DNA of 64,000 bases from the NCBI RefSeq assembly GCF_014700075.1, contig NZ_JACXBU010000009.1, positions 62,001 to 126,000 of the forward strand, read 5' to 3'. Under the pieces are notes generated by a model. That model worked only from the letters and a program-made list of their open reading frames with translations. It searched no databases and was not told the origin of the DNA. This document shows positions 1 through 64,000 of this stretch, piece after piece; positions within the stretch are counted from its first letter, which is position 1, and every line of letters starts with the position of its first letter. The stretch is from Pseudomonas sp. JM0905a (GTDB lineage Bacteria; Pseudomonadota; Gammaproteobacteria; Pseudomonadales; Pseudomonadaceae). Made by a program: the position numbers and the translations under genes.

Positions 1-38
1 CCAAGCGGACCGATGGTCCGCCATTGCCCCTACAACAG

Positions 39-68
39 CAGAAAGCCCGGCAAGGGCCGGGCTTTCTG
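39..68. terminator. Terminator hairpin downstream of ilvD
   Basis: A perfect 12-bp stem (39-50 with 57-68, arm CAGAAAGCCCGG) around a 6-nt loop begins 14 bases beyond the ilvD stop codon. A run of T is short on either side, so it is a plausible but not classical intrinsic terminator. It may serve both ilvD and a gene entering from outside the window. Confidence 0.65.
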
Positions 69-81
69 TCGATCAGGGCGA

Positions 82-1920
82 TCAGCCTTCGAGCATCGAC
101 TTGTCGCGCACCGCGCCCTTGTCGGCGCTGGTGGCGAGCAGGGCGTAGGCCTTGAGGGCAGTGGTCACCTTGCGCGCGCGCGGCGCGACCGGCTTCCAGC
201 CTTTCTTGTCCTGTTCCACGCGACGGGCGGCCAGTTCTTCGTCCGAAACCAGCAGGTTGATGCTGCGGTTGGGGATGTCGATCAGCACCTTGTCGCCGTC
301 CTGCACCAGGCCGATGGCGCCACCAGCGGCGGCTTCCGGCGAGGCGTGGCCGATGGACAGGCCCGAGGTGCCGCCGGAGAAGCGGCCGTCGGTGAGCAGG
401 GCGCACTGTTTGCCCAGGCCCTTGGACTTCAGGTAGCTGGTCGGATACAGCATTTCCTGCATGCCCGGCCCACCTTTCGGGCCTTCGTAGCGGATGATCA
501 CGATGTCGCCGGCCTTCACTTCGTCCGCGAGGATGCCTTTCACGGCGCTGTCCTGGCTTTCGAAGATCTTCGCGGTGCCTTCGAAGACGTGGATGGACTC
601 ATCCACGCCGGCGGTTTTCACCACGCAGCCGTCGAGGGCGATGTTGCCGTAGAGCACGGCCAGGCCGCCCTCCTGGGAGTAAGCGTGCTCGACGGAGCGA
701 ATGCAGCCTTCGGCGCGGTCGTCGTCCAGGGTCGGCCAGCGAGTGGACTGGCTGAAAGCGACCTGGGTGGGGATGCCGGCCGGGCCTGCCTTGAAGAAGG
801 TGTGCACGGCTTCGTCGCTGGTCTGGGTGATGTCCCACTGGGCGATGGCGTCGGCCATGCTCGGGCTGTGCACGGTGGCGACGTCGGTGTGCAGCAGGCC
901 GCCACGGGCCAGTTCACCGAGGATGGAGAAGATGCCGCCGGCGCGGTGCACGTCTTCCATGTGGTACTTCTGGATGTTCGGCGCCACCTTGCACAGCTGC
1001 GGGACCTTGCGCGACAGGCGATCGATGTCACGCAGGTCGAAGGCCACTTCGGCCTCCTGGGCGGCGGCCAGCAGGTGCAGGATGGTGTTGGTGGAACCGC
1101 CCATGGCGATGTCCAGGGTCATGGCGTTCTCGAACGCCTTGAAGTTGGCGATGTTGCGCGGCAGGACGGAATCGTCGCCTTCGCCGTAGTAGCGCTGGCA
1201 CAGTTCGACGGCCAGGCGGCCGGCGCGCAGGAACAGCTGCTCGCGGTCGGCGTGGGTCGCCAGGGTCGAACCGTTGCCCGGCAGGGACAGGCCGAGGGCT
1301 TCGGTCAGGCAGTTCATCGAGTTGGCGGTGAACATGCCGGAGCAGGAACCGCAGGTGGGGCAGGCGCTGCGCTCGTACTCGGCGACTTTTTCGTCGGAGC
1401 AGGAATCATCGGCGGCAACCACCATGGCGTCCACCAGGTCCAGGCCGTGGTTCGCCAGCTTGGTCTTGCCGGCTTCCATCGGGCCACCGGAGACGAAGAC
1501 CACCGGGATGTTCAGGCGCAGGGCGGCCATCAGCATGCCGGGGGTGATCTTGTCGCAGTTGGAGATGCAGACGATGGCGTCGGCGCAGTGGGCGTTGACC
1601 ATGTATTCCACGGAGTCGGCGATGATCTCGCGGCTCGGCAGGGAATACAGCATGCCGTCATGGCCCATGGCGATGCCGTCGTCCACGGCGATGGTGTTGA
1701 ATTCCTTGGCCACGCCGCCGTGCTTCTCGATCTCGCGGGCGACCAGCTGGCCCAGGTCCTTCAGGTGCACGTGGCCAGGCACGAACTGGGTGAAGGAGTT
1801 GGCGATGGCGATGATCGGCTTCTTGAAGTCCTCGTCCTTCATCCCGGTGGCGCGCCACAGGGCACGGGCGCCGGCCATGTTGCGACCGTGGGTGGAGGTT
1901 TTCGAGCGGTAATCGGGCAT
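82..1920 (-). CDS. ilvD: Dihydroxy-acid dehydratase IlvD
   Basis: IlvD dehydrates 2,3-dihydroxy-isovalerate and 2,3-dihydroxy-3-methylvalerate to the 2-oxo acids, the third common step of valine and isoleucine synthesis, in the cytoplasm. The 612-residue product has the usual length for the E. coli-type enzyme. The start reads [22 protein letters not shown], typical of the family, and the Fe-S cluster cysteines are visible in CDKITPGM and in [10 protein letters not shown]. The gene stands alone on the reverse strand: its terminator hairpin lies at 39-68 and its likely promoter at 1947-1975. The product name is certain from sequence; the cluster type ([4Fe-4S] versus [2Fe-2S]) cannot be told from sequence alone. 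Confidence 0.98.
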
Positions 1921-1946
1921 GACGGTTTCCTGCGGCTAATCAGGTA

Positions 1947-1975
1947 TCGATAAGAGTCTCATCGTGAGCGCGCAA
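1947..1975 (-). promoter_or_regulatory. Candidate sigma-70 promoter of ilvD
   Basis: On the reverse strand TTGCGC (1975-1970) is followed by a 17-bp spacer and TATCGA (1952-1947), about 30 bases before the ilvD ATG. Both boxes deviate from consensus, so this is only a candidate. I see no gene in the rest of the 1921-2186 interval, which is very GC-rich. Confidence 0.35.
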
Positions 1976-2186
1976 CATACCGGATGCAAACAGCAGTTGG
2001 CCGTTCGGTCGGTGGTGGCCGGAAGGCGTGGCGGGGTCACCGCTCGCTCGGCCGGGGCTCACTGGCCCGCCGGAGGATGGTTGGCGAGGAATCGCCCGAT
2101 TCTACGCCGGGCCCGGCCGGCAGGGAAAGGCTGGCGGTCGGGCCGGCGCTGGGGCCGGCCCGGATGCCGCAGGGCTGGACGCGCGC

Positions 2187-3383
2187 TTAGCTGTTGGGCA
2201 GCAAGCGGCAGGTCAGGCTCTTGATGTAGCGGGTTTCGCTGATGGCCGGGTGTACCGGGTGGTCCGGACCCTGGCCGCCACGCTCCAGCAGGATGATGTT
2301 GCGGTCCAGGTGGCGTGCGCTGCCCAGCAGGATGTTCTGCAGGTCGTCTTCCGGCAGGTGCATGGAGCAGGAGGCGCTGACCAGGATGCCGTCCTTGTTC
2401 AGTAGGCGCATGGCCTGCTCGTTCAGGCGGCGGTAGGCGGCTTCGCCGTTCTTCAGGTCCTTCTTGCGCTTGATGAAGGCTGGCGGGTCGGCGACCACCA
2501 CGTCGAAGCGTTCTTCAGCGGCTTTCAGTTCTTTCAGGGCTTCGAAGACATCGCCTTCAACACAGGTCACCTGCTCGGCCACGCCGTTGAGGGTGGCGTT
2601 GCGCTCCACACCGTCCAGGGCGAAACCGGAAGCGTCGACGCAGAACACTTCGCTGGCGCCGAAGGCCGCGGCCTGCACACCCCAGCCACCGATGTAGCTG
2701 AACAGGTCGAGCACGCGCTTGCCCTTCACGTAGGGCGCCAGGCGCGCGCGGTTCATGCGGTGGTCGTAGAACCAGCCGGTCTTCTGGCCTTCCATGACCG
2801 GGGCTTCGAATTTCACGCCGTTCTCTTCCAGGGCGACCCACTCCGGCACCACGCCGAATGCGGTGTCCACGTAACGCTCCAGGCCTTCGGCGTCACGGGC
2901 GCTGGAATCGTTCTTCCAGAGCACGCCGCGCGGTTTCAGCACCTGCACCAGGGCGTCGAGCACGGCGTCCTTGTTGCGCTCCATGGCGGCGGAGGCCAGT
3001 TGTACGACCAGGTGGTCGCCGAAGCGGTCCACCACCAGCCCCGGCAACAGGTCGGAGTCGCCGTAGACCAGTCGGTAGAAGGGTTTGTCGAACAGGCGCT
3101 CGCGCAGGCTCAGGGCGACGTTGATGCGGTGCACCAGCAGGGATTTGTCCAGGGTGTGCTTGACGTCGCGGGACACCAGGCGCGCGCAGATCAGGTTGTT
3201 CGGGGAGAGGGCGACCACACCCAGCGGCTTGCCGCCGGCGGCTTCGAGAATGGCCTGGTCACCGGGCTGGAAGAGGTTCAGCGGGGTGGCGACCACGTCC
3301 ACTTCGTTGCTGTAGACCCACAGATGGCCGGCGCGCAGGCGTCGATCGGCATTGGCTTTGAGGCGCAGGCTGGGCAGGGACAT
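2187..3383 (-). CDS. Class I SAM-dependent 23S rRNA methyltransferase, RlmI-like
   Basis: Likely a 23S rRNA m5C methyltransferase of the RlmI (YccW) family. The 398-residue protein starts at MSLPSLRLKANADRRL (3383), preferred over an upstream in-frame ATG because family members begin here and GGAGAG lies just upstream. A PUA domain fills residues 1-75 (RAGHLWVYSNEVD). The Rossmann-type methyltransferase domain carries the SAM motif VLDLFSYIGGWG and the catalytic-region motif ADPPAFIKRKKD. The gene is monocistronic between ilvD and the divergent HDOD gene. The family is clear; the exact target base is taken from E. coli RlmI and not shown here. Confidence 0.9.
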   Translation of the reverse strand: MSLPSLRLKANADRRLRAGHLWVYSNEVDVVATPLNLFQPGDQAILEAAGGKPLGVVALSPNNLICARLVSRDVKHTLDKSLLVHRINVALSLRERLFDKPFYRLVYGDSDLLPGLVVDRFGDHLVVQLASAAMERNKDAVLDALVQVLKPRGVLWKNDSSARDAEGLERYVDTAFGVVPEWVALEENGVKFEAPVMEGQKTGWFYDHRMNRARLAPYVKGKRVLDLFSYIGGWGVQAAAFGASEVFCVDASGFALDGVERNATLNGVAEQVTCVEGDVFEALKELKAAEERFDVVVADPPAFIKRKKDLKNGEAAYRRLNEQAMRLLNKDGILVSASCSMHLPEDDLQNILLGSARHLDRNIILLERGGQGPDHPVHPAISETRYIKSLTCRLLPNS

Positions 3384-3561
3384 GTGTCGCTCTCCGGAAA
3401 AAAGGCGGGGATTATACCCCAGGCAATACCTGCCCCGGAGGCCACCCGGCGGCACCGGCGGCCACTTGGCACGACAGTCGGAAAATGGCCGGAAATCCCG
3501 AGCAAGTGATTGGTCCAACCGGGTAGACTGTCGATTCGGTCAAACTTCCCACTCGTCCCCC

Positions 3562-4428
3562 ATGGCTCAAGAACTTTCCGCAGATCAGATCCGTCAGGTC
3601 CTGCAGGGCATCAGTGTGCCGCCGCAGCCGCAGATCATGGTCGACCTGCAAATGGAGCAGGTCATGCCCAGCCCCGACCTGAAGTCCATCGCCCGCCTGA
3701 TCAGCCAGGATCCGGGCCTGTCCGGCGCGCTGCTGAAGATCGTCAATTCGCCGTTCTTCGGCCTGACCAACCGCATCGCTTCGATCCAGCAGGCGGTGAA
3801 CCTGCTGGGCTGCAACACGGTGATCAACCTGATCAACGCACAGTCGATCAAAGGCGAGATGAGCGACGAGACCATCGTCACCCTGAACCGTTTCTGGGAC
3901 ACCGCCCAGGACGTGGCCATGACCTGCCTGACCCTGGCCAAGCGCATCGGCTACCAGTCCGCCGACGAGGCCTACGCCCTTGGCCTGTTCCACAATTGCG
4001 GCATCCCGTTGATGCTCAAGCGCTTCCCCGACTACATGACGGTGCTGGAAGAGGCCTACGCCAGCGCGGGTCCGGAACGCCGCGTGGTGGACACCGAGAA
4101 CCGCCTGCTGAACACCAACCATGCGGTGGTCGGCTACTTCACCGCGCGTTCCTGGCGCCTGCCGGAGCATCTCTGCGAGGCCATCGCCAACCACCACAAC
4201 GCCTCGTCCATCTTCAGCGACGACTCCGGCCGCGACGCCCAGCTCAAGAACCTGCTGGCGATCCTCAAGATGGCCGAGCACATCTGCGCTTCGCACCTGG
4301 TGCTGGGCAACCAGGCCGAGGACTATGAGTGGATGAGCATCCGTGGCCAGGTACTGGACTATGTCGGGCTCTCGGAGTACGACTTCGAGAACCTCAAGGA
4401 AAGCATTCGTGAACTTGGCGCGAGCTGA
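3562..4428 (+). CDS. HDOD domain-containing protein
   Basis: A 288-residue protein made almost entirely of one HDOD domain (residues about 15-210), a relative of the HD superfamily that usually lacks phosphodiesterase activity and serves as a signalling module. Visible features include [32 protein letters not shown] and the helix around [16 protein letters not shown]. The late region has an ANHHN stretch. No receiver, GGDEF or kinase domain is attached. The gene ends 14 bp before mutM and probably shares its transcript. Start 3562 (MAQELSAD) is chosen because the upstream part of the frame is antisense to the rlmI-like gene. The role is unknown; chemotaxis, cell-cycle or stress signalling are options. 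Confidence 0.85.
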
Positions 4429-4442
4429 GTACCGAGAAACCG

Positions 4443-5255
4443 ATGCCTGAATTACCTGAAGTCGAAACCACCCGCCGCGGTATCGCGCCCTTCCTCGAAG
4501 GCCAGCGCGTCAGCCGGGTGATCGTGCGTGAACGCCGCCTGCGCTGGCCGATTCCCGAGGACCTCGACGTGCGCCTGTCCGGCCAGCGCATCCTGCAGGT
4601 GGAACGCCGCGCTAAGTACCTGTTGCTGCAGGCCGAGGCCGGCACGCTGATCAGCCACCTCGGCATGTCTGGCAGCCTGCGCCTGGTGGAGGCGGGGCTG
4701 GCCGTGGCCAAGCACGAGCATGTGGATATTGAGCTGGAATCGGGGATGGCCCTGCGCTACACCGATCCGCGCCGTTTCGGCGCCCTGTTGTGGAGCGACG
4801 ATCCGCTGAACCACGAGCTGCTGCGTCACCTGGGGCCGGAGCCGCTGACCGACCTGTTCGACGGCGAACGCCTGTTCCAGCTCTCCCGCAGCCGCAGCAT
4901 GGCGGTGAAGCCCTTCATCATGGACAACGCCGTGGTGGTGGGCGTCGGCAACATCTACGCCAGCGAAGCGCTGTTCGCCGCCGGCATCGACCCGCGCCGC
5001 GAGGCCTGCTCCATTTCCCGGGCGCGCTACCTGAAGCTGGCCGAGGAGATCAAACGCATCCTCGCCCAGGCCATCGAATGCGGCGGCACCACCCTGCGCG
5101 ACTTCGTCGGTGGCGACGGCAAGCCCGGCTACTTCCAGCAGGAACTCTGGGTCTACGGTCGCGCTGGCGAGTTCTGCAAGCAATGCGGTTCGACCCTGCG
5201 GGAAATCCGTCTCGGCCAACGTGCCAGCGTCTATTGTCCGCGCTGCCAACGCTGA
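4443..5255 (+). CDS. mutM: Formamidopyrimidine-DNA glycosylase (Fpg/MutM)
   Basis: MutM excises 8-oxoguanine and formamidopyrimidines and nicks the abasic strand by beta,delta-elimination. All hallmarks are present in 270 residues: the N-terminal MPELPEVE, in which Pro2 becomes the catalytic nucleophile and Glu3 assists; the helix-two-turn-helix region with [17 protein letters not shown]; and a C-terminal zinc finger with CKQC and CPRC pairs. It sits 14 bp behind the HDOD gene. A short hairpin (5262-5281) follows the stop codon. Confidence 0.98.
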
Positions 5256-5261
5256 TCCCTC

Positions 5262-5281
5262 GCCGAGTCGCCAGACTCGGC
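5262..5281. terminator. Hairpin after mutM, possible weak terminator
   Basis: An 8-bp perfect stem (GCCGAGTC, 5262-5269 with 5274-5281) and a GCCA loop lie 7 bp after the mutM stop. There is no U-tract, so it may instead stabilise the mRNA 3' end or pause polymerase before the acyltransferase gene at 5318. Confidence 0.35.
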
Positions 5282-5317
5282 GCCGAGCATCCCTAGAACA
5301 AGAAAGAAGTCTGTCCT

Positions 5318-5896
5318 ATGTACGGTAACTACCTGCCCCCCAATCCCTTTGCCGAGGCGGTCGGCCACGGCGTGCTGCGCCTGATGGGCTGGCGCATCGA
5401 AGGGCGCCTGCCACCCCTCGACAAGTTCGTGATCATTGGCGCCCACCACACTTCCAACTGGGACTTCGTGCTGTTCCTCGCGGTGAAGTTCTTGCTGCGC
5501 CTGAACGCCCGCTGGTTCGGCAAGCACACCATCTTCCGCTGGCCTTTCGCCGGGCTGATGCAGCGTTGGGGTGGCGTGCCGATCCATCGCCACCTGAAGC
5601 TCAACATGGTGGAGCAGGCCGTGGAACGCTTCCGCGAAAGCCGCGAGTTCATGCTGGTGATCTCGCCCGAAGGCACCCGCAAGCGGGTGGAGCGCTGGAA
5701 GATGGGCTTCTACCACATCGCCCGTGGCGCCGACGTGCCGGTGGTCCCGGCGGCCCTGGACTACGTCAACCGCCGGGTGGTGATCGGCGAGCCGTTCTAC
5801 ACCACCGGCAACGAGCAGGCCGACCTGCAGCAGTTGCTGGCCTTCTACCGGCCCTACGTACCGAAAAAACCCGACTACGCTTTCAATGGCGATTGA
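5318..5896 (+). CDS. 1-acylglycerol-3-phosphate O-acyltransferase family protein
   Basis: A 192-residue member of the PlsC-like acyltransferase family. The catalytic HX4D motif is HTSNWD (residues about 47-52), followed by FGKHTIFRWPFAGLM, the substrate-binding block and the SPEGTRKRVERWKMGFYHIA motif (EGTR block III). The protein is shorter than classical PlsC and lacks a strong N-terminal membrane anchor, as in the small YihG/OlsA-like relatives. The acyl acceptor cannot be read from sequence. It follows mutM by 62 bp and may be read through from it. Confidence 0.85.
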   Translation: MYGNYLPPNPFAEAVGHGVLRLMGWRIEGRLPPLDKFVIIGAHHTSNWDFVLFLAVKFLLRLNARWFGKHTIFRWPFAGLMQRWGGVPIHRHLKLNMVEQAVERFRESREFMLVISPEGTRKRVERWKMGFYHIARGADVPVVPAALDYVNRRVVIGEPFYTTGNEQADLQQLLAFYRPYVPKKPDYAFNGD

Positions 5897-5968
5897 AGGC
5901 CGTCACGCTGCCAATGTGCCATGCGCTGTTATAGTTTTTCGTACACCACTATCTGAAGGATCGCCCGT

Positions 5969-6307
5969 ATGAACCTGCTCCGCACGACCGCTGCTGTCCT
6001 GGCGCTGACCACTGGCCTGCTGGCGCTGCCGGCTAACGCGGAAGTGGTACAGGAAAATGTCAGCGGCGACCCCATGTACTCCGTCAACGCCCCCAGCGGC
6101 TACAGCATGGCCGGCGACATCCTGATCGCCCGCCCGTTGCTGATCGGCGCCACGGTGATCGGCGCGGGCCTGTTCATCGTCAGCCTGCCGTTCTCCGCCC
6201 TCGGCGGTAATGTCGGGGATGCCGCCAATGCGCTGGTTGTAGAGCCGGGCAGGGAGGCCTTCGTACGCTGCCTGGGCTGCACCATGAGCGGTTACAGGGA
6301 AGACTGA
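5969..6307 (+). CDS. Small exported/membrane protein of unknown function
   Basis: A 112-residue protein with a clear signal peptide ([19 protein letters not shown], cleavage after PANA at about residue 24). One strong hydrophobic stretch follows at about residues 51-75 ([20 protein letters not shown]). The C-terminal tail contains RCLGCTMSG. The protein is therefore probably anchored in the inner membrane with both ends short. I do not recognise a functional family. It has its own RBS (AAGGA) and a terminator hairpin follows at 6330-6352, so it looks monocistronic. Confidence 0.75.
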
Positions 6308-6329
6308 TCCCTTCCTGCGGCTCCATCGC

Positions 6330-6352
6330 GACGGCCCCTTTTCGGGGCCGTC
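6330..6352 (+). terminator. Intrinsic terminator
   Basis: Perfect 9-bp GC-rich stem (GACGGCCCC, 6330-6338 with 6344-6352) with a TTTTC loop, followed by GGCGTTTT. It separates the small membrane-protein gene from the Na/Pi transporter gene. Confidence 0.7.
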
Positions 6353-6437
6353 GGCGTTTTCGGGCGCGCCCGCGGGTTGCCCTCCGGCCATCGCATCGGT
6401 TAATAGCTGGGCCTTGTCTGGTGAAGGAATACCGCCC

Positions 6438-8270
6438 GTGAAGCACCACTCCCGCATCGTTCTGCTGATCCTGGCCGCCGTGGGGCTGGCTTTGAGCTTC
6501 TGGTTCAGTTCCGGCTGGCTCGAACTGTGCGCGGGGCTCGCGCTGTTCCTGTTCGGCATGCAGTGCCTGGAAGAAGGGCTGCGCGAGCTTGCCGGCGGCA
6601 AGCTGGAGCAATTGCTGGCACGCAGCACCGCCACCTCCTTCAAGGGGCTGATGTTCGGCATCGGCGGCACCTTGCTGCTGCAGTCCAGCACGCTGGTTTC
6701 CCTGCTCACCATCGCCTTCATCAGTGCCGGGTTGATCCAGCTGGCCGGCGGCATCGCCATCCTCTTCGGTGCCAACCTGGGCGCCACCAGCGGCATCTGG
6801 CTGCTGGCCCTGGCCGGGCAGAATCTCAGCCTCAGCCCGCTGGCCCTGCCGTTGCTGGTGTTCGGCGTGCTCGGTGGCTTCCTGGGCGAGAAAAGCAAGG
6901 CCGCCGGGCGCATCGTGCTCGGCATCGCCTTCATCTTCCTCGGCATCGACCAGATCAAGGATGGCTTCGCCAGCTTCGGTGACGGCCTCGACCTCACCGC
7001 TTACCAGGCCGACGGGCTGATGGGCAGTCTGCTGTTTGCGCTGATTGGTCTGTTAGTCACGGTAGTGCTGCAGTCCAGCCACGCCACCCTGATGCTGACC
7101 CTGGCGGCACTGGCCGGCGGCCAGCTGGATCTCGCCCAGGGCTTCGCCATCGCCATCGGTTCCAATGTCGGCAGCAGCGTAACCACCGCTTTCGTCGGTT
7201 CCCTCGGCGGCAATCGCAGCGGTCAGCGCCTGGCGCTGGCTCACGTACTGTTCAACGTGGTCACCTGCACCCTGGCCTTCATCCTGCTGGGGCCGCTGAG
7301 TTGGCTGGTCGACCGCATTGCCGGCCTCACCGGCCTGGGCGAGAACGAACTGATCCAGTTGGCCATGTTCCACAGCCTGATCAACGCCATGGGCGTGCTG
7401 CTGTTCTGGCCCCTGCAGAAGCGCCTTGCACTGTGGCTGGTGCGCTGGCTACCAGAGCGCGAAGAGCCCCAGGTACTGATCACCGAGCTGGCCGCGGGGC
7501 CGGAAGAACCTCAGCGTACCCAGGCGCGCTACCTCAGCGAGCGCGCCCTGGATTCGGCGGACGCCGCGGCCAGCGCCGTGGTACGCGAGCTGCACCACCT
7601 TGGCCGGCTGAGCATGGAGGTGATCTGCCACGCGCTCTACCTGCCGGTGGAGCAGTTGGCCAAGGCCCAGGGCGATGAGCTCCTGCTGCACGCACGGCCG
7701 GAGCGCTATCACCTGGATGCCGAAGCGCTCTACCAGCGGCATATCAAGGGGGTGTACGGCGACCTGCTGAGCTTCATGGGGCGGCTTGACCTGCCGCTGG
7801 ACGAGGCGCACCAGCAATTCTGGGTCAGTTGCCAGCTGGCGGCGCTGCAATTGGTGGATGCGGTGAAGGATGCCAAGCACTTGCAGAAGAACCTGGGGCG
7901 CTACCTGGACGAAGAGCCGTCGCCGATCCGCGAGGCCTACGTGGACCTGCGCCGTCATCTGCTGGCGATGCTCCACGAACTGCGCGAGCTGGGCCGCTCC
8001 GAACTCCCGGAAGAGGCCTGGAACGAGCGCCTGCGCTGGCTGGACGAAAAGGCGGCAGCCTTCGACGGCACCTTCCGCACCCGCCTGTTCAATTCCGTAC
8101 GCAGCACCGAGCTGGACGGCCTGCAGACCAGCTCGCTGATGAACGACCTGGGCTACGCCAGCCGGATATTCCAGAGCCTGCGCAACGTGCTGATGCTGGG
8201 TGAGGGGGAGTTGCTGTTCCGCGAGCTGCGGCGGCTGGAGCAGGACGAAGAGTCGCTGATCGTGCTGTAG
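6438..8270 (+). CDS. Na/Pi cotransporter family protein with PhoU-like C-terminal domain
   Basis: A 610-residue inner-membrane protein of the NptA/YjbB type, expected to move phosphate with sodium, often outward. The N-terminal half holds the two inverted Na/Pi repeats, each with the QSS signature (LLLQSSTLVSLL near residue 82 and VVLQSSHATLML near 211). The C-terminal cytoplasmic half (after about residue 350) is helical and PhoU-like (AASAVVRELHHLGRLSMEV). I place the start at GTG 6438, with AAGGA nine bases upstream; a TTG at 6414 would add eight residues. No pst or pho genes lie nearby. Direction of transport is inferred from relatives. Confidence 0.87.
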   Translation: MKHHSRIVLLILAAVGLALSFWFSSGWLELCAGLALFLFGMQCLEEGLRELAGGKLEQLLARSTATSFKGLMFGIGGTLLLQSSTLVSLLTIAFISAGLIQLAGGIAILFGANLGATSGIWLLALAGQNLSLSPLALPLLVFGVLGGFLGEKSKAAGRIVLGIAFIFLGIDQIKDGFASFGDGLDLTAYQADGLMGSLLFALIGLLVTVVLQSSHATLMLTLAALAGGQLDLAQGFAIAIGSNVGSSVTTAFVGSLGGNRSGQRLALAHVLFNVVTCTLAFILLGPLSWLVDRIAGLTGLGENELIQLAMFHSLINAMGVLLFWPLQKRLALWLVRWLPEREEPQVLITELAAGPEEPQRTQARYLSERALDSADAAASAVVRELHHLGRLSMEVICHALYLPVEQLAKAQGDELLLHARPERYHLDAEALYQRHIKGVYGDLLSFMGRLDLPLDEAHQQFWVSCQLAALQLVDAVKDAKHLQKNLGRYLDEEPSPIREAYVDLRRHLLAMLHELRELGRSELPEEAWNERLRWLDEKAAAFDGTFRTRLFNSVRSTELDGLQTSSLMNDLGYASRIFQSLRNVLMLGEGELLFRELRRLEQDEESLIVL

Positions 8271-8356
8271 GTGGCCGTCTGTGGAGCGGGCAGCCCCCTA
8301 TCCCTCTGGGGCGAAGAGGCATGCTTTCGGAAGCACCGCTTCCGATGCCGATTAGC

Positions 8357-8459
8357 GCCTGATCGCGAAGCGATCAGGCAGGGGCGCAGAGCGGGGGTGG
8401 GGTGAGGGAAGTTCGTGTTCGCTGGGCGTTCGTGGTGGACCGGTGAAGCCTGGTCCACC
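8357..8459. terminator. Two hairpins in the convergent gap between the transporter and ggt
   Basis: The 210-bp gap holds two stems. The first is 10 bp (8357-8366 with 8370-8379) with a GAA loop; the second is 8 bp (GGTGGACC 8434-8441 with 8452-8459). They lie between convergent genes and probably end transcription from both sides. The rest of the gap shows nothing further. Confidence 0.5.
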
Positions 8460-8480
8460 CCAAAGGGCCGCTGCGCGTCC

Positions 8481-10184
8481 CTACTTCATCTTCTCGACTT
8501 CGAGCACTTCCGACAGGCCCAGGCCGCGCGGGTCGCTGGCGGCTTCTAGGCTGCCCTTGGCCTTGTTCCAGAACAGCACCTGCTGGTTGCCGTAGTTGCG
8601 TGTCAGCGGCTTGAGGCTATAGCCGCGCGCCTGCAGTTCTGCGCTTTCGCTGCTGCTGAAGGCGCCTGGCTCGTGTTCGATCTGGTCCGGCAGATACTGG
8701 TGGTGGTAGCGCGCCACCGCCGGCCAGCGGCTCACCGGCTGGCCGTCCAGGTATTCCAGTACCGAGAGCAGCACCATGCTGGGAATCCGGCTGCCGCCCG
8801 GGGTGCCGAAGGCGGTGAATTCCTGATCGCTCTCGATGAAGGTGGGGCTCATCGACGACAGCGGGCGCTTGCCCGAGCCCACGGCGTTGGCCTGGCTGGC
8901 GGCGAGGCCATAGGCATTGGCGCCTTCAGGGTTGGCGGCGAAGTCGTCCATCTCGTCGTTCAGCAGGACGCCGGTGCCGGGCACGGTGAAGGCGGCGCCG
9001 AAGGGCAGGTTGATGGACAGGGTGGCGGCCACGGCGTTGCCGTCCTTGTCGATTACCGCGAAATGGGTGGTGTGCTCGCCTTCATGCAGGGGTGGCGACG
9101 GCGGCAGGCTGCTGCTCGGCGTGGCGCGGCGGACGTCGATGCCGGAGGCGAGTTTCTTCAGGTAATCGGTGTCGAGCAACTTGGTCTGGGGAATTGCGAC
9201 GAAGTCCGGGTCGCCCAGCAGGCTCCGGTCGCGGTAGGCGCGGCGCAGCACTTCCACCACGTAGTGGGTGCGCTGCACGCGGTCGGCCTTGCGCCAGGGC
9301 AGCTCCTGCAGCATCGCCAGGCTCTGCGTCAGGGCGATGCCGCCGGCCGAGGGCGGCGGGGCGCCGATCAGCTCGCGGCCATCGGCAAGGGGGAAGCGGA
9401 TCGGCTGGCGTTCCACGGTCTTGTAGTCGGCCAGGTCGCGCAGGCTCCAGATGCCGCCAGCGGCATTGACGCCCTCGACCAGCTTTTCCGCCGTGGGGCC
9501 GCTGTAGAAACCGGCCTTGCCGTAGCGGGCCATGCGTTCCAGGGTGTTGGCCAGCTCCGGCTGGCGCAGCAGGCTGAACTCTTCCGGCACTTCGCCCTTG
9601 TCGTCGAGGAACAGGCGGGCGGTCTCGCGATCATCACGCATGGACGACAGGCGCCAGGAGGCGCGCTCACGGTAGATGCGATCTACCGAAATGCCATCGC
9701 GGGCCAGGCGGATCGCAGGGGTCAGGCTATCGGCCAATGGCAGCCGGCCATAGTGGCCGGCGAGATCCGCCAGGGCTGCCGGCAGGCCAGGGATGGCGGC
9801 GGCCAGCGGGCCGTCCAGTGACAGGGCCGGGTCGACCTTGCCGTCGCGCACGTAGAGCCGCGGATGGGCGGCCAGCGGCGCACGTTCACGGGCGTCGAGG
9901 AAACGGTAGACAGGCTTTTCGCCGGCCTGGCGGAGCAGGAAGAAACCGCCGCCGCCCAGGCCGGACCCATAAGGCTCGGCAACGGCAAGGGCGGCGCTGA
10001 TGGCGACTGCGGCGTCGAAGGCGTTGCCGCCCTGGGCCAGGGTTTCCAGGCCGGCCACTGTGGCCGAAGGGTGGGGCGTGGCGACCGCCGCGCGGCCCGG
10101 CTGGGCGGCCTGCACGGCGCCCGCGAGCAGAAGCAGCGTGGCGAGCAGCGCGCCGCGATAGGCGCCGCGTACCGGGCGGCCCAC
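8481..10184 (-). CDS. ggt: Gamma-glutamyltransferase (gamma-glutamyltranspeptidase) precursor
   Basis: A periplasmic Ntn-hydrolase that cleaves gamma-glutamyl bonds of glutathione and its conjugates. The 567-residue precursor starts at a GTG and has a signal peptide (residues 1-26, ending AVQA). The autoprocessing site and catalytic threonine lie in GEHTTHFAVIDKDG (Thr372 by count), followed by the SINLPFGA and GTGVLLNDEMDDF blocks that bind glutamate. The large subunit precedes it. The gene begins only 3 bp after the ferredoxin stop codon, so the two are cotranscribed. It differs from a second ggt copy that many pseudomonads carry elsewhere. Confidence 0.95.
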   Translation of the reverse strand: MGRPVRGAYRGALLATLLLLAGAVQAAQPGRAAVATPHPSATVAGLETLAQGGNAFDAAVAISAALAVAEPYGSGLGGGGFFLLRQAGEKPVYRFLDARERAPLAAHPRLYVRDGKVDPALSLDGPLAAAIPGLPAALADLAGHYGRLPLADSLTPAIRLARDGISVDRIYRERASWRLSSMRDDRETARLFLDDKGEVPEEFSLLRQPELANTLERMARYGKAGFYSGPTAEKLVEGVNAAGGIWSLRDLADYKTVERQPIRFPLADGRELIGAPPPSAGGIALTQSLAMLQELPWRKADRVQRTHYVVEVLRRAYRDRSLLGDPDFVAIPQTKLLDTDYLKKLASGIDVRRATPSSSLPPSPPLHEGEHTTHFAVIDKDGNAVAATLSINLPFGAAFTVPGTGVLLNDEMDDFAANPEGANAYGLAASQANAVGSGKRPLSSMSPTFIESDQEFTAFGTPGGSRIPSMVLLSVLEYLDGQPVSRWPAVARYHHQYLPDQIEHEPGAFSSSESAELQARGYSLKPLTRNYGNQQVLFWNKAKGSLEAASDPRGLGLSEVLEVEKMK

Positions 10185-10187
10185 GGG

Positions 10188-10559
<372 letters not shown>

Positions 10560-10569
10560 TCAGTATCTC

Positions 10570-10677
10570 GCGAGCTAGAGAAGAGCAAGCCGGAAATGGC
10601 CGAGGGCGCGGAGTTTACGAGCTGTAAATGAGCTAGCCCGAGGCCATTTTCAACGCAGCTATTCCGACGCGCAGCAG
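10570..10677. repeat. Dispersed intergenic element, copy 1
   Basis: Most of the 247-bp gap between fdx and coaD is one copy of an element found again in reverse orientation at 63869-63972. The conserved core is GCGGAGTTTAC..GCTGTAAATGAGC (10608-10633), itself holding a TTTAC/GTAAA inverted repeat. The tail has CAACGCAGC and ends GCGCAGCAG. Outer arms (GAAATGGCC near 10593 and GGCCATTTT near 10642) pair with each other although copy 2 uses other arm bases. No ORF or IS features are present. Confidence 0.7.
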
Positions 10678-10686
10678 ATCCTGAGG

Positions 10687-11626
<940 letters not shown>

Positions 11627-11654
11627 GGACCTTCTCCTCGAGGCGCGCCGTTCA

Positions 11655-13250
11655 TTACGCCCTGCCCAGTCGCTCGGCCAGCCCCGTGGCCAGCTTGGCG
11701 GTGAGACCGTAGACCGAGAGCTGCGGGTTGGCACCGATGCTGGTGGGGAACAGCGAGCCGTCGTGGATGGAAAGGTTAGCCAATTGATGGTGGCGGCCCA
11801 GGCTGTCGGTCACCGCCAGCTTCGGGTCCTCGCCCATGGCGCAGCCGCCCATCACGTGGGCACTGCCCAGGCGGGTGCGGTAGAGCTCCATCGGCAGGCC
11901 GTCGATCAGCTTGCGGGCTTCATCCAGGGTCTTCACGTAGTCGGCGTCGCTGTGCATCGGCAGCACGGCGCGGGCGCCGGCGGCGAACTGGATCTCGGCC
12001 ATGACGTGGTAGGCCCGGCGGATGCCGTCCCAGGTGTAGTCGGTCATGTGGTAGTCGAGCACTGGACTGCCGTCGCCGCGCAGCTCCACGGTGCCCTCGG
12101 CGCTGTCCGGGTGGAAGCCGTCGCGCATTAGCGCCAGCATCACGTTGGTGTGCGGCAGCTGTTCCATGCGCAGGGCGTTGTCGACTCCGAAACGGCCCAG
12201 CAGTGTGGAGGTAAGCGCGGGTTGCAGCGGCGGAACCTCCAGCTTGTAGGACATGCGCCCGGTGGCGCCGTCGTCCCACTGGAAGTGGTCGGAATAGATC
12301 GACTGCGGCGCGCCGTAGAAGGGGTTGATCAGCCGGTCGAACTGCGCGGCGGAGAAGTTCACCACGTGCAGGAAGGTGCGCTTGCCGGCGCGGCCGTGCG
12401 GGTCCGGTGCATCGGAGCGCATCAACAGGGCAGGGGTGTTGATGCCGCCGCCGGACAGCACGTAGTGACGCGCCTTGACGGTGATCTTGCGGCCATTGGG
12501 GGCTACGCAACGCTCGTCCAGGCCGAGGCATTCGAGGCCGCGGACCTTGTCGCCTTCGAACAGCAGCTTGTCGGCGCGGGCGAGGTAGAGCAGCTCGCCG
12601 CCCTTTTCCAGGGTGGCGGGAATGGTAGTGACCAGCATCGACTGCTTGGCGTTGGTGGGGCAGCCCATGCCGCAGTAACCCAGGTTCCAGCAGCCACGCA
12701 CGTTGCGCGGGATGACCTTCCAGTGCAGCCCGAGCTTCTCGCAGCCGAGACGGATCACATCGTTGTTCGGGTTCGGCGGAATGGCCCAGGGGGCGACGCC
12801 CAGGCGCTGTTCCATCTTTTCGAACCAGGGAGCCATCTCGGCGACCGACATCCCTTTCACGCCGTGCTCGCGGGCCCAGTGTTCAAGCGTGGGTTCCGGG
12901 GTACGGAAGCTGGAGGTCCAGTTCACCAGGGTGGTGCCACCGACCGCGCGGCCCTGGAGGATGGTGATGGCGCCGTCCTTGGTCATGCGGCCGATGCCTT
13001 CCTGGTAGAGGCTCGGGTAGGCCTCGGCCTCCTGCATCTTGAAGTCGGAGCTGGTCTTCAGCGGGCCTTCCTCGATCAGCAGCACCTTGAAACCCGCCGC
13101 ACTGAGGATTTCCGCCGTGGTGCCGCCACCGGCACCGCTGCCGACGATGGCGACGTCGGCTTCCAGGGTCAGGTCGTTTTCAAGGCGCGAGCCGTTGTGG
13201 GTTTTCCAGCCGCGGGCCAGGCCTTCGGCGAACAGATCGGGTACAGGCAT
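11655..13250 (-). CDS. GMC family oxidoreductase
   Basis: A 531-residue FAD-dependent alcohol dehydrogenase/oxidase of the GMC family. The dinucleotide-binding motif VGSGAGG is at residues 36-42 and the FAD-linked block GRAVGGTTLVNW further on. The C-terminal substrate domain holds GSAHVMGGCAMGEDP and the conserved GANPQLSVYGLTAKLA end. It has no signal peptide of its own. The next gene upstream (13304-13849) encodes a Tat-signal protein, so export as a complex is likely. With the aldehyde dehydrogenase upstream, an alcohol to aldehyde to acid pathway is suggested. The substrate is unknown. Confidence 0.9.
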   Translation of the reverse strand: MPVPDLFAEGLARGWKTHNGSRLENDLTLEADVAIVGSGAGGGTTAEILSAAGFKVLLIEEGPLKTSSDFKMQEAEAYPSLYQEGIGRMTKDGAITILQGRAVGGTTLVNWTSSFRTPEPTLEHWAREHGVKGMSVAEMAPWFEKMEQRLGVAPWAIPPNPNNDVIRLGCEKLGLHWKVIPRNVRGCWNLGYCGMGCPTNAKQSMLVTTIPATLEKGGELLYLARADKLLFEGDKVRGLECLGLDERCVAPNGRKITVKARHYVLSGGGINTPALLMRSDAPDPHGRAGKRTFLHVVNFSAAQFDRLINPFYGAPQSIYSDHFQWDDGATGRMSYKLEVPPLQPALTSTLLGRFGVDNALRMEQLPHTNVMLALMRDGFHPDSAEGTVELRGDGSPVLDYHMTDYTWDGIRRAYHVMAEIQFAAGARAVLPMHSDADYVKTLDEARKLIDGLPMELYRTRLGSAHVMGGCAMGEDPKLAVTDSLGRHHQLANLSIHDGSLFPTSIGANPQLSVYGLTAKLATGLAERLGRA

Positions 13251-13303
13251 TTCAGGGTCTCGGGCGAGTTCTTGTCGTTATTCGATGAAGCGCGCGGGCA
13301 CCG

Positions 13304-13849
13304 TCAAACGGTGGGCGGGCCTGGGTAACCGCAATGTGCCCAGGATTCCGGGCGGCCGTACCAGGCCATCATCACCAGTTGCAGCAGGGAGGCGTGGCCC
13401 ATCTTCAAGAGGCCGATGGAGCTGTGTTCCCAGCGCGAAAGGAATTCGCGGACGTCCTGGGCGCCGGCCCTGTCCCAGCTGCCCCAGATGCCGGTCAGTG
13501 GGCCACGGGTGATCGGCAGGGCGAGCACGTCGAACAACTGCAGGGTCAGCTTGAGCATTTCCGGCGACAGGCGGTGCAGGGCGTAGTCCAGGCTTTGCAG
13601 GGTGCCGTCCACGGCAGAGACCATCTTTTCGACGGGTACCGCGCCTTCCAGCATCACCGGCACCAGGGCCCGGAGGAAGGGCATGTCGGACTGGCGCAAC
13701 ACCGCGAATCCGCCGGCTGGCACGCTGGCCGAGCAACCGCTGAGGCTGGCGGTCACACCAGCGGTGGCGAGGAAGGCCGAGCCGAACAGGCCGACCTTGA
13801 GCAGGTTGCGCCGGGAAAGCCCCGGCGCCTCGAGGGTGGTATCGCTCAT
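13304..13849 (-). CDS. Tat-signal protein, likely small partner subunit of the GMC oxidoreductase
   Basis: A 181-residue protein with a twin-arginine leader (SRRNLLKVG at residues 12-20, hydrophobic stretch to about 35) and a possible lipobox (LSGC). The mature part is helical (MLKLTLQLFDVLALPITRGP, and GYPGPP near the end). Its position beside a GMC enzyme resembles the small subunit of periplasmic gluconate or sorbitol dehydrogenases, which carry the Tat signal for the flavoprotein. That comparison is inference from layout and size; I do not see a diagnostic motif. It lies 53 bp ahead of the GMC gene, on the same strand. Confidence 0.75.
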   Translation of the reverse strand: MSDTTLEAPGLSRRNLLKVGLFGSAFLATAGVTASLSGCSASVPAGGFAVLRQSDMPFLRALVPVMLEGAVPVEKMVSAVDGTLQSLDYALHRLSPEMLKLTLQLFDVLALPITRGPLTGIWGSWDRAGAQDVREFLSRWEHSSIGLLKMGHASLLQLVMMAWYGRPESWAHCGYPGPPTV

Positions 13850-13877
13850 TCTTGTTATCTGCCTGCGAAAGCCCGGA

Positions 13878-15308
13878 TCAGCGGACGAAGAGTTTGAAGA
13901 CCAGCTTCTGGATGGCCTTGCCGTAGGGCGGGTAGATCAGCTTCGCGGCGTTGAAGCGCTGCTTGATGAATACACCCTTGGCCTTGCTGAAGGTCAGGAA
14001 GCCTTCGTGGCCGTGGTAATGACCCATGCCGGACGGGCCGACGCCGCCGAAGGGCATGTCGTCCTGGGCCACGTGCAGCAGGGTGTCGTTCAGGCACACA
14101 CCGCCGGAATGGGTTTCGTTGAGGACGCGTTGCTGCTCGCTCCGGCCGTAACCGAAGTAGTAGAGCGCCAGCGGACGCGGGCGGTCGTTGATGTAGCTGA
14201 AGGCATCGTCGATGTTGCGGTAGGGGACCACCGGCAGCAGGGGGCCGAAGATCTCTTCCTGCATCAGCTTCATGTCATCGGTGGCATTCAGCACGACGGT
14301 GTGCGGCAGGCGGCGGCCCTGGGCTTCGGGGAACAGCGGCACCAGGCGTGCGCCCTTGGCTTCGGCGTCGGCCAGGTAGCCTTTCAGGCGGCCCAGCTGA
14401 CGCTCGTTGATGATGGCGGTGTAGTCGGGGTTGTCGGTCAGCTGCGGGTAGAAGCCCTTCACGGCCTGGCGATAGGCCTCGACGAAGCCGTCTACGCGGT
14501 CTTCCGGCACCAGTACGTAGTCCGGCGCCACGCAGGTCTGGCCCGCGTTGAGGGTTTTGCCGAAGGCGATGCGCTCGGCGGCGTCGGCCAGGGGCACGTC
14601 GGCGGAAACGATGGCCGGCGACTTGCCGCCCAGCTCCAGGGTCACCGGGGTCAGGTTCTCGGCGGCGGCGCGCATCACGTGCTTGCCGATGCTGGTGGCG
14701 CCGGTGAACAGCAGGTGGTCGAAGGGTAGGCGGGAGAAGGCCACGCCCACCTCGGCCTCACCCAGGGCCACGGCCACCAGGTCTTCAGGGAAGATGCGCG
14801 CCAGGAGGTCTTTCACCAGCTGCGAGGTGGCCGGGGTGGACTCGCTCATCTTGATCATCACACGGTTGCCCGCGGCCAGGGCGCCCACCAGCGGGCCGAT
14901 GGCCAGGAACAGCGGGTAGTTCCACGGCACGATCACGCCGACCACACCCAGCGGCTGGTAGACCACCTTGGCCGAGGCCGGCTGAAAGGCCAGGCCGACG
15001 CCACGGCGGGACGGCCTCATCCATTTCTTCAGGCGCTTGGCGGAGTAGTGGATGCCGTGGAGGCTGGGCATGATCTCGGCGAGCCGCGTCTCGTCGGCCG
15101 AGCGATTGCTGAAGTCCTGGGAGATGGCGGCAATCAGCGCGTCCTGCTCGGTGAACAGCAGCTCGCGGAGGGATTTCAGCCACTGGATGCGCTGCTCGGC
15201 GCTGGGCATGGGGTTGGCGCGAAAGGCCTCGCGCTGGCGCTGGAAGAGGGCTTCCAGCTGGCTGATCTGCTGCTGGCTCTGTTGCAGGTAGGCGATGTCG
15301 GCGACCAT
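13878..15308 (-). CDS. Coniferyl-aldehyde-dehydrogenase-type NAD(P)-dependent aldehyde dehydrogenase
   Basis: A 476-residue class 3-like aldehyde dehydrogenase of the CalB group. The active-site region reads GQTCVAPDYVLVP (catalytic Cys) with ELGGKSP containing the general-base Glu, and VPWNYPLFLAIGPL lining the cofactor site. A C-terminal hydrophobic or basic tail, as in fatty-aldehyde enzymes, is present (KLVFKLFVR). Start 15308 (MVADIAYLQQ) is preferred to the ATG 30 bases upstream. It is the first gene of the reverse-strand oxidation cluster and faces the divergent TetR gene, with a palindrome at 15397-15414 between them. Confidence 0.9.
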   Translation of the reverse strand: MVADIAYLQQSQQQISQLEALFQRQREAFRANPMPSAEQRIQWLKSLRELLFTEQDALIAAISQDFSNRSADETRLAEIMPSLHGIHYSAKRLKKWMRPSRRGVGLAFQPASAKVVYQPLGVVGVIVPWNYPLFLAIGPLVGALAAGNRVMIKMSESTPATSQLVKDLLARIFPEDLVAVALGEAEVGVAFSRLPFDHLLFTGATSIGKHVMRAAAENLTPVTLELGGKSPAIVSADVPLADAAERIAFGKTLNAGQTCVAPDYVLVPEDRVDGFVEAYRQAVKGFYPQLTDNPDYTAIINERQLGRLKGYLADAEAKGARLVPLFPEAQGRRLPHTVVLNATDDMKLMQEEIFGPLLPVVPYRNIDDAFSYINDRPRPLALYYFGYGRSEQQRVLNETHSGGVCLNDTLLHVAQDDMPFGGVGPSGMGHYHGHEGFLTFSKAKGVFIKQRFNAAKLIYPPYGKAIQKLVFKLFVR

Positions 15309-15396
15309 GGCGCGGTTCCTCGGCGGCTCCGGGAGCATTGTTCGAATCCGCCTGGCGGACGCGACCTGACTCTATTGTTTTGGTGTCGCTGGATTT

Positions 15397-15414
15397 TTAG
15401 AGCAATTGCTCTAA
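15397..15414. promoter_or_regulatory. Perfect 18-bp palindrome, candidate TetR operator
   Basis: TTAGAGCAATTGCTCTAA is a perfect inverted repeat in the divergent region between the aldehyde dehydrogenase and tetR-type genes. It sits about 90 bp before the dehydrogenase start and 150 bp before the regulator start. Size, symmetry and place fit an operator for the adjacent TetR-family protein. The rest of the 257-bp gap shows no other strong signal. Confidence 0.6.
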
Positions 15415-15565
15415 TCTGTCAAATAGCTTGCCCGCCAGCCCGTCCGGCGGCAGCCCAACGAAATGCTGGACGGGGCGGCTGCCAGTAACACCGGGTGTTT
15501 CCCGAGTGCCGCGCGGTGTACCTTTATCGCTCGCCGCGCCTACCGATTGCAGGAACCACCGCCCG

Positions 15566-16231
15566 ATGGCACCAAGACCCAAGACCCGCGACCGCATCGT
15601 TCTGGAGAGCCTCGGGCTGTTCAACATCCAGGGTGAGCGCAACGTCACCACCAACCACATTGCCGCGCACCTGGGCATGTCGCCGGGCAACCTGTACTAC
15701 CACTTCCGCAACAAGCAGGAAATCATCGCCGAGCTGTTCGGCCTCTACGAGGCGCGGGTGGACAGCTTCCTGCGCCTGCCGGAGGGGCGCGGTGTGACGG
15801 TGGAGGACAAGACTTTCTATCTGGAGTCCCTGCTGGCGGCCATGTGGGATTTCCGCTTCCTGCATCGCGACCTGGAGCACCTGCTGGAGTCCGATGTGGA
15901 ACTCGCCGCGCGTTACCGGCTCTTCGCCCAGCGCTGCCTCGACCACGCCCAGGCCATTTATCGCGGCTTCGTCAGCGCGGGCATCCTGCTGATGAACCCC
16001 GCCCAGGTCGAAGCCCTGACCCTCAATAGCTGGATCATCGTCACCTCCTGGGTGCGCTTCCTCTGCACCACTCGTGGTGAAGCCGCCGATCTCAGCCAGG
16101 AACTGCTGCGCCGTGGCATCTACCAGGTGCTGGCGCTGGAAAGCGGCTACCTCGCGCCCGAAGTGCAGCCAGCGGTCAAGGCACTGTACGAGAAGCTCTA
16201 CGTGCCGCTGGAGCAGGTGGTACCGAGCTGA
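15566..16231 (+). CDS. TetR/AcrR family transcriptional regulator
   Basis: A 221-residue regulator. The N-terminal helix-turn-helix spans residues about 8-55 (RIVLESLGLFN then HIAAHLGMSPGNLYYHFRNK, a textbook recognition helix). The C-terminal ligand-binding part contains LESDVELAARYRLFAQRCL and resembles the TetR_C group often linked to fatty acid or hydrophobic ligands. It is divergent from the aldehyde dehydrogenase/GMC cluster and probably represses both via the 15397-15414 palindrome. The ligand is unknown. Start 15566 has upstream AGGAACC. Confidence 0.9.
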   Translation: MAPRPKTRDRIVLESLGLFNIQGERNVTTNHIAAHLGMSPGNLYYHFRNKQEIIAELFGLYEARVDSFLRLPEGRGVTVEDKTFYLESLLAAMWDFRFLHRDLEHLLESDVELAARYRLFAQRCLDHAQAIYRGFVSAGILLMNPAQVEALTLNSWIIVTSWVRFLCTTRGEAADLSQELLRRGIYQVLALESGYLAPEVQPAVKALYEKLYVPLEQVVPS

Positions 16232-16314
16232 TCGAGGGAAATTTGACGCGTGTTAAGGCGAAGCGGCGCGTCTATAGTGAGAAAATTGAGCCAAGGAATG
16301 CTTGAGTTTTATCC

Positions 16315-17709
16315 ATGTCCAGAACCACACCCAGGATTGCGTTACTTGGCGCTGGTCCGTATCGATTCCCCGGCATTGAGCTGGAATGCTACAACGATCT
16401 TGCGAGCCTGCAGGGCAATTCCGAAGCCGATGTGCTGTTGGTCGACCTGCCGGGCGAACAGGCGGGCCCGGCCTTGCGGAGCCTGCGCCTCGATCCCCGC
16501 TATCGCTTCAGTCTGATCTACTGCTGCCAGGACCAGGATCCCTGGTGCATTGCCCTGGGTGACGGCCCGCCGCCGGCCGACCCGGGTGCGATCACGCCCC
16601 TCTGGCGCCTCTGGCGCGAGCGCCTTGGCCTTTTCAATCGCGGAGCCGCCCCTGAACGCTTCGAGGAACGGGTGATGGCGTGGCTCTGGCTGCGCTCACG
16701 CGGTGAAGTCCTTGCAGTGCGTGATGCCGGCGTGCCCCAGCATTACCGCTATCCGCTGCTGGAAGTCCTCGGTAACGAAGAGACCATCAATCAATTCTCC
16801 TGGCTACAGCTGATGAGCCAGCAGGGCTGGCTGGAGGAGGGGGCACTGCAGGACCGGCTGCGCTTGTGCACCAGCTGTGGGTCGGGCCGTCTCAACTACG
16901 TGGATGTCTGCCCCGAGTGCCAGGCCCTGGACATCGGTCGCCAGCCTTCGCTGCATTGCTTCACCTGCGGGCACGTCGGCCCCCAGGAACACTTCCTCAA
17001 GGAAGGCGTGCTGCTCTGCCCGAACTGCCTGACCCGTCTTCGCCATATTGGCAGCGACTACGACCGTCCGCTGGAGAACTACCGCTGCCGCAACTGCCAG
17101 GCCTTTTTCGTCGATGCCGCGGTGGATGCGCGCTGCCTGGACTGCGGCCAGTCCCACGCGCCCGACAAGCTGCGCGTGCGCGAGATACGCCACTTCCGCC
17201 TGGCCGAGGCCGGGCGCCTGAGGTGCCGGGAAGGCTTCGGCGCCGGGGCGATGAACATCGAGCGCTTCGGCAGCCTGAACTTGCTGCCACGCCAGGCTTT
17301 CCTCGATCTGCTGAACTGGCAGCTGCAACTGACGCGACGGCACCGGGATCCGGCCTTCTCGCTACTCGGTCTGCGTTTCGTCAACCTGTTGGAAACCCTC
17401 TCCCAACTCGGCGAGATGCGCGGCCACGCGCTGGTAGACGGGCTGGTGGAGCGCCTGCAGGAAGCCGTGCGGGAAACCGATCGTTGTTGCCGGCTGAGCG
17501 AGGAGGTGCTCTGGCTGCTGATGCCGCACACCGATGCCACCGGCATGGAAGTGGTGCGCAAGCGCCTGGTCAAGGGCGCGGAGCGCCTGACCGCTGGACA
17601 GGCGACGCCCATCGAGGTGCGGTTGGCCGTCTTCACGGCTCCCGATGATCAGCAGGAACAGGAAGACGCTGCCCTGCTGCTGGCGCGTCTGGGCGGACAG
17701 TTGGGCTGA
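16315..17709 (+). CDS. Pseudo-receiver / TackOD1 zinc-ribbon / degenerate GGDEF protein
   Basis: A soluble 464-residue protein with three parts. Residues 1-85 look like a receiver fold without the phosphorylation site (DVLLVDLPGEQ at 39-49). Residues 140-280 carry six CxxC pairs (185/188, 199/202, 215/218, 235/238, 258/261, 274/277) with CGHVGPQEHF and IGSDYDRP between them, the layout I know from the TackOD1 thaumarchaeal output domain. Residues 310-455 are a GGDEF fold in which the active-site GG(D/E)EF is replaced by SEEVL (395-399), while RETD (386-389) keeps the exact five-residue spacing of the c-di-GMP inhibitory site. This suggests a c-di-GMP receptor without cyclase activity, as in PelD. 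It leads a four-gene operon with a 2-nt gap to the glycosyltransferase. The RBS is weak. Confidence 0.82.
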   Translation: MSRTTPRIALLGAGPYRFPGIELECYNDLASLQGNSEADVLLVDLPGEQAGPALRSLRLDPRYRFSLIYCCQDQDPWCIALGDGPPPADPGAITPLWRLWRERLGLFNRGAAPERFEERVMAWLWLRSRGEVLAVRDAGVPQHYRYPLLEVLGNEETINQFSWLQLMSQQGWLEEGALQDRLRLCTSCGSGRLNYVDVCPECQALDIGRQPSLHCFTCGHVGPQEHFLKEGVLLCPNCLTRLRHIGSDYDRPLENYRCRNCQAFFVDAAVDARCLDCGQSHAPDKLRVREIRHFRLAEAGRLRCREGFGAGAMNIERFGSLNLLPRQAFLDLLNWQLQLTRRHRDPAFSLLGLRFVNLLETLSQLGEMRGHALVDGLVERLQEAVRETDRCCRLSEEVLWLLMPHTDATGMEVVRKRLVKGAERLTAGQATPIEVRLAVFTAPDDQQEQEDAALLLARLGGQLG

Positions 17710-17711
17710 GC

Positions 17712-19040
17712 ATGGAAGCTTTTGTCGAGCAGTGGCTGCTGCTCCTCGGCGAGTTCGCCAGGAGCGATGGCATTCTGCAGGGTGCCTTCATGTTGCTGCC
17801 GGCCTTCCTGCTGCTGGAGCTGCCGCTCAACCTGCTGGTGCTGATCGGCGTCCTGCGCTGGTTCGTCCGCAAGCCGTTCGAGTTGCCCCAGCAGAGCACC
17901 TATCGGCCGCGGGTGTCCTGCATCATCACCTGCTACAGCGAGGGTCGGGACGTCCAGACGACCCTGCGCAGCCTGTGTGAGCAGACCTACCCCGGCTACA
18001 TCGAGATGATTCCGGTGGTGGACGGAGCGGCGGTGAACCAGCCCACCATGCAGGCCGTGCGGGACTTTCGCGTCGATCCGCAGCTCTATCCGCGACGCCT
18101 GTTGCGACCCATCGCCAAGTGGCAGCGCGGTGGCCGGGTCTCCTCCCTGAACGCGGGGCTGGCGCACTGCACCGGCGAAGTGGTGATGGCCCTGGACGGC
18201 GATACCTCCTTCGACAACGACATGGTCAGCCAGATGGTCCGTCATTTCGCCGACCCGGACGTCCCGGCCGTGGCAGGAAGCCTGCGAGTGCGCAATGCCC
18301 GGGCTTCGCTCACCACCGCCATGCAGGCGCTGGAGTATCAGTTGTCGATCCACATGGCCAAGATCGGCCTCAGCGAATGGAACCTGGTGAATAACGTATC
18401 CGGCGCGTTCGGCGCGTTTCGCCGCAGTTTCCTCGACAAGATCGGCGGCTGGGACACCCACACCGCGGAAGACCTGGACATCACCCTGCGGATCAAGAAC
18501 TACTTCGGCCGCAGGCCCCTGCGCATTCCCTTCGAGCCCGGCGCCATCGGCCATACCGACGCACCCGTGACCTTCCTGCAGTTCCTCAAGCAGCGCCTGC
18601 GCTGGGACGGTGACCTGTACTTCCTCTACATTCGCAAGCACCGGCACAGCTTCAATCCGCGCCTGCTGGGCTGGCCGAACTTCCTGATGACCCTGATCAC
18701 CGGCTTCTTCTTTCAGCTGGTACTGCCTTTCATCATCGCCGGCTACTGCCTGGCCGGGCCCCTGGTGCTGCCCTGGCCGCGCTTCCTGGCCCTGGCCGCG
18801 CTCATCTATCTGGTCTATCTGGGCATGACGCTGTTGCTCTATGTGGCCATGCTGGCCCTGGTGTCCGAGCGGCCGCGCATGGACCTGCGATTGTTCCCTG
18901 TGGTCTTCGTCTTCCCGCTGTTCATGCTGGTCATGCGCATGTGGAGCGCGGTGGCCATGCTCAACGAGGCCCTGCGTCGCGGCCATGAGGAAACCAGCAT
19001 GGCGCCCTGGTGGGTGCTGCGTAGGGCCAAGAGGTTCTGA
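17712..19040 (+). CDS. Processive family 2 glycosyltransferase (polysaccharide synthase-like)
   Basis: A 442-residue inner-membrane GT2 of the BcsA/PgaC/HasA architecture. One transmembrane segment lies at about 25-52, the cytoplasmic GT-A domain at 65-310, and three or four helices at about 320-415. Catalytic motifs of processive enzymes are all present: DGD at 162-164, the base motif TAED at 251-254 and QRLRW at 294-298. There is no PilZ domain, so c-di-GMP control would have to come through another protein, such as the degenerate GGDEF protein just upstream. It is separated by 4 nt from the TolC-like gene. The sugar donor cannot be deduced. Confidence 0.9.
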   Translation: MEAFVEQWLLLLGEFARSDGILQGAFMLLPAFLLLELPLNLLVLIGVLRWFVRKPFELPQQSTYRPRVSCIITCYSEGRDVQTTLRSLCEQTYPGYIEMIPVVDGAAVNQPTMQAVRDFRVDPQLYPRRLLRPIAKWQRGGRVSSLNAGLAHCTGEVVMALDGDTSFDNDMVSQMVRHFADPDVPAVAGSLRVRNARASLTTAMQALEYQLSIHMAKIGLSEWNLVNNVSGAFGAFRRSFLDKIGGWDTHTAEDLDITLRIKNYFGRRPLRIPFEPGAIGHTDAPVTFLQFLKQRLRWDGDLYFLYIRKHRHSFNPRLLGWPNFLMTLITGFFFQLVLPFIIAGYCLAGPLVLPWPRFLALAALIYLVYLGMTLLLYVAMLALVSERPRMDLRLFPVVFVFPLFMLVMRMWSAVAMLNEALRRGHEETSMAPWWVLRRAKRF

Positions 19041-19044
19041 GTTC

Positions 19045-21129
19045 ATGATTCGTCCATTTCTTTTCTGCGCACTGCTGCTGGCCGCCGGCATGGTCCGGGC
19101 CGACGTGCTGCCGTTGGCCCAGGTGCTGGACCGCGCCGAAGACGGGGCCGCGCTGCAGGCCAAGGCGGCCGAGCTGCGGGCGCTGGATGCACTCAAGGAA
19201 CAGCGCGAAGCCGAGGCGGGCTGGCAGTGGTTCGGCTCTGGCAGTACCGGGCACTACCACGAACTGGTGACCGAAGACCTGCGTGACGACTATTACGGGC
19301 GTGACCTGGCCCTCGGCCTGCGCCACCCGCTACTCGGCAGCCTGCGTCGGCAAGTGCAGGCCGTATCGGCGGTGGAGCTTGAGCAGCAGCGGCAGCAGGC
19401 GCAGCGCCTGTTGCGCCTGGCGGAGCAACGGCTGGCCTTACGCAGCGCCTACGCCGACTGGTGGCGTGCCGAGCAGGAAGAGCGCTGGTGCAAGGGGCTG
19501 CTGCCCGCATCCCAGACGGCTCGCGAACGCCTGGCCCGGCGTCAGCAGGGCGGCTGGCTGCTGCCTTCGCAGGCGCGGTTGCTGGACGGCCAATGGCAGG
19601 GTCTCCAGCAGCGTTGCCGGCAGAGCGCGCTCCTGGTGGACGACACCCGCGCCAGCCTGGCCGGGTTGGCGGATATGGAGATTGGTCCTGGTCAGCAGGC
19701 CGAAGCGGAATCGCTGTCGACGCAAGTGTTGCCGCTGTCCAATTGGCGTCAGGCCCTGGAGGGGCACCCGCGCCTGCAGGAGAGACAGGACGAACTGCGC
19801 CACGCCGAGCGCAATCGGCAATCGCCCTGGTACGAGAGCGTCGACTCAAGCTTCAGCGTTGCGCAGAGCTACGAGTCACGCAGCGGCGCCAGCAAGAGTG
19901 GCGACGGGCTGGTGGCCGCCCTCAGTCTGTCCGCGCCCTTCGACCTGATGAACTACGGCCGGGCCCGCAATCGCGAAGGTGAGGCGCGCCATCAAGCCGC
20001 CCTGGCGCAGCTGGAGGCCGAGCGCCAGCAATTGCTCCAGTCCCTTGGGCAGACCCTGCAGGCCCAACGCCAGGCAGCGCTGGACCTGGATCGAGAGCGC
20101 GAGCAGTTGGCCGTTGCAGACCAGGCCCTGCGGGAGCAGCGGCTGCGCGCCGAGCGCTCGGTTTCCGAGAGCCCGGCCGAGGAACTGGCTGTGGAACTTG
20201 AACGCTACAACAGCGGATTGCGCCTGATTGCCGCCTGGCACGCTGCCTGGCTGCGTGAAGCGGCCCTGCGTCTGTTCGTCGACGATGACCAGGCCCTGGC
20301 TGGCCTGCTGGGGCCGCAACGTCTCGACTGGACGGCCCCGGGTGTGGTTGGGGCGGCGTCGAAGGGCGTCGGCTCGACGGGCTGGAGCCAGGGTGTCTAC
20401 CTGTGGAAAAGCGGAGCATTGCTGAATCCCGCGACTCGTCACGCGGAACTGCGCGAACTGCGCCGCGCCGGCATGACGCGGTTGTACCTGGGGCTCGATG
20501 GTGGGCAGGTGGCCGACATCCCGGCCCTGCGCAAGCAACTGCAGGACACCCTTGATGACGCCCACGCTCAAGGCGTGCAGGTGGCCCTGCTGCTGGGGGA
20601 TCCCGCTTGGCTGGAGCCCGGTGGGCGCCAGGGTTTGCTGGATCTGCTCGGTGGGCTCAAGGGGCTGCCGTTCGATGCCCTGCACCTGGATCTTGAGGTG
20701 GAGCAACTCGGCTGGCCGGTGCCCGACCGCCGCTTGCGGGACTGGCTGGACACCCTGGGCGCCGTGTCCGGGGTCGTGTCCTGGCCGCTGGAGCTGTCCA
20801 GCCATCCCCGCTGGTTCGCCGAGCCAGTCGCCGGTGCGACTTGCGTGCCCTGTGCCCTGCCGAAGCGCGGCGTGCGGCAGGTCGACCTGATGATCTACAC
20901 CCGCAATCCCGCTCGCAGCGCCGAACTGGCGGAATCCATCGCCCGCCGCTGGCCGGCGCTGCGCTTCCGTCTGGCCCAGAGTGTCGAGCCCCAGCTACCG
21001 ACTGAGGAATCCTGGGCCGGGGCCTCGCGCACGCAGTTGCGGGAACAGCTCGAGCGTTGGCGCACGCGCCTGCAGCCCGCCGGTATCACCGGCGTCGACT
21101 GGCAGGATTGGACCCATTTTCCCCGTTGA
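19045..21129 (+). CDS. TolC-like outer-membrane factor fused to a C-terminal TIM-barrel/glycosidase-like domain
   Basis: A 694-residue exported protein (signal peptide 1-19, cleaved after VRA). Residues 20-420 look like one outer-membrane efflux protein: long helices with heptads (about 100-210 and 310-410) separated by a strand-rich stretch (VAALSLSAPFDLMNYGRARN, 289-308). After about residue 445 it changes to alternating strands and helices: VYLWKSGALL, TRLYLGLDGG, VQVALLLGD, DALHLDLEVEQ, VDLMIYTRN. The segment L546-E553 (HLDLEVE) resembles the catalytic strand of barrel glycoside hydrolases (HLDIEP-like). The frame is continuous, so this is one polypeptide. No BcsC/PgaA-like TPR is seen. 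Start 19045 follows the GT2 stop by 4 nt. Confidence 0.8.
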   Translation: MIRPFLFCALLLAAGMVRADVLPLAQVLDRAEDGAALQAKAAELRALDALKEQREAEAGWQWFGSGSTGHYHELVTEDLRDDYYGRDLALGLRHPLLGSLRRQVQAVSAVELEQQRQQAQRLLRLAEQRLALRSAYADWWRAEQEERWCKGLLPASQTARERLARRQQGGWLLPSQARLLDGQWQGLQQRCRQSALLVDDTRASLAGLADMEIGPGQQAEAESLSTQVLPLSNWRQALEGHPRLQERQDELRHAERNRQSPWYESVDSSFSVAQSYESRSGASKSGDGLVAALSLSAPFDLMNYGRARNREGEARHQAALAQLEAERQQLLQSLGQTLQAQRQAALDLDREREQLAVADQALREQRLRAERSVSESPAEELAVELERYNSGLRLIAAWHAAWLREAALRLFVDDDQALAGLLGPQRLDWTAPGVVGAASKGVGSTGWSQGVYLWKSGALLNPATRHAELRELRRAGMTRLYLGLDGGQVADIPALRKQLQDTLDDAHAQGVQVALLLGDPAWLEPGGRQGLLDLLGGLKGLPFDALHLDLEVEQLGWPVPDRRLRDWLDTLGAVSGVVSWPLELSSHPRWFAEPVAGATCVPCALPKRGVRQVDLMIYTRNPARSAELAESIARRWPALRFRLAQSVEPQLPTEESWAGASRTQLREQLERWRTRLQPAGITGVDWQDWTHFPR

Positions 21130-21137
21130 GTCAGGCC

Positions 21138-22178
21138 ATGAAGATTCGATTCTCCAGCCCCAAGGAACAGCAGCCCACTCAGGAGCAGGGGCTCAAGGTG
21201 CTCTACGCGCCCGGCAAGCGTCTGGCCTTCAAGCTGCGCTGGTACCTGATTCTGCTCGCGGTCACCAGTCCGCTGTTGTTCCTGGTCGGGCGCGAGTTCC
21301 TCGGCTTCTGGCTGATCGAGGCGCCGGTGCAGTTGCACCTGCCGTCCACCGAGCTGCGGGCGCGGGAGGCTGGACAGGTGGAACGCGTGCTGGTCAGGCC
21401 CGGCGACCGGGTGGAGGCCGGCCAGTTGCTGGTGAAGATGGATAACCCCGAGTGGCGTGCTCGCCTTGCCCTGCTCGGTGACCCCATCGCCCAGGCGCGG
21501 CGACCTGCCGGGAATCGACCCTTGCCGGAGCAGGAGCGCCAGGCCCTGGAACGCCTGCTGGCCAGCGCGGAGAGCCGCCTGGGACGCCTGCGCGGGCTGC
21601 TCGCCGCCGGTGCCGCGACCCGGGGTGAGGTGCAGCTGGCCCAGGACGAGCGGGACAGGCGCCAGCGTGACCTGGTGCAATTCGAGCGGCGAGAGTCGCT
21701 ACCGGTGGACGACACTCTGGAGCGTCAACGCCGACTGGAAAGCGACTGGCTGCAAGCACGTTTACATGGGCTGGAGCTGAAGGCCGGCGAGTCCGGAGTG
21801 ATCAGCGAGGTGCTGGTGGATGAGGGCGAAAACGTCGGCCCCGGGACGCCGCTGATGCGCCTGCAGCGTCTGGGCGACGCCGAACTGTGGGTCTATCTCG
21901 ACCCGCGGGATGCTGCCTATGCCTCTCCGGGCCAGCCCTTCCGGCTGCGCCTGCCGGATGGCACCTGGCTGCCTGCCGAGGTGGTGCGCATGGTGGAGGA
22001 CGCCGCTCCTGTGCCGGTCGAGCTGCGCGAGGCATTCAGCGCCCCGAGCCGCAACCTGCGCTTGCTGGCGCGGGTAAAAGGGGAGTGGCCGGCGTTCTGG
22101 CGTGTGGACCGCCTGGGGCTGAAGGCGCGCTTTCCCCATCGCTGGCGCTGGCTCGACAGCTGGGCCAGCGATAGCTGA
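21138..22178 (+). CDS. HlyD-type periplasmic adaptor (membrane fusion protein)
   Basis: A 346-residue inner-membrane adaptor. A cytoplasmic tail of about 34 residues is followed by a transmembrane helix (35-57). Two halves of a lipoyl/barrel-sandwich domain lie around residues 65-103 (REAGQVERVLVRPGDRVEAG) and 211-243 (GESGVISEVLVDEGENVG), with a helical hairpin between them (about 128-205) and a beta-barrel domain after (WVYLDPRDAAYASPGQPF). This is the family that links TolC-like channels to inner-membrane partners. No ABC or RND transporter gene is near; the partner is more likely the GT2 synthase. It starts 8 nt after the TolC-like stop and ends the operon. Confidence 0.85.
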   Translation: MKIRFSSPKEQQPTQEQGLKVLYAPGKRLAFKLRWYLILLAVTSPLLFLVGREFLGFWLIEAPVQLHLPSTELRAREAGQVERVLVRPGDRVEAGQLLVKMDNPEWRARLALLGDPIAQARRPAGNRPLPEQERQALERLLASAESRLGRLRGLLAAGAATRGEVQLAQDERDRRQRDLVQFERRESLPVDDTLERQRRLESDWLQARLHGLELKAGESGVISEVLVDEGENVGPGTPLMRLQRLGDAELWVYLDPRDAAYASPGQPFRLRLPDGTWLPAEVVRMVEDAAPVPVELREAFSAPSRNLRLLARVKGEWPAFWRVDRLGLKARFPHRWRWLDSWASDS

Positions 22179-22188
22179 GCCCCAGCGT

Positions 22189-23208
22189 TCAGCGCTCCGT
22201 CGCCTGACTCGCTAGCCAGTCCGGAATCCGCCGTTCCAGGTAATAGGCGGGTTTCTGCGGCGACCCTTCGACAAAGCCCACATGTCCGCCCCGAGGGTGC
22301 AGTTCCATGCGGGTGGTGGCCGAGAGTTCGTGGGCTTCCGGCAGGCTGTGGCGGAACACGAAGGGGTCGTCGGCCGACTGGATCAGCAGGGTAGGAATGC
22401 GGATGCCGCCCAGGTAGTAGCGGCTGGAGGCGCGGCGGTAGTAGTCGTGGGCGTCGTCGAAGCCGTGCAATGGCGCGGTGATGCGACCGTCGAAGTCCCA
22501 GAAGGTACGCATGCCTTCCAGCGAGCCGAGGCGTTCCAGGGTGGACAGGTGCTCGGTCTGCCCGTGGTGGGCGAACAGACGCTGCTTTTCCTTCACGTAG
22601 GCCACCATCTCGCGCATGAAGTGCGCCTGGTAGACCTTGGAGAAACCGAGGGCGATGCGGTCGGCGCACTGGTCCAGGCGATAGGGCACCGAGACCGCCA
22701 CGGCGCCCTGCAGGCCGCAGTCTTCCCCGGTTTCCCCCAGGTGCTTGAGCAGCACATTGCCACCCAGCGAATAGCCCACTGCGTAGAGCGGTGCCAGCGG
22801 ACGGCTGGCGCGCAGGTGGCGGATGGTGGCTGCCAGGTCCTCGCTGACGCCCGAGTGGTAGCCCCGGGGCAGCAGGTTGGGCTCGCCCGAGCATCCGCGC
22901 CAGTTGATGGCCACGCTGGCCCAGCCGCGAGAGGCCAGTTCCTGCTGCAGGCCGAGCACGTAGAGCGAGGAGGACGATCCGGTCAGGCCATGCAGGACCA
23001 GCACCAGGGGCGCGTCGGCCTCGTGGGGGCCATGCCAGTCCAGGTCGAGGAAGTCGCCGTCCTCCAGCCACAACCGCTCACGCTGCCGCTGGAGAGGCGG
23101 CGGCGTGCGGCAGAAGGGCGACCAGAGGGTCTGCAAGTGCGGGCCGGGCAACCACCAGGCCGGCTGGAAACTGGTGCGGGTGGTTACCGGCGAGTGGAAC
23201 GAGTTCAT
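22189..23208 (-). CDS. Alpha/beta-hydrolase, YheT family
   Basis: A 339-residue hydrolase of the YheT/ABHD1-3 family. The oxyanion region is LHGLTGSSSS and the nucleophile elbow is GYSLGGN; the acid and histidine lie in QSADDPF and PRGGHVGF. The PGPHLQTLW near the N-terminus is characteristic of the family. The biochemical substrate is not established; esterase or lipase activity is the usual guess. It converges on the exopolysaccharide-type operon with a gap of only 10 bp, and is read after rsmD on the reverse strand (15-bp gap). Confidence 0.9.
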   Translation of the reverse strand: MNSFHSPVTTRTSFQPAWWLPGPHLQTLWSPFCRTPPPLQRQRERLWLEDGDFLDLDWHGPHEADAPLVLVLHGLTGSSSSLYVLGLQQELASRGWASVAINWRGCSGEPNLLPRGYHSGVSEDLAATIRHLRASRPLAPLYAVGYSLGGNVLLKHLGETGEDCGLQGAVAVSVPYRLDQCADRIALGFSKVYQAHFMREMVAYVKEKQRLFAHHGQTEHLSTLERLGSLEGMRTFWDFDGRITAPLHGFDDAHDYYRRASSRYYLGGIRIPTLLIQSADDPFVFRHSLPEAHELSATTRMELHPRGGHVGFVEGSPQKPAYYLERRIPDWLASQATER

Positions 23209-23223
23209 CGGCGTGGCCGTCGG

Positions 23224-23841
23224 TCAGGCTGCAGGAGCGTCCCCGGCCGCACGCTGCCACAGGGCGTAGTAGACCTGACCGGCTTTCTTCTCGCGGTGCA
23301 GGCGCCAGTTGCCCGGCAGGCCCAGCGTGGAGGGCGGGTTCTCGCTTTCGGTATAGACCCAGGCGCGGGGTGCCAGCCAGCCGCGGTTTTCCAACAGGCC
23401 GCAAACGGGCTGCAGCAGGCCCTGGTTGAAAGGCGGGTCGAGGAACACCAGGTCGAAGGCGCTGGGCGGCTGGGCGTCCAGGTAGCGCAGGGCGTCGGTC
23501 TGCAATAGCTGGCCCGTGCCGCAGCGCAGGACGTCCAGATGGCCGCGCAGGGCGGCCACGGAGTCCGGGTTCAGATCCAGTGCCAGGCCTTCGGCGGCAC
23601 CGCGGGACAGGGCTTCCAGATAGAGCGCGCCGCTGCCGGCGAAGGGGTCGAGCACCCGCGCGCCTTCCACGTAGGGCGCCAGCCAGTTGAACAGAGTTTC
23701 ACGCACCCGGTCCGGCGTGGGGCGCAAGCCGGGACCGTCGGGGAAGGCAAAGCGCCGCGAGCGCCATTCGCCCCCGATGATGCGTAGCTGGCCCTGGCCG
23801 CCGTGATTCGGCTTGGCGGGTTTTGCGTTTGGCTTGCGCAT
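23224..23841 (-). CDS. rsmD: 16S rRNA (guanine966-N2)-methyltransferase RsmD
   Basis: RsmD methylates G966 of 16S rRNA in the 30S subunit. The 205-residue protein opens with a basic tail and then LRIIGGEWRSRRFAFP, the standard family start. The SAM-binding motif is VLDPFAGSGALYLEALSRGA and the catalytic motif FLDPPFNQGLL. Its ATG overlaps the stop codon of the M16 peptidase-like gene by one base, so it is translated from the same message. RsmD beside ftsY is a widespread bacterial arrangement. Confidence 0.96.
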   Translation of the reverse strand: MRKPNAKPAKPNHGGQGQLRIIGGEWRSRRFAFPDGPGLRPTPDRVRETLFNWLAPYVEGARVLDPFAGSGALYLEALSRGAAEGLALDLNPDSVAALRGHLDVLRCGTGQLLQTDALRYLDAQPPSAFDLVFLDPPFNQGLLQPVCGLLENRGWLAPRAWVYTESENPPSTLGLPGNWRLHREKKAGQVYYALWQRAAGDAPAA

Positions 23842-25328
23842 CAGTGCTCCGGTACGCCGGTGGGCATTTCGGCGGGCTTGTCGGTGGGAGGCGGCAGCTC
23901 CTTCTGGGTGACCGTCGGGCCGGCGGTGACGATGACGAACTGGTCGGGGGACAGGTGCTTGGCCATGGCGGCTTTCACCTGGGCCACGTCCAGCGCCTGG
24001 ACCTTGGCCATGAAGTCTTCCAGGTAGGTCAGCGGCAGGTCGTAGAAACCGATGGCGCCCAGCTGGCCGACGATGTCGGCGTTGCTCGCGGTGGACAGCG
24101 GGAAGCTGCCGGCGAGCTCACGCTTGGCATCGTCCAGCTCCTTCTGGGTCGGGCCTTCGGCCAGGTACTGGCGGACGATGTCCTGGATGAGCTTCAGGGT
24201 GCCCTGGCTCATTTCCGCGCGGGTCTGCAGGCCGATCATGAACGGGCCGCGCACTTGCATGGCGGTAAAGCCGGAGCTGACGCCGTAGGTCAGGCCGCGC
24301 TTCTCGCGCACTTCTTCCATCAGCCGGGTGCCGAAGCCGCCACCGCCGAGAATCTGGTTGCCCAGGTAGAGCGCGGCGTAGTCCGGGTCGTTCCGGTCGA
24401 TTCCGAGCTGGGCCAGCATCAGGTGGGTCTGCTTGGACGGGAACTCGATGTGGTTGAGACCGGGTTTCGGCGCCTGCGGTTCCGGCAGCTTGGCCAGTGC
24501 CGGGCCTTTCGGCAGGGCCTTGGAAACCTGGTTGGCGATGGCTTCGGCGTCGGCGCGGGACAGGTCGCCGACCAGGGCGATCACTACGTTGCCGGCGGCG
24601 TAAGCCTTCTGGTGGAAGGCGCGCATCTGGGCGACGGTGATGCCGGGTACGGATTTCTCGTCGCCTTCGCTCGGGTGGGCATAGGGATGCTGGCCGTAGA
24701 GCTTGTCGAAGAGCTCCAGGCCGGCGAGCTTGCCGGGGTTCTGCTTCTGGTACTCGAAGCCGGCGAGCATCTGGTTCTTGATCCGCGCCAGGGAGTCTTC
24801 GGGGAAGGTCGGCGCGCCGATCACCTGGGTGAACAGGTCCAGGGCCGGCTGGCGCTGCTCGGGGGCGGTGAGGCTGCGCAGGCTGGCGACGGCCATGTCG
24901 CGGTAGGCGCCGTTGCCGAATTCCGCGCCCAGGCCCTCGAAGCCTTCGGCGATGGCGGTGACGTCCTTGCCGGCCACGCCCTCGTTGAGCATCGCGTTGG
25001 TCATGGTCGCGAGGCCTGGGATGTCGCCGTCCTGGCTGCTGCCTGCGGCGAAGGTCAGGCGCAGGTCGAACATCGGCAGTTCGGGAGCGGCGACGAACAG
25101 TACCTTGGCGCCCTCGGCGGTGTTCCAGCTCTGGATGTCCAGGGTGCGGCGGGTGGGCGCCTTGCCGTCCAGTTCCGCCAGGGATTGCAGGCCTTGGGTC
25201 GGCGCCGGGGTGGCGGTTTCAGCGGTTGCGGTGGTGGCCGGGCGATTGGCGACGAAGGCCAGTACGCCGAGCAGGGCGATCAGGACCAGGCCGAGCAGGC
25301 CGTAACGCAGGCCGTTGCGCTCACTCAT
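23841..25328 (-). CDS. M16 family peptidase-like protein, non-catalytic partner
   Basis: A 495-residue pitrilysin/insulinase-like protein with an N-terminal membrane anchor or signal (YGLLGLVLIALLGVLAFV). The fold is M16 (LGNQILGGGGFGTRLMEEVREKRGLTYGV in the C-terminal half is the typical R/Y block). The HxxEH zinc motif is absent: the matching stretch reads DGDIPGLATMTNAMLNEG. This is the usual inactive half of a heterodimeric M16 protease; the active half is the next gene upstream, overlapping by 8 bp. Periplasmic location is inferred from the anchor. Confidence 0.92.
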   Translation of the reverse strand: MSERNGLRYGLLGLVLIALLGVLAFVANRPATTATAETATPAPTQGLQSLAELDGKAPTRRTLDIQSWNTAEGAKVLFVAAPELPMFDLRLTFAAGSSQDGDIPGLATMTNAMLNEGVAGKDVTAIAEGFEGLGAEFGNGAYRDMAVASLRSLTAPEQRQPALDLFTQVIGAPTFPEDSLARIKNQMLAGFEYQKQNPGKLAGLELFDKLYGQHPYAHPSEGDEKSVPGITVAQMRAFHQKAYAAGNVVIALVGDLSRADAEAIANQVSKALPKGPALAKLPEPQAPKPGLNHIEFPSKQTHLMLAQLGIDRNDPDYAALYLGNQILGGGGFGTRLMEEVREKRGLTYGVSSGFTAMQVRGPFMIGLQTRAEMSQGTLKLIQDIVRQYLAEGPTQKELDDAKRELAGSFPLSTASNADIVGQLGAIGFYDLPLTYLEDFMAKVQALDVAQVKAAMAKHLSPDQFVIVTAGPTVTQKELPPPTDKPAEMPTGVPEH

Positions 25329-26679
25329 TGCGGGCCTCCTCGGGCAGGATGTGGGCGACGCTCAGGCGGTCGCGGGTGAAGAAGGTCTTGGCAGCGGCCT
25401 GGATGTCGGCAGGCGTCACGGCTTCGAGGGCCGCGAGGTCCTGGTCCATCAGCTTCCAGGACAGGCCGACGGTTTCCAGTTGGCCGATGGTGGTGGCCTG
25501 GCTGGTGATGGAGTCACGCTGGTAGACCAGGTCGGCGATGGCCTGGGCGCGTACGCGCTTGAGTTCGTCGGCGCTCGGCGGGGTGTTCTTCAGGTCCTCT
25601 AGCTGACGCCAGATGCCGGCCTCGGTCTGCTCCAGGGTCTTGCCCTTCTGCACGTTGGGGGTGGCGCTGATGACGAACAGGCTGTCGCCACGGGGGAAAC
25701 CGTCGTACCAGGCGGAGGCGCCGCTGACCAGCTCCTCGCCGCGTTCCAGCCGGCTGGACAGGCGTGCGCTGTAGCCGCCGTCGAGCAGGGTGGAAATCAG
25801 GCGCAGGGCGTGGACCTGACGCGCGTCCTTGGCGGTGGCCAGGCCCGGCACGTTGAAGCCCATCAGCAGGCTTGGCAGCTGAGTGCGCACGTGCAGTGTG
25901 AGGCGACGTTCGCCAGGGGTAGCCAGCTCGAGGGGTTTCTTCGCGGGCGGTACGTCACGCTTCGGGATGCCGGCGAAATAACGCTCGGCCAGGCCCTTGA
26001 CCTCGTCCGGGGTGACGTCGCCCACCACCACCAGAGTGGCGTTGTTGGGCACGTACCAGGATTCGTACCAGTGGCGCAGCTCCTCGACCTTCATGCGGTT
26101 GAGGTCGGCCATCCAGCCGATGGTGGGGATGTGATAGCCGCTGGCCGGGTAGGCCATCGCCTTGAAGCGCTCGAACGCCTTGGCGGTGGGCTTGTCGTCG
26201 GTACGCAGGCGGCGCTCCTCCTTGATCACCTCGATCTCGCGGGAGAACTCTTCCGGCGGTAGCTTGAGGCTGGCGAGGCGGTCGGCTTCCAGTTCGAAGG
26301 CTACGCCCAGGCGGTCGCGGGCCAGCACTTGGTAATAGGCGGTGTAGTCGTCGCTGGTGAAGGCGTTCTCTTCGGCGCCGAGCTCCCGCAGGATACGCGA
26401 GGCTTCGCCGGGGCCGAGCTTGCGGCTGCCCTTGAACATCATGTGTTCGAGGGCGTGGGAGAGACCGGTCTGGCCGGACGTCTCGTAGCTCGAGCCGACC
26501 TTGTACCAGAGCTGGGATACCACCACGGGCGCGCGGTGGTCCTCACGGACCACGACCTTCAGGCCGTTGTCCAGGGTGAACTCGTGGGTGGGCTGGTTGT
26601 CTGCAGCGAGGGCCAGAGTGGGCAGACAGAGAGCGCAAAACAGCAAGCCGGCGGCTTGTCGGGCAGTGGCTTTCATCAA
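25321..26679 (-). CDS. M16 family zinc peptidase, catalytic subunit
   Basis: A 452-residue periplasmic peptidase with a signal peptide (about 1-25, ending ALAAD). The inverted zinc motif is visible as LSHALEHMMFKGS (HxxEH), with the third ligand expected in the EEFSREIEVIKEERR block about 75 residues later. It probably works with the inactive M16 partner encoded downstream. The operon order is M16 catalytic, M16 inactive, rsmD, then the hydrolase. It is divergent from ftsY across a 140-bp gap. The substrate is unknown. Confidence 0.94.
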   Translation of the reverse strand: MMKATARQAAGLLFCALCLPTLALAADNQPTHEFTLDNGLKVVVREDHRAPVVVSQLWYKVGSSYETSGQTGLSHALEHMMFKGSRKLGPGEASRILRELGAEENAFTSDDYTAYYQVLARDRLGVAFELEADRLASLKLPPEEFSREIEVIKEERRLRTDDKPTAKAFERFKAMAYPASGYHIPTIGWMADLNRMKVEELRHWYESWYVPNNATLVVVGDVTPDEVKGLAERYFAGIPKRDVPPAKKPLELATPGERRLTLHVRTQLPSLLMGFNVPGLATAKDARQVHALRLISTLLDGGYSARLSSRLERGEELVSGASAWYDGFPRGDSLFVISATPNVQKGKTLEQTEAGIWRQLEDLKNTPPSADELKRVRAQAIADLVYQRDSITSQATTIGQLETVGLSWKLMDQDLAALEAVTPADIQAAAKTFFTRDRLSVAHILPEEARNE

Positions 26680-26819
26680 TGTTCTTGACCTGTCGGACGG
26701 CCCCGGCGGTCGTACCGCCTGCGGGCGAAGAGGTGCTAGGATACCCCATCCTTTCCCGGGGCGGCGAAGCTGGCCGGCATAGAGCCAGTACGGCCGCTCC
26801 CTTGAGATGCATTCGACTC

Positions 26820-28229
26820 ATGTTTGGTTCCAACGACGACAAGAAGGCTCCGGCCCAGGCCGGGGAAAAGAAATCCTTGTTCGGCTGGCTGCGCAAGAAG
26901 CCCCAGGAAGTCACTCCCGCCGCTCCGGCGGAGCCGGCGGCCCCTGTCGAGGCTGAGGCCCCGGCCGCACCTGCGCCTGTCTCCGAAACCGCTCCGACGG
27001 CCCAGCCTGTAGCAGCGCCGGTGGCCGAGCACGCCCCTGTGCCTGAGGCTGCTCCCGCACCGGTCGAAACGCCGGCTCCGGCTTCGGCTCCCGCTCCGGT
27101 TGTGGCAGAGGCTCCGGCACCCGCACCGGTGATTGCCGAAGCGCCGGTAGTCGCCGAGCCTGCTGCACCTGCACCTGCACCTGCACCTGCACCTGCACCT
27201 GCACCTGTCGCCGAGCAGCCTGCTCCGGTGGCCGAACCTGCTCCTGTTGCCGAGCCCGAACCCGCCCCGGCCCCCGTCGCCCAGGCGGAGCCGGCCAAAG
27301 CCGGCTTCTTCGCGCGCCTCAAGCAGGGCCTGTCCAAGACCAGCGCCAGCATCGGCGAAGGCATGGCCAGCCTGTTCCTCGGGCGCAAGGCTATCGACGA
27401 CGACCTGCTGGATGAAATCGAAACCCGCCTGCTGACCGCCGACGTCGGCGTGGAAGCCACCAGCGCCATCGTCCAGAGCCTGACCCAGAAGGTCGCGCGC
27501 AAGCAGCTCGCCGACGCCGATGCCCTGTACAAGGCATTGCAGGACGAACTGGCCGCGTTGCTGCGTCCGGTCGAGCAGCCGCTGAAGATCGACAACGGCC
27601 ACGCGCCTTACGTGATCCTCGTGGTCGGCGTGAACGGCGTCGGCAAGACCACCACCATCGGCAAGCTGGCCAAGAAGCTGCAGCAGGATGGCAAGAAGGT
27701 CATGCTCGCCGCCGGCGACACTTTCCGTGCTGCCGCCGTGGAGCAGTTGCAGGTCTGGGGCGAGCGCAACAACATCGCCGTGATTGCCCAGCACACCGGC
27801 GCCGACTCCGCTTCCGTGATCTTCGATGCCGTGCAGGCCGCCAAGGCCCGTGGCGTCGATGTGCTGATCGCCGACACCGCCGGCCGCCTGCACACCAAGG
27901 ACAACCTGATGGAAGAGCTGAAGAAGGTGCGCCGCGTGATCGGCAAGCTGGACGAGACCGCTCCCCACGAAGTGCTGCTGGTGCTGGACGCCGGCACCGG
28001 CCAGAACGCCATCAACCAGGCCAAGCAGTTCCACCAGGCGGTCAACCTGTCCGGCCTGGCGCTGACCAAACTGGACGGCACCGCCAAGGGCGGGGTGATC
28101 TTCGCCCTGGCCAAGCAATTCAGCCTGCCGATCCGCTACATCGGCGTGGGCGAAGGCATCGACGATCTGCGTACCTTCGAAGCCGACGCCTTCGTGAAGG
28201 CCCTCTTTGCTGAGCGGGAGTCCGCATGA
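26820..28229 (+). CDS. ftsY: Signal recognition particle receptor FtsY
   Basis: FtsY is the SRP receptor GTPase that delivers ribosome-nascent chains to the translocon. The 469-residue protein has an acidic, Ala/Pro-rich A domain (residues about 30-160) with a pure Ala-Pro tract at 116-129, then the N domain from about 165 and the G domain. GTPase motifs: GVNGVGKTT at 270-278, DTAGRLH from 352 and [10 protein letters not shown]. The start MFGSNDDKK at 26820 follows family practice. It heads the ftsY-ftsE-ftsX-rpoH string, with the ftsE ATG overlapping its end by 4 bp. Confidence 0.98.
27165..27206 (+). repeat. Hexanucleotide tandem repeat inside ftsY
   Basis: Seven perfect copies of GCACCT in a row encode an Ala-Pro tract in the A domain of FtsY. 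Because the unit is six bases, gains or losses keep the reading frame. Confidence 0.9.
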
Positions 28230-28894
28230 TTCGATTCGAGCAGGTCGGCAAGCGCTATCCAAACGGCCATGTCGGCCTGCACGAACTGAGCTTCCGCGTC
28301 CGCCGCGGCGAGTTCCTCTTCGTCACCGGCCACTCCGGCGCCGGCAAGAGCACACTGTTGCGCCTGCTGCTGGCAATGGAGCGTCCCACCACCGGCAAGT
28401 TGCTGCTGGCCGGGCAGGATCTCTCGACGATCACGAATTCGCAGATCCCTTTCCTGCGCCGCCAGATCGGCGTCGTGTTCCAGAACCACCAGTTGCTGTT
28501 CGACCGCAGCGTGTTCGACAACGTTGCCCTACCGCTGCAGATCCATGGCCTGTCCAAGGCGGAGATCGCCAAGCGAGTGAGCGTGGCGCTGGAGCGGGTT
28601 TCCCTGGCGGACAAGGCCGAGCTCTACCCGGCCGACCTGTCCACCGGCCAGCAGCAGCGCGTCGGCATCGCCCGCGCCGTGGTTCACCGCCCGGCCTTGC
28701 TGCTGGCGGACGAACCCACCGGTAATCTGGACCCGCGCCTGGCGGCCGAGATCATGGGCGTATTCGAGGACATCAATCGCTTGGGCACCACAGTGCTGAT
28801 CGCCAGCCACGACCTGGCGCTGATCGCGCGCATGCGCCATCGCCTGCTCACCCTGCAACGCGGTCGCCTGATCGGCGACGGGGAGGCGGTCTGA
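28226..28894 (+). CDS. ftsE: Cell division ATP-binding protein FtsE
   Basis: FtsE is the cytoplasmic ATPase of the FtsEX complex, which activates septal peptidoglycan hydrolases through EnvC or similar factors. The 222-residue protein has Walker A GHSGAGKST (35-43), a signature LSTGQQQRVGIARA (Thr replaces the usual Gly of LSGG) and Walker B LLLADEPTGNLD. It overlaps ftsY by four bases and ftsX by one base, consistent with translational coupling. Confidence 0.98.
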   Translation: MIRFEQVGKRYPNGHVGLHELSFRVRRGEFLFVTGHSGAGKSTLLRLLLAMERPTTGKLLLAGQDLSTITNSQIPFLRRQIGVVFQNHQLLFDRSVFDNVALPLQIHGLSKAEIAKRVSVALERVSLADKAELYPADLSTGQQQRVGIARAVVHRPALLLADEPTGNLDPRLAAEIMGVFEDINRLGTTVLIASHDLALIARMRHRLLTLQRGRLIGDGEAV

Positions 28895-29913
28895 TGAGCG
28901 CCAAGCAGATGCCGCCGCCAAAACCCGCCGAACGTGTGGGGGCTTCGCCTCGCCACGTCGAATCGCCGGAGAAGGGTGACGACGGCCCGGATTTCCGCTC
29001 TCTGCTGCACGCCTGGCTGGAAAGCCATCGCGCAAGCCTGGTGGACAGCCTGCGCCGCCTGGGCCGCCAGCCTATTGGCAGCTTCTTCACCTGCCTGGTG
29101 ATGGCCATCGCCCTCAGCCTGCCCATGGGCCTTTCGCTGCTGCTCAGCAACGTCGAGCGCCTGGGTGGTTCGTGGCAGCGCGCGGCGCAGATTTCCCTGT
29201 TCATGAAGATGGACGCCAGCGAATCCCAGGGGCAGAAACTGCGCGACGAGATCGCCGGCATGCCCGACGTCGCCGAGGCCGAGTGGATCAGCCGCGAGCA
29301 GGCCTTGGCCGAGTTGCAACAGCAGTCGGGCCTCGGGGAAGCGCTCAAGGAACTGCCGCAGAACCCGCTGCCGGGTGTGGTCCTGGTGACGCCCAAGGAA
29401 GTCGACAAGGCCGGACTGGAAGCGCTGCGCCAGCGTCTGTCGGAGATGCCGGGTATCGAGCAAGCGCAACTGGACCTGGTCTGGGTCGAGCGGCTGTCGG
29501 CCATCCTCAAGCTGGGCGAGCGTTTCGTCTTCGGCCTGGCGGTGCTGCTGATCCTGGCGCTGCTGCTGGTGATCGGAAATACCATTCGTCTGCATATCGA
29601 GAACCGCCGCACCGAGATCGAAGTAATCAAACTGGTGGGCGGAACCGATAGCTACGTGCGCCGTCCTTTCCTTTATATGGGCGCACTCTATGGCACCGGC
29701 GCCGGCCTGCTGGCCTGGCTGGTGCTGGCCTACGGCCTGGACTGGCTGAACGACGCCGTGGTTCGTCTGGCCGGCCTCTACGGCAGCGATTTCGCCCTGG
29801 CGGGCGTGCCATTGGCCGATGGTCTATCCCTGCTTCTGGGCGCTGTCCTGCTGGGCTACATTGGCGCCTGGCTGGCCGTCGCCCGTCACCTCAGTGAGCT
29901 GGCGCCGCGTTAA
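28894..29913 (+). CDS. ftsX: Cell division protein FtsX
   Basis: FtsX is the membrane partner of FtsE. The 339-residue protein has a Pro-rich cytoplasmic N-terminus of about 60 residues, then a transmembrane helix (about 69-90), a periplasmic domain (about 90-205, QISLFMKMD start) and three more helices near 210-235, 260-285 and 305-330 with the [14 protein letters not shown] loop between. The ATG shares its A with the ftsE TGA stop. An imperfect hairpin and the rpoH promoter follow. Confidence 0.97.
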
Positions 29914-29942
29914 AGCCCATCGGTTTTCGCGGGTGTTGCGAG

Positions 29943-29966
29943 GGGTGTAAGGAAACTTTTACACCC
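29943..29966 (+). other. Inverted repeat between ftsX and rpoH
   Basis: GGGTGTAA (29943-29950) and TTACACCC (29959-29966) form an 8-bp perfect inverted repeat with an 8-nt spacer, immediately before the -35 box of the rpoH promoter. It could be a weak ftsX terminator or a binding site for a regulator of rpoH. Confidence 0.5.
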
Positions 29967-29968
29967 TC

Positions 29969-29996
29969 TTGCAGTCAAATGGGCCAGTGCTACACT
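29969..29996 (+). promoter_or_regulatory. Candidate sigma-70 promoter of rpoH
   Basis: TTGCAG (29969-29974), a 16-bp spacer and TACACT (29991-29996) precede the rpoH start by about 30 bp. The boxes are close to consensus. The resulting leader would be short, with a GGAG RBS at 30016. Confidence 0.55.
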
Positions 29997-30026
29997 GCGC
30001 GAGCTTTAGTGAATCGGAGGATTCGC

Positions 30027-30881
30027 ATGACCACTTCCCTGCAACCTGTCTATGCCCTGGCCCCCGGTGCGAACCTGGAGGCATACGTGCATGCGGTCAA
30101 TGGCATCCCGCTGTTGTCCGTCGAGCAGGAGCGCGATCTGGCCGAACGCCTCTTCTACGAACAAGATCTGGAAGCGGCACGGCAAATGGTATTGGCGCAC
30201 CTGCGCTTCGTCGTGCACATCGCCAAGAGTTATTCCGGCTACGGTCTGGCCCAGGCCGATCTGATCCAGGAAGGCAACGTCGGCCTGATGAAGGCCGTCA
30301 AGCGCTTCAATCCCGAGATGGGCGTGCGCCTGGTGTCTTTCGCGGTGCACTGGATCAAAGCCGAGATCCACGAGTTCATCCTGCGCAACTGGCGCATCGT
30401 CAAGGTCGCCACCACCAAGGCGCAGCGCAAGCTGTTCTTCAATCTGCGCAGCCAGAAGAAGCGTCTGACCTGGCTGAACAACGATGAAGTTCACGCGGTG
30501 GCCAACACCCTTGGTGTCGAGCCCCACGAAGTGCGCGAAATGGAAAGCCGGCTGACTGGCCAGGACATGGCGTTCGATCCGGCGGCGGATGCCGACGACG
30601 ACACCGCCTTCCAGGCGCCGGCCCATTACCTGGAAGACCACCGCTATGACCCGGCGCGCCAGCTGGAGGAAGCGGACTGGAGCGACAGCTCCACCGCCAA
30701 CCTGCACGAAGCGCTGGACGGTCTGGACGAGCGCAGCCGTGACATCCTCTACCAGCGCTGGCTGGCCGAGGAGAAGGCGACGCTGCACGACCTGGCGGCC
30801 AAGTACAATGTCTCCGCCGAGCGTATTCGCCAGCTGGAGAAGAACGCCATGAACAAGCTCAAGGGCTTCATTCAGGCGTGA
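30027..30881 (+). CDS. rpoH: RNA polymerase heat-shock sigma factor RpoH (sigma-32)
   Basis: RpoH directs transcription of chaperone and protease genes on heat shock. The 284-residue product has the family length and start ([17 protein letters not shown]). Region 2 has [29 protein letters not shown] and the sigma-32 RpoH box QRKLFFNLR. Region 4.2 ends with a helix-turn-helix ([20 protein letters not shown]). ATG 30027 is chosen over an upstream frame start because of GGAGG at 30016. A strong terminator follows at 30895. The position after ftsX is conserved among gamma-proteobacteria. Confidence 0.98.
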
Positions 30882-30894
30882 TGCTGAATCCCGG

Positions 30895-30920
30895 AAAAGC
30901 CGCACCTCGGTGCGGCTTTT
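30895..30920 (+). terminator. Intrinsic terminator of rpoH
   Basis: A 12-bp perfect stem (AAAAGCCGCACC, 30895-30906 with 30909-30920) is followed by further T residues: a classic rho-independent terminator. Confidence 0.92.
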
Positions 30921-30941
30921 TTCTGCCTGGAGAAAACCACT

Positions 30942-31544
30942 ATGCCCTTGCCGCAACTGCGTTCCAGCCACTGGTTGCTGTTCGCAGCGGTCGCCGTGCT
31001 GTTCTTTTCCCTGGCGCTGTGGATGAGCCGGCAGTCCGACAAGGCTGACCCGCTGCCCTGGCTGGTGGATTGGCAGGAGTCGGTGATCGTGCCGCTGGCC
31101 GAAGGTGACCTGCCTCTGGAGAAGCTGGTCGAGCTGGCGCCCGGCGAACTCTGGCTGCAACCGCGCCAGGAAGGTCCGCGCCTGGTCTTCCGCTCCGAGC
31201 AGCAGCGGGACGAGGGCGCCTGGCGCCTGGAGGCAGAGCTGGAACTCAGCGACAGCGAGCGCACCAGTCTGGCCAAGGTGCTTGGCAAGGGCGCCGCCGA
31301 GCAGCCCCTGAGCGGCGACATGCTGGAACAGCTTGGTGGCCATCGGGTGGGGGTGCTGAACATGGTGCCCATGGTTGAAGTGTCCGCCGCGCGGCTCGCC
31401 GCCAGTATCGGCCCGCCCCGTTTGCGGTTGCGCACGGGTGAGGGCGAAGCGTGGATCTATCCCCAGCAGGGACTCAGCGCGCACCTGCTGGAAGGCAAGG
31501 TGCAGCTGCTGCATCTTGTGCCGCGTGAGGCGATGAAGCACTGA
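30942..31544 (+). CDS. Single-pass membrane protein of unknown function
   Basis: A 200-residue protein with one N-terminal transmembrane helix (about 12-29) and a soluble remainder rich in Leu, Glu and Arg, expected in the periplasm. Recognisable motifs are absent. WLVDWQESVIVPLAEG and GVLNMVPMVEVSAARLA may serve as family markers. It lies between the rpoH terminator and the convergent mtgA gene and looks monocistronic. Homologues at this place in other pseudomonads are hypothetical proteins as far as I recall. Confidence 0.8.
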   Translation: MPLPQLRSSHWLLFAAVAVLFFSLALWMSRQSDKADPLPWLVDWQESVIVPLAEGDLPLEKLVELAPGELWLQPRQEGPRLVFRSEQQRDEGAWRLEAELELSDSERTSLAKVLGKGAAEQPLSGDMLEQLGGHRVGVLNMVPMVEVSAARLAASIGPPRLRLRTGEGEAWIYPQQGLSAHLLEGKVQLLHLVPREAMKH

Positions 31545-31569
31545 GCGGGGAACTCCCGCAGGAGTGGCT

Positions 31570-32262
31570 TCAGAGTTGCTGCAGGTAGCCGCCGCCGCCC
31601 AGCTGGTTCATCTGCCGGCGGATCCAGCCGGCTCGGGTCGCGACGTAGCCGCTGGGGCGGGATGGGCTCCATTGGCGCGGGTTGGGCAGCACCGCCGCCA
31701 GCAGGGCCGACTGCTGGCGGGACAGTCGTGCGGCCGGTACGCCGAAGTGGTGACGCGCGGCGGCATCGGCGCCGAATATGCCGTTGCCCCATTCGACGCT
31801 GTTCAGGTAGACCTCGAGGATGCGTTGCTTCGGCCAGAACAGCTCGATCAGGCCGGTGAACCAGACTTCCAGCCCCTTGCGGACCCAGTTGCGGCCGGAC
31901 CAGAGGAACAGGTTCTTCGCTACCTGCTGGCTCAGGGTGCTGGCGCCACGGATCGAACCGCCGCGCTCGTTGTGTGCCATGGCCTTGCGGATCGCGGGGA
32001 TGTCAAAGCCCCAGTGTTCGGCAAACTTCTGGTCTTCGGCGGCGATCACTGCGATCTTCAGGTCATCCGGCAGCTCATCCCAAGACACCCAGTCGCGCTT
32101 GATATCGATGGGCTTGCCGTCGATCCAGGATTCGATCTTGCGTTCCACCATGACCATCGAGCCCGGCGTCGGTACCCAGCGGAACAGGATCACCAGCAAT
32201 ACGGATGCCGCCGCGAACCAGAGCAACAATTTGAACAGGCGGCGGCGAATGGTGCGGAACAT
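31570..32262 (-). CDS. mtgA: Monofunctional biosynthetic peptidoglycan transglycosylase MtgA
   Basis: MtgA polymerises lipid II into glycan strands at the inner membrane. The 230-residue protein has an N-terminal transmembrane helix (about 12-32) and one GT51 domain. The catalytic region is visible as AAEDQKFAEHWGFD (catalytic Glu) and RGASTLSQQVAKNLFLW, followed by GIFGADAAARHHFG. There is no transpeptidase domain, as expected. Start 32262 (MFRTIRRRLF) is chosen because the upstream frame is antisense to the DUF423 gene. Confidence 0.96.
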   Translation of the reverse strand: MFRTIRRRLFKLLLWFAAASVLLVILFRWVPTPGSMVMVERKIESWIDGKPIDIKRDWVSWDELPDDLKIAVIAAEDQKFAEHWGFDIPAIRKAMAHNERGGSIRGASTLSQQVAKNLFLWSGRNWVRKGLEVWFTGLIELFWPKQRILEVYLNSVEWGNGIFGADAAARHHFGVPAARLSRQQSALLAAVLPNPRQWSPSRPSGYVATRAGWIRRQMNQLGGGGYLQQL

Positions 32263-32328
32263 GCTGGGTTGGCCCGGGGAAATTTGGGCGCCATTATAGC
32301 GGCCGTCCGTCCTCTGTCTGGAGTCCCC

Positions 32329-32706
32329 ATGGCGCGCCTTTTCCTGCTGTTGTCCGCATTCGCCGGTTTTACCGGGGTGGCCCTCGGCGCCTTTGCCGCC
32401 CACGGCCTGAAGAGCAAGCTCTCGCCCGAGTACCTTGCGGTATTCCAGACCGGTACTCACTACCAGCTCATCCATGCCCTGGCCCTGTTCGGCGTGGCCC
32501 TGTTGGCGCTCCACGTTCCCGGGAGGCTGGTGAACCTGGCGGGCGCTTTCTTCGTCCTCGGTATCTTGCTGTTTTCCGGCAGCCTCTACTTGCTGACCCT
32601 CAGCGGCATCGGCAAGCTCGGCATCATCACCCCCTTCGGCGGTCTGGCGTTCCTCGCCGGCTGGCTGTGCCTGGGATTGGCCGCCTGGAATGCCGTTCCG
32701 CGCTAA
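32329..32706 (+). CDS. DUF423 (YgdD-type) membrane protein
   Basis: A 125-residue inner-membrane protein with four transmembrane helices. The GAFAAHGLKSKLSPEYLAVFQTGTHYQLIHALAL stretch (given here in outline only as GAFAAHGL and QTGTHYQ) is the diagnostic family block near residues 20-50, and TPFGGLAFLAGW closes the last helix. No function is established for the family. It is divergent from mtgA, 66 bp away. Confidence 0.88.
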   Translation: MARLFLLLSAFAGFTGVALGAFAAHGLKSKLSPEYLAVFQTGTHYQLIHALALFGVALLALHVPGRLVNLAGAFFVLGILLFSGSLYLLTLSGIGKLGIITPFGGLAFLAGWLCLGLAAWNAVPR

Positions 32707-32751
32707 CTTGACCGTGGCGTCAAATTGCGGGACGAATGGCGCCCTTTTGCC

Positions 32752-32780
32752 TTGGTCCGGCGAAGCGATCGGGCTAGAAT
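32752..32780 (+). promoter_or_regulatory. Candidate sigma-70 promoter of thiS-thiG
   Basis: TTGGTC (32752-32757), a 17-bp spacer and TAGAAT (32775-32780) lie 34 bp before the thiS ATG. No TPP-riboswitch signature is visible in the leader. Confidence 0.55.
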
Positions 32781-32813
32781 GCCGTCCCCTTTTCCAGTTG
32801 TGACTGATCCGTC

Positions 32814-33014
32814 ATGCGCATTCAGTTGAACGGCGAATCCTTCGAGCTTCCCGATGGCCACACTGTCGCGGACCTCATTTCCCGCCTGGACCTGGCCGGC
32901 CGCCGCGTTGCGGTCGAGCTCAATCTCGACATCGTGCCGCGCAGCCAGCACGCCGCTACCGCCCTGCGCGAAGGCGACCGCGTCGAGGTGGTCCACGCCA
33001 TAGGCGGCGGCTAG
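32814..33014 (+). CDS. thiS: Sulfur carrier protein ThiS
   Basis: ThiS carries sulfur as a C-terminal thiocarboxylate for synthesis of the thiamine thiazole ring. The 66-residue ubiquitin-like protein has the typical start [12 protein letters not shown] and ends in Gly-Gly-Gly, of which the final GG pair is the reactive tail. It lies 89 bp ahead of thiG and forms the thiazole pair with it. Confidence 0.97.
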
Positions 33015-33103
33015 TAGCGCGGGTTTCTAGCCTGCCCAGCCGCACCATCTGCAGCACCTGTTCCGCGTATCAAGCAATTTTCTCTGCCCGCCAGGAGTCC
33101 AGC

Positions 33104-33898
33104 ATGAGCCAAACGCCGATCGACAAGCCCTTTACCCTCGCGGGCCGCACCTATCAGTCGCGTCTGCTGGTGGGCACTGGCAAGTACAAGGACCTCGAAG
33201 AAACCCGCGTTGCCATCGAGGCTTCCGGCGCCGAGATCGTCACCGTCGCCGTGCGCCGTACCAACATCGGCCAGAACCCGAGTGAGCCGAACCTGCTGGA
33301 CGTGATCTCCCCGGACAAGTACACCATCCTGCCGAACACCGCCGGCTGCTATAACGCCGAAGAGGCCGTGCGCACCTGCCGTCTGGCCCGCGAACTGCTG
33401 GATGGCCACAACCTGGTCAAGCTGGAGGTGCTGGCTGACCAGAAGACCCTCTTCCCCAACGTCGTCGAAACCATCAAGGCCGCCGAGCAACTGGTCAAGG
33501 ACGGCTTCGACGTGATGGTCTACACCAGCGACGACCCCATCATCGCCCGCCAACTGGCCGAAATCGGCTGCATCGCCGTGATGCCCCTGGCTGGCCTGAT
33601 CGGCTCGGGCATGGGCATCTGCAACCCCTGGAACCTGCGCATCATCCTCGAAGAAGCCAAGGTTCCAGTGCTGGTGGATGCCGGTGTGGGCACCGCCTCC
33701 GACGCCACCATCGCCATGGAGCTGGGCTGCGAGGCCGTGCTGATGAACACCGCCATCGCCCACGCGCAGAACCCGGTGATGATGGCCGAGGCCATGAAGC
33801 ACGCTATCGTTGCCGGCCGCCTCGCCTACCTGGCCGGGCGCATGCCGCGCAAGCTCTACGCCAGCGCATCTTCGCCGCTGGATGGTCTGATCCGCTGA
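33104..33898 (+). CDS. thiG: Thiazole synthase ThiG
   Basis: ThiG condenses 1-deoxy-D-xylulose 5-phosphate, ThiS-thiocarboxylate and dehydroglycine to the thiazole phosphate. The 264-residue TIM-barrel enzyme shows [10 protein letters not shown] at the start, the Schiff-base lysine region HNLVKLEVL, and the phosphate-binding loops [11 protein letters not shown] and [10 protein letters not shown]. The gene follows thiS and has an AGGAG RBS. Confidence 0.98.
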
Positions 33899-33959
33899 GA
33901 ACCCACGATCGCAAAGATCGTGAACAGGTTCTGTACGTTTTTACTAACAGGTTTTCGCA

Positions 33960-34679
33960 ATGATTGAAGAACAGGGGTCGCCGGCTGAAGCCGACGAAAC
34001 GCGCCACCACCGCACCATCAAGAGTTTCGTGATGCGTGCCGGGCGCATGACCGAAGGCCAGCAGCGCGGCCTCGACCAGGGATGGCCGAAGTTCGGCCTG
34101 GAGCTGGCCGACGGCCCGCAGGACTTCGACGCCCTGTTCGGTCGCAGTGCACCGCGAACCTTCGAAATCGGTTTCGGCATGGGGCACGCCACCCTGGAGA
34201 TGGCCGCTGCCGCGCCGGAGCAGGACTTCATCGGTGTCGAAGTGCACCGTCCCGGCGTCGGTGCCCTGCTCAATGGCGCCATGACCCAGGGCCTGTCCAA
34301 CATCCGCGTGTACAGCTGCGATGCCCTGGAAGTGCTGCGCGACTGCGTCGCCGATGGCAGCCTGGACCGCGTCCTGCTGTTCTTCCCCGATCCCTGGCAC
34401 AAGTCCCGCCACCACAAGCGGCGCATCGTCCAGCCGGCCTTCGCCGAGCTGGTGCGGCAGAAGCTCCGGGTCGGCGGCGTGCTGCACATGGCCACGGACT
34501 GGGAACACTACGCCGAACACATGCTGGAAGTGATGAATGTCGCACCGGGCTATCGCAATCTGGCCGAAGATGGTCGCTACGTGCCGCGCCCGGAAGAGCG
34601 TCCGGTAACCAAGTTCGAGCGCCGCGGCGAACGCCTCGGCCACGGCGTCTGGGACCTCAAGTTCCAGCGCATCGATTGA
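33960..34679 (+). CDS. trmB: tRNA (guanine46-N7)-methyltransferase TrmB
   Basis: TrmB makes m7G46 in the variable loop of tRNAs. The 239-residue protein carries the SAM-binding motif [14 protein letters not shown] and the diagnostic catalytic block [16 protein letters not shown], plus the C-terminal [19 protein letters not shown]. It follows thiG by 61 bp; a 7-bp hairpin without U-tract (33904-33922) sits in the gap. Confidence 0.98.
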
Positions 34680-34830
34680 CAGGGCGCCGCCCAGCGGCGC
34701 ACTGGCACACCTGACTAGACCGGGACCACCCGGCACCTCACCTGATCCGACGATAGCAACGCCCGCCCACTGAGCGGGCGGCATAAGAATAAGAGCGACG
34801 TGGCTGCCACTGCGTCGTGAGGAGAAGGCT

Positions 34831-36177
34831 GTGTTGTTGAGAACTTTCGGATATCTGCTCCTGGCCGGCTTCGCCTTGCAAGCCCAGGCCAAGGTCGACG
34901 CTACCCAGGCCGCCCGACTCGGGCAGGACCTCACCCCCCTGGGCGGCGAGCGTGCCGGCAATGCCGCCGGCACCATCCCGCCCTGGGATGGCGGCCTCGC
35001 CACCCCGCCTGCCGGCTACGAGCCGGGCATGCACCACCCCGATCCCTACGCCGGCGAAGCCCCGCGCTTCGTCATCGATGGCAAGAACCTCGGCCAGTAC
35101 GAGCGGTTGCTGACGCCGGGGCACAAGGCCCTGCTGCAGGAGCACCCGGAGTACAAGCTGTGGGTCTTCCCGACCCACCGCAGTGCTGCCGCACCGCAGC
35201 GCATCTACGATGCCACCCGCTTCAACGCCGAGAACGGTTCGCTGATCGCCGGCGGCAACGGTGTGGAAGGCGTCGCCGCCGGCGTGCCATTTCCGATCCC
35301 GGCCAACGGCCTGGAAGCTATCTGGAACCACATCCTGCGTTATCGCGGCGAGCAGATTCACTTCACCACCAACCAGGCGGCGGTCCTGGCCAATGGCAGC
35401 TACAACCTGTTGAAGCTGGAACGGGACATCTATTTCGTCTATGGCCGCGAGGGTATGACGCCGGGCAACCTGGAAAACACGCTGTTCTTCTACAAGTACC
35501 GCGTCGTTGCGCCGGCCAAGCTGTCCGGTTCGGCGCTGGTGGTGCAGGAAACCCTCGACCAGGTGCTATCGATCCGCAAGGCCTGGCGTTTCAATCGTGG
35601 CGAGCGTCGCGTTCGCCGCCTGCCGATGCTGGCCTACGACACCCTGCAGCCCGATACCAACGGCCTGGCCACCGCCGACGTGGTGGACTCCTACAACGGT
35701 GCACCGGACCGCTACGAGTGGCAGCTGCTGGGCAAGCAGGAAATGCTGGTGCCCTACAACAGCTATGCGGTGCACCAGGAGGGCATTCCCTACCAGCAGA
35801 TCCTCAAGAACAGCTACGTGAACCCCGACCTGCTGCGCTACGAGCAGCATCGTGTCTGGGTGGTGGAGGCGACCCTGCGCAAGGGCTTCACCCATCCCTA
35901 TGCCAAGCGTCGTTTCTACCTGGATGAGGACAGCTGGCAGATCCTGGCCGTTGATCTCTATGACAAGGACGGACGCCTGAGCGGCATGCAGGAAAGCCAT
36001 CCGATCAGCTACTACGACGTACCGATGTTCGGCAGTACGCTGGAAACCATCTACGATTTCGTGGGTGATCGTTACTTCGTCGACGGTCTCGACAACAACG
36101 AACCCATGTATGATTTCAACGCCCCGCTCAGCCCGAGGGACTTCACGCCCCAGGCGCTGCGACGCGAAGGCAACTGA
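34831..36177 (+). CDS. DUF1329 domain-containing exported protein
   Basis: A 448-residue exported protein of the DUF1329 family (LolA/LolB-like fold by family description). It starts at GTG 34831, after GGAGAAGG, with a signal peptide of about 21 residues ending AQA. Motifs include GNAAGTIPPWDGG near residue 50, FNRGERRVRRLPMLAYD and PNGLATADVVDSYNG-like text, and PYAKRRFYLDEDSW. Members often pair with a DUF1302 protein and an MMPL transporter gene, but neither is here; this is a stand-alone copy. A terminator follows at 36200. Confidence 0.88.
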   Translation: MLLRTFGYLLLAGFALQAQAKVDATQAARLGQDLTPLGGERAGNAAGTIPPWDGGLATPPAGYEPGMHHPDPYAGEAPRFVIDGKNLGQYERLLTPGHKALLQEHPEYKLWVFPTHRSAAAPQRIYDATRFNAENGSLIAGGNGVEGVAAGVPFPIPANGLEAIWNHILRYRGEQIHFTTNQAAVLANGSYNLLKLERDIYFVYGREGMTPGNLENTLFFYKYRVVAPAKLSGSALVVQETLDQVLSIRKAWRFNRGERRVRRLPMLAYDTLQPDTNGLATADVVDSYNGAPDRYEWQLLGKQEMLVPYNSYAVHQEGIPYQQILKNSYVNPDLLRYEQHRVWVVEATLRKGFTHPYAKRRFYLDEDSWQILAVDLYDKDGRLSGMQESHPISYYDVPMFGSTLETIYDFVGDRYFVDGLDNNEPMYDFNAPLSPRDFTPQALRREGN

Positions 36178-36199
36178 TTCCGGCCTGCCTGGCCATCCC

Positions 36200-36222
36200 A
36201 GCCGCCCCTCGGGGCGGCTTTT
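36200..36222 (+). terminator. Intrinsic terminator of the DUF1329 gene
   Basis: Perfect 9-bp stem AGCCGCCCC (36200-36208 with 36211-36219), a two-base TC loop and a run of five T. Confidence 0.9.
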
Positions 36223-36270
36223 TAATGGGCGTCTTCCAGGCGCAACAGCCCTGTGGGAGCGATTTCAATC

Positions 36271-36483
36271 GCGAATGAATTCGCTCACACAAGGGGTCGT
36301 TCGTAGAGTGGATGACGTTTTATTCATCCACCAGTGGGGCCCCGCCAAACGCCGATGGTGGAAATGAAGAGCGATTTCCACCCTACGGGGCCGCTGCGCG
36401 ACCCTTGGCGAATGAATTCGCCCCTACAGAGCGAGGCACGGACTCGACCGGTGTGTAGGGTGGATGTCGCCTTTCACATCCAC
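36271..36483. repeat. Cluster of interleaved REP-like intergenic repeats
   Basis: This gene-free interval (36181-36543) is mostly repeats. Two copies of GCGAATGAATTCGC lie at 36271-36284 and 36408-36421. Three units of a second kind begin with GTAG.GTGGATG or its complement and close with a matching CATCCAC or CCACCCTAC arm, at 36303-36331, 36354-36386 and 36455-36483. No ORF with coding features is present. Both kinds recur elsewhere in the window (48.8 kb, 56.9 kb). Confidence 0.7.
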
Positions 36484-36543
36484 TAGCGGAGTCTTTCCAG
36501 ACCCCGAGCGGCGAAGCGTGCTCGACCCATCCCTAAGGCGCCG

Positions 36544-36798
36544 CTAATTGATCAGCTCCGCACCGGTCAGGGTCGCCTCCGGCAATGTCGGCGGCGCGGG
36601 GCTGATCTGCATGTACTTGATGCTTTCCCGCGGGATCAGCAGCAGGTCGCCATCCACCTCGATGCTGAGGAAGGGCGATTCCAGTTGGCGGCGCAGGCCC
36701 CTGGCGATTTCCACTGGGTCCGCAGTCTGCTGGGGGAAGCGCAGGGCCAGACGCTGGCCGTCCTGGAAGTGCAGGTAGAGGTGCTTGATCGGCTTCAT
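36544..36798 (-). CDS. Small conserved hypothetical protein
   Basis: An 84-residue soluble protein: strand-rich N-terminus (KHLYLHFQDGQRLALRF), a helix (DPVEIARGLRRQLES), a second strand pair (FLSIEVDGDLLLIPRESIKYMQ) and a Pro-rich tail. I do not recognise a named family. It is the most distal gene of the reverse-strand run from metX and has an RBS (GAGAG) upstream. Size and regular structure argue for a real gene. Confidence 0.7.
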   Translation of the reverse strand: MKPIKHLYLHFQDGQRLALRFPQQTADPVEIARGLRRQLESPFLSIEVDGDLLLIPRESIKYMQISPAPPTLPEATLTGAELIN

Positions 36799-36840
36799 CG
36801 GCGTGCTCTCTTTCGTGGGCCGCCGGGGAAGCCGCCGGCC

Positions 36841-37164
36841 TCAGTTGCGATCGGCGATCACACCGATCACGAAGAAGACTAGTAGCAGGACAGGCGCCAG
36901 GGTGTAGTTGTTGAAGTAGCCCAGTCCTTTGGCCAGCCAGGGCGTCAGGTAGATCATCGCCAGGCCGTAGCCCACCGCGCAGAGCAGCACGAAGAGCAGG
37001 GTGCGGAAGAGGAAGTTGAGGCTGCCGATGCGCTGTTGTACCCAGGCATTCAGGGCGGGCCCGAACAGCACCAGGACGGTGGCCATGATGGCCAGGGCGA
37101 TGTCATGCAGGTGGCCGCGGCTCCAGCGCGACAGGGTAGCGATCAGGTCCAGTACGACGTCCAT
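36841..37164 (-). CDS. DUF3392-type small membrane protein
   Basis: A 107-residue inner-membrane protein with three hydrophobic helices at about residues 20-38, 50-72 and 85-104. The sequence WSRGHLHDIALAIMATVLVL near the start fits the DUF3392 family, whose function is unknown. It lies 60 bp downstream of hemW on the same strand and may be cotranscribed. Confidence 0.82.
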   Translation of the reverse strand: MDVVLDLIATLSRWSRGHLHDIALAIMATVLVLFGPALNAWVQQRIGSLNFLFRTLLFVLLCAVGYGLAMIYLTPWLAKGLGYFNNYTLAPVLLLVFFVIGVIADRN

Positions 37165-37224
37165 CCAGGGGGTCCTTGGCGAAGTGGTTCGGGGGCAGAC
37201 GATTCCAAATCCGTGGTGCGCCCG

Positions 37225-38403
37225 TCAAGGCAGGAAGTGCTGCAGCAGGTCGTTGAGGAACAGCTGGCCCTCGTGGGTGGCCACCAGCCGCTCGGGGTCC
37301 TTCAGCAGCAGGCCACGGGCCTCGGCTTCGGTGCGCGCCGCGGCCAGGTCGGCCAGCGGCATGCCGGTGCGCTGAGTGAACAACGCTGCGGGCACGCCGT
37401 CCGTGAGGCGCAGCACGTTCATGAGGAATTCGAAGGGCAGTTCGTCCTGGTCGAGGTGACGCTCGCCGGCCTGGAAGCGCTTGGCCGGGTCCAGGTAATC
37501 CTTCGGCAGACGGGTCTTCCAGCTGCGGATGATGCGGCCTTCCGGGCTGCTCAGCTTGGCGTGGGCGCCGGCGCCGATGCCGAGGAAGTCGCCGAAGGTC
37601 CAGTAGTTGAGGTTGTGCCGCGCGCACAGGCCGTCGCGGGCGTAGGCGGACACTTCGTACTGGGCGTAGCCTTGTTCGGCCAACAGGGCCTGGCCGGCTT
37701 CCTGGATGTCCCAGAGGATGTCGTCTTCGGGCAGTTCCGGCGGCTGGTTCCAGAACACCGTATTGGGCTCCATGGTCAGCTGGTACCAGGAGAGGTGCGT
37801 CGGCCCTTGGGCGATGGCGGTTTGCAGGTCTTCCAGGGCGTCTTCGAGGGACTGGTCCGGCAGGCCGTGCATCAAGTCCAGGTTGAAGTTGTCGAAGCCG
37901 GCCTTGCGCGCCATGTCGGCGGCTCGCACCGCTTCGTCTCCGTCGTGGATGCGCCCCAGGGCCTTGAGCTTGGCTTCCTGGAAGCTCTGCACACCGATGG
38001 ACAGGCGATTGATGCCGAGCTGGCGGTAGGCGGCGAACTTGGCCTGCTCGAAGGTGCCGGGGTTGGCTTCGAGAGTGATCTCGATATCGCGGGCGAAGGG
38101 TACCCGTTGCTCCACGCCATCCAGCAGTCGGCCGATGGCGTTGGCGCTGAACAGGCTGGGGGTGCCGCCGCCGAAGAAGATCGACGTCAGCTCGCGGCCG
38201 TGGACATGGCTGAGGTCCTGCTCGAGATCAGCCAGCAGCGCGTCGATATAGGCTTCTTCAGGCAGCTCCGAGCCGGCGGCGTGGGAATTGAAGTCGCAGT
38301 AGGGGCACTTGCGCACGCACCAGGGAATGTGGACGTAGAGCGCCAGGGGCGGGAGCTGGAAGCCTGCGGCCTCGCCCGCCAGGTGCGTGCCTGGGCCTTT
38401 CAT
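37225..38403 (-). CDS. hemW: Radical SAM heme chaperone HemW (HemN-like)
   Basis: A 392-residue radical SAM protein. The cluster cysteines C29, C33 and C36 lie in [13 protein letters not shown]. HemW-type features are ALYVHIPWC near the start, the FFGGGTPSL block and the C-terminal HemN_C domain. HemW transfers heme to respiratory enzymes and lacks the extra residues of true coproporphyrinogen dehydrogenase HemN, as its shorter N-terminus here shows. Its ATG overlaps the rdgB TGA (ATGA), so the start at 38403 is well supported. Confidence 0.93.
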
Positions 38404-38993
38404 ATCCCCAGCCGCTGCTTGAGCAGGGCCATGGCGCGGGCGCGGTGGCTGAGCTGGTTCTTGTCGGTGGGGGAGAGCTCCGCAGCGGAGCTGTTGCATT
38501 CCTCGACCCAGAACAGCGGGTCGTAGCCGAAGCCGTGCTCGCCACGGGCTTCGAACAGGATGCGGCCGCGCCAGCTGCCTTCGCAGAGAATCGGCAGCGG
38601 ATCGTCGGCATGCCGCATCAGCGCCAGGCTGCAGATGAACTGCGCGCCACGCTCGGCCTCTGGAACGTCGCGCAGGACGTCCAGCAGCTTGGCATTGTTC
38701 GCCGCATCGCCCTTGCCGTCGGCGTAGCGCGCGGAATAGATGCCAGGGGCGCCGCCGAGGAAGTCCACCGCCAGGCCGGAGTCGTCGGCCAGTGCCGGCA
38801 GGCCGGACAGGCGAGCCGCGTTGCGGGCCTTGAGGATGGCGTTCTCGACGAAGGTCAGGCCGGTTTCTTCAGGCTCGATGTCGCTGAACTCGGCGATGGA
38901 GCGCACTTTCACGCTATCACCGAGCATGGCCTGGAGTTCCTTGAGTTTGCCGGCGTTGTGGCTGGCCAGCACCAGTTCTTTGAAGGGCATCAT
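38400..38993 (-). CDS. rdgB: dITP/XTP pyrophosphatase RdgB
   Basis: RdgB removes non-canonical purine nucleoside triphosphates (dITP, XTP). The 197-residue enzyme shows [12 protein letters not shown] at the start, [19 protein letters not shown], and the [23 protein letters not shown] substrate pocket in outline (ADDSGL...GAPGIYSAR). It overlaps hemW downstream and the DUF4426 gene upstream by four bases, which fits coupled translation in the met-rdgB-hemW operon. Confidence 0.97.
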
Positions 38994-39409
38994 TCGTCCG
39001 GGAAGAATTCCTGGTCGAAGCTGAAGCTGTGGGGTGCTTCATCTCCGCGTTGCACATTGAGGGTGAAATTGAGCATTTCACGCTCGTTGAAGGGGAACTG
39101 CGCCAGGTAGTAGATGGCCTCGCCTTCGCTGATCTGCTTGAACTGCAGGGGAGTGACCTGGCCGAGCAGGTTCTTCACCTGGCCGCTGACCTGGGCGGTG
39201 CTGGCCTTGCCGGCCTTGAGCACGGCGACGTTGACCACGCCCTGCGTCTTGCTGCGGGTCAGGCCGACTGCGGCGGCGATGTCCGGCTGCAGGAAGCTGG
39301 AGTTGAACGCGTTGTAGTGCACGTCCAGGTCGCCGAAGGTCTGCTTGCGCTCGGCGGCTGCCGGCAGCGCCAGGCAAAGGGCGAAAAGGAACAGGGCTAG
39401 ACGACGCAT
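38990..39409 (-). CDS. DUF4426 exported protein
   Basis: A 139-residue exported protein with a clear signal peptide ([19 protein letters not shown], cleavage near residue 20). The mature part starts [17 protein letters not shown] and has beta-rich text such as [10 protein letters not shown], as in the DUF4426 family. Function unknown. It sits between metW and rdgB in the same operon, an arrangement conserved among pseudomonads as far as I recall. Confidence 0.87.
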
Positions 39410-39426
39410 GGTGTGCCTCCTTCTTT

Positions 39427-40047
39427 TCAGATCGCGATGCGGTGGTCCGCAAGACTCGGACCGCTGACGCGATAGATGCCGATCTCACCCAACAGATTAG
39501 GCCAAACCCGGCTAGGCAGGTTGTGCCGATGCTCGTGGTCCACCGCGAGGCGGTCGAGTACTTTCACCTGCATTTCGTGGCACAGCGCCTCGAAATCCTT
39601 GAAGGTGCAGAAGTGGATGTTCGGCGTGTTGTACCAGGTGTAGGGCAGGAACTCCGACACCGGCATGCGCCCGTAGCGCGCCAGGTACCAGCGGCAGCGC
39701 CAGTGGCCGAAGTTGGGGAAGGTGATGATGCATTCGCGACCGACCCGCAGCATTTCCTGGAGGATGCGATCGGGGTAGTGCACCGCCTGCAGTGCCTGGG
39801 TCATCACCACCACGTCGAAGCTGTTGCTGGCGAAGTTGCCCAGGCCCTTGTCCAGGTCCTGCTCGATCACGTTCACGCCACGGTCGATGCAGTGGGCGAT
39901 GTTCTCGGGGTCGATTTCCAGGCCATAACCGGTGACCTGCTTGTTGTCGCGCAGCCAGGCCAGCAGTTCGCCACGGCCGCAGCCAAGGTCGAGCACCCGG
40001 CTGCCGGCGGGAATCCAGTCCTGGATGATATCTAGGTCGGCACGCAT
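39427..40047 (-). CDS. metW: Methionine biosynthesis protein MetW
   Basis: MetW is a methyltransferase-like protein needed with MetX for homoserine acylation in Pseudomonas. The 206-residue protein has a SAM-type motif VLDLGCGRGELLAWL and VVMTQALQAVHYPD. Three bases separate it from metX; the pair is the classical metXW unit. Confidence 0.96.
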   Translation of the reverse strand: MRADLDIIQDWIPAGSRVLDLGCGRGELLAWLRDNKQVTGYGLEIDPENIAHCIDRGVNVIEQDLDKGLGNFASNSFDVVVMTQALQAVHYPDRILQEMLRVGRECIITFPNFGHWRCRWYLARYGRMPVSEFLPYTWYNTPNIHFCTFKDFEALCHEMQVKVLDRLAVDHEHRHNLPSRVWPNLLGEIGIYRVSGPSLADHRIAI

Positions 40048-40050
40048 GGG

Positions 40051-41190
40051 TTACACCGCAATCCTGTTCATGTAGCTGCTGAAGGCCTGGAGATAGCGCG
40101 GGATCGGCATGAGGAAGGCATCGTGGCCCTGGGGCGCATCGATCTCCAGGTAGCTGACGTTCTTGCGCGCAGCGGTCAGGGCGTCGACGATTTCCCGCGA
40201 GCGGGCCGGGGAGAAGCGCCAGTCGGTGGTGAAGGACATCACGCAGAAGTCCGCCTTGGCCACCGACAGGGTCCGGGCCAGGTCGCCGTCATGGGCGGCC
40301 GCCGGGTCGAAGTAGTCCAGCGCCTTGGTCATCAGCAGGTAGGTGTTGGCGTCGAAGCGCCCGGAGAACTCCTCGCCCTGGTAGCGCAGGTAGCTTTCCA
40401 CCTGGAATTCCACGCTGTGGAAGTCGTAGTTGAGCTTCTCGCTCTTCAGCCCGCGACCGAATTTCTCACCCATGGCGTCGTCCGACAGGTAGGTGATGTG
40501 GCCCACCATGCGCGCCAGCATCAGGCCGCGTTTGGGGATCACGCCCTGGTCCTGGAAATGGCCGCCGTGGAAGTCCGGGTCGGTGAGGATGGCCTGGCGG
40601 GCCACCTCGTTGAAGGCGATGTTCTGCGCCGAGAGCTTGGGTGCCGAGGCGATGGCCAGACAGTGACGCACACGGTCGGGGTAGCTGATGGTCCATTGCA
40701 TGGCCTGCATGCCGCCGAGGCTGCCTCCGATCACGGCGGCCCATTGCTGGATGCCGAGGACGTCCGCCAGGCGCGCCTGGCTGTTGACCCAGTCTTCCAC
40801 CGTCATCACCGGGAAGTCGGCACCGAACGGCGTGCCGGTGGCCGGGTTGATGCTGGAGGGGCCGGTCGAGCCGTTGCAGCCACCGAGGTTGTTCAGGCTG
40901 ACGACGAAGAACTTCAGGGTGTCGATGGGCTTGCCCGGGCCGATGCAGCTGTCCCACCAGCCCGGCTTGCGATCGTCCATGCTGTGGTAGCCGGCGGCGT
41001 GGTGGTGGCCGGACAGCGCATGGCAGATCAGCACCGCGTTGCTGCGGTCTGCATTCAGTTCGCCGTAGGTTTCATAGACCAGCTCGTAGTCGGTCAGGCT
41101 GCGGCCACAGGCCAGTGCCAGCGGCTCGCTGAAGCGCTGCACCCGGGGGCTGACCAGGCCGACGGAATCTGCGGGAATGGCGGTGGGCAT
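40051..41190 (-). CDS. metX: Homoserine O-acyltransferase MetX
   Basis: MetX acylates homoserine at the entry of methionine synthesis; pseudomonad enzymes mostly use succinyl-CoA. The 379-residue alpha/beta-hydrolase carries the nucleophile elbow [12 protein letters not shown], an N-terminal [23 protein letters not shown] region (in outline) and the C-terminal His in PQGHDAFL. It heads the run metX-metW-DUF4426-rdgB-hemW. A hairpin at 41235-41265 separates it from the dynamin-like gene. Confidence 0.96.
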
Positions 41191-41234
41191 CGCGACCCTG
41201 CTCTCAATCTGGGAAGGGCGCCAGTCTAAAGAGC

Positions 41235-41265
41235 GCCGCCCCCAGCGGCAAGCGCGGGGGGCGGC
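41235..41265 (-). terminator. GC-rich hairpin downstream of the dynamin-like gene
   Basis: Nine-bp stem GCCGCCCCC (41235-41243) with GGGGGCGGC (41257-41265) and a 13-nt loop, in the gap between the dynamin-like gene and metX. The U-tract is poor (CTCTTT). Confidence 0.5.
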
Positions 41266-41309
41266 GGCTAAGACGTTGAATAATCAGGTGCTGCGGGCGT
41301 TCAGGGGAA

Positions 41310-43289
41310 CTAGCCACCACGCTGCTTGCGCGATGCCACCGGCAGGTTGACGACCTTGTTCATGCGCTGCATCGGCGAGGGGCGGCGGAAGGTCCGCAGC
41401 ATCTCGTTGGCTTCGGCGATCTGTTGCTCCAGTTCCTCGGTGTAGCGCTGCAACTGTTGACCGCGCTGGCGGGTGAGCTGGGTTTCCTGGGCCAGGGCCT
41501 TCAGCCGCAGCATGTGGGTCTCCAACAGCTGCTTATGCTCCAGGGTGTGCTGCATCAGCGGCATCAGGGCATCGCCAGCCCATTGCGCGACTTCCAGGCG
41601 CAGGCGCTGGTGCATGCCGATGACTTCCTGCACCAGGGTGTCGAAGAATCGCTTGCCGAGCTGGCGCTGTTCGGTCAGCAGGGTCCTGGGATGCAGGCGG
41701 AACTGGTCGGCCTTGGCGCGCAGCTGGCGGAGCTCGCGGAGATAGCGCTGCACATTGAACTGCGGCGCATCGACCCCATTCAGCGGGTTCTCCTCGTTGT
41801 GCCGACGGTAGATGGCCGCGACCATCTTGTTGGCCATCTCGGCCTCGTGTTCCAGGCTGTGCAGGTCGTGCTGCACCGAATGGAAGAAATGCACGATGCC
41901 CTGGTTGATGCCTACCGTGGTCCAGCTGGCAGTGAGTTCGCGGCGCAGGCGTGCCAGGTGTTCGTCCAGGCGCTCGGTGCGCGCGGCATTGCGCAGGACG
42001 TCGCCCTGGCGCTTGAGCAGGCGCTGGTTGGTTTTCAGGCCGAGCAGGCGGCGATGGTGCTGGGCGTGGTCTTCCTTGGTCCGCGCGGTCAGCTCGAAGA
42101 GCATCTGGCCGTTGTCCTGCTGGTGGCTGTCGAGCATCGACTGCTGCTCGCGGACCTTGTCCAGGCGCAGGTTGAGCACGTGCAGGCTGTTCTGCAGCAG
42201 CGTCATCATCTGATGCGCCACGTGGTCTTCGATCAGGCGTTCCTTCTGCGTGACGATGCGCTCGCAGAGCAATTCTTCCAGCGCACCGATCTGGCTGCGG
42301 GCGAGCAGTTCGCCGTCCCTGCGCACCTTGGCCAGGAGCGCCTGCTTGGCCGAAAGCGGCAGCACTTCGTCACGGCGGATGCCGAGCTGGCGGGCGGTGG
42401 TTTCCTGGATGCGGCGAATGGTGTTCTGCACGAAATTCTCGCCGGCCAGGTCATCCCACAGCACGTCTACCTTGTTCAACACGGCGAACAGGTGGGCCTG
42501 GGCGTCTTCGTCGAGCTGGCGGATGTGCTGCTGCCAGACGCTCATATCGCTGGCGGTGACGCCGGTATCGGCCGAGAGCAGGAAGATGATGGCCTGGGCG
42601 GCCGGCAGCATCGACAGGGTGAGCTCGGGCTCGCTGCCGAGGGCGTTCAGGCCGGGGGTGTCGAGGATGCGCAGCCCCTGGCGCAGCAGCGGGTGGTCGA
42701 AGTTGACCATGGCATGGCGCCAGGCCGGCACCAGGACCTCGCCGGGACGGCCTGTGGAGTCGAGCATGTCCGGGTGGAAACCGAGCTGGATGGCCTGCTC
42801 CACTGGCATTGGCTTGGTCCGCGCCACCTGGGTGAAGGCCTGGATCATGTTGTCCGGGTCGCTCGGGTCCAGCGGGATGTTCACCCAGTGCCGCGGCGCG
42901 CGCTTGAACTGGGCCACGCTGGCTTCGGCCATGCGCGACTCGATGGGCAGCAAGCGGATGTAGGAACGCTCGGAGCGTGGGTCGTAGAACAGTTCGGTGG
43001 GGCACATGGTGGTGCGCCCGGCCTGGGACGGCAGCATGCGCTGGCCGAACTCGGAGAAGAACAGGCAGTTGATCAGCTCGGTCTTGCCGCGGGAGAACTC
43101 GCCGACGAAGGCCAGGGTGATGTGATCGGTGCGGAGCAGACGCTGGGCCCGTTCCAGCTTGGCGGAGAGCGCATCGGAGTTGAGCCGGTTGTGTTCCAGC
43201 CAGCTTCTATAGCGGGTGATCTCCCGCAGTAGCTCGCGCTTCCAGGCTACGTAGGCGTCGACTTGCTGACTGAGACGCTCCATGCTCAT
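41310..43289 (-). CDS. Bacterial dynamin-like GTPase family protein
   Basis: A 659-residue large GTPase. G1 is GEFSRGKTE (G63 to T70), G2 is in GRTTMCPT (about 91-98), G3 is DTPGLNAL (from D210) and G4 is NKVD (272-275). The rest is long alpha-helical, with coiled-coil-like text in the last 150 residues and no obvious transmembrane helix or paddle. Bacterial dynamins remodel or protect membranes; the family also includes single-gene members of unknown role such as this one. It is monocistronic with its own strong promoter (43437-43464). ATG 43289 is favoured by AGGAGAG; an ATG two codons later is possible. Confidence 0.88.
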   Translation of the reverse strand: MSMERLSQQVDAYVAWKRELLREITRYRSWLEHNRLNSDALSAKLERAQRLLRTDHITLAFVGEFSRGKTELINCLFFSEFGQRMLPSQAGRTTMCPTELFYDPRSERSYIRLLPIESRMAEASVAQFKRAPRHWVNIPLDPSDPDNMIQAFTQVARTKPMPVEQAIQLGFHPDMLDSTGRPGEVLVPAWRHAMVNFDHPLLRQGLRILDTPGLNALGSEPELTLSMLPAAQAIIFLLSADTGVTASDMSVWQQHIRQLDEDAQAHLFAVLNKVDVLWDDLAGENFVQNTIRRIQETTARQLGIRRDEVLPLSAKQALLAKVRRDGELLARSQIGALEELLCERIVTQKERLIEDHVAHQMMTLLQNSLHVLNLRLDKVREQQSMLDSHQQDNGQMLFELTARTKEDHAQHHRRLLGLKTNQRLLKRQGDVLRNAARTERLDEHLARLRRELTASWTTVGINQGIVHFFHSVQHDLHSLEHEAEMANKMVAAIYRRHNEENPLNGVDAPQFNVQRYLRELRQLRAKADQFRLHPRTLLTEQRQLGKRFFDTLVQEVIGMHQRLRLEVAQWAGDALMPLMQHTLEHKQLLETHMLRLKALAQETQLTRQRGQQLQRYTEELEQQIAEANEMLRTFRRPSPMQRMNKVVNLPVASRKQRGG

Positions 43290-43436
43290 TCAGGCTCTCC
43301 TCGGGATCACGCTTCCTGCGTACGGGGAACAGACGATTTGCGAATCGAAATGCCGACGCGGGCAGTCACACCACGACATCCGGAAGCTTGCTCCGGGGCG
43401 GGGATAAGGCAGAGTGCCAGCCAGTCATTGCTGGGC

Positions 43437-43464
43437 ATTATGCGCCTTGAGGGATGGGCGTCAA
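43437..43464 (-). promoter_or_regulatory. Candidate sigma-70 promoter of the dynamin-like gene
   Basis: On the reverse strand TTGACG (43464-43459), a 16-bp spacer and CATAAT (43442-43437) lie about 150 bp before the start codon. The boxes are near consensus. The remaining leader (43290-43436) shows no clear structure. Confidence 0.55.
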
Positions 43465-43497
43465 TTGGCCGGCTTGCCACGCCCGCCTTAAGGTCGG

Positions 43498-43794
43498 TCA
43501 GGACTGCCGAGCGGTCAGCCCCGGCAGGTCGGGGAGCGTGCGCGGGCGCTGGATGCGCACCCGCTTCTGGCGGTTCAGTTCGCCGCTTTCCAGGCTCACC
43601 TGGCTCTTGGCGACCCCGAAGGCCTTCGCCAGGAAGGCCATAAGGTGGGCATTCGCCTTGCCTTCCACCGGCGGTGCGGTGAGGCGGATCTTCAGCCTTT
43701 CGCCGTGCAGCCCGGCGAACTCGTCACGGCTCGCCTTGGGCTGCAGATGGCAGTCGAGGATCAGGTCCTCGCCTGCCCAGCGGTACCAGCTCAT
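43498..43794 (-). CDS. DUF167 (YggU-type) protein
   Basis: A 98-residue protein of the YggU/DUF167 family: MSWYRWAGEDLILDCHLQPKAS, then EFAGLHGERLKIRLTAPPVEGKANAHLMAFLAK in outline, the conserved APPVEGKAN block being diagnostic. Function unknown. The start codon touches the yggT stop (shared base), so it is coupled to the proC-yggT operon. Confidence 0.92.
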   Translation of the reverse strand: MSWYRWAGEDLILDCHLQPKASRDEFAGLHGERLKIRLTAPPVEGKANAHLMAFLAKAFGVAKSQVSLESGELNRQKRVRIQRPRTLPDLPGLTARQS

Positions 43795-44387
43795 CAGAGG
43801 AACGGGCTGAGGATCTGCGGCATGCCAGTCATGGCGGCCAGGTTGCCGATCACCAGCATATCCAGCAGTTTCAGTGCAATGAAGGCGAAGATCGGCGAAA
43901 TATCCAGGCCGCCAAGGTTCGGCAGCAGCTTGCGGAACGGCATCAGCAGCGGCTCGCAGATCTGGTTCACCAGCTGGGCGCCGGGGTTGTAGCTGCCCGG
44001 GGCGACCCAGGAGAGGATCACGCTGATGATCAGGGCGAAGAAGAACACCTTCAGGAACAGCGAGGTGACGCCGATGATCGACCAGATCAGCAGTTGCAGC
44101 AGATAGCCGCCGACGCCGTAGCCCATCAGGGTCAGGGTGACGATCATCAGCAGCAGCTGGACGAGGATCGCCAGGACCAGGGAAGCGAGGTCCAGGCCAC
44201 CGAAGCCGGGAATGATCTTGCGCAGCGGGTTGAGCAGCGGCTTGGTGGCGCGCACCACGAACTGGCTCAGCGGGTTGTAGAAGTCGGCGCGCACCAGTTG
44301 CAGGATGAAGCGCAGCAGGACGATCAGCAGGTAGAGGCTGCCGAGGGTCTGGATCACATAGATGGCTGCGGTGTTGAGTCCGGTCAT
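43794..44387 (-). CDS. YggT family membrane protein
   Basis: A 197-residue inner-membrane protein made of two YggT repeats, each with a hydrophobic helix pair and an LNPLRKIIPGFGGLDLA or LMPFRKLLPNLGGLDIS loop (about residues 50-70 and 150-170). The family is linked to osmotic or K+ tolerance and to membrane organisation beside division genes, but its mechanism is not settled. It lies 10 bp after proC. Confidence 0.93.
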   Translation of the reverse strand: MTGLNTAAIYVIQTLGSLYLLIVLLRFILQLVRADFYNPLSQFVVRATKPLLNPLRKIIPGFGGLDLASLVLAILVQLLLMIVTLTLMGYGVGGYLLQLLIWSIIGVTSLFLKVFFFALIISVILSWVAPGSYNPGAQLVNQICEPLLMPFRKLLPNLGGLDISPIFAFIALKLLDMLVIGNLAAMTGMPQILSPFL

Positions 44388-44397
44388 CGAAAGCTCC

Positions 44398-45216
44398 TTA
44401 TTGGCCCAGTTGTTCGGCCAGTTCGGCCGAACGCCGGTCGGCGGCGTTCAGGGCCTGTTGCACCAGGGCTTCGAAGCCGCCGGCCTGGAAAGTCTTGATC
44501 GCCGCTTCGGTGGTACCGTTGGGCGAGGTGACGCGGCGGCGCAGCTCGGCGGCGTCCACGTCGCTGGAAACCGCCATGCGCGCGGCGCCCAAGGCGGTCT
44601 GCAGGGTCAGCTGCTCGGCGGTGGCGCGGGGCATGCCGAGCTTCTCGCCAGCGGCGGTCATGGCTTCCATCAGCAGGAAGAAGTAGGCCGGGCCGCTACC
44701 GGACACTGCGGTCACGGCGTCGATCAGTCTCTCTTCTTCCAGCCAGAGGGCGATGCCCACGGCGGACAGCAGTTGCTCGGCCTGCTCGCGCTGGGCGGCG
44801 CTGACCTCAGCATTGGCGTACAGGCCGCTCGCGCCCAGCCCCACCAAGGCGGGGGTGTTGGGCATGCAGCGCACGATCGGGCGCGCGCCGAGCCAGGAAG
44901 CCAGGCTGGCACAGGTGATGCCGGCGGCGATGGAAACCACCAGCTGGCCATCCTTCAGGCTGGGTGCCAGGGCCTGGCAGACCGCTTTCATGACCTGCGG
45001 TTTGGTCGCCAGGACCACCACGTCGGCGCCTTCCACGGCGTCGGCGTTGCTTTCCACCACGTCGATGCCGTGCTCGGCGCTGATCTTCGCACGCTGCTCG
45101 GTGCCGGGATCGCTGGCGCGGATGTGGTCGGCGGCGACGCCCTGGGCGCGCAGGCCGCCGATCAGGCTGGCGGCCATGTTGCCGGCGCCAATGAATGCAA
45201 TGCGGGGAGTGCTCAT
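44398..45216 (-). CDS. proC: Pyrroline-5-carboxylate reductase ProC
   Basis: ProC performs the last step of proline synthesis, reducing pyrroline-5-carboxylate with NAD(P)H. The 272-residue enzyme shows the Rossmann motif FIGAGNMAASLIGGL, IVRCMPNTPALVG, and the C-terminal signature SGPAYFFLLMEAMTAAG. It is the second gene of yggS-proC-yggT-yggU. Confidence 0.98.
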   Translation of the reverse strand: MSTPRIAFIGAGNMAASLIGGLRAQGVAADHIRASDPGTEQRAKISAEHGIDVVESNADAVEGADVVVLATKPQVMKAVCQALAPSLKDGQLVVSIAAGITCASLASWLGARPIVRCMPNTPALVGLGASGLYANAEVSAAQREQAEQLLSAVGIALWLEEERLIDAVTAVSGSGPAYFFLLMEAMTAAGEKLGMPRATAEQLTLQTALGAARMAVSSDVDAAELRRRVTSPNGTTEAAIKTFQAGGFEALVQQALNAADRRSAELAEQLGQ

Positions 45217-45230
45217 GAATGCTTCCTTAA

Positions 45231-45923
45231 TTAGTGCGAGGGCTGGCCGTAGTCGCGGGCGCCAAACAGCGCGGTGCCGATGCGCACCCAGGTGGCGCCT
45301 TCGGCGATGGCGGCTTCCAGGTCATGGCTCATGCCCATGGACAGAGTGTCCAACGAGGGGTTCAGCGCCTCCTGCAACTGGCGCAGGCGGGCGAAGGCGG
45401 CATGTTGCTCCGCCGGGTCTTCGGTGGGTTCGGGAATAGCCATCAGGCCGCGCAGGCGCAGATTCGGCAGCTCGGCCACGGCAGCGGCCAGGGTCGGCAG
45501 ATCCTCGGGAGTGCAGCCGGACTTGCTGTCTTCACCGCTGACGTTCACCTGCAGGCAGATGTTCAGCGGCGGCAGGTGCGTGGGGCGTTGAGCCGAGAGG
45601 CGCTCGGCAATCTTCAGGCGGTCCACCGAGTGCACCCAGTGGAAATGTTCGGCAATGGATTTGGTCTTGTTCGACTGGATCGGGCCGATGAAATGCCAGG
45701 TCAGCGCCAGGTCAGTGAGCTCGAGCTGCTTGGCCAACGCTTCCTGCAGGTAGTTCTCGCCGAAATCGGCCACCCCGGCGGCGAAAGCTTCGCGGACGGC
45801 GGCGGCGGGTTTGGTCTTGCTCACGGCCAGCAGGCCGATGCTGGAAAATTCTCGCCCAGAGGCTTGCGCCGCCTCACGGATACGCGCGCGAACCTTTGCA
45901 ATATTGTCTGCTATCGTGGACAT
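45231..45923 (-). CDS. PLP homeostasis protein YggS (PROSC family)
   Basis: A 230-residue single-domain fold-type III PLP-binding protein that keeps pyridoxal phosphate and amino acid pools in balance. The PLP lysine lies in LLAVSKTKP; FGENYLQEALAKQ, WHFIGPIQSNKTK and LSMGMSHDLEAAI are family motifs. Start 45923 (MSTIADNIAKV) matches the family. It leads the yggS-proC-yggT-yggU operon and is divergent from pilT. Confidence 0.96.
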   Translation of the reverse strand: MSTIADNIAKVRARIREAAQASGREFSSIGLLAVSKTKPAAAVREAFAAGVADFGENYLQEALAKQLELTDLALTWHFIGPIQSNKTKSIAEHFHWVHSVDRLKIAERLSAQRPTHLPPLNICLQVNVSGEDSKSGCTPEDLPTLAAAVAELPNLRLRGLMAIPEPTEDPAEQHAAFARLRQLQEALNPSLDTLSMGMSHDLEAAIAEGATWVRIGTALFGARDYGQPSH

Positions 45924-46086
45924 TACCTGCGCTCTACAGCCCGGCCTGAGTGGGGTCTGCGGCATTCTAACTGCCGCTGAAAAATGTAGCGAGCGACGGC
46001 CGGGCAGGTCGGCATCGACAGCCTCAGGCCCGGCGCGGTGATCATTCAGCAGTCTGCAAACCGTTTGCTTCGAATTGGGGAGCCCC

Positions 46087-47121
46087 ATGGATATTACTGA
46101 GCTGCTTGCCTTCAGCGCCAAGCAGGGCGCTTCGGACCTGCATCTCTCGGCCGGCCTGCCACCTATGATTCGCGTCGATGGCGACGTGCGTCGGATCAAC
46201 CTGCCGGCCCTGGACCACAAGCAGGTCCACGCGCTGATCTACGACATCATGAACGACAAGCAACGCAAGGATTTCGAGGAATTCCTCGAGACCGACTTCT
46301 CCTTCGAAGTCCCTGGCGTCGCGCGTTTCCGGGTCAACGCCTTCAACCAGAACCGCGGCGCCGGCGCCGTGTTCCGTACCATTCCCTCCAAGGTCCTGAG
46401 CATGGAAGACCTGGGAATGGGCGAGATCTTCAAGAAGATCTCCGACGTTCCGCGCGGCCTGGTGCTGGTCACCGGCCCCACCGGTTCGGGCAAGTCCACC
46501 ACCCTGGCGGCCATGCTCGACTACCTGAACAGCACCAAGTACCACCACATCCTCACCGTGGAAGACCCGATCGAATTCGTCCACGAGTCGAAGAAGTGCC
46601 TGATCAACCAGCGCGAAGTGCACCGCGACACCCTCGGCTTCAACGAAGCCCTGCGTTCGGCCCTGCGTGAAGACCCGGACATCATCCTGGTGGGCGAGAT
46701 GCGCGACCTGGAAACCATCCGCCTGGCGCTGACAGCCGCGGAAACCGGTCACCTGGTATTCGGCACCCTGCACACCACCTCCGCGGCCAAGACCATCGAC
46801 CGCGTGGTCGACGTGTTCCCCGCCGAGGAAAAGTCCATGGTTCGCTCCATGCTCTCCGAATCCCTCCAGTCGGTGATTTCCCAGACCCTGCTGAAGAAGA
46901 TCGGCGGCGGCCGGGTGGCGGCCCACGAGATCATGATCGGCACCCCGGCCATCCGTAACCTGATCCGCGAAGACAAGGTGGCGCAGATGTACTCCGCCAT
47001 CCAGACCGGCGGCTCTCTCGGCATGCAGACCCTCGACATGTGCCTCAAGGGGCTGGTCGCCAAGGGCCTGGTGAGCCGCGAGAGCGCGCGGGAAAAGGCC
47101 AAGAGCCCGGAAAACTTCTGA
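46087..47121 (+). CDS. pilT: Type IV pilus retraction ATPase PilT
   Basis: PilT is the hexameric motor that depolymerises type IV pili for twitching motility. The 344-residue protein has the Walker A GPTGSGKST, the Asp box and His box regions (LREDPDIILVGEMRD, TGHLVFGTLHTTSA) and the C-terminal AIRNLIRE motif that is specific to PilT and needed for retraction. Start 46087 follows GGGGAG. pilU follows by 39 bp. Confidence 0.98.
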   Translation: MDITELLAFSAKQGASDLHLSAGLPPMIRVDGDVRRINLPALDHKQVHALIYDIMNDKQRKDFEEFLETDFSFEVPGVARFRVNAFNQNRGAGAVFRTIPSKVLSMEDLGMGEIFKKISDVPRGLVLVTGPTGSGKSTTLAAMLDYLNSTKYHHILTVEDPIEFVHESKKCLINQREVHRDTLGFNEALRSALREDPDIILVGEMRDLETIRLALTAAETGHLVFGTLHTTSAAKTIDRVVDVFPAEEKSMVRSMLSESLQSVISQTLLKKIGGGRVAAHEIMIGTPAIRNLIREDKVAQMYSAIQTGGSLGMQTLDMCLKGLVAKGLVSRESAREKAKSPENF

Positions 47122-47160
47122 CCCGCCTGACCGGCACCGGCATCGAACAGCGAGAACGCC

Positions 47161-48306
47161 ATGGAATTCGAGAAACTGATGCGCCTGATGGTGGAAAAAG
47201 GCGGTTCCGACCTCTTCATCACGGCGGGTGTGCCGCCGTCGATGAAGGTCAATGGCAAGATCATGCCGGTGACCAAGAACCCCATGTCGCCGGAAATGAC
47301 GCGGGAAACCGTGCTGGGCGTGATGAACGAGCAGCAGCGCCGTGACTTCGCCGAGCACCACGAATGCAACTTCGCCATCAGCGCGCGGGGCATTGGCCGT
47401 TTCCGCGTCAGCGCCTTCTACCAGCGCAACCTGGTGGGCATGGTGCTGCGCCGCATCGAGACCACCATCCCCACCATCGATGAGCTGAAACTGCCGGAAA
47501 TCCTCAAGAAGCTGGCGCTGACCAAGCGCGGCCTGGTGCTCTTCGTTGGCGCCACCGGTACCGGTAAGTCCACCTCCCTGGCGGCGATGATCGGCCACCG
47601 CAACAAGAACAGCAGCGGCCACATCATTTCCATCGAGGACCCGATCGAATTCATCCACCAGCACCAGAGCTGCATCGTCACCCAGCGTGAAGTGGGCATC
47701 GACACCGAGTCCTTCGAAGTGGCCCTGAAGAACACCCTGCGCCAGGCGCCGGACGTGATCCTGATCGGCGAGGTGCGGACCCGCGAGACCATGGACCATG
47801 CCATCGCCTTCGCCGAAACCGGCCACCTGTGCCTGGCCACCCTGCACGCCAACAACGCCAACCAGGCGCTGGACCGCATCATCAACTTCTTCCCCGCCGA
47901 CCGGCAGCAGCAGGTGTGGATGGACCTGTCGCTGAACCTCAAGGCCATCGTCGCCCAGCAACTGGTGCCGACCCCGGACGGCAAGGGCCGTCGCGCGGTG
48001 ATCGAAGTGCTGATCAACACCCCGCTGGCCGCCGACCTGATTCGCAAGGGCGAGGTGCACGAACTCAAGGCCCTGATGAAGCGCTCCTCCGAGCACGGCA
48101 TGCAGACCTTCGACCAGGCGCTCTACAACCTCTATTCCCAGGGCGAGATCACCTACGAAGACGCCCTGCTTTACGCCGACTCGGCCAACGACCTGCGCCT
48201 GATGATCAAGCTCGGCTCGGAAACCGATGGCGAGCACCTGCAGCACATGAGCGACGGCCTGTCCTTGCAGGTGTCGGAAGAAGACCCGGGGCGCCGCTTC
48301 CGCTAA
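47161..48306 (+). CDS. pilU: PilT-like accessory retraction ATPase PilU
   Basis: PilU assists PilT in high-force retraction. The 381-residue ATPase has Walker A GATGTGKSTS, Walker B region VILIGEVRTRETM, and TGHLCLATLHANNANQ. It lacks the AIRNLIRE motif and instead carries a longer C-terminal extension, as usual for PilU. A terminator lies immediately after it. Confidence 0.97.
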   Translation: MEFEKLMRLMVEKGGSDLFITAGVPPSMKVNGKIMPVTKNPMSPEMTRETVLGVMNEQQRRDFAEHHECNFAISARGIGRFRVSAFYQRNLVGMVLRRIETTIPTIDELKLPEILKKLALTKRGLVLFVGATGTGKSTSLAAMIGHRNKNSSGHIISIEDPIEFIHQHQSCIVTQREVGIDTESFEVALKNTLRQAPDVILIGEVRTRETMDHAIAFAETGHLCLATLHANNANQALDRIINFFPADRQQQVWMDLSLNLKAIVAQQLVPTPDGKGRRAVIEVLINTPLAADLIRKGEVHELKALMKRSSEHGMQTFDQALYNLYSQGEITYEDALLYADSANDLRLMIKLGSETDGEHLQHMSDGLSLQVSEEDPGRRFR

Positions 48307-48323
48307 GCTTGCGCGCCATGAAC

Positions 48324-48343
48324 AAGCCCGCTCACGCGGGCTT
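48324..48343 (+). terminator. Intrinsic terminator of pilTU
   Basis: Perfect 8-bp stem AAGCCCGC (48324-48331 with 48336-48343), TCAC loop, then CTTC: it follows the pilU stop by 17 bp. Confidence 0.75.
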
Positions 48344-48380
48344 CTTCATTCCCGCGATTCACACACCTGCAGGAGGCAGC

Positions 48381-48776
48381 ATGAACACCCGTCAGGACAC
48401 CCACAGCAAGGTCATCGGCTACTTGCTCTGGATTTTCGGATTCCTCGGTTCCCACCGCTTCTACTATGGCAAGCCGGTGACCGGCACCATCTGGTTCTTC
48501 ACCCTGGGCCTGTTCTTCATCGGCTGGATCATCGACCTGTTCCTGATCCCGGCCATGGACCGCGAAGCCGGCCTGCGCTTCAACGCCGGTCAGTACGACT
48601 ACAACGTCGCCTGGATCCTGCTGACCTTCCTCGGCGTCTTTGGCGTGCATCGCATGTACCAGGGCAAGTGGATCAGCGGCATCCTCTACCTGCTCACCGG
48701 CGGCTTCTTCCTGATCGGCGTGCTCTACGACTTCTGGACCCTGAATACCCAGGTGTCGGTGCTGAACGCGCGCTGA
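48381..48776 (+). CDS. TM2 domain-containing membrane protein
   Basis: A 131-residue inner-membrane protein with two TM2 units, each a pair of helices after a conserved GxHRFY/M-G start (FLGSHRFYYGKPVTG and VFGVHRMYQGKWISG). The start at 48381 has an ideal AGGAGG upstream; a longer in-frame ATG at 48318 would overlap the pilU terminator hairpin and is not preferred. Function unknown. A pair of REP-like sequences follows. Confidence 0.87.
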   Translation: MNTRQDTHSKVIGYLLWIFGFLGSHRFYYGKPVTGTIWFFTLGLFFIGWIIDLFLIPAMDREAGLRFNAGQYDYNVAWILLTFLGVFGVHRMYQGKWISGILYLLTGGFFLIGVLYDFWTLNTQVSVLNAR

Positions 48777-48794
48777 GCCAGTTCTTATCTTTGT

Positions 48795-48887
48795 GGGGGC
48801 GAATTCAGTCGCTAACCGGACCGCCAGGTCCGGCCTGCACGCCTTGCCGGGGACGCTGCGCGTCCCTTCGCGAATGAATTCGCCCCC
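48795..48887. repeat. REPIN-like inverted repeat pair
   Basis: GGGGGCGAATTC at 48795-48806 and its complement GAATTCGCCCCC at 48876-48887 flank a 69-bp middle with internal hairpins (GGACCGCCAGGTCC). The right arm contains the GCGAATGAATTCGC word also seen twice at 36.3 kb. Confidence 0.7.
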
Positions 48888-49013
48888 TCAGAATCAGTTC
48901 CCCTCGGCCTGACCCCTTCGTCGGAACCCATGGCGGCACCCCGCCTCGCGGCCTATGTTCCAGCGTGGGGCGCCTGCTTCGCCCCCTGCCTGGTCGCGCA
49001 AGGAGGTGACGCC

Positions 49014-50393
49014 ATGAACAGTGTCAAAGATGTTCGTCCCGCAGTCCTCGACCTGATCGGCAACACCCCGATGGTGCGGGTCACCCGCTTCGATACCGGC
49101 CCCTGCACCCTGTTCCTGAAGCTCGAATCCCAGAACCCCGGCGGTTCGATCAAGGACCGCATCGGCGTTGCCATGATCAACAGCGCGGAGCGTGAGGGCC
49201 GGCTCAAGCCCGGTGGCACCATAGTCGAGGCAACCGCTGGCAACACCGGCCTGGGCCTGGCTCTGGTGGGCCGCGCCAAGGGCTACCGGGTGGTGCTGGT
49301 GGTGCCGGACAAGATGTCCACCGAGAAGGTGCTGCACCTGAAAGCCATGGGCGCGGAGGTGCACATCACCCGCTCCGATGTCGGCAAGGGGCACCCCGAT
49401 TACTACCAGGACCTGGCCGGCCGCCTGGCCGCGCAGATTCCCGGCGCCTTCTTCGCCGACCAGTTCAACAACCCGGCCAACCCCCTGGCCCATGAAAGCA
49501 CCACCGGCCCGGAGATCTGGCAGCAGACCGGGCAGAACGTGGACGCCATCGTCGTCGGCGTCGGCTCCGCCGGTACCCTCACCGGCCTGACCCGTTACTT
49601 CCGTCGGGTGCAGCCCGATCTGGAAATGGTCCTGGCCGACCCGGTGGGGTCGGTGATGGCCGAGTACGTGCGCAGTGGCACCCTGGGCACCGTCGGCTCC
49701 TGGGCGGTGGAGGGTATTGGCGAAGACTTCGTTCCCGGCATCGCCGACCTCTCCAGCGTGCGCCACGCCTATTCCATCAGCGACGAGGAGAGCTTCGCCC
49801 ACGCCCGCGAGCTGTTGCGCGCCGAGGGCATTCCCGGCGGCTCCTCCACCGGCACCCTGCTGGCGGCGGCGCTGCGTTACTGCCGTGAGCAGAAAACGCC
49901 GAAGCGGGTGGTCAGCTTCGTCTGCGACACCGGTACCCGTTACCTGTCGAAGGTCTACAACGACCAGTGGATGACCGACCAGGGCCTGCTGGCGCGCAAG
50001 CGCTACGGTGACCTGCGCGACATCATCGCGCGGCGCTACGAGGACGGTCGGGTGATCAGCGTGGGGCCGGACGACACCCTGCTCACCGCCTTCCAGCGCA
50101 TGCGCCTGGCGGATGTCTCGCAACTGCCGGTACTGCGGGACGGGAAACTGGTGGGGGTTGTGGACGAATCGGACATCCTGCTCGGCGTGCACGCCGACGC
50201 CACGCACTTTCGCCAACCGGTGGCGGGCGTCATGACCACGCGCCTGGAAACCCTGGCACCGGATGCCAGCCTGGCCGAACTGCAGGAAGAACTCGACCGT
50301 GGCCTGGTCGCCATCATCGCCGACACTTCCGGATTCCACGGCCTCATTACCCGCTCCGACCTGCTCAATCACCTGCGGAGGACCCTTGCATGA
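49014..50393 (+). CDS. Cystathionine beta-synthase
   Basis: First enzyme of reverse transsulfuration: homocysteine plus serine to cystathionine. The 459-residue protein has a PLP domain of the CysK fold (GGSIKDRIG, with PLP Lys47; EATAGNTGLGLALVG phosphate loop) and two C-terminal CBS domains after residue about 335 (QLPVLRDGKLVGVVDESDI, LITRSDLLNHL). There is no N-terminal heme domain, which is normal for bacterial forms. AGGAGGTGA precedes the ATG. It overlaps the next gene by four bases. Confidence 0.94.
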   Translation: MNSVKDVRPAVLDLIGNTPMVRVTRFDTGPCTLFLKLESQNPGGSIKDRIGVAMINSAEREGRLKPGGTIVEATAGNTGLGLALVGRAKGYRVVLVVPDKMSTEKVLHLKAMGAEVHITRSDVGKGHPDYYQDLAGRLAAQIPGAFFADQFNNPANPLAHESTTGPEIWQQTGQNVDAIVVGVGSAGTLTGLTRYFRRVQPDLEMVLADPVGSVMAEYVRSGTLGTVGSWAVEGIGEDFVPGIADLSSVRHAYSISDEESFAHARELLRAEGIPGGSSTGTLLAAALRYCREQKTPKRVVSFVCDTGTRYLSKVYNDQWMTDQGLLARKRYGDLRDIIARRYEDGRVISVGPDDTLLTAFQRMRLADVSQLPVLRDGKLVGVVDESDILLGVHADATHFRQPVAGVMTTRLETLAPDASLAELQEELDRGLVAIIADTSGFHGLITRSDLLNHLRRTLA

Positions 50394-51574
50394 GCCAGCA
50401 GGACGACACCGATCCGCGTGCCTTCGCCACCCGCGTCATCCACGCCGGCCAGGCCCCGGACCCCTCCACCGGGGCCATCATGCCGCCGATCTATGCCAAC
50501 TCCACCTATGCCCAGGAAAGCCCCGGCGTGCACAAGGGGCTGGATTACGGCCGTTCCCACAACCCTACGCGCTGGGCCCTGGAACGTTGCGTCGCGGACT
50601 TGGAAGGCGGCGCTCAGGCCTTCGCCTTCGCGTCCGGGCTGGCGGCCATTTCCACGGTGCTGGAGCTGCTCGACAGCGGGTCCCACATCGTTGCGAGCAA
50701 TGACCTCTACGGCGGCACTTTCCGCCTGTTCGAGCGAGTGCGGCGGGTCAGCGCCGGGCACCGGTTCAGTTTCGTCGACTTCAGCGATATCGGCGCAATC
50801 CGCGCGGCGATCCAGGACGATACCCGCATGCTCTGGGTGGAAACCCCGAGCAACCCGCTGCTGCGCCTGGCCGACCTGGAAGCCATCGTCGAACTGTGCC
50901 AGGGGCGGGGCATCATCCTGGTGGCGGACAACACCTTCGCCAGCCCCTGGGTGCAGCGGCCCCTGGAGCTGGGCTTCGACCTGGTGGTGCACTCCACCAC
51001 CAAGTACCTCAATGGCCACTCCGATGTCATCGGCGGCATCGCCATCGCTTCCGCCGACAGCAGCTGCGACCTGCTGCGCGAGCGCCTGGGCTTCCTGCAG
51101 AACGCCGTGGGCGCCATCGCCGGGCCCTTCGATGCCTTTCTCACCCTGCGCGGGGTGAAGACCCTGGCGCTGCGCATGGAGCGCCACTGCCACAACGCCC
51201 TGGAGCTGGCCTTCTGGCTGGAGCAGCAGCCGCAGGTGGCGCGGGTCTACTACCCCGGCCTGCAGTCCCACCCGCAGCACGCCTTGGCGCGGCGGCAGAT
51301 GCACGGCTACGGCGGCATGATCTCCCTCGACCTGCGGGCCGACCTGGCGGGTACCCGGCGATTCCTCGAAGCGGTGCGCATCTTCACCCTGGCCGAGAGC
51401 CTGGGCGGTGTGGAAAGCCTGATCGAACACCCGGCCATCATGACCCACGCCAGCATCCCGGCGGAGATCCGCGCGGAGCTGGGCATCGGCGACTCGCTGG
51501 TGCGGCTGTCGGTGGGGGTGGAGGACGTGGACGACCTGCGCGCGGACCTGGCGCAGGCGTTGGGGAGGGTTTGA
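50390..51574 (+). CDS. Cystathionine gamma-lyase / gamma-synthase family enzyme
   Basis: A 394-residue Cys/Met-metabolism PLP enzyme. The PLP lysine K205 lies in HSTTKYLNGHSD, and LDYGRSHNPTRW, AFASGLAAIS and LAESLGGVESLIEHPA are family blocks. Its overlap with the cystathionine beta-synthase gene makes gamma-lyase (cystathionine to cysteine) the best assignment; MetB-type gamma-synthase cannot be excluded by sequence alone. Confidence 0.93.
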   Translation: MSQQDDTDPRAFATRVIHAGQAPDPSTGAIMPPIYANSTYAQESPGVHKGLDYGRSHNPTRWALERCVADLEGGAQAFAFASGLAAISTVLELLDSGSHIVASNDLYGGTFRLFERVRRVSAGHRFSFVDFSDIGAIRAAIQDDTRMLWVETPSNPLLRLADLEAIVELCQGRGIILVADNTFASPWVQRPLELGFDLVVHSTTKYLNGHSDVIGGIAIASADSSCDLLRERLGFLQNAVGAIAGPFDAFLTLRGVKTLALRMERHCHNALELAFWLEQQPQVARVYYPGLQSHPQHALARRQMHGYGGMISLDLRADLAGTRRFLEAVRIFTLAESLGGVESLIEHPAIMTHASIPAEIRAELGIGDSLVRLSVGVEDVDDLRADLAQALGRV

Positions 51575-51632
51575 GGGCGTCAGCGCTCAGACTGGGCAAC
51601 GTCGTGAGGCGGGACTTCCCCCCTCACCCCAA

Positions 51633-51711
51633 CCCTCTCCCTCAGGGAGAGGGGGGCATTTTGCGCAGGGAGGCCGGTCCTGAGTCACCCCTCTCCCTTC
51701 AGGGAGAGGGG
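51633..51711. terminator. Twin hairpins in the convergent gap, repeat-like
   Basis: Two related inverted repeats, CCCTCTCCCT with AGGGAGAGGG (51633-51653) and an 11-bp stem CCCCTCTCCCT with AGGGAGAGGGG (51688-51711), lie between the convergent cystathionine lyase and acylase genes. Such CTCTCCC hairpins are common intergenic elements in high-GC proteobacteria and probably terminate both transcripts. Confidence 0.7.
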
Positions 51712-51726
51712 CCGGGGGAGAGGGCC

Positions 51727-54108
51727 TTAGTTCCCAGGCACCAGTTTCAGCGTCTCCTGGCTATTGGCCTTCACCTCATCCTCGGCAAAGTGCATCGGCA
51801 CGTATTCGCCGCGTATGTAGGCCTCGGCCTGGTCCTTGTAGTGACGGTCGAAGGGCACGCCGCTCTGGCCGACCGGGTTGATACCGAGGGCGTGTTCCGC
51901 GTCGGCCATGTCCACCAGTCGGCGTGTCGAGGGGCCGTGGAACACTTCCCAGGGCGCCGGACCGACGCGGTGGGACAGGTTGTTGGGCACTTCGTGGCCA
52001 CCTGGTGCGGCGAAGGGGCCGACGTTGAACAGCAGGTTCAGTGGCTTCTGCTGGCCCAGCGGATGACTGTGGGTCAGGGTATGGCCATTGCCCCACTGCC
52101 ATTTGGAGCTGTCCTCACCGAAGGTCTTCTTCAGGTGCGCCAGGCTGGCCTGCCAGGCGGCCTTGACCACTTCCGCGCGGCCTTCCTTCTGCGGCGTCTG
52201 GCGTACATCCCACCAGGGCGAGGCCGGGTCATTGGTCAGGCGCGGCAGGGCGGCGTCGAGGATGCGCGTTTGCAGCAGGCTGTCGAAGAACGCATCGCCC
52301 AGTTCGTCGCGCATCATCGCGTTGGCCAGTTCGAAGGTGAGCTGGTTGAACAGGGTGGCCGCGGTGGACTCCAGCGGATGGTCGCCCGTCCAGCCGGCCA
52401 GTTGCTCCACCAGGGCGCGCTCGGCGTCGTTGGCCGCCGCCGCGCGCAGGTCACCGAGGATCGGCGCGAGCAGGCGCGGGCCATAGCCGGTGGCGGTATC
52501 CAGTTGAAGCGTCTGGCTGTTCTGCACATCCCACTTCACGCCGGGCTGGGCCAGCAACTGGTTCAGGCGCACGCCGCGATCCGGCAGGTTGTAGTAGCCC
52601 GGAATGGCGACGCCCGTGGGCGATAGCGGCTGGTAGTTGGCCGAGACGATGAAGCCGCGCTCGGGGTTTTCCTCGTGGGGGTTGGCGCTGAAGGGCAGGT
52701 AGCCGGGCTTGTCGGCCTCGCCTGTGCTGCCGTCGAGGATGAAGTACGGGTTCACCCCGTCCGGGCGTTGCGGCAGTTTTGCCGACGCCCACCAGCCGAT
52801 GTCGCCGACGGCGTTGGCCCAGATCACGTTGAGGCCGGGAGAATGGATCTTCTCCGCGGCGGCGCGGGCCTTGTCCAGGCTGTCGGCGCGGTTGAGCTGG
52901 TAGAAGGCGTCGAGGATGGGGTTTTCGGTTTCCAGGAAGGCCCACCACATGGCGATCGGCGTCTTGCCGACGGCCACGCCCAGGGCGTCGTTGATGATGG
53001 GGCCGTGGGGCGAGCGGCGCAGGGTCAGCTTCACCGGTTCGCCGTCCTTGACCTGGATGGTTTCCTCGCGGCTTTCCAGGTTCACCCACTGGCCCTGGTA
53101 CCAGACCTGGTTCGGGTTGTCCGGATTGCTCTTCTCGGCGATCAGGTCGAGGTCGTCGTTCTGGAACATGGTCAGGCTCCAGGCGAACTGGCGGTTGTGC
53201 CCGAGGGACGCGACCGGGTTCAGGGCCTGGTGGTGGCCGTAGAGTTCGAAGCCCGGATAGCTCAGCTGCGCCTCGTACCACACCGCGGGCACGGCGAAGC
53301 GGATATGCGGGTCGCCGGCCAGCAGCGGCTTGCCGCTGGCGGTGCGACTGCCGGATACCGCCCAGGCGTTGCTGCCCTCGAACTGCGGCAGACCGGCTTC
53401 GACCAGGGCCTGCTGGCTGAGATGCGCGAGGCTGTTGAGGTCCTGCCAATCGCCCTTGGCCAACGGCTGGCCGATCACCCCTTCGGGGTGCCAGTCGAGA
53501 TCGAAGGCCTTGAGGTAATCGGCGCCTAGTTCGTCGCGCACGTAGGTGATGGCCGGCTCGGTGCGGAATGCGGCGGCGAAGCTGTAGGCCATGTAGCCGG
53601 CGACGGAAAGAGTGTCGGCGACCGTGAAGGGGCGTTTCTCGATGCCCAGCAGGTCGAATTCCACCGGCGCCGGGCGGCTGTCCTGGTACTGGTTGATGCC
53701 GTCGAGATAGGCCTGCAGAGCTTTGGTCGCCGGGCTGTTCTGGTCCATCTTGCGGGCGTATTCGTCGGCGTGGGCGCGAATCCCCAGGGTGCGGAACAGG
53801 CGGTCGGTGTCCACCAGGCGGGCGCCGAGGACTTCGGCCAGTTCGCCACGGGCGAGGCGGCGCAGCATTTCCATCTGGAACAGGCGGTCCTGGGCATGCA
53901 CGAAGCCCAGGGCGCGATACATGTCGGCTTCGTTGGCGGCCTGGATGTGCGGCACGCCGCGTTCGTCGTAGCGGACGGTTACCGGGGCCTGGAGATGGGC
54001 CAGGGAAAGTTCGCCGTCACGCAGGGGCTTCTTGCTCTCGCTGTACCAGATGGCGCCGCCGGCGGCCGCTGCGATGACGACGGCCAGGACAGTCAGGGTG
54101 CGTTTCAT
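51727..54108 (-). CDS. Penicillin-acylase-family N-terminal nucleophile hydrolase (AHL acylase HacB-like)
   Basis: A 793-residue periplasmic Ntn-hydrolase precursor of the penicillin G acylase family. A hydrophobic leader (TLTVLAVVIAAAAGGA) is followed by the alpha subunit, a spacer, and the beta subunit that begins at the catalytic Ser246 (EGSNAWAVSGSRTASGKPLLAGDPH in outline: cut between G245 and S246). Length and place next to an AraC gene match P. aeruginosa HacB, which cleaves N-acyl-homoserine lactones. Other amides are possible substrates. It is divergent from the AraC gene. Confidence 0.88.
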   Translation of the reverse strand: MKRTLTVLAVVIAAAAGGAIWYSESKKPLRDGELSLAHLQAPVTVRYDERGVPHIQAANEADMYRALGFVHAQDRLFQMEMLRRLARGELAEVLGARLVDTDRLFRTLGIRAHADEYARKMDQNSPATKALQAYLDGINQYQDSRPAPVEFDLLGIEKRPFTVADTLSVAGYMAYSFAAAFRTEPAITYVRDELGADYLKAFDLDWHPEGVIGQPLAKGDWQDLNSLAHLSQQALVEAGLPQFEGSNAWAVSGSRTASGKPLLAGDPHIRFAVPAVWYEAQLSYPGFELYGHHQALNPVASLGHNRQFAWSLTMFQNDDLDLIAEKSNPDNPNQVWYQGQWVNLESREETIQVKDGEPVKLTLRRSPHGPIINDALGVAVGKTPIAMWWAFLETENPILDAFYQLNRADSLDKARAAAEKIHSPGLNVIWANAVGDIGWWASAKLPQRPDGVNPYFILDGSTGEADKPGYLPFSANPHEENPERGFIVSANYQPLSPTGVAIPGYYNLPDRGVRLNQLLAQPGVKWDVQNSQTLQLDTATGYGPRLLAPILGDLRAAAANDAERALVEQLAGWTGDHPLESTAATLFNQLTFELANAMMRDELGDAFFDSLLQTRILDAALPRLTNDPASPWWDVRQTPQKEGRAEVVKAAWQASLAHLKKTFGEDSSKWQWGNGHTLTHSHPLGQQKPLNLLFNVGPFAAPGGHEVPNNLSHRVGPAPWEVFHGPSTRRLVDMADAEHALGINPVGQSGVPFDRHYKDQAEAYIRGEYVPMHFAEDEVKANSQETLKLVPGN

Positions 54109-54166
54109 GCACGGAAATCCTTGTTGTTATGGTCGCGGCATTCTCCCCAAGCGGAACCTGGCGGGC

Positions 54167-54205
54167 ATTGACCAAAGGCGCGCGAGCTGAAAGTCTTCGG
54201 TCAAT
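54167..54205. promoter_or_regulatory. Inverted repeat between acylase and AraC genes
   Basis: ATTGACC (54167-54173) and GGTCAAT (54199-54205) form a 7-bp perfect inverted repeat with 25 bp between them, just ahead of the AraC-type start. It could be an autoregulatory site. Confidence 0.4.
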
Positions 54206-54219
54206 TCCGAGGAGTCGCT

Positions 54220-55260
54220 ATGTCCACCGTTGAACCCGATGCCTCCAGCTTCGCCCCGCTGACTCATTCGGCCACGCTACGTCGTCTGCTCTATGAGGCG
54301 CTGGCCGAGCTGGGTCTCAATCCGGGGCGGGTCTACCTCGGCGTGAACCAGCACCGCCGACCGGGGTTGCCGCCGGTGGACGGTCGCCTGCGGCATGACG
54401 ATGCGCCGCAGTTCTGGCTGGCCGCCGACTCGCTGGTCGGCGACCCCGACATCGGATTGCACCTGGGTGAGGTCATGAAGCCGCGTCTGCTCGATGTGGT
54501 GGGTTACCTGCTGCTGGCCAGTCGTGACCTGGACGAGGCCCTGGCGAGCTTCCTGCGTTTCCAGCACATCCTCTCCGGCGGCTTCGTTGCGCAGCTACGG
54601 ACCGAAGGCGCGCAGGCCCGGCTGGTGATCGACCTCAACTACCTGGGGTTCTCGTCCCTGCGCCAGCAGATGGAGTGCCTGGCGCTGCTGTTCACCAAGC
54701 TGCTGGGCTTCATCACCGATGGCGAGTTCCGTCTGGAAGGCGTGCAGTTTCGCCATTCCCGGCCGGCACGGGTCAGCGAGCATCAGCGGCTGTTCGGCCT
54801 GCTGCCGGAATTCGGCTGCGAGCACGACGCACTGCTGTTCCCGGCGTCCCTGCTGAGACGCCCGTCGCGCACCGCCAATCCCGAGCTGCACCAGTTGCTC
54901 TGGCGGCATGCCGAGGCGCAACTGGAGGCGCTGGCGGGCAATGACCTGCTCAACCGCCTGCGCTACTTGCTGGGCGTGCGCCTCGGCCAGGCGGACTGCT
55001 CGCTGGAGGCCTGTGCGGCGGAACTGGGCTTTGGCGCGGGCGGTTTGCAGCGCGCCCTGGCGGAGCAGGGCAGCACCCTGCGCGGGGTGCGTGAGTCGGT
55101 GCAGCAGCAGCGTGCGGTGGAGCTGCTGCGGGAGGGCAAGGCGATGCGCGAAGTGGCGCGAGCCTGCGGATTCTCCGAACTGTCGCCGTTCTACCGCGCC
55201 TTTCGTCGGTGGTACGGCATGCCGCCAGAGGCTTACAGGGCGCGGCTGAACGCGGTCTAG
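54220..55260 (+). CDS. AraC family transcriptional regulator
   Basis: A 346-residue regulator with an N-terminal Arabinose_bd-type ligand domain (GDPDIGLHLGEVMKPRLLDVVGYL-like text at about 75-110) and a C-terminal AraC DNA-binding domain with two helix-turn-helix units from about residue 262 (SLEACAAELGFGAGGLQRAL and MREVARACGFSELSPFYRAF). It is of the OruR/ArgR-like subgroup by architecture. Divergent from the acylase gene, which it may control. Its end overlaps the convergent DUF6436 gene by 4 bp. Confidence 0.92.
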   Translation: MSTVEPDASSFAPLTHSATLRRLLYEALAELGLNPGRVYLGVNQHRRPGLPPVDGRLRHDDAPQFWLAADSLVGDPDIGLHLGEVMKPRLLDVVGYLLLASRDLDEALASFLRFQHILSGGFVAQLRTEGAQARLVIDLNYLGFSSLRQQMECLALLFTKLLGFITDGEFRLEGVQFRHSRPARVSEHQRLFGLLPEFGCEHDALLFPASLLRRPSRTANPELHQLLWRHAEAQLEALAGNDLLNRLRYLLGVRLGQADCSLEACAAELGFGAGGLQRALAEQGSTLRGVRESVQQQRAVELLREGKAMREVARACGFSELSPFYRAFRRWYGMPPEAYRARLNAV

Positions 55261-55832
55261 GACGGCTCGCGCCAGGCGCAGAAACAGCCAGCCGCCAGGG
55301 TGCTGCTGGCGCTCACCGGGCGGTTGTCGATCAAGGCTTCGAGGATGGGTTCGATGAAGCTGTTGGCCGAATTGCACACCGCGCCTTCACTGTAGGGGCC
55401 GAAGTAGGCCAGACGGCCTTCGCGGTCCCAGATACCCACGGCGGGCACCGCCGGCAACTGTTCGGCGCCAGGCACCTCGGCCAGTGGTTGCAGGGCTTCC
55501 AGACCCGGTGGCAGCTGTCCCTTGCTGCCCGGCTTCTGCAAGGCATGGAAGGTCACGCCCTGGGGCGCGAAACGCTGGACCAGTTCGGCCAGGTGCTGCT
55601 GGTTGCCGGCATTGCACGGGCAGGCCGGGTCCCAGAAGTGCACCAGGCGGATCGGTCCCGGCCCGGCGAGTTCGGCCGGCAGGCGCAGCTGTTCGCCGGA
55701 GAACACCGTGGCCTGGGTGTTGAAGGGGCGGACGTAGCGCGACTCGTACCAGCGCAGGGCCAGCAGGATGGCGCCGACGCAGGCGAGGAGGGCGAGGCTG
55801 GTGATCAGGGTCTTGGGCTTGAATGCACGCAT
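55257..55832 (-). CDS. DUF6436-like thioredoxin-fold membrane-anchored protein
   Basis: A 191-residue protein with an N-terminal membrane anchor (about 7-25). The body resembles a thioredoxin fold: VHFWDPACPCNAGNQQHLAELV places a CPC pair where thioredoxins have CxxC, which would not act as a standard disulfide active site. PAVGIWDREGRLAYFGPYSEG follows as the cis-Pro/beta part. Similar proteins are listed as DUF6436. Periplasmic side is inferred. Confidence 0.8.
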   Translation of the reverse strand: MRAFKPKTLITSLALLACVGAILLALRWYESRYVRPFNTQATVFSGEQLRLPAELAGPGPIRLVHFWDPACPCNAGNQQHLAELVQRFAPQGVTFHALQKPGSKGQLPPGLEALQPLAEVPGAEQLPAVPAVGIWDREGRLAYFGPYSEGAVCNSANSFIEPILEALIDNRPVSASSTLAAGCFCAWREPS

Positions 55833-55953
55833 GGATATGGGCCTGTGCGGGGGCGCGTAGCTTGCCACGTCGCGCCGGGCAGCAGAATATCGGCAGCCGG
55901 CCAGGACCCCAGGCGGTCCTGTGGATAGCGTTGCTTCATTCAGGGAAAGCCCG

Positions 55954-56895
55954 ATGTCAGACCCGTTCCAGCCCGATCTCCTGCGTCCGCTGCTGCGACC
56001 CTTGGCCGCAGGCGCCGCCGACCTGCGGCAGACCCAGAGCTATCGCGCGTTCTACCGGCTGGACTTCGCCTCTCGCCATCCGGGCGTGCAGGCGCGCCTG
56101 GGCTGTGTCGAGGCGGCCGGGTATTCGCTGGTCACCCAGCTCTGGCTGCCGCCCGAACCGCGCGCCAGTCTGGTGATGCTGCACGGCTACTACGACCACA
56201 TGGGCCTCTATGGCCATCTGGTGGAATGGGCGTTGGGCATGGGGTTCGCGGTGATCGCCTGCGACCTGCCTGGCCATGGGCTGTCCAGCGGCGCGCGGGC
56301 CAGCATCGGTGACTTCGCCGAGTACCAGGCCACACTCCAGGCCCTGCTGGGTGAGGCCGCTGCCCTGAACCTGCCGCAACCCTGGCACCTGGCCGGGCAG
56401 AGCACCGGCGGCGCCATCCTGCTGGACTACCTGCTGACTGGCACGCCGCGTCCGGAACTGGGTGAGACCCTGCTGTTCGCTCCCTTAGTGCGTCCACGCG
56501 CCTGGGGTTGGTCGAAGTTCAGCTACCAGTTGATGCGGCACTTCGTCGAAAGCATTCCACGGCGCTTCAGCGTCAACTCCAGCGATGCCGAGTTCATCGA
56601 GTTCGTCCATCACAAGGACCCGCTGCAACCGCAGACTCTGCCCACCGCCTGGGTCGGCGCGCTGGCGCGCTGGGTGCCGCACATCGAGCGGGCGCAACGC
56701 AGTTCGCGTCGGCCGCTGGTGATCCAGGGCGACGGCGACATGACGGTGGACTGGCGGCACAACCTCAGGGTGCTGGCGGAGAAGTTCGACCGGCCGGAGG
56801 TGCTGATGCTGGAAGGGGCCGGCCACCATCTGGTGAACGAGGCGCCGGCCTATCGGGAGCGGTACTTTGACTTCTTGCGCGAGCGACTGGGCTGA
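55954..56895 (+). CDS. Alpha/beta hydrolase, lysophospholipase/monoacylglycerol lipase-like
   Basis: A 313-residue serine hydrolase. HGYYDHMGLYGHLVEW and DLPGHGLSSG precede the nucleophile elbow GQSTGG; the acid is in IQGDGDMTVDW and the histidine in EGAGHHLVNE. No signal peptide, so cytoplasmic. Start 55954 (MSDPFQPD) follows GGAAAG; an ATG at 55921 is also in frame. Convergent with the DUF2059-like gene. Confidence 0.88.
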   Translation: MSDPFQPDLLRPLLRPLAAGAADLRQTQSYRAFYRLDFASRHPGVQARLGCVEAAGYSLVTQLWLPPEPRASLVMLHGYYDHMGLYGHLVEWALGMGFAVIACDLPGHGLSSGARASIGDFAEYQATLQALLGEAAALNLPQPWHLAGQSTGGAILLDYLLTGTPRPELGETLLFAPLVRPRAWGWSKFSYQLMRHFVESIPRRFSVNSSDAEFIEFVHHKDPLQPQTLPTAWVGALARWVPHIERAQRSSRRPLVIQGDGDMTVDWRHNLRVLAEKFDRPEVLMLEGAGHHLVNEAPAYRERYFDFLRERLG

Positions 56896-56907
56896 CGCCG
56901 CAGCCAC

Positions 56908-56973
56908 GTAGGATGGGTCGGGCGGCGCTCCGCGAGCGGAGCGATACCCATGCTGTCTTTCGCTGGGTATCGC
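56908..56973. repeat. REP-like hairpins in the convergent gap
   Basis: The 111-bp gap holds GTAGGATGGGT (56908-56918), an 8-bp stem CGCTCCGC (56926-56933 with 56936-56943) and a 10-bp stem GCGATACCCA (56941-56950 with 56964-56973). The GTAGGNTGG word resembles the second repeat type at 36.3-36.5 kb. Confidence 0.65.
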
Positions 56974-57006
56974 AGGCTCTACGCGGCGCCCACTCTGCGA
57001 GGTGGT

Positions 57007-57762
57007 TCAGAGCCCCTGCTGGGCCGAGGCGTCCTGGCCTACGGCCAGGCCTGCGCGCACGGCGGCCAGGGCGGCCTGGTAATAGGCCTTGCCTTCCGCG
57101 GATTCGGCGAAGGTGACGAACTCTTCCAGCTCCGGATCGGACAGGTCGCGGTAGACGTAGAGCAGGGTGTTATCCAGATCGTTGCCGATCTGCTCCATCA
57201 GCCGCTGACGCTGGCCGTCGATCATCCCTTGTGCCTGGCCGCCGCCGAGCAGGCCGGGGAGCATCTGGCTCAGGCTGTCGGCCGCGACACCGGCCAGGGC
57301 GAGGCTGACTTCCGCGCCGGCTTCACGGGCCGGCAAGGCCTGGGCAAGGTGGCCGATCAGCAGGCGGCGGGTGGCTTCAGCCTCGATGCGCGGCAGTCCG
57401 CTGGCGTGCTTGGCCAGCTGGTCGCGGCGGGTGGCCAGGGTTTCAGCGGCGATGATCTTCTTGCCCAGCGGCGACTGGAAGAAGGCCAGCGCCGGACGCG
57501 GGTCCTGAAGCTGATTACGCAGCGCGACCTGGGCGCGCTGGTCGATGGCCTGGGGCTGGAAGCGGCGATTGCTGTTGTCCACCAGGGCCTGGTAGACCGC
57601 TGGCGGCAGGGTTTTCTGGTAGCGCTGCTGGGCCGCCGTGAGGGCGTCGTTGAAGTGCGCGCGCTGCTCCGGCCAGCCGGCTGCCTGGTAGAGGTTGGCG
57701 TGGTCGTCGGCCAGGGCGGGCAAACCGAAGAGGAGAAGGGTGACGGCGAAGAGCAGGCGCAT
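57007..57762 (-). CDS. Exported DUF2059-like helical protein
   Basis: A 251-residue exported protein with a signal peptide (MRLLFAVTLLLFGLPALA, cleaved near residue 18). It consists of two similar halves of helices. The final stretch DLSDPELEEFVTFAESAEGKAYYQAALAAV is typical of DUF2059-type proteins, where it describes a TM-free four-helix repeat; a matching FQSPLGKKI motif occurs in the first half. Function unknown. Confidence 0.78.
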   Translation of the reverse strand: MRLLFAVTLLLFGLPALADDHANLYQAAGWPEQRAHFNDALTAAQQRYQKTLPPAVYQALVDNSNRRFQPQAIDQRAQVALRNQLQDPRPALAFFQSPLGKKIIAAETLATRRDQLAKHASGLPRIEAEATRRLLIGHLAQALPAREAGAEVSLALAGVAADSLSQMLPGLLGGGQAQGMIDGQRQRLMEQIGNDLDNTLLYVYRDLSDPELEEFVTFAESAEGKAYYQAALAAVRAGLAVGQDASAQQGL

Positions 57763-57968
57763 GGAGTCTCCTTGATGACGCAGTCCGCAGTTCGTATCGG
57801 ACCCACGCTAACGGCATCGGTTCGGCAGGGAAGGCGGTGGCGGCGGGCGGGCAGTGCGGGATTGAGCGTGCGGCTATTCTCAGCGGACTCGGGCTTTATT
57901 GTCGAGGTGTCGGAAACTGCCGCAAGTCATGTAGGCGATTTCCTGGCCGCTGGTAGAATGCCGCCATC

Positions 57969-58586
57969 ATGACCCCATCTCCCGAATCCCCGCTGACTGC
58001 CCTGATCGTCGACGACCTGGCCAACCAGGGCTGGTCCCATCAGCGCCTGGCGCTACCCGCCGAACTTACCGCCAACCTCGCTGAAGAGTGCCGCGTGCGC
58101 TCCGCCGACGGGAGCCTTGCGCCGGCATCCGTGGGGCGTGGCGAGGGGCAGCAGATTCGTGAGGGGGTGCGGGGCGACCGTATCCACTGGCTGGAGCCTG
58201 GCCAGTCGGCCGCCAGCGATGCCTACCTGGCGCTGATGGATGAATTGCGCCAGCGTCTCAACCTCGAACTCTATCTCGGGCTGGAAGACTTCGAGTGCCA
58301 CTTCGCCCTCTACCCGCCCGGCGCCTTCTACCAGAAGCACCTGGACCGCTTCCGTGACGATGACCGTCGCACGGTGTCGGTTGTGGCGTATCTGAACGCC
58401 CACTGGCAGGCGGAGCAGGGCGGCGCCCTCCGCTTGTACCTGGCCGAGGGCGAGCGGGACGTTCTCCCCGAAGGCGGCAGCCTGGTGGTGTTCCTGTCCG
58501 CCGAATTTCCTCACGAGGTCTTGCCGGCAACCCGTGAACGCATGTCTATCGCCGGCTGGTTCCGCCGGCGGGGTGGCCCGCTCTAG
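57969..58586 (+). CDS. 2-oxoglutarate/Fe(II)-dependent oxygenase
   Basis: A 205-residue prolyl-4-hydroxylase-like oxygenase. The iron ligands H124 and D126 lie in FYQKHLDRF and H182 in EFPHEVL; R191 in RERMSIAGWF would bind 2-oxoglutarate. Such bacterial proteins, close to the EGLN-like PPHD of P. aeruginosa, hydroxylate protein targets such as elongation factor Tu; I infer that possibility from length and motif spacing only. Monocistronic. Confidence 0.9.
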   Translation: MTPSPESPLTALIVDDLANQGWSHQRLALPAELTANLAEECRVRSADGSLAPASVGRGEGQQIREGVRGDRIHWLEPGQSAASDAYLALMDELRQRLNLELYLGLEDFECHFALYPPGAFYQKHLDRFRDDDRRTVSVVAYLNAHWQAEQGGALRLYLAEGERDVLPEGGSLVVFLSAEFPHEVLPATRERMSIAGWFRRRGGPL

Positions 58587-58599
58587 CCCTGCTCCGGGT

Positions 58600-59157
58600 T
58601 CAGTGTCCCCAGACCCGGAAATTTCCCCGCAGGTCGGTGATGTCGCGAATCTCCAGGCTGCCGATGCGGCTCTCGCCGATGTGCATGTCGGCGGCGACGC
58701 GCACGCGGATGCGCTGGGCGGGGATGCCGCTGCCCTGGAGCTGATCGTTGATGGTGGTGAGGTCCGGCAGCTCCAGGCGGACTTGCTGGGTGCCGGTGGC
58801 GTTCTTCACCACATCGACTTTCAAGGTCGGCTGGTCCACGCCGAAAATGGGCAGGGTAAGGCCGAGCTGCGCCGCCCCCAGGGGGAAGCTGCCGCCGGCA
58901 CCGTTGGGACAGTCACCGGGTTTGAGGCAGCCGTTGTCGATGCGCACGTTGCGCAGCGACAGGCTGCCGCCGTCGTCGTTCCAGCTGATGCGGTCGATGC
59001 GCGCCATCACGTCCAGGCGCAGGTTGATCCCGGCCTGGCCGCTGATTTCGCTGAGGGCCTGGTTGTCCAGGGATTCGAGTGCGGCCTGGCCGGTGCCGCT
59101 GAGCAGGGCGGTGCCGCAGGCCAGGGCAAGGCGAAGGTTCTTTGTTGTTCTGGGCAT
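58600..59157 (-). CDS. DUF6160-type exported protein
   Basis: A 185-residue exported protein with a signal peptide (about 1-25) followed at once by the LESLDNQALSEISGQAGINLRLD block, a feature of the DUF6160/FilA-like envelope proteins. The rest is strand-rich with regular amphipathic text (GAAQLGLTLPIFGVDQPTLKVDVV in outline), like an outer-membrane-associated beta protein. Function unknown. Convergent with the oxygenase gene. Confidence 0.78.
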   Translation of the reverse strand: MPRTTKNLRLALACGTALLSGTGQAALESLDNQALSEISGQAGINLRLDVMARIDRISWNDDGGSLSLRNVRIDNGCLKPGDCPNGAGGSFPLGAAQLGLTLPIFGVDQPTLKVDVVKNATGTQQVRLELPDLTTINDQLQGSGIPAQRIRVRVAADMHIGESRIGSLEIRDITDLRGNFRVWGH

Positions 59158-59381
59158 GGCACGCTCCTGTGCGGTTGGCGCGCAGAGTCTGGAGCGCCGA
59201 ACGGGTGGCAGCCAGTGGCGTCGGGCGCTTCCCGCCTAAGGATGGGGAAGTTCGTCGCCTGTCCCTGTGACCGGCTTGGCAGTTGCCCGGTCAAGGCAAT
59301 ACCTTCGATCAGGGCCCGGTTCGCGCCGGTGCCCTAGGTGTTACTCGGGGTGACCACCAAGGAGCCCCTCTGGAGAGGACG

Positions 59382-59873
59382 ATGCAGAAGATTCTGGTCA
59401 GCCGTTGCCTGCTCGGGCAGCGCGTGCGCTATGACGGCGGCGCCCATGGGCCGTTCGGCCTGCTGGAGCGCTGGCAGGCGGAAGGGCGCATCGTGCCGCT
59501 TTGCCCGGAAGTGGCGGGCGGCCTGCCAACTCCGCGCGCGCCAGCGGAGATTGCCGGCGGACGCGGTGCTGCGGTGCTGGACGGTGAATTGCCGGTGCTT
59601 ACCGACGATGGCCAGGACGTGACCGCCGAATTCGTCGCGGGTGCACGCATCGCCCTGGAACTGGTCGCGGTCCACGGCATCCGCATCGCGCTGCTCAAAT
59701 CACGCAGCCCATCCTGCGGCAACCGGGAGAACTACGACGGCACGTTCAGCGGCGTACGCGTCGTGGGTGAGGGCGTGACCGCCGCGGCCCTGCGCCGCGC
59801 CGGTGTCGAGGTGTTCAGCGAAGAGGAGCTGGCCGAGGCGGCTGCGCGTCTGGCCGAGCTGGACGAAGCCTGA
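59382..59873 (+). CDS. DUF523 (YbbK-type) protein
   Basis: A 163-residue soluble protein of the DUF523 family: MQKILVSRCLLGQRVRYDG at the start, CPEVAGGLPTPRAPAEI, and LKSRSPSCGNRENYDGTFSG. The conserved cysteines and SPSCG suggest metal or cofactor binding. Start 59382 follows GAGAGGA. It converges on the short solute-binding protein gene with 3 bp between stops. Confidence 0.9.
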   Translation: MQKILVSRCLLGQRVRYDGGAHGPFGLLERWQAEGRIVPLCPEVAGGLPTPRAPAEIAGGRGAAVLDGELPVLTDDGQDVTAEFVAGARIALELVAVHGIRIALLKSRSPSCGNRENYDGTFSGVRVVGEGVTAAALRRAGVEVFSEEELAEAAARLAELDEA

Positions 59874-59876
59874 GGC

Positions 59877-60413
59877 TCAGCGCGAGCTGGTTGCAGCGGG
59901 CTGGCTGAGATCCTTGCCCAGCCACTGCTCCGAGAGTTCGCCCAGCTTGCCTTCACCGCGCAGCTTGACCAGCGCACGGTTGAGGGTGTCACGAAATGCC
60001 GGGTTGCCCTTCTGGAAGGGAATCGCCATGGGGTGTTCTGCGCCGCTGTCGCCTTCGGCCTCGGCCAAGGGAAAGACGTAGGGCTCGCTGAATTCCAGGG
60101 TGGCCTGCTCCTGACCCGATCCTGCGAGCTGGTCCAGGGCGATGTCGTAGCGGCCGCTCTGCAGGCCTTCGAGCATCTTGCCGTCGTCGTCCACCACGAA
60201 GTCCGCGTCCACGTTCAGTTCCGCCGCCAGTGCACGTCCCAGCTCCACGCCGAAGCCGATCAGCTTGCCGTCCTCGCGGTAGCTGTAAGGCGGATTGTTG
60301 TCTTCGAGGGCGATGCGCAGGCTGCCGCGTTCCCATACGTCATCGAGCAGTTCGGCCTGGGCCAGGGGGCTCAGCAGGGCGAACAGGGCGGGCAGGCAGT
60401 ACAGCAGGCGCAT
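59877..60413 (-). CDS. Shortened family 3 solute-binding protein lacking most of lobe II
   Basis: A 178-residue exported protein with signal peptide (1-20, ending AQA). Residues 28-110 match the N-terminal half of SBP_bac_3 proteins (GSLRIALEDNNPPYSYREDGK, GFGVELGRALAAEL, LQSGRYDIALDQ, EFSEPYVFP). The sequence then jumps after about 15 residues to the C-terminal segment (AIPFQKGNPAFRDTLNRAL, GKLGELSEQWLG). Full-length relatives such as FliY have about 250-266 residues, so roughly 80 residues of lobe II are missing in frame. No permease or ATPase gene is adjacent. It may be a degraded binding protein or a small sensor. Confidence 0.8.
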   Translation of the reverse strand: MRLLYCLPALFALLSPLAQAELLDDVWERGSLRIALEDNNPPYSYREDGKLIGFGVELGRALAAELNVDADFVVDDDGKMLEGLQSGRYDIALDQLAGSGQEQATLEFSEPYVFPLAEAEGDSGAEHPMAIPFQKGNPAFRDTLNRALVKLRGEGKLGELSEQWLGKDLSQPAATSSR

Positions 60414-60540
60414 GGGGGACTTCCTCGTTTCGTTATGGTTTTTCGGCTGGCGTGGGTGTAACGCCTTGCTCGGACAGCAAGTGAACCTATTCGGTTGCAT
60501 GGAGTCTGGTGTCTCGCTCACAAAAACATGGAGATGTGTA

Positions 60541-60972
60541 ATGAGGACTTTGTCTTTTCTGAGCCTTGGCGCCCTGCTGCTCGGCGCCGCTACCGCTACC
60601 CTGGCGGCTGTCCCGCGTACCCCGGCGCCTGAAGGCGCGCAGGTGTACTTCATCGAACCGGCCGATGGCGCTACCGTCGGCCAGACCTTCACCGTCAAGT
60701 TCGGCCTCAAGGGCATGGGCGTCGCACCGGCTGGCGTGGATGTGCCCGCAACCGGTCACCACCACCTGTTGATTGGCCTCGCCGAACAGCCGGAGATGGA
60801 CAAGCCGCTGCCCATGACCGACAGCATCCGCCACTTCGGCAAGGGCCAGACCGAAACCCAGGTCACCCTGCCGCCCGGCAAGCACACCCTGCAACTGCTG
60901 GTGGGGGACAAGAATCACGTGCCGCTGGAGCCGCCGGTGATCTCGCAAACCATCACCGTGACGGTGAAGTAA
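60541..60972 (+). CDS. DUF4399 exported protein
   Basis: A 143-residue periplasmic protein with signal peptide (about 1-22, ending TLA). The mature part holds the DUF4399 core: AQVYFIEPADGATVGQTFTVKFGL in outline, GHHHLLI and TLPPGKHTLQLLVGD, an Ig-like beta sandwich with a His cluster that could bind metal. Function unknown. It is followed by a strong bidirectional terminator and is convergent with serA. Confidence 0.9.
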   Translation: MRTLSFLSLGALLLGAATATLAAVPRTPAPEGAQVYFIEPADGATVGQTFTVKFGLKGMGVAPAGVDVPATGHHHLLIGLAEQPEMDKPLPMTDSIRHFGKGQTETQVTLPPGKHTLQLLVGDKNHVPLEPPVISQTITVTVK

Positions 60973-60985
60973 AGACGCTGGAAAC

Positions 60986-61015
60986 GAAAAAGGGAGGCCG
61001 AGGCCTCCCTTTTTC
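60986..61015. terminator. Bidirectional intrinsic terminator
   Basis: A 14-bp perfect stem (60986-60999 with 61002-61015) starts with GAAAAAGGGAGGCC and ends in CTTTTTC, giving A-tract and T-tract on both strands. It lies between the convergent DUF4399 and serA genes. Confidence 0.93.
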
Positions 61016-61055
61016 AATTTACGGCGATGAATCGCCGACGCGCAGCAGCCCCGAC

Positions 61056-62285
61056 TTAGAAGAGGACGCGGCTGCGGATGGTGCCGTTGACGTGCTGGAG
61101 TTTTTCCAGCGCGAGGTCCGAGTACTCGGCATCCACGTCGATCACCACGTAGCCGACCTTGTCGTCGGTCTGCAGGTACTGGCCGGAGATGTTGATGCCG
61201 TTGTCGGCGAACACCTTGTTGATCTCGCTCATCACGCCCGGCACGTTCTGGTGGATGTGCAGCAGACGGTGCTTGCCCGGGTGGGACGGCAGGGCCACTT
61301 CCGGGAAGTTCACGGAGGACACCGAAGTACCGTTGTCGCTGTACTTGACCAGCTTCTCGGCCACTTCCAGGCCGATGTTGGCCTGGGCTTCGGCGGTGGA
61401 ACCACCGATGTGCGGGGTCAGGATCACGCGGTCCAGGCCACGCAGCGGGCTCTCGAACTCCTCGTCGTTGGACTTGGGCTCGACCGGGAACACATCGATG
61501 GCGGCGCCGATCAGGTGCTCGTCCTTGATGGCGGCGGCCAGGTGATCCAGCTCGACCACGGTGCCGCGGGCGGCGTTGATCAGGATGCCGCCCTTCTTGA
61601 TGGCGCGGATTTCCTTCTCGCCGATCATCCACTGGGTGGACGGCAGCTCGGGTACGTGCAGGGACACGATGTCGGACATGCCGAGCAGCTCGTGCAGGTT
61701 GCCCACCTGGGTGGCGTTGCCCAGCGGCAGCTTGGTCACGGTGTCATAGAAGAACACCTGCATGCCCAGGGCCTCGGCCAGCACGGAGAGCTGGGTGCCG
61801 ATGGAGCCGTAGCCGACGATGCCGAGCTTCTTGCCGCGGATTTCGAAGGAGTTGGCTGCGGATTTGATCCAGCCGCCGCGGTGGCAGGAGGCGTTCTTCT
61901 CCGGAATGCCGCGCAGCAGGAGGATGGCCTCGGCCAGCACCAGTTCGGCTACCGAACGGGTGTTGGAATAGGGGGCGTTGAAGACCGCGATACCGCGCTC
62001 ACGGGCGGCATTGAGGTTGACCTGGTTGGTGCCGATGCAGAAGCAGCCGACGGCGATGAGTTTCTTGGCGCAGTCGAACACCTCTTCGGTGAGCTGGGTG
62101 CGCGAGCGAATGCCGATGAAGTGGACGTCGGCGATCTTCTCTTTCAGTTCGTCACCCGAGAGGGCGCCCTTGAGGTACTCGATGTTGGTGTAACCGGCGG
62201 CCTTCAGGGTGTCCACGGCATTCTGGTGAACGCCTTCGAGGAGAAGGAACTTGATCTTGCTCTTTTCGAGAGAGGTCTTGCTCAT
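61056..62285 (-). CDS. serA: D-3-phosphoglycerate dehydrogenase SerA
   Basis: SerA commits 3-phosphoglycerate to serine synthesis. The 409-residue enzyme is of the E. coli type, with a C-terminal ACT domain for serine feedback. Visible are the Rossmann motif VGYGSIGTQ, NAARGTVVEL with the catalytic Arg region, HIGGSTAEAQANIG with the catalytic His, and the ACT segment from about residue 335 (NVPGVMSEINKVF). E. coli-type SerA can also reduce 2-oxoglutarate to D-2-hydroxyglutarate. The adjacent divergent gene encodes the enzyme that oxidises it back. Confidence 0.97.
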   Translation of the reverse strand: MSKTSLEKSKIKFLLLEGVHQNAVDTLKAAGYTNIEYLKGALSGDELKEKIADVHFIGIRSRTQLTEEVFDCAKKLIAVGCFCIGTNQVNLNAARERGIAVFNAPYSNTRSVAELVLAEAILLLRGIPEKNASCHRGGWIKSAANSFEIRGKKLGIVGYGSIGTQLSVLAEALGMQVFFYDTVTKLPLGNATQVGNLHELLGMSDIVSLHVPELPSTQWMIGEKEIRAIKKGGILINAARGTVVELDHLAAAIKDEHLIGAAIDVFPVEPKSNDEEFESPLRGLDRVILTPHIGGSTAEAQANIGLEVAEKLVKYSDNGTSVSSVNFPEVALPSHPGKHRLLHIHQNVPGVMSEINKVFADNGINISGQYLQTDDKVGYVVIDVDAEYSDLALEKLQHVNGTIRSRVLF

Positions 62286-62473
62286 CTGCGTACCTATGTA
62301 TCCCGGTAAAAATGACAGAAGCGGGCCGTGGGGCGGAGCGGGCTGCTCCCCGGAAAATCGGCTGGAGAGCACGATTCGCGGGGTGCGTATGCTAGCATGA
62401 TCTCCTTTTCCCTTGCTCGGTTGCGACCTGAATCGTTCTCAGGGCGACCATGAATGATTTGAGAGTTCCGCTG

Positions 62474-63865
62474 ATGACCAACGCTGCCCTGATCGAAGAG
62501 CTGAAGACCCTGGTTGAGCCCGGCAAGGTGCTGACCGACGCCGCGTCCCTGGACGCCTACGGCAAGGACTGGACCAAGCATTTCGCCCCTGCTCCCAGCG
62601 CCATCGTCTTCCCCAAGACCATCGAGCAGGTGCAGGCCATCGTGCGCTGGGCCAACCAGCACAAGGTCGCTCTGGTGCCGTCCGGCGGCCGTACCGGTCT
62701 GTCCGCTGCGGCTGTGGCGGCTAATGGCGAGGTCGTGGTCGCCTTCGACTACATGAACCAGATCCTCGAATTCAACGAGTTCGACCGCACCGTGGTCTGC
62801 CAGCCGGGCGTGATCACCGAGCAGCTGCAGAACTTTGCCGAGGAAAAGGGTCTGTACTACCCGGTGGACTTCGCCTCTGCCGGTTCCAGCCAGCTTGGCG
62901 GCAACATTGGCACCAATGCCGGCGGGATCAAGGTGATTCGCTACGGCATGACCCGTAACTGGGTAGCCGGCCTGAAGGTAGTCACCGGCGCTGGCGACCT
63001 GCTGGAACTGAACAAGGACCTGATCAAGAACGCCACTGGCTACGACATGCGCCAGCTGTTCATCGGTGCCGAAGGCACCCTGGGCTTCGTGGTTGAAGCC
63101 ACCATGCGTCTGGACCGCGCGCCGAAGAACCTCACCGCCATGGTGCTGGGTTCGCCGGACCTGGATTCCATCATGCCTGTGCTCCACGCCTTCCAGAGCA
63201 AGCTGGACCTCACCGCCTTCGAGTTCTTCTCCGACAAGGCCATGGCCAAGGTTCTGGCTCGTGGCGACGTGCCAGCACCCTTCGAGACCGACTGCCCGTT
63301 CTACGCGCTGCTGGAGTTCGAGGCCGCCAGCGAAGAAATCGCCAACGACGCCCTGGCCACCTTCGAGCACTGCGTGGAGCAGGGCTGGGTGCTGGATGGC
63401 GTGATGAGCCAGAGCGAGCAACAGCTGCAGAACCTGTGGAAGCTGCGTGAGTACATCTCCGAGACCATCTCCCACTGGACCCCGTACAAGAACGACATCT
63501 CGGTCACCGTTTCCAAGGTGCCGGCCTTCCTGCACGACATCGACGCCATCGTCGAAGCCAACTACCCGGACTTCGAAGTGGTCTGGTTCGGCCATATCGG
63601 CGACGGCAATCTGCACCTGAACATCCTCAAGCCGGACAACCTGTCCAAGGACGAGTTCTTCGCCAAGTGCGCCACGGTGAACAAGTGGGTATTCGAGACT
63701 GTGCAGAAGTACAACGGCTCGATCTCCGCCGAGCATGGTGTGGGCATGACCAAGCGCGATTACCTCGGCTACAGCCGTTCGGAGCCTGAGATTGCGGTGA
63801 TGAAGGCGATCAAGGCGGTGTTTGATCCCAACGGGATCATGAACCCCGGAAAGATCTTCAACTGA
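62474..63865 (+). CDS. FAD-linked D-2-hydroxyglutarate dehydrogenase
   Basis: A 463-residue FAD-linked oxidase of the GlcD/D2HGDH type, feeding electrons to the electron-transfer flavoprotein. FAD-binding motifs: PSGGRTGLS and GTNAGGIKVIRYGMTRNWVAG in outline (GTNAGGI). The C-terminal FAD-oxidase domain has WFGHIGDGNLHLN and ends SISAEHGVGMTKRDYL and FDPNGIMNPGKIF. ATG 62474 (MTNAALIEEL) is preferred by family start; 62450 would add eight residues. In Pseudomonas stutzeri the D2HGDH gene next to serA makes SerA thermodynamically favourable, a link that fits this divergent pair. Confidence 0.93.
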   Translation: MTNAALIEELKTLVEPGKVLTDAASLDAYGKDWTKHFAPAPSAIVFPKTIEQVQAIVRWANQHKVALVPSGGRTGLSAAAVAANGEVVVAFDYMNQILEFNEFDRTVVCQPGVITEQLQNFAEEKGLYYPVDFASAGSSQLGGNIGTNAGGIKVIRYGMTRNWVAGLKVVTGAGDLLELNKDLIKNATGYDMRQLFIGAEGTLGFVVEATMRLDRAPKNLTAMVLGSPDLDSIMPVLHAFQSKLDLTAFEFFSDKAMAKVLARGDVPAPFETDCPFYALLEFEAASEEIANDALATFEHCVEQGWVLDGVMSQSEQQLQNLWKLREYISETISHWTPYKNDISVTVSKVPAFLHDIDAIVEANYPDFEVVWFGHIGDGNLHLNILKPDNLSKDEFFAKCATVNKWVFETVQKYNGSISAEHGVGMTKRDYLGYSRSEPEIAVMKAIKAVFDPNGIMNPGKIFN

Positions 63866-63868
63866 AAG

Positions 63869-63972
63869 CTACTGCGCTCGGCCATGCTGCGTTGAGTTCA
63901 GGCTCGGAATGCTCATTTACAGCAGTAAACTCCGCTTCCTCGCCTGAACTCGTCTTGCCTGGCCTTCGCTCG
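63869..63972. repeat. Dispersed intergenic element, copy 2
   Basis: Inverted copy of the element at 10570-10677. The core is GCTCATTTACAGC.GTAAACTCCGC (63911-63935). The outer arms GAGTTCAGGC (63894-63903) and GCCTGAACTC (63942-63951) are fully complementary to each other yet differ from the arms of copy 1. The left end starts CTACTGCGC, matching the GCGCAGCAG tail of copy 1. Confidence 0.7.
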
Positions 63973-63990
63973 TGACGCTTTCAGCGTCAC
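63972..63990. terminator. Hairpin near the window end
   Basis: Perfect 8-bp stem GTGACGCT (63972-63979 with 63983-63990) with a TTC loop, about 107 bp after the dehydrogenase stop codon. It may end that transcript. Confidence 0.5.
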
Positions 63991-64000
63991 GTTCAACAGG

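Follow-up and report, generated by a model that had tools for sequence, protein, structure and literature searches.

Within the window (the whole 64,000-nt stretch of Pseudomonas sp. JM0905a DNA that was analysed), four genes follow one another on the forward strand with intergenic gaps of 2, 4, and 8 nt, in order. Their open reading frames, coordinates, and spacing, which follow up an earlier note made from the sequence, were confirmed:

16315..17709, + strand: gene 1, 464 aa, putative MxdA-type c-di-GMP effector (Pfam and MxdA homology)
17712..19040, + strand: gene 2, 442 aa, MxdB-type processive GT2 synthase (Pfam, motifs, and MxdB homology)
19045..21129, + strand: gene 3, 694 aa, TolC-family outer-membrane channel with a C-terminal TIM-barrel, glycoside-hydrolase-like domain (Pfam and fold comparison)
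21138..22178, + strand: gene 4, 346 aa, MxdC-type HlyD/membrane-fusion adaptor (Pfam and MxdC homology)

Homology to gene 3 led to 25 loci; the four genes occurred in identical order in 24 of them, the remaining locus running off the end of its contig, and this order was kept down to ~45–50% identity. The same four genes in the same order were present on the Aeromonas plasmid pKAM329_3, and the neighbourhood is therefore conserved far beyond chance; conservation beyond close relatives, on which the earlier note had made its reading depend, was thus borne out. The operon contains no ABC, RND, or MFS pump gene, which leaves the GT2 as the only inner-membrane partner for the HlyD and TolC components. 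A promoter scan of the operon returned no sigma-70-like site, and a terminator scan gave a count no higher than in shuffled sequences.

The product of gene 1 matched the Pfam models TackOD1 (E = 4.9e-65) and GGDEF (E = 5e-8), with the following features:

Residues 1–105: receiver-like N-terminus
16651..17202, + strand: TackOD1 zinc-ribbon domain, residues 113–296 (Pfam, alignment)
17470..17481, + strand: I-site RETD, R386–D389, candidate c-di-GMP binding site (residue conservation)
17497..17511, + strand: position of the GGDEF motif, reading SEEVL, not catalytic
17563..17565, + strand: I-site partner R417, with R or K at this position in 64/67 homologues

The TackOD1 domain holds 12 invariant cysteines arranged as six CxxC pairs, and the middle of this region was poorly modelled by AlphaFold, with low confidence (the row for the plasmid locus was left out of the alignment used for structure prediction). 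The RETD motif lies exactly 5 residues upstream of SEEVL, and in the alignment R386 was kept in 63 and D389 in 64 of the 67 homologues. We regard gating of the system by c-di-GMP through this predicted I-site as well supported, because the GGDEF motif was intact in 0/67 gene 1-type proteins while RxxD was retained in 63/67, as in PelD. This combination of a retained RxxD and a lost GGDEF places gene 1 with PelD-type effectors in terms of function, not homology. PelD is a GAF-containing membrane protein, and the Pel glycosyltransferase is PelF. Like gene 1, PelD pairs a degenerate GGDEF domain with an RxxD I-site and serves as a c-di-GMP receptor for polysaccharide production (PMC2170427, PMC7112168), but it lacks TackOD1, and Pel export proceeds via PelB/PelC.

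A GT2 gene adjoined the TackOD1 gene at 14 of 16 loci across families of Gammaproteobacteria and at all 20 loci from a second order. The role of TackOD1 has been described as obscure (PMC5847659); that nearly every copy examined stands beside a GT2, fused to a GGDEF domain that has an I-site and no catalytic motif, suggests a bacterial function for it.

Gene 2 encodes a protein with ~5 membrane spans and a match to Glyco_tranf_2_3 (E = 1.8e-20), in which Pfam detected no PilZ domain. The motifs from which a processive GT2 had been proposed in the earlier note, DGD (residues 162–164), TAED (251–254), and QRLRW (294–298), are all present and conserved, the last at the following position:

18591..18605, + strand: QRLRW motif of processive GT2 enzymes, residues 294–298

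The nearest NCBIfam model was PgaC; at 130.7 bits against a cut-off of 422.3, a score so far below it led us to reject an identity as PNAG synthase, and no GT2 in the genome passed this cut-off.

We then compared the operon with mxd of Shewanella oneidensis MR-1, whose locus was identified by means of a published primer: of 129 Shewanella genomes, one contained an exact match, and a TackOD1 gene (E = 1.6e-71) lay a short way downstream of it. Gene 1 was 35% identical to MxdA over 430 aa (E = 3e-76), gene 2 was 53% identical to MxdB over 416 aa (E = 3e-157), and gene 4 was 25% identical to MxdC over 362 aa (E = 3e-22). In a phylogenetic tree, gene 2 and MxdB fell into one set, apart from the synthases of another operon layout (layout C). 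The TackOD1–GGDEF effector, the GT2, and the HlyD protein are thus homologous and stand in the same relative order as mxdA, mxdB, and mxdC, and MxdA resembles gene 1 in having kept its I-site (RVTD) and lost GGDEF. With a TackOD1/GGDEF-like MxdA homologue, an MxdB-type GT2 directly downstream, and an MxdC-type membrane-fusion protein, the operon is assigned by homology to the mxdABC core and is not a complete mxdABCD operon: MxdD (129 aa), described in the Mxd literature as a conserved hypothetical protein and counted here as accessory, belongs to the MR-1 operon and has no counterpart in the window operon. Conversely, gene 3 has no counterpart at the MR-1 mxd locus; it is inserted between the GT2 and HlyD genes and shifts the position of the latter, whose product is only 25% identical to MxdC. 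The earlier note had known of no published precedent for all four components together, a statement that needs correcting, as genes 1, 2, and 4 are homologues of characterised mxd genes. The fusion of TolC and TIM barrel inside an mxd operon is nevertheless undescribed in the literature searched, and no Pseudomonas mxd operon is evident in the titles and abstracts of the literature searched on mxdABCD.

Mxd is required for three-dimensional biofilm formation in S. oneidensis (PMC3691769, PMC7666153). Passages in PMC7666153 and PMC11395469, citing Gambari 2019, report MxdA as an effector that binds c-di-GMP, and earlier work, as cited in a passage of PMC3691769, has it control c-di-GMP levels indirectly, so the role of MxdA may exceed that of a receptor. 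The Mxd literature searched names no outer-membrane exit and reports no isolated polymer, the latter counting against an exopolysaccharide reading.

Gene 3 begins with a signal-peptide-like segment and matched the Pfam OEP model (E = 1e-7). Its predicted structure resolved into two parts:

19105..20295, + strand: TolC-fold part, residues 21–417 (predicted structure compared with 1ek9)
20374..21126, + strand: TIM-barrel tail, residues 444–694 (predicted structure)
20689..20697, + strand: putative catalytic pair D549-x-E551 (HLDLE), where strand 4 ends (conservation and predicted strand assignment)
20890..20898, + strand: M616-x-Y618, where strand 6 ends, a GH18-like position

The first part superposed on TolC (1ek9) with a VIA-align Z of 24.9 and an rmsd of 5.8 over 387 aligned residues, and Foldseek matched it to the TolC fold (E = 1e-14); an OEP domain and a TolC fold together place gene 3 in the TolC/OEP family. 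What had been noted earlier as a hydrolase-like tail can be specified as a complete (beta/alpha)8 barrel. Cwp19 is a peptidoglycan hydrolase. Its structure (5oq2, Z = 18.6), a GH18 chitinase (6k7z, 17.3), and the hydrolase domain of PgaB (4f9j, 16.8) were the fold matches of the barrel, with differences of ~1 in Z treated as ties. D549 and E551, as well as M616 and Y618, were invariant in 40/40 homologues. Where GH18 enzymes have DxxDxDxE, strand 4 of the barrel reads DxxHxDxE, the second Asp being replaced by His; the fold match to GH18 came without a GH18 sequence match, and no glycoside-hydrolase model in Pfam or NCBIfam matched the barrel. In an hhalign comparison, the layout C gene showed no homology to the TolC part in its N-terminal portion, and we therefore make no claim of a TolC channel for layout C. 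Operons of layout B, mxd included, work without a channel of the gene 3 type, so such a channel is not obligatory for the family. Gene 4 has a single N-terminal membrane span and matched HlyD_3 (E = 3.5e-13).

These findings make it probable, in our judgement, that the locus is an Mxd-type operon for a c-di-GMP-switched GT2 exopolysaccharide synthase, with export through HlyD and a dedicated TolC and a barrel that trims or clears the polymer. The earlier proposal of a c-di-GMP-responsive GT2 exopolysaccharide synthase with an efflux-type conduit is likewise supported. In such a scheme, c-di-GMP would bind to the cytoplasmic gene 1 protein, at the I-site of its degenerate GGDEF domain, and this protein would then switch on the inner-membrane GT2, itself lacking PilZ; the GT2 would polymerise and translocate the sugar chain, and the HlyD adaptor would dock the synthase to the dedicated TolC channel, so that the synthase would stand in for the efflux pump of a tripartite conduit. 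The TIM barrel, presumably located where the channel opens into the periplasm, might cut the polymer, either trimming it for release or clearing misrouted chains, by analogy with the hydrolases BcsZ, AlgL, PelA, and PgaB. We infer that the operon makes a polysaccharide for secretion, which passes out through the gene 3 TolC and is cut by the barrel; an N-acetylhexosamine as its sugar is speculative.

HlyD and TolC families are most often partners of efflux pumps, and the best NCBIfam match of gene 4 was an RND adaptor model, under its cut-off. The synthase and its switch could accordingly be as proposed while the TolC–HlyD pair exports something else, such as a lipid or a small molecule, and is merely co-regulated; yet HlyD accompanies TackOD1–GT2 even at loci without TolC, the operon is free of pump genes, and the TolC carries a glycan-type barrel in the same polypeptide, which together make this explanation unlikely. 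Still less probable is a GT2 product that stays in the cell envelope as a glycan or glycolipid and is not secreted as a polymer, with the barrel acting on envelope glycan: Cwp19 did rank above GH18 and PgaB, with Z values about 1 apart counting as ties, but the processive motifs of the GT2, PgaC as its nearest model, and the biofilm phenotypes of mxd (PMC3691769, PMC7666153) speak against it. That gene 1 is an active diguanylate cyclase feeding the synthase instead of sensing c-di-GMP, as its GGDEF fold and the annotation 'diguanylate cyclase' of its homologues on Aeromonas and Plesiomonas plasmids might suggest, was rejected and has a negligible chance of being correct, the catalytic motif being absent from all 67 homologues.

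Canonical synthase-dependent exopolysaccharide systems (Bcs, Pga, Alg, and Pel) use a TPR scaffold and a beta-barrel porin, in place of which the window operon has an outer-membrane component of the OEP/TolC type, in agreement with the efflux-type envelope conduit suggested earlier. Returning to the exopolysaccharide synthase reading, we see about even chances that it represents a separate export class, in which an envelope-spanning, efflux-type tripartite channel exports a synthase-dependent polysaccharide, with the glycosyltransferase in the place of the pump and a polymer-cutting enzyme built into the outer-membrane duct. Mxd operons across Gammaproteobacteria would have the outline of this class in common, with TackOD1–GGDEF as the dedicated c-di-GMP switch. 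Gene 3 adds to mxd, in a single gene, a candidate outer-membrane exit absent from the mxd operon and a candidate polymer-acting enzyme, which makes TolC-type export of a synthase-made polymer directly testable.

A similar logic of GT2, HlyD, TolC, and hydrolase has been proposed for cyanobacterial cellulose, with export through XcsA–XcsB–TolC and the endoglucanase XcsC (Maeda 2018, as described in passages of PMC12430437, which place the genes outside one operon and note that the route lacks validation). Likened by these descriptions, the systems differ in that XcsA contains a PilZ domain, TolC is encoded elsewhere in the genome, and the hydrolase is a separate protein, whereas the window GT2 has no PilZ match. 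The rhizobial mixed-linkage glucan system BgsB–BgsA shares a c-di-GMP-activated GT2 with an HlyD-like partner, but there the synthase itself binds c-di-GMP, at its C-terminus, and the operon has two genes, without an effector protein, TolC, or hydrolase (PMC5567048, PMC9495663). PgaABCD is similar in that PgaC is the model nearest to gene 2 and the gene 3 barrel folds like the PgaB hydrolase domain; the window operon differs in lacking the TPR porin PgaA, PgaD, and a deacetylase, and in a GT2 below the PgaC cut-off. Two genomes of the Pseudomonas family encode a barrel-domain homologue next to a CE4 polysaccharide deacetylase.

Reading frames and Pfam matches (TackOD1 and GGDEF, GT2, OEP, HlyD) bore out the operon proposed in the earlier note at 16315-22178, with four closely spaced genes separated by gaps of 2, 4 and 8 nt. 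This gene set is solid, and its flanks are as follows:

Upstream flank: TetR regulator
Downstream flank, opposite strand: alpha/beta hydrolase

The same note knew of no described system with this complete set, but three of the four genes match mxdA, mxdB and mxdC of Shewanella oneidensis MR-1. SeqA served as a marker for a genome of the right order before TackOD1 was searched for there (above cut-off in 24 of 346 genomes), and genome G465 was identified as Shewanella by its match to a 16S primer for that genus. The mxd locus was found with the published primer Pmxd-fw-150, which matched exactly in 1 of 129 genomes of that genus; the gene downstream contains TackOD1 (E 1.6e-71). Identity between the window and MR-1 was 35% (MxdA), 53% (MxdB) and 25% (MxdC), and in this comparison gene 3 had no counterpart at the MR-1 locus. 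Because the effector, GT2 and HlyD are homologous while gene 3 is missing from the mxd locus, the window operon is, judged by sequence, an mxd-type operon plus one extra gene; this kinship is solid. In Shewanella, mxdABCD was described as a gene of unknown function tied to c-di-GMP, followed by a GT2, an efflux-like and a hypothetical gene (PMC3691769).

Alignment of 67 gene 1-type proteins makes a solid case for the switch as a c-di-GMP effector, in agreement with the gate claimed earlier: none has an intact GGDEF motif, and the I-site residues are kept (R386 in 63, D389 in 64; position 417 is R or K in 64). In two of the exceptions (L081, L087) the reading frame is broken or split. R386 and R417 lie 31 residues apart, the same spacing as R359 and R390 of the PleD I-site. 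Best fold matches of the modelled GGDEF domain were GGDEF structures, including c-di-GMP-bound PleD, and passages in PMC7666153 and PMC11395469 report c-di-GMP binding for MxdA. The GT2 of the window operon gave no PilZ match in Pfam. PelD, which gates in trans by c-di-GMP (PMC2170427), provides the proposed likeness; on the simplest reading, gene 1 would gate the GT2 in trans on c-di-GMP in the same fashion. In MxdA of MR-1 (L149:7382-8833), TRDGL aligns at the GGDEF position, and the NVDEF string, which older papers reportedly took as the degenerate GGDEF motif, lies well upstream. An mxd-type operon with galE attached, on a Rhodobacteraceae plasmid (L097:4553-9175), has PETA in the alignment; gating there may differ, because its effector lost the I-site.

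Among the Gammaproteobacteria, 19 of 369 genomes had a TackOD1 match above the cut-off. GT2 adjoins TackOD1 in 14/16 neighbourhoods of this class (exceptions L076 and L090) and in 20/20 of the second, SeqA-marked order. The L076 TackOD1-GGDEF protein (3558-5012) keeps the I-site, with neither GT2 nor HlyD adjoining. Three gene orders were seen:

Gene orders of TackOD1-GT2 operons
Layout A: effector-GT2-channel/barrel-HlyD; window operon
Layout B: effector-GT2-HlyD; mxd, Plesiomonas, Photobacterium, Rhodobacteraceae
Layout C: barrel gene-HlyD-effector-GT2

The permuted layout C (L080, L082, L084, L085, L089, L134, L146) has very divergent GT2s, forming one distant, well-supported set on the GT2 tree. 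Its first gene encodes about 630-700 aa with the same barrel at the end; similarity to TolC was not detected in the N-terminal 450 residues. Since layout A requires two changes on this tree, the tree fits one origin of that layout as well as two. Directly after two layout B operons lies a PAS-GGDEF-EAL gene (L086:7167-9398, L088:6997-9069), possibly a dedicated c-di-GMP source or sink.

The neighbourhood check, run on genome contigs with gene 3 as query, returned 25 loci, which belong to Pseudomonas, Stutzerimonas, Ralstonia and one Comamonadaceae MAG. The order GT2, gene 3, HlyD was kept in all 25, with gaps mostly of -4 to 17 nt, and 24 had the full set, the remaining contig beginning near GT2. 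Distribution is patchy, since only 16 of 96 relatives match gene 3, three of them without the full set: G005 (barrel alone), G042 (a chance-like match) and G046 (channel-barrel present, other operon genes not nearby). A complete set also lies on the mobilizable 29-kb Aeromonas caviae plasmid pKAM329_3 (L019, 5280-11111), a mobile biofilm-type operon closely related to the Stutzerimonas copies. On the GT2 tree the plasmid and Stutzerimonas GT2s differ by ~0.07 changes per site, which suggests recent transfer.

The TolC-like protein with a hydrolase-like tail, also claimed earlier, was recovered when gene 3 was modelled with AlphaFold (mean pLDDT 85.7, pTM 0.57): residues 21-417 are predicted to adopt a TolC fold (Z 24.9, rmsd 5.8, 387 residues vs 1ek9) and residues 444-694 an eight-stranded barrel resembling Cwp19 (Z 18.6), GH18 (17.3) and PgaB (16.8). 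Modelled strand 4 ends with D549 and E551 and strand 6 with M616 and Y618, all invariant in 40/40 layout A and C sequences, among which barrel identity falls to 16-22%. In the model these residues occupy GH18-like, catalytic-type positions, but the second Asp of the GH18 motif DxxDxDxE is His in the barrel; GH18 sequence models did not match the barrel. Its profile found one solved chain, 10yv of Cellulomonas fimi (E 2.7e-8). Because the TolC C-terminus sits in the periplasm, the fused barrel would face that compartment.

For the proposed exopolysaccharide synthase with TolC/HlyD export, the genes, mxd kinship and switch stand, while we infer the polymer, its exit through TolC and the barrel's action on it. 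A GH18-type mechanism in the barrel would imply N-acetylhexosamine in the polymer. This fits the membrane-anchored CE4 polysaccharide deacetylase adjoining barrel homologues (L093:5996-8982, L094:3149-7251) in two Pseudomonas-family genomes, where the barrel stands alone (G005) or channel-fused (G046); neither pair has this system's GT2 or HlyD close by. The GH16 glycoside hydrolase gene after one layout B operon (L079:7444-8379) points to other glycans instead.

Follow-up and report, generated by a model that had tools for sequence, protein, structure and literature searches.

A TolC-type channel gene with a fused glycosidase-like barrel in a putative c-di-GMP-controlled exopolysaccharide operon of Pseudomonas

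A single gene of the soil bacterium Pseudomonas sp. JM0905a encodes a protein whose N-terminal part is predicted to fold as a TolC-type outer-membrane channel and whose C-terminal part is predicted to fold as a (beta/alpha)8 barrel resembling glycosidases. The gene lies in the window, a stretch of 64,000 nucleotides (positions 62,001 to 126,000 of contig NZ_JACXBU010000009.1), and is the third of a four-gene operon with the order TackOD1+GGDEF protein, GT2, TolC-barrel, HlyD, in which the genes are separated by gaps of 2, 4, and 8 bases (Table 1). We consider it likely, though by no means certain, that this locus is a four-gene, c-di-GMP-controlled system of exopolysaccharide synthesis and secretion, in which the channel carries its own trimming enzyme. 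The set looks built for making and exporting a sugar polymer, and the channel therefore probably trims that polymer. The original prediction, made from the sequence alone, had guessed at polysaccharide export, and the surrounding GT2, HlyD, and TackOD1 genes bear it out.

Table 1. Positions of the operon genes and of the parts of the TolC-barrel protein in the window
Feature	Position	Strand	Extent and basis
TackOD1 zinc-ribbon + degenerate GGDEF protein	16315..17709	+	464 aa; Pfam
GT2 polysaccharide synthase-like protein	17712..19040	+	442 aa; Pfam PF13641, 74.4 bits
Signal peptide	19045..19104	+	residues 1 to ~20; from sequence; model pLDDT low
TolC-type outer-membrane channel domain (predicted)	19105..20319	+	residues 21-425; PF02321, model, Foldseek
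Linker	20320..20382	+	residues ~426-446; pLDDT <50 at 434-445
(beta/alpha)8 glycosidase-like domain (predicted)	20383..21129	+	residues 447-694; AF2, VIA-align 2
D549-L550-E551 codons	20689..20697	+	putative catalytic DxE after strand 4; invariant 45/45
Y618 codon	20896..20898	+	MxY, strand 6 end, GH18-like position
HlyD-type periplasmic adaptor	21138..22178	+	346 aa; PF13437; 8 bases past TolC-barrel stop

The TolC-barrel protein

The open reading frame at 19045-21129 on the forward strand is translated into 694 residues without a stop, in agreement with the original prediction of a continuous frame, and the gene is present in a single copy in its genome. The fusion recurs in 36 of the 39 Pseudomonadaceae genomes that contain the GT2 gene, as well as in Ralstonia, a Comamonadaceae MAG, and an Aeromonas plasmid; we therefore conclude that it is not an assembly error. 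The first ~420 residues had been taken for an outer-membrane efflux protein, and residues 21-425 are indeed TolC-like by profile, model, and structural search. The Pfam family OEP (PF02321) matches this half in two stretches with 32.4 bits (cut-off 22). In the full-length AlphaFold model (30 sequences; pLDDT 86, pTM 0.58), the channel part has, as expected of an outer membrane factor, four transmembrane strands per chain (61-74, 80-95, 267-279, and 286-296) and long periplasmic helices, two of ~70 residues each (97-168 and 301-371), and a Foldseek search with it retrieved TolC (1ek9) with an E-value of 3.5e-14, with OprM and CusC ranking lower. The linker that follows varies in length and sequence among relatives and is gap-rich in the alignment. 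A PDB sequence search with the whole protein gave a best E-value of 0.81, for an unrelated entry, and an FGE-sulfatase match on the window protein (15.1 bits versus a cut-off of 23.3) was discarded.

The tail, residues 440-694, had been proposed to form a TIM barrel, with structure prediction named as the check. Modeled alone (residues 444-694, 45 sequences, AF2), it is predicted with a pLDDT of 96 and a pTM of 0.92 to form a complete (beta/alpha)8 barrel of eight strands alternating with helices, spanning residues 447-694. The single-chain model is thus a TIM barrel, as expected, while its beginning moves from residue 440 to near 447, past the linker. The two motifs singled out beforehand, HLDLEVE (residues 547-553) and VDLMIYTRN (613-621), are found where they had been placed.

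In a structural comparison using VIA-align 2, the top match of the modeled barrel was Cwp19 (Z 18.8, rmsd 3.9, 238 residues). The GH18 chitinase 6k7z scored Z 17.9 (rmsd 3.6 over 223 residues), the hydrolase domains of BpsB and PgaB scored 16.8 and 16.7, respectively, and many GH5 and GH1 enzymes also matched. Entries differing by 1 Z or less were treated as ties, and each of the 999 chains compared reached a Z of at least 8, TIM barrels matching each other broadly; the comparison therefore identifies a fold, not a family. No model of Pfam or NCBIfam covers the barrel. Scattered Pfam matches only were obtained with 43 barrels (best E 0.006), and a PDB search with the barrel profile gave a best E-value of 1.1. 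For GH18 (PF00704), none of the 43 barrel members matched, and hhalign returned a probability of 1.8 (E 0.027); for GH153 (PF14883), hhalign against six PgaB domains returned a probability of 1.0 (E 0.053); for GHL10 (PF02638), 0 of 43 members matched, and hhalign against one member returned a probability of 7.5 (E 0.0047). With respect to GH18, the predicted barrel has the (beta/alpha)8 fold and lacks both the sequence match and the DxxDxDxE motif. Since it reaches no known GH family by sequence, an enzymatic activity is proposed here from the fold and from conservation.

An alignment of 45 barrel sequences contains 25 invariant columns, among them D549, E551, H587, R589, M616, Y618, Q645, E648, Q687, and W689. 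Seventeen of the 25 are located within -1 to +4 residues of the C-terminal ends of strands, a zone that makes up 48 of the 251 residues (p about 1.5e-8), and two are at the N-terminal ends. D549 and E551 are at the C-terminal end of strand 4 (domain strand 102-105, followed by D106 and E108). The original prediction had named D549, E551, and E553 as putative acidic residues of an active site and their conservation in homologues as a further check. When this check was run, D549 and E551 stood, being invariant in all 45 sequences, and E553 fell, since it is replaced by G in L082 and by N in L083 (in which the frame is broken, so that its barrel alone entered the analysis). Barrel dN/dS was 0.11-0.22 in seven of the nine pairs compared and 0.35 in the distant pair of L060 and the window; L062 and L064 are nearly identical and differ at too few sites for an estimate.

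The strand-4 motif of GH18 enzymes is DxxDxDxE. In the barrel family, its final DxE alone is invariant; the position of the second D is occupied by H547 in the window barrel (N in L083), and the position of the first D is variable. In the non-significant hhalign match between the barrel and GH18, DxE falls on DxE and MxY on MxY, and DxE is also present in a relative from Methylocystis (see below). Alternatively, an arrangement of the GH-A type may apply, with the acid/base after strand 4 and E648, which is invariant in 45 of 45 sequences, as the nucleophile after strand 7. Judging by the alignments, we prefer DxE and MxY as the candidate catalytic site, because these positions recur in the Methylocystis relative, although the alignment with that relative is weak near strand 7.

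The operon and its distribution

The product of the first gene scores 219 bits with the TackOD1 model (cut-off 32) and 33.2 bits with the GGDEF model. An intact GGDEF signature is found in 0 of 34 rows of its alignment (the window protein has LSEEV), while RxxD (R386-D389), which sits as it does in active cyclases, is retained in 34 of 34. Loss of the signature with retention of RxxD leads us to infer a receptor rather than a cyclase, and a role as a c-di-GMP-responsive regulator is probable on sequence grounds. The PelD_GGDEF model (PF16963) gave 13.5 bits versus a cut-off of 27. In the open-access literature, TackOD1 was found in one paper only, the available part of which calls its function obscure (PMC5847659).

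QRLRW is present in 47 of 47 rows of the GT2 alignment, and a processive QxxRW GT2 adjoining a dedicated export pore, as seen in this operon, is the arrangement by which synthase-dependent exopolysaccharide systems are recognized. The nearest characterized synthases are PgaC (107-116 bits), IcaA (104), and NodC (80), with BcsA at 33 bits; in the GT2 tree, BcsA and a Sinorhizobium meliloti GT split from the others with support of 96/97. The model for PNAG synthases PgaC/IcaA (TIGR03937) gave 130.7 bits versus a cut-off of 422.3. PgaC, IcaA, and NodC all polymerize GlcNAc, and on this basis an amino-sugar product is our guess. The product of the fourth gene matches PF13437 with 50.6 bits (cut-off 22.2). 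The same gene order is shared by relatives in Pseudomonas, Stutzerimonas, Ralstonia, the Comamonadaceae MAG, and the Aeromonas plasmid.

Among 298 Pseudomonadaceae genomes, the barrel is present in 49 and the GT2 in 39. Fifty-one genomes were initially listed as barrel-positive; G026 and G215, which match TolC stretches only and have internal stops, were excluded. All 39 GT2-positive genomes have the barrel, fused to TolC in 36 cases (including G025, where both pieces, L071 and L072, stop at contig ends) and without the TolC part in three. The apparently stand-alone barrel of L081 is due to a contig end and was rejected as such. Because the genomes are related, the pairing of GT2 and barrel does not amount to 39 independent events. 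In the remaining 10 of the 49 barrel genomes there is no GT2, which indicates that the barrel can be of use in the absence of this synthase: G031 and G159 have a TolC-barrel, G236 has a barrel alone, and G046, G110, G115, G117, G125, G191, and G210 have the barrel in the form of the possibly mobile stretch described below.

Rearranged, unfused, and barrel-less relatives

The TolC part has been lost in genomes G123, G237, and G279 (L057-L059). When the DNA of these loci is compared with that of L047, the flanks align around a clean gap of ~1.3 kb that removes TolC; between GT2 and HlyD, a signal peptide joined in frame to the barrel remains; dN/dS of this stand-alone barrel is 0.11. The barrel tree, in which L060 is on a long branch with unresolved placement, requires a minimum of three switches between the fused and stand-alone forms, and the stand-alone rows are nested among the fused ones. 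The in-frame deletion and the nesting together argue that, in this family, the fusion came first and that the channel was repeatedly lost while the enzyme stayed. In L060 (7185-7940), a barrel with its own signal peptide occupies the usual operon site alone, flanked by a tetR-like gene and a hydrolase gene.

A polysaccharide deacetylase gene lies directly downstream of the barrel in eight loci (L069, L070, L061-L064, L074, and L075). Its product has a hydrophobic N-terminal stretch, and the two members scanned match Polysacc_deac_1 with 42.6 and 44.5 bits (cut-off 23.1). At L064:5332-8981, and in like stretches in L061, L062, L063, L074, and L075, a GT2 remnant, a stand-alone barrel, and the deacetylase follow each other. 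These six loci, from six of the seven genomes with this form (G210 was left out), are in three genera and have differing surroundings, and the stretch of ~3.0-3.65 kb is nevertheless 97.7-99.3% identical between them, with the ends GGCCAAAA and TTTTGGCC. These ends suggest that the stretch is a mobile element. L069 and L070 contain TolC-barrel genes without GT2 and HlyD; between them, dN/dS is 0.32 for the TolC halves (L069:7974-9236 and L070:7792-9057), 0.21 for the barrel halves, and 0.13 for the deacetylases, values that may point to decay of the channel part with retention of the enzymes.

Other genes and domains join the family in places. A sugar-nucleotide epimerase is encoded near HlyD in L057, L058, L045, and L053, and is cut off in L026 and L027. 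In L082 (5906-8440), an extra N-terminal AMIN domain (49.4 bits versus 20.5), TolC, and barrel form a single frame of 845 residues. L056, the 29-kb mobilizable plasmid pKAM345_3 of Aeromonas caviae, carries TackOD1, GT2, TolC-barrel, and HlyD across the start of its record; its GT2, TolC-barrel, and HlyD are about 60-79% identical to those of the window, a fragment resembling the hydrolase downstream of the window operon is also present, and the operon was probably transferred from a Stutzerimonas-like source.

On a Methylocystis plasmid (L116), genes for TackOD1 (132.7 bits), a GT2, an HlyD-like protein, a separate barrel, and a separate TolC (160.1 bits) stand in a row, and hhalign of the barrel family against the Methylocystis barrel gives a probability of 91.9 (E 6.9e-7). 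As this is one locus type, from two records of one species, its support is suggestive. Neither the barrel nor the family TolC was detected at TackOD1-GT2-HlyD loci of Plesiomonas, Photobacterium, Alisedimentitalea, G856, and G868, whose GT2s belong to the same subfamily and are 48-54% identical where measured, nor at those of Phyllobacterium, Aminobacter, Palleronia, and Roseibium, whose GT2s are more distant. A general TolC may serve the barrel-less loci, which indicate that the barrel is an accessory of a more widespread machine and is in places dispensable for export. L118 (S. meliloti), considered as a related locus, proved to be a different GT locus, as did L117 and L119. TackOD1-type proteins are also encoded on haloarchaeal plasmids (L136:5854-6837 and L137:5968-6930), with no GT2 nearby, and a Sinorhizobium medicae plasmid (L143:5980-8288) has a GT2 that is 36% identical to that of Methylocystis, with an HlyD-like gene directly after it.

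Proposed function and comparison with known systems

In the mechanism that we propose, the TackOD1/degenerate GGDEF protein would sense c-di-GMP through RxxD and switch on the GT2, which would synthesize and extrude a polymer whose building block is most likely an N-acetylated amino sugar. HlyD would bridge the inner and outer membranes, and a TolC-type trimer would form the exit. TolC termini are periplasmic, which would place the barrel in the periplasm near the channel, three to a trimer. Each would be held on a flexible linker at the C-terminal end of its chain, so that the mouth of the channel would be surrounded by three enzymes that cut or trim the polymer before or during export, a task for which PgaB, PelA, or BcsZ serve as separate proteins elsewhere. 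Such cutting would either determine the length of the chain or remove polymer that has stalled. With the enzyme attached to the exit, cutting would be linked to export, and chains under synthesis would be spared. More tentatively, TackOD1-GT2-HlyD loci could represent an undescribed class of c-di-GMP-controlled exopolysaccharide systems of Alpha-, Beta-, and Gammaproteobacteria, which would secrete an amino-sugar polymer through TolC-type channels, with the Pseudomonas trimer as a self-trimming version whose three heads, from a new GH family, set chain length.

The barrel could instead act on peptidoglycan, opening the wall or anchoring to it for channel assembly, as the lytic enzymes of other trans-envelope machines do. 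We retain this explanation because the best fold match, Cwp19, is to our understanding a peptidoglycan lytic enzyme, and because AMIN, a wall-binding type of domain, has been added in one relative, L082; the persistence of the barrel in the 10 genomes, of 49, that lack the synthase would also fit. We nevertheless regard it as unlikely. The barrel accompanies the synthase in 39 of 39 genomes and has a deacetylase as a partner, its stay beside GT2 and HlyD after the loss of TolC is not expected of a factor for channel assembly, and, to our knowledge, most TolC channels work in the absence of a domain of this kind.

The presence of concanavalin B and xylanase inhibitors, which we take to be non-enzymatic relatives of GH18, among 50 rows of the fold list raises the question of whether the barrel has no catalytic function and, like a lectin, binds the polymer so as to guide it into the channel. 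Dead GH18 relatives, however, typically lose their catalytic residues, whereas D549 and E551 are kept in all 45 barrels and the invariant columns cluster on the catalytic face, which makes a guide quite improbable. It is more doubtful still that the barrel mainly attacks foreign polymers or other glycans, its position in the operon being a loading device. The orphan barrel-deacetylase stretch in varied surroundings at six loci in three genera, and the barrel retained alone at the operon site of L060, would be in keeping with such a role, but the window barrel is tethered within the periplasm, and no synthase of the 39 is without one. Finally, the view that the protein is an ordinary outer-membrane component of efflux whose C-terminal extension is of no consequence is scarcely tenable: OEP and HlyD families are common to drug efflux systems, but the operon contains no RND, ABC, or MFS pump, a synthase adjoins the gene, and in no fewer than three lineages the extension has outlasted the channel.

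With trimming of the exported polymer as the favored function, the locus can be set beside known exopolysaccharide systems. It resembles PgaABCD, which makes PNAG, in a GT2 from the sequence neighborhood of PgaC, in a periplasmic barrel with the same predicted fold as that of PgaB (VIA-align Z 16.7-16.8), in the deacetylase partner that some relatives of the window barrel have, and, likely, in the link to c-di-GMP. It differs in that the PgaA pore is a beta-barrel with TPR while the window pore is of the TolC type, in that the barrel of PgaB, a C-terminal GH153 domain that hydrolyzes partly deacetylated beta-1,6-GlcNAc, is fused to a deacetylase, while that of the window is fused to a pore and is without a significant PF14883 profile match, and in having an HlyD adaptor and a TackOD1 regulator.

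In Pel systems, PelA joins hydrolase and deacetylase activities in one chain, and PelD has a degenerate GGDEF domain with RxxD kept. The window regulator is degenerate in the same way, though below the cut-off of the PelD_GGDEF model, and the theme of hydrolase with deacetylase is shared, with an epimerase encoded beside some relatives of the window barrel; Pel uses PelF, however, whereas the window locus has a GT2 and TolC/HlyD export.

BcsZ is a GH8 enzyme and BcsC a TPR/16-strand pore, in contrast to the unclassified (beta/alpha)8 barrel predicted on the TolC channel of the window. A fusion of the two, BcsZC, is nevertheless described for cellulose operons of Zymomonas in the available part of a paper (PMC7112194), and is likewise a periplasmic hydrolase joined to an outer-membrane pore in a synthase-dependent system. 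The original prediction had called a hydrolase built into the outer-membrane component a new solution. In view of BcsZC, the window protein is better seen as a variant of the hydrolase-pore fusion; no paper on a TolC-hydrolase fusion, or on the window locus, was found in the open-access literature.

What an exopolysaccharide operon gains from encoding a hydrolase of its own product is still an open question; the same available text notes that PgaB joins hydrolase and deacetylase in one chain, and calls the biological role of its hydrolase activity unknown (PMC7112194). In the window, hydrolase-like domain and exit channel are joined in one chain, and the relatives offer natural controls in which the putative enzyme is fused, unfused, alone after channel loss, or absent. 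The locus also assigns TackOD1 a probable role in the company of polysaccharide synthases, and it draws attention to a barrel family that is not yet catalogued and to an uncharacterized biofilm polymer.

Two further GT2 systems share parts of the plan. BgsBA, which makes the rhizobial mixed-linkage glucan, likewise combines a GT2 with an HlyD-like protein and is activated by c-di-GMP, which binds the synthase; the available part of the source mentions no TolC, barrel, or TackOD1 (PMC9495663). NfrA/NfrB/YbcH of E. coli is, according to the text available, also a GT2 exopolysaccharide system controlled by c-di-GMP, with a predicted ManNAc polymer, and differs from the window locus in having an MshEN receptor on the synthase and a TPR pore, NfrA (PMC8669469).
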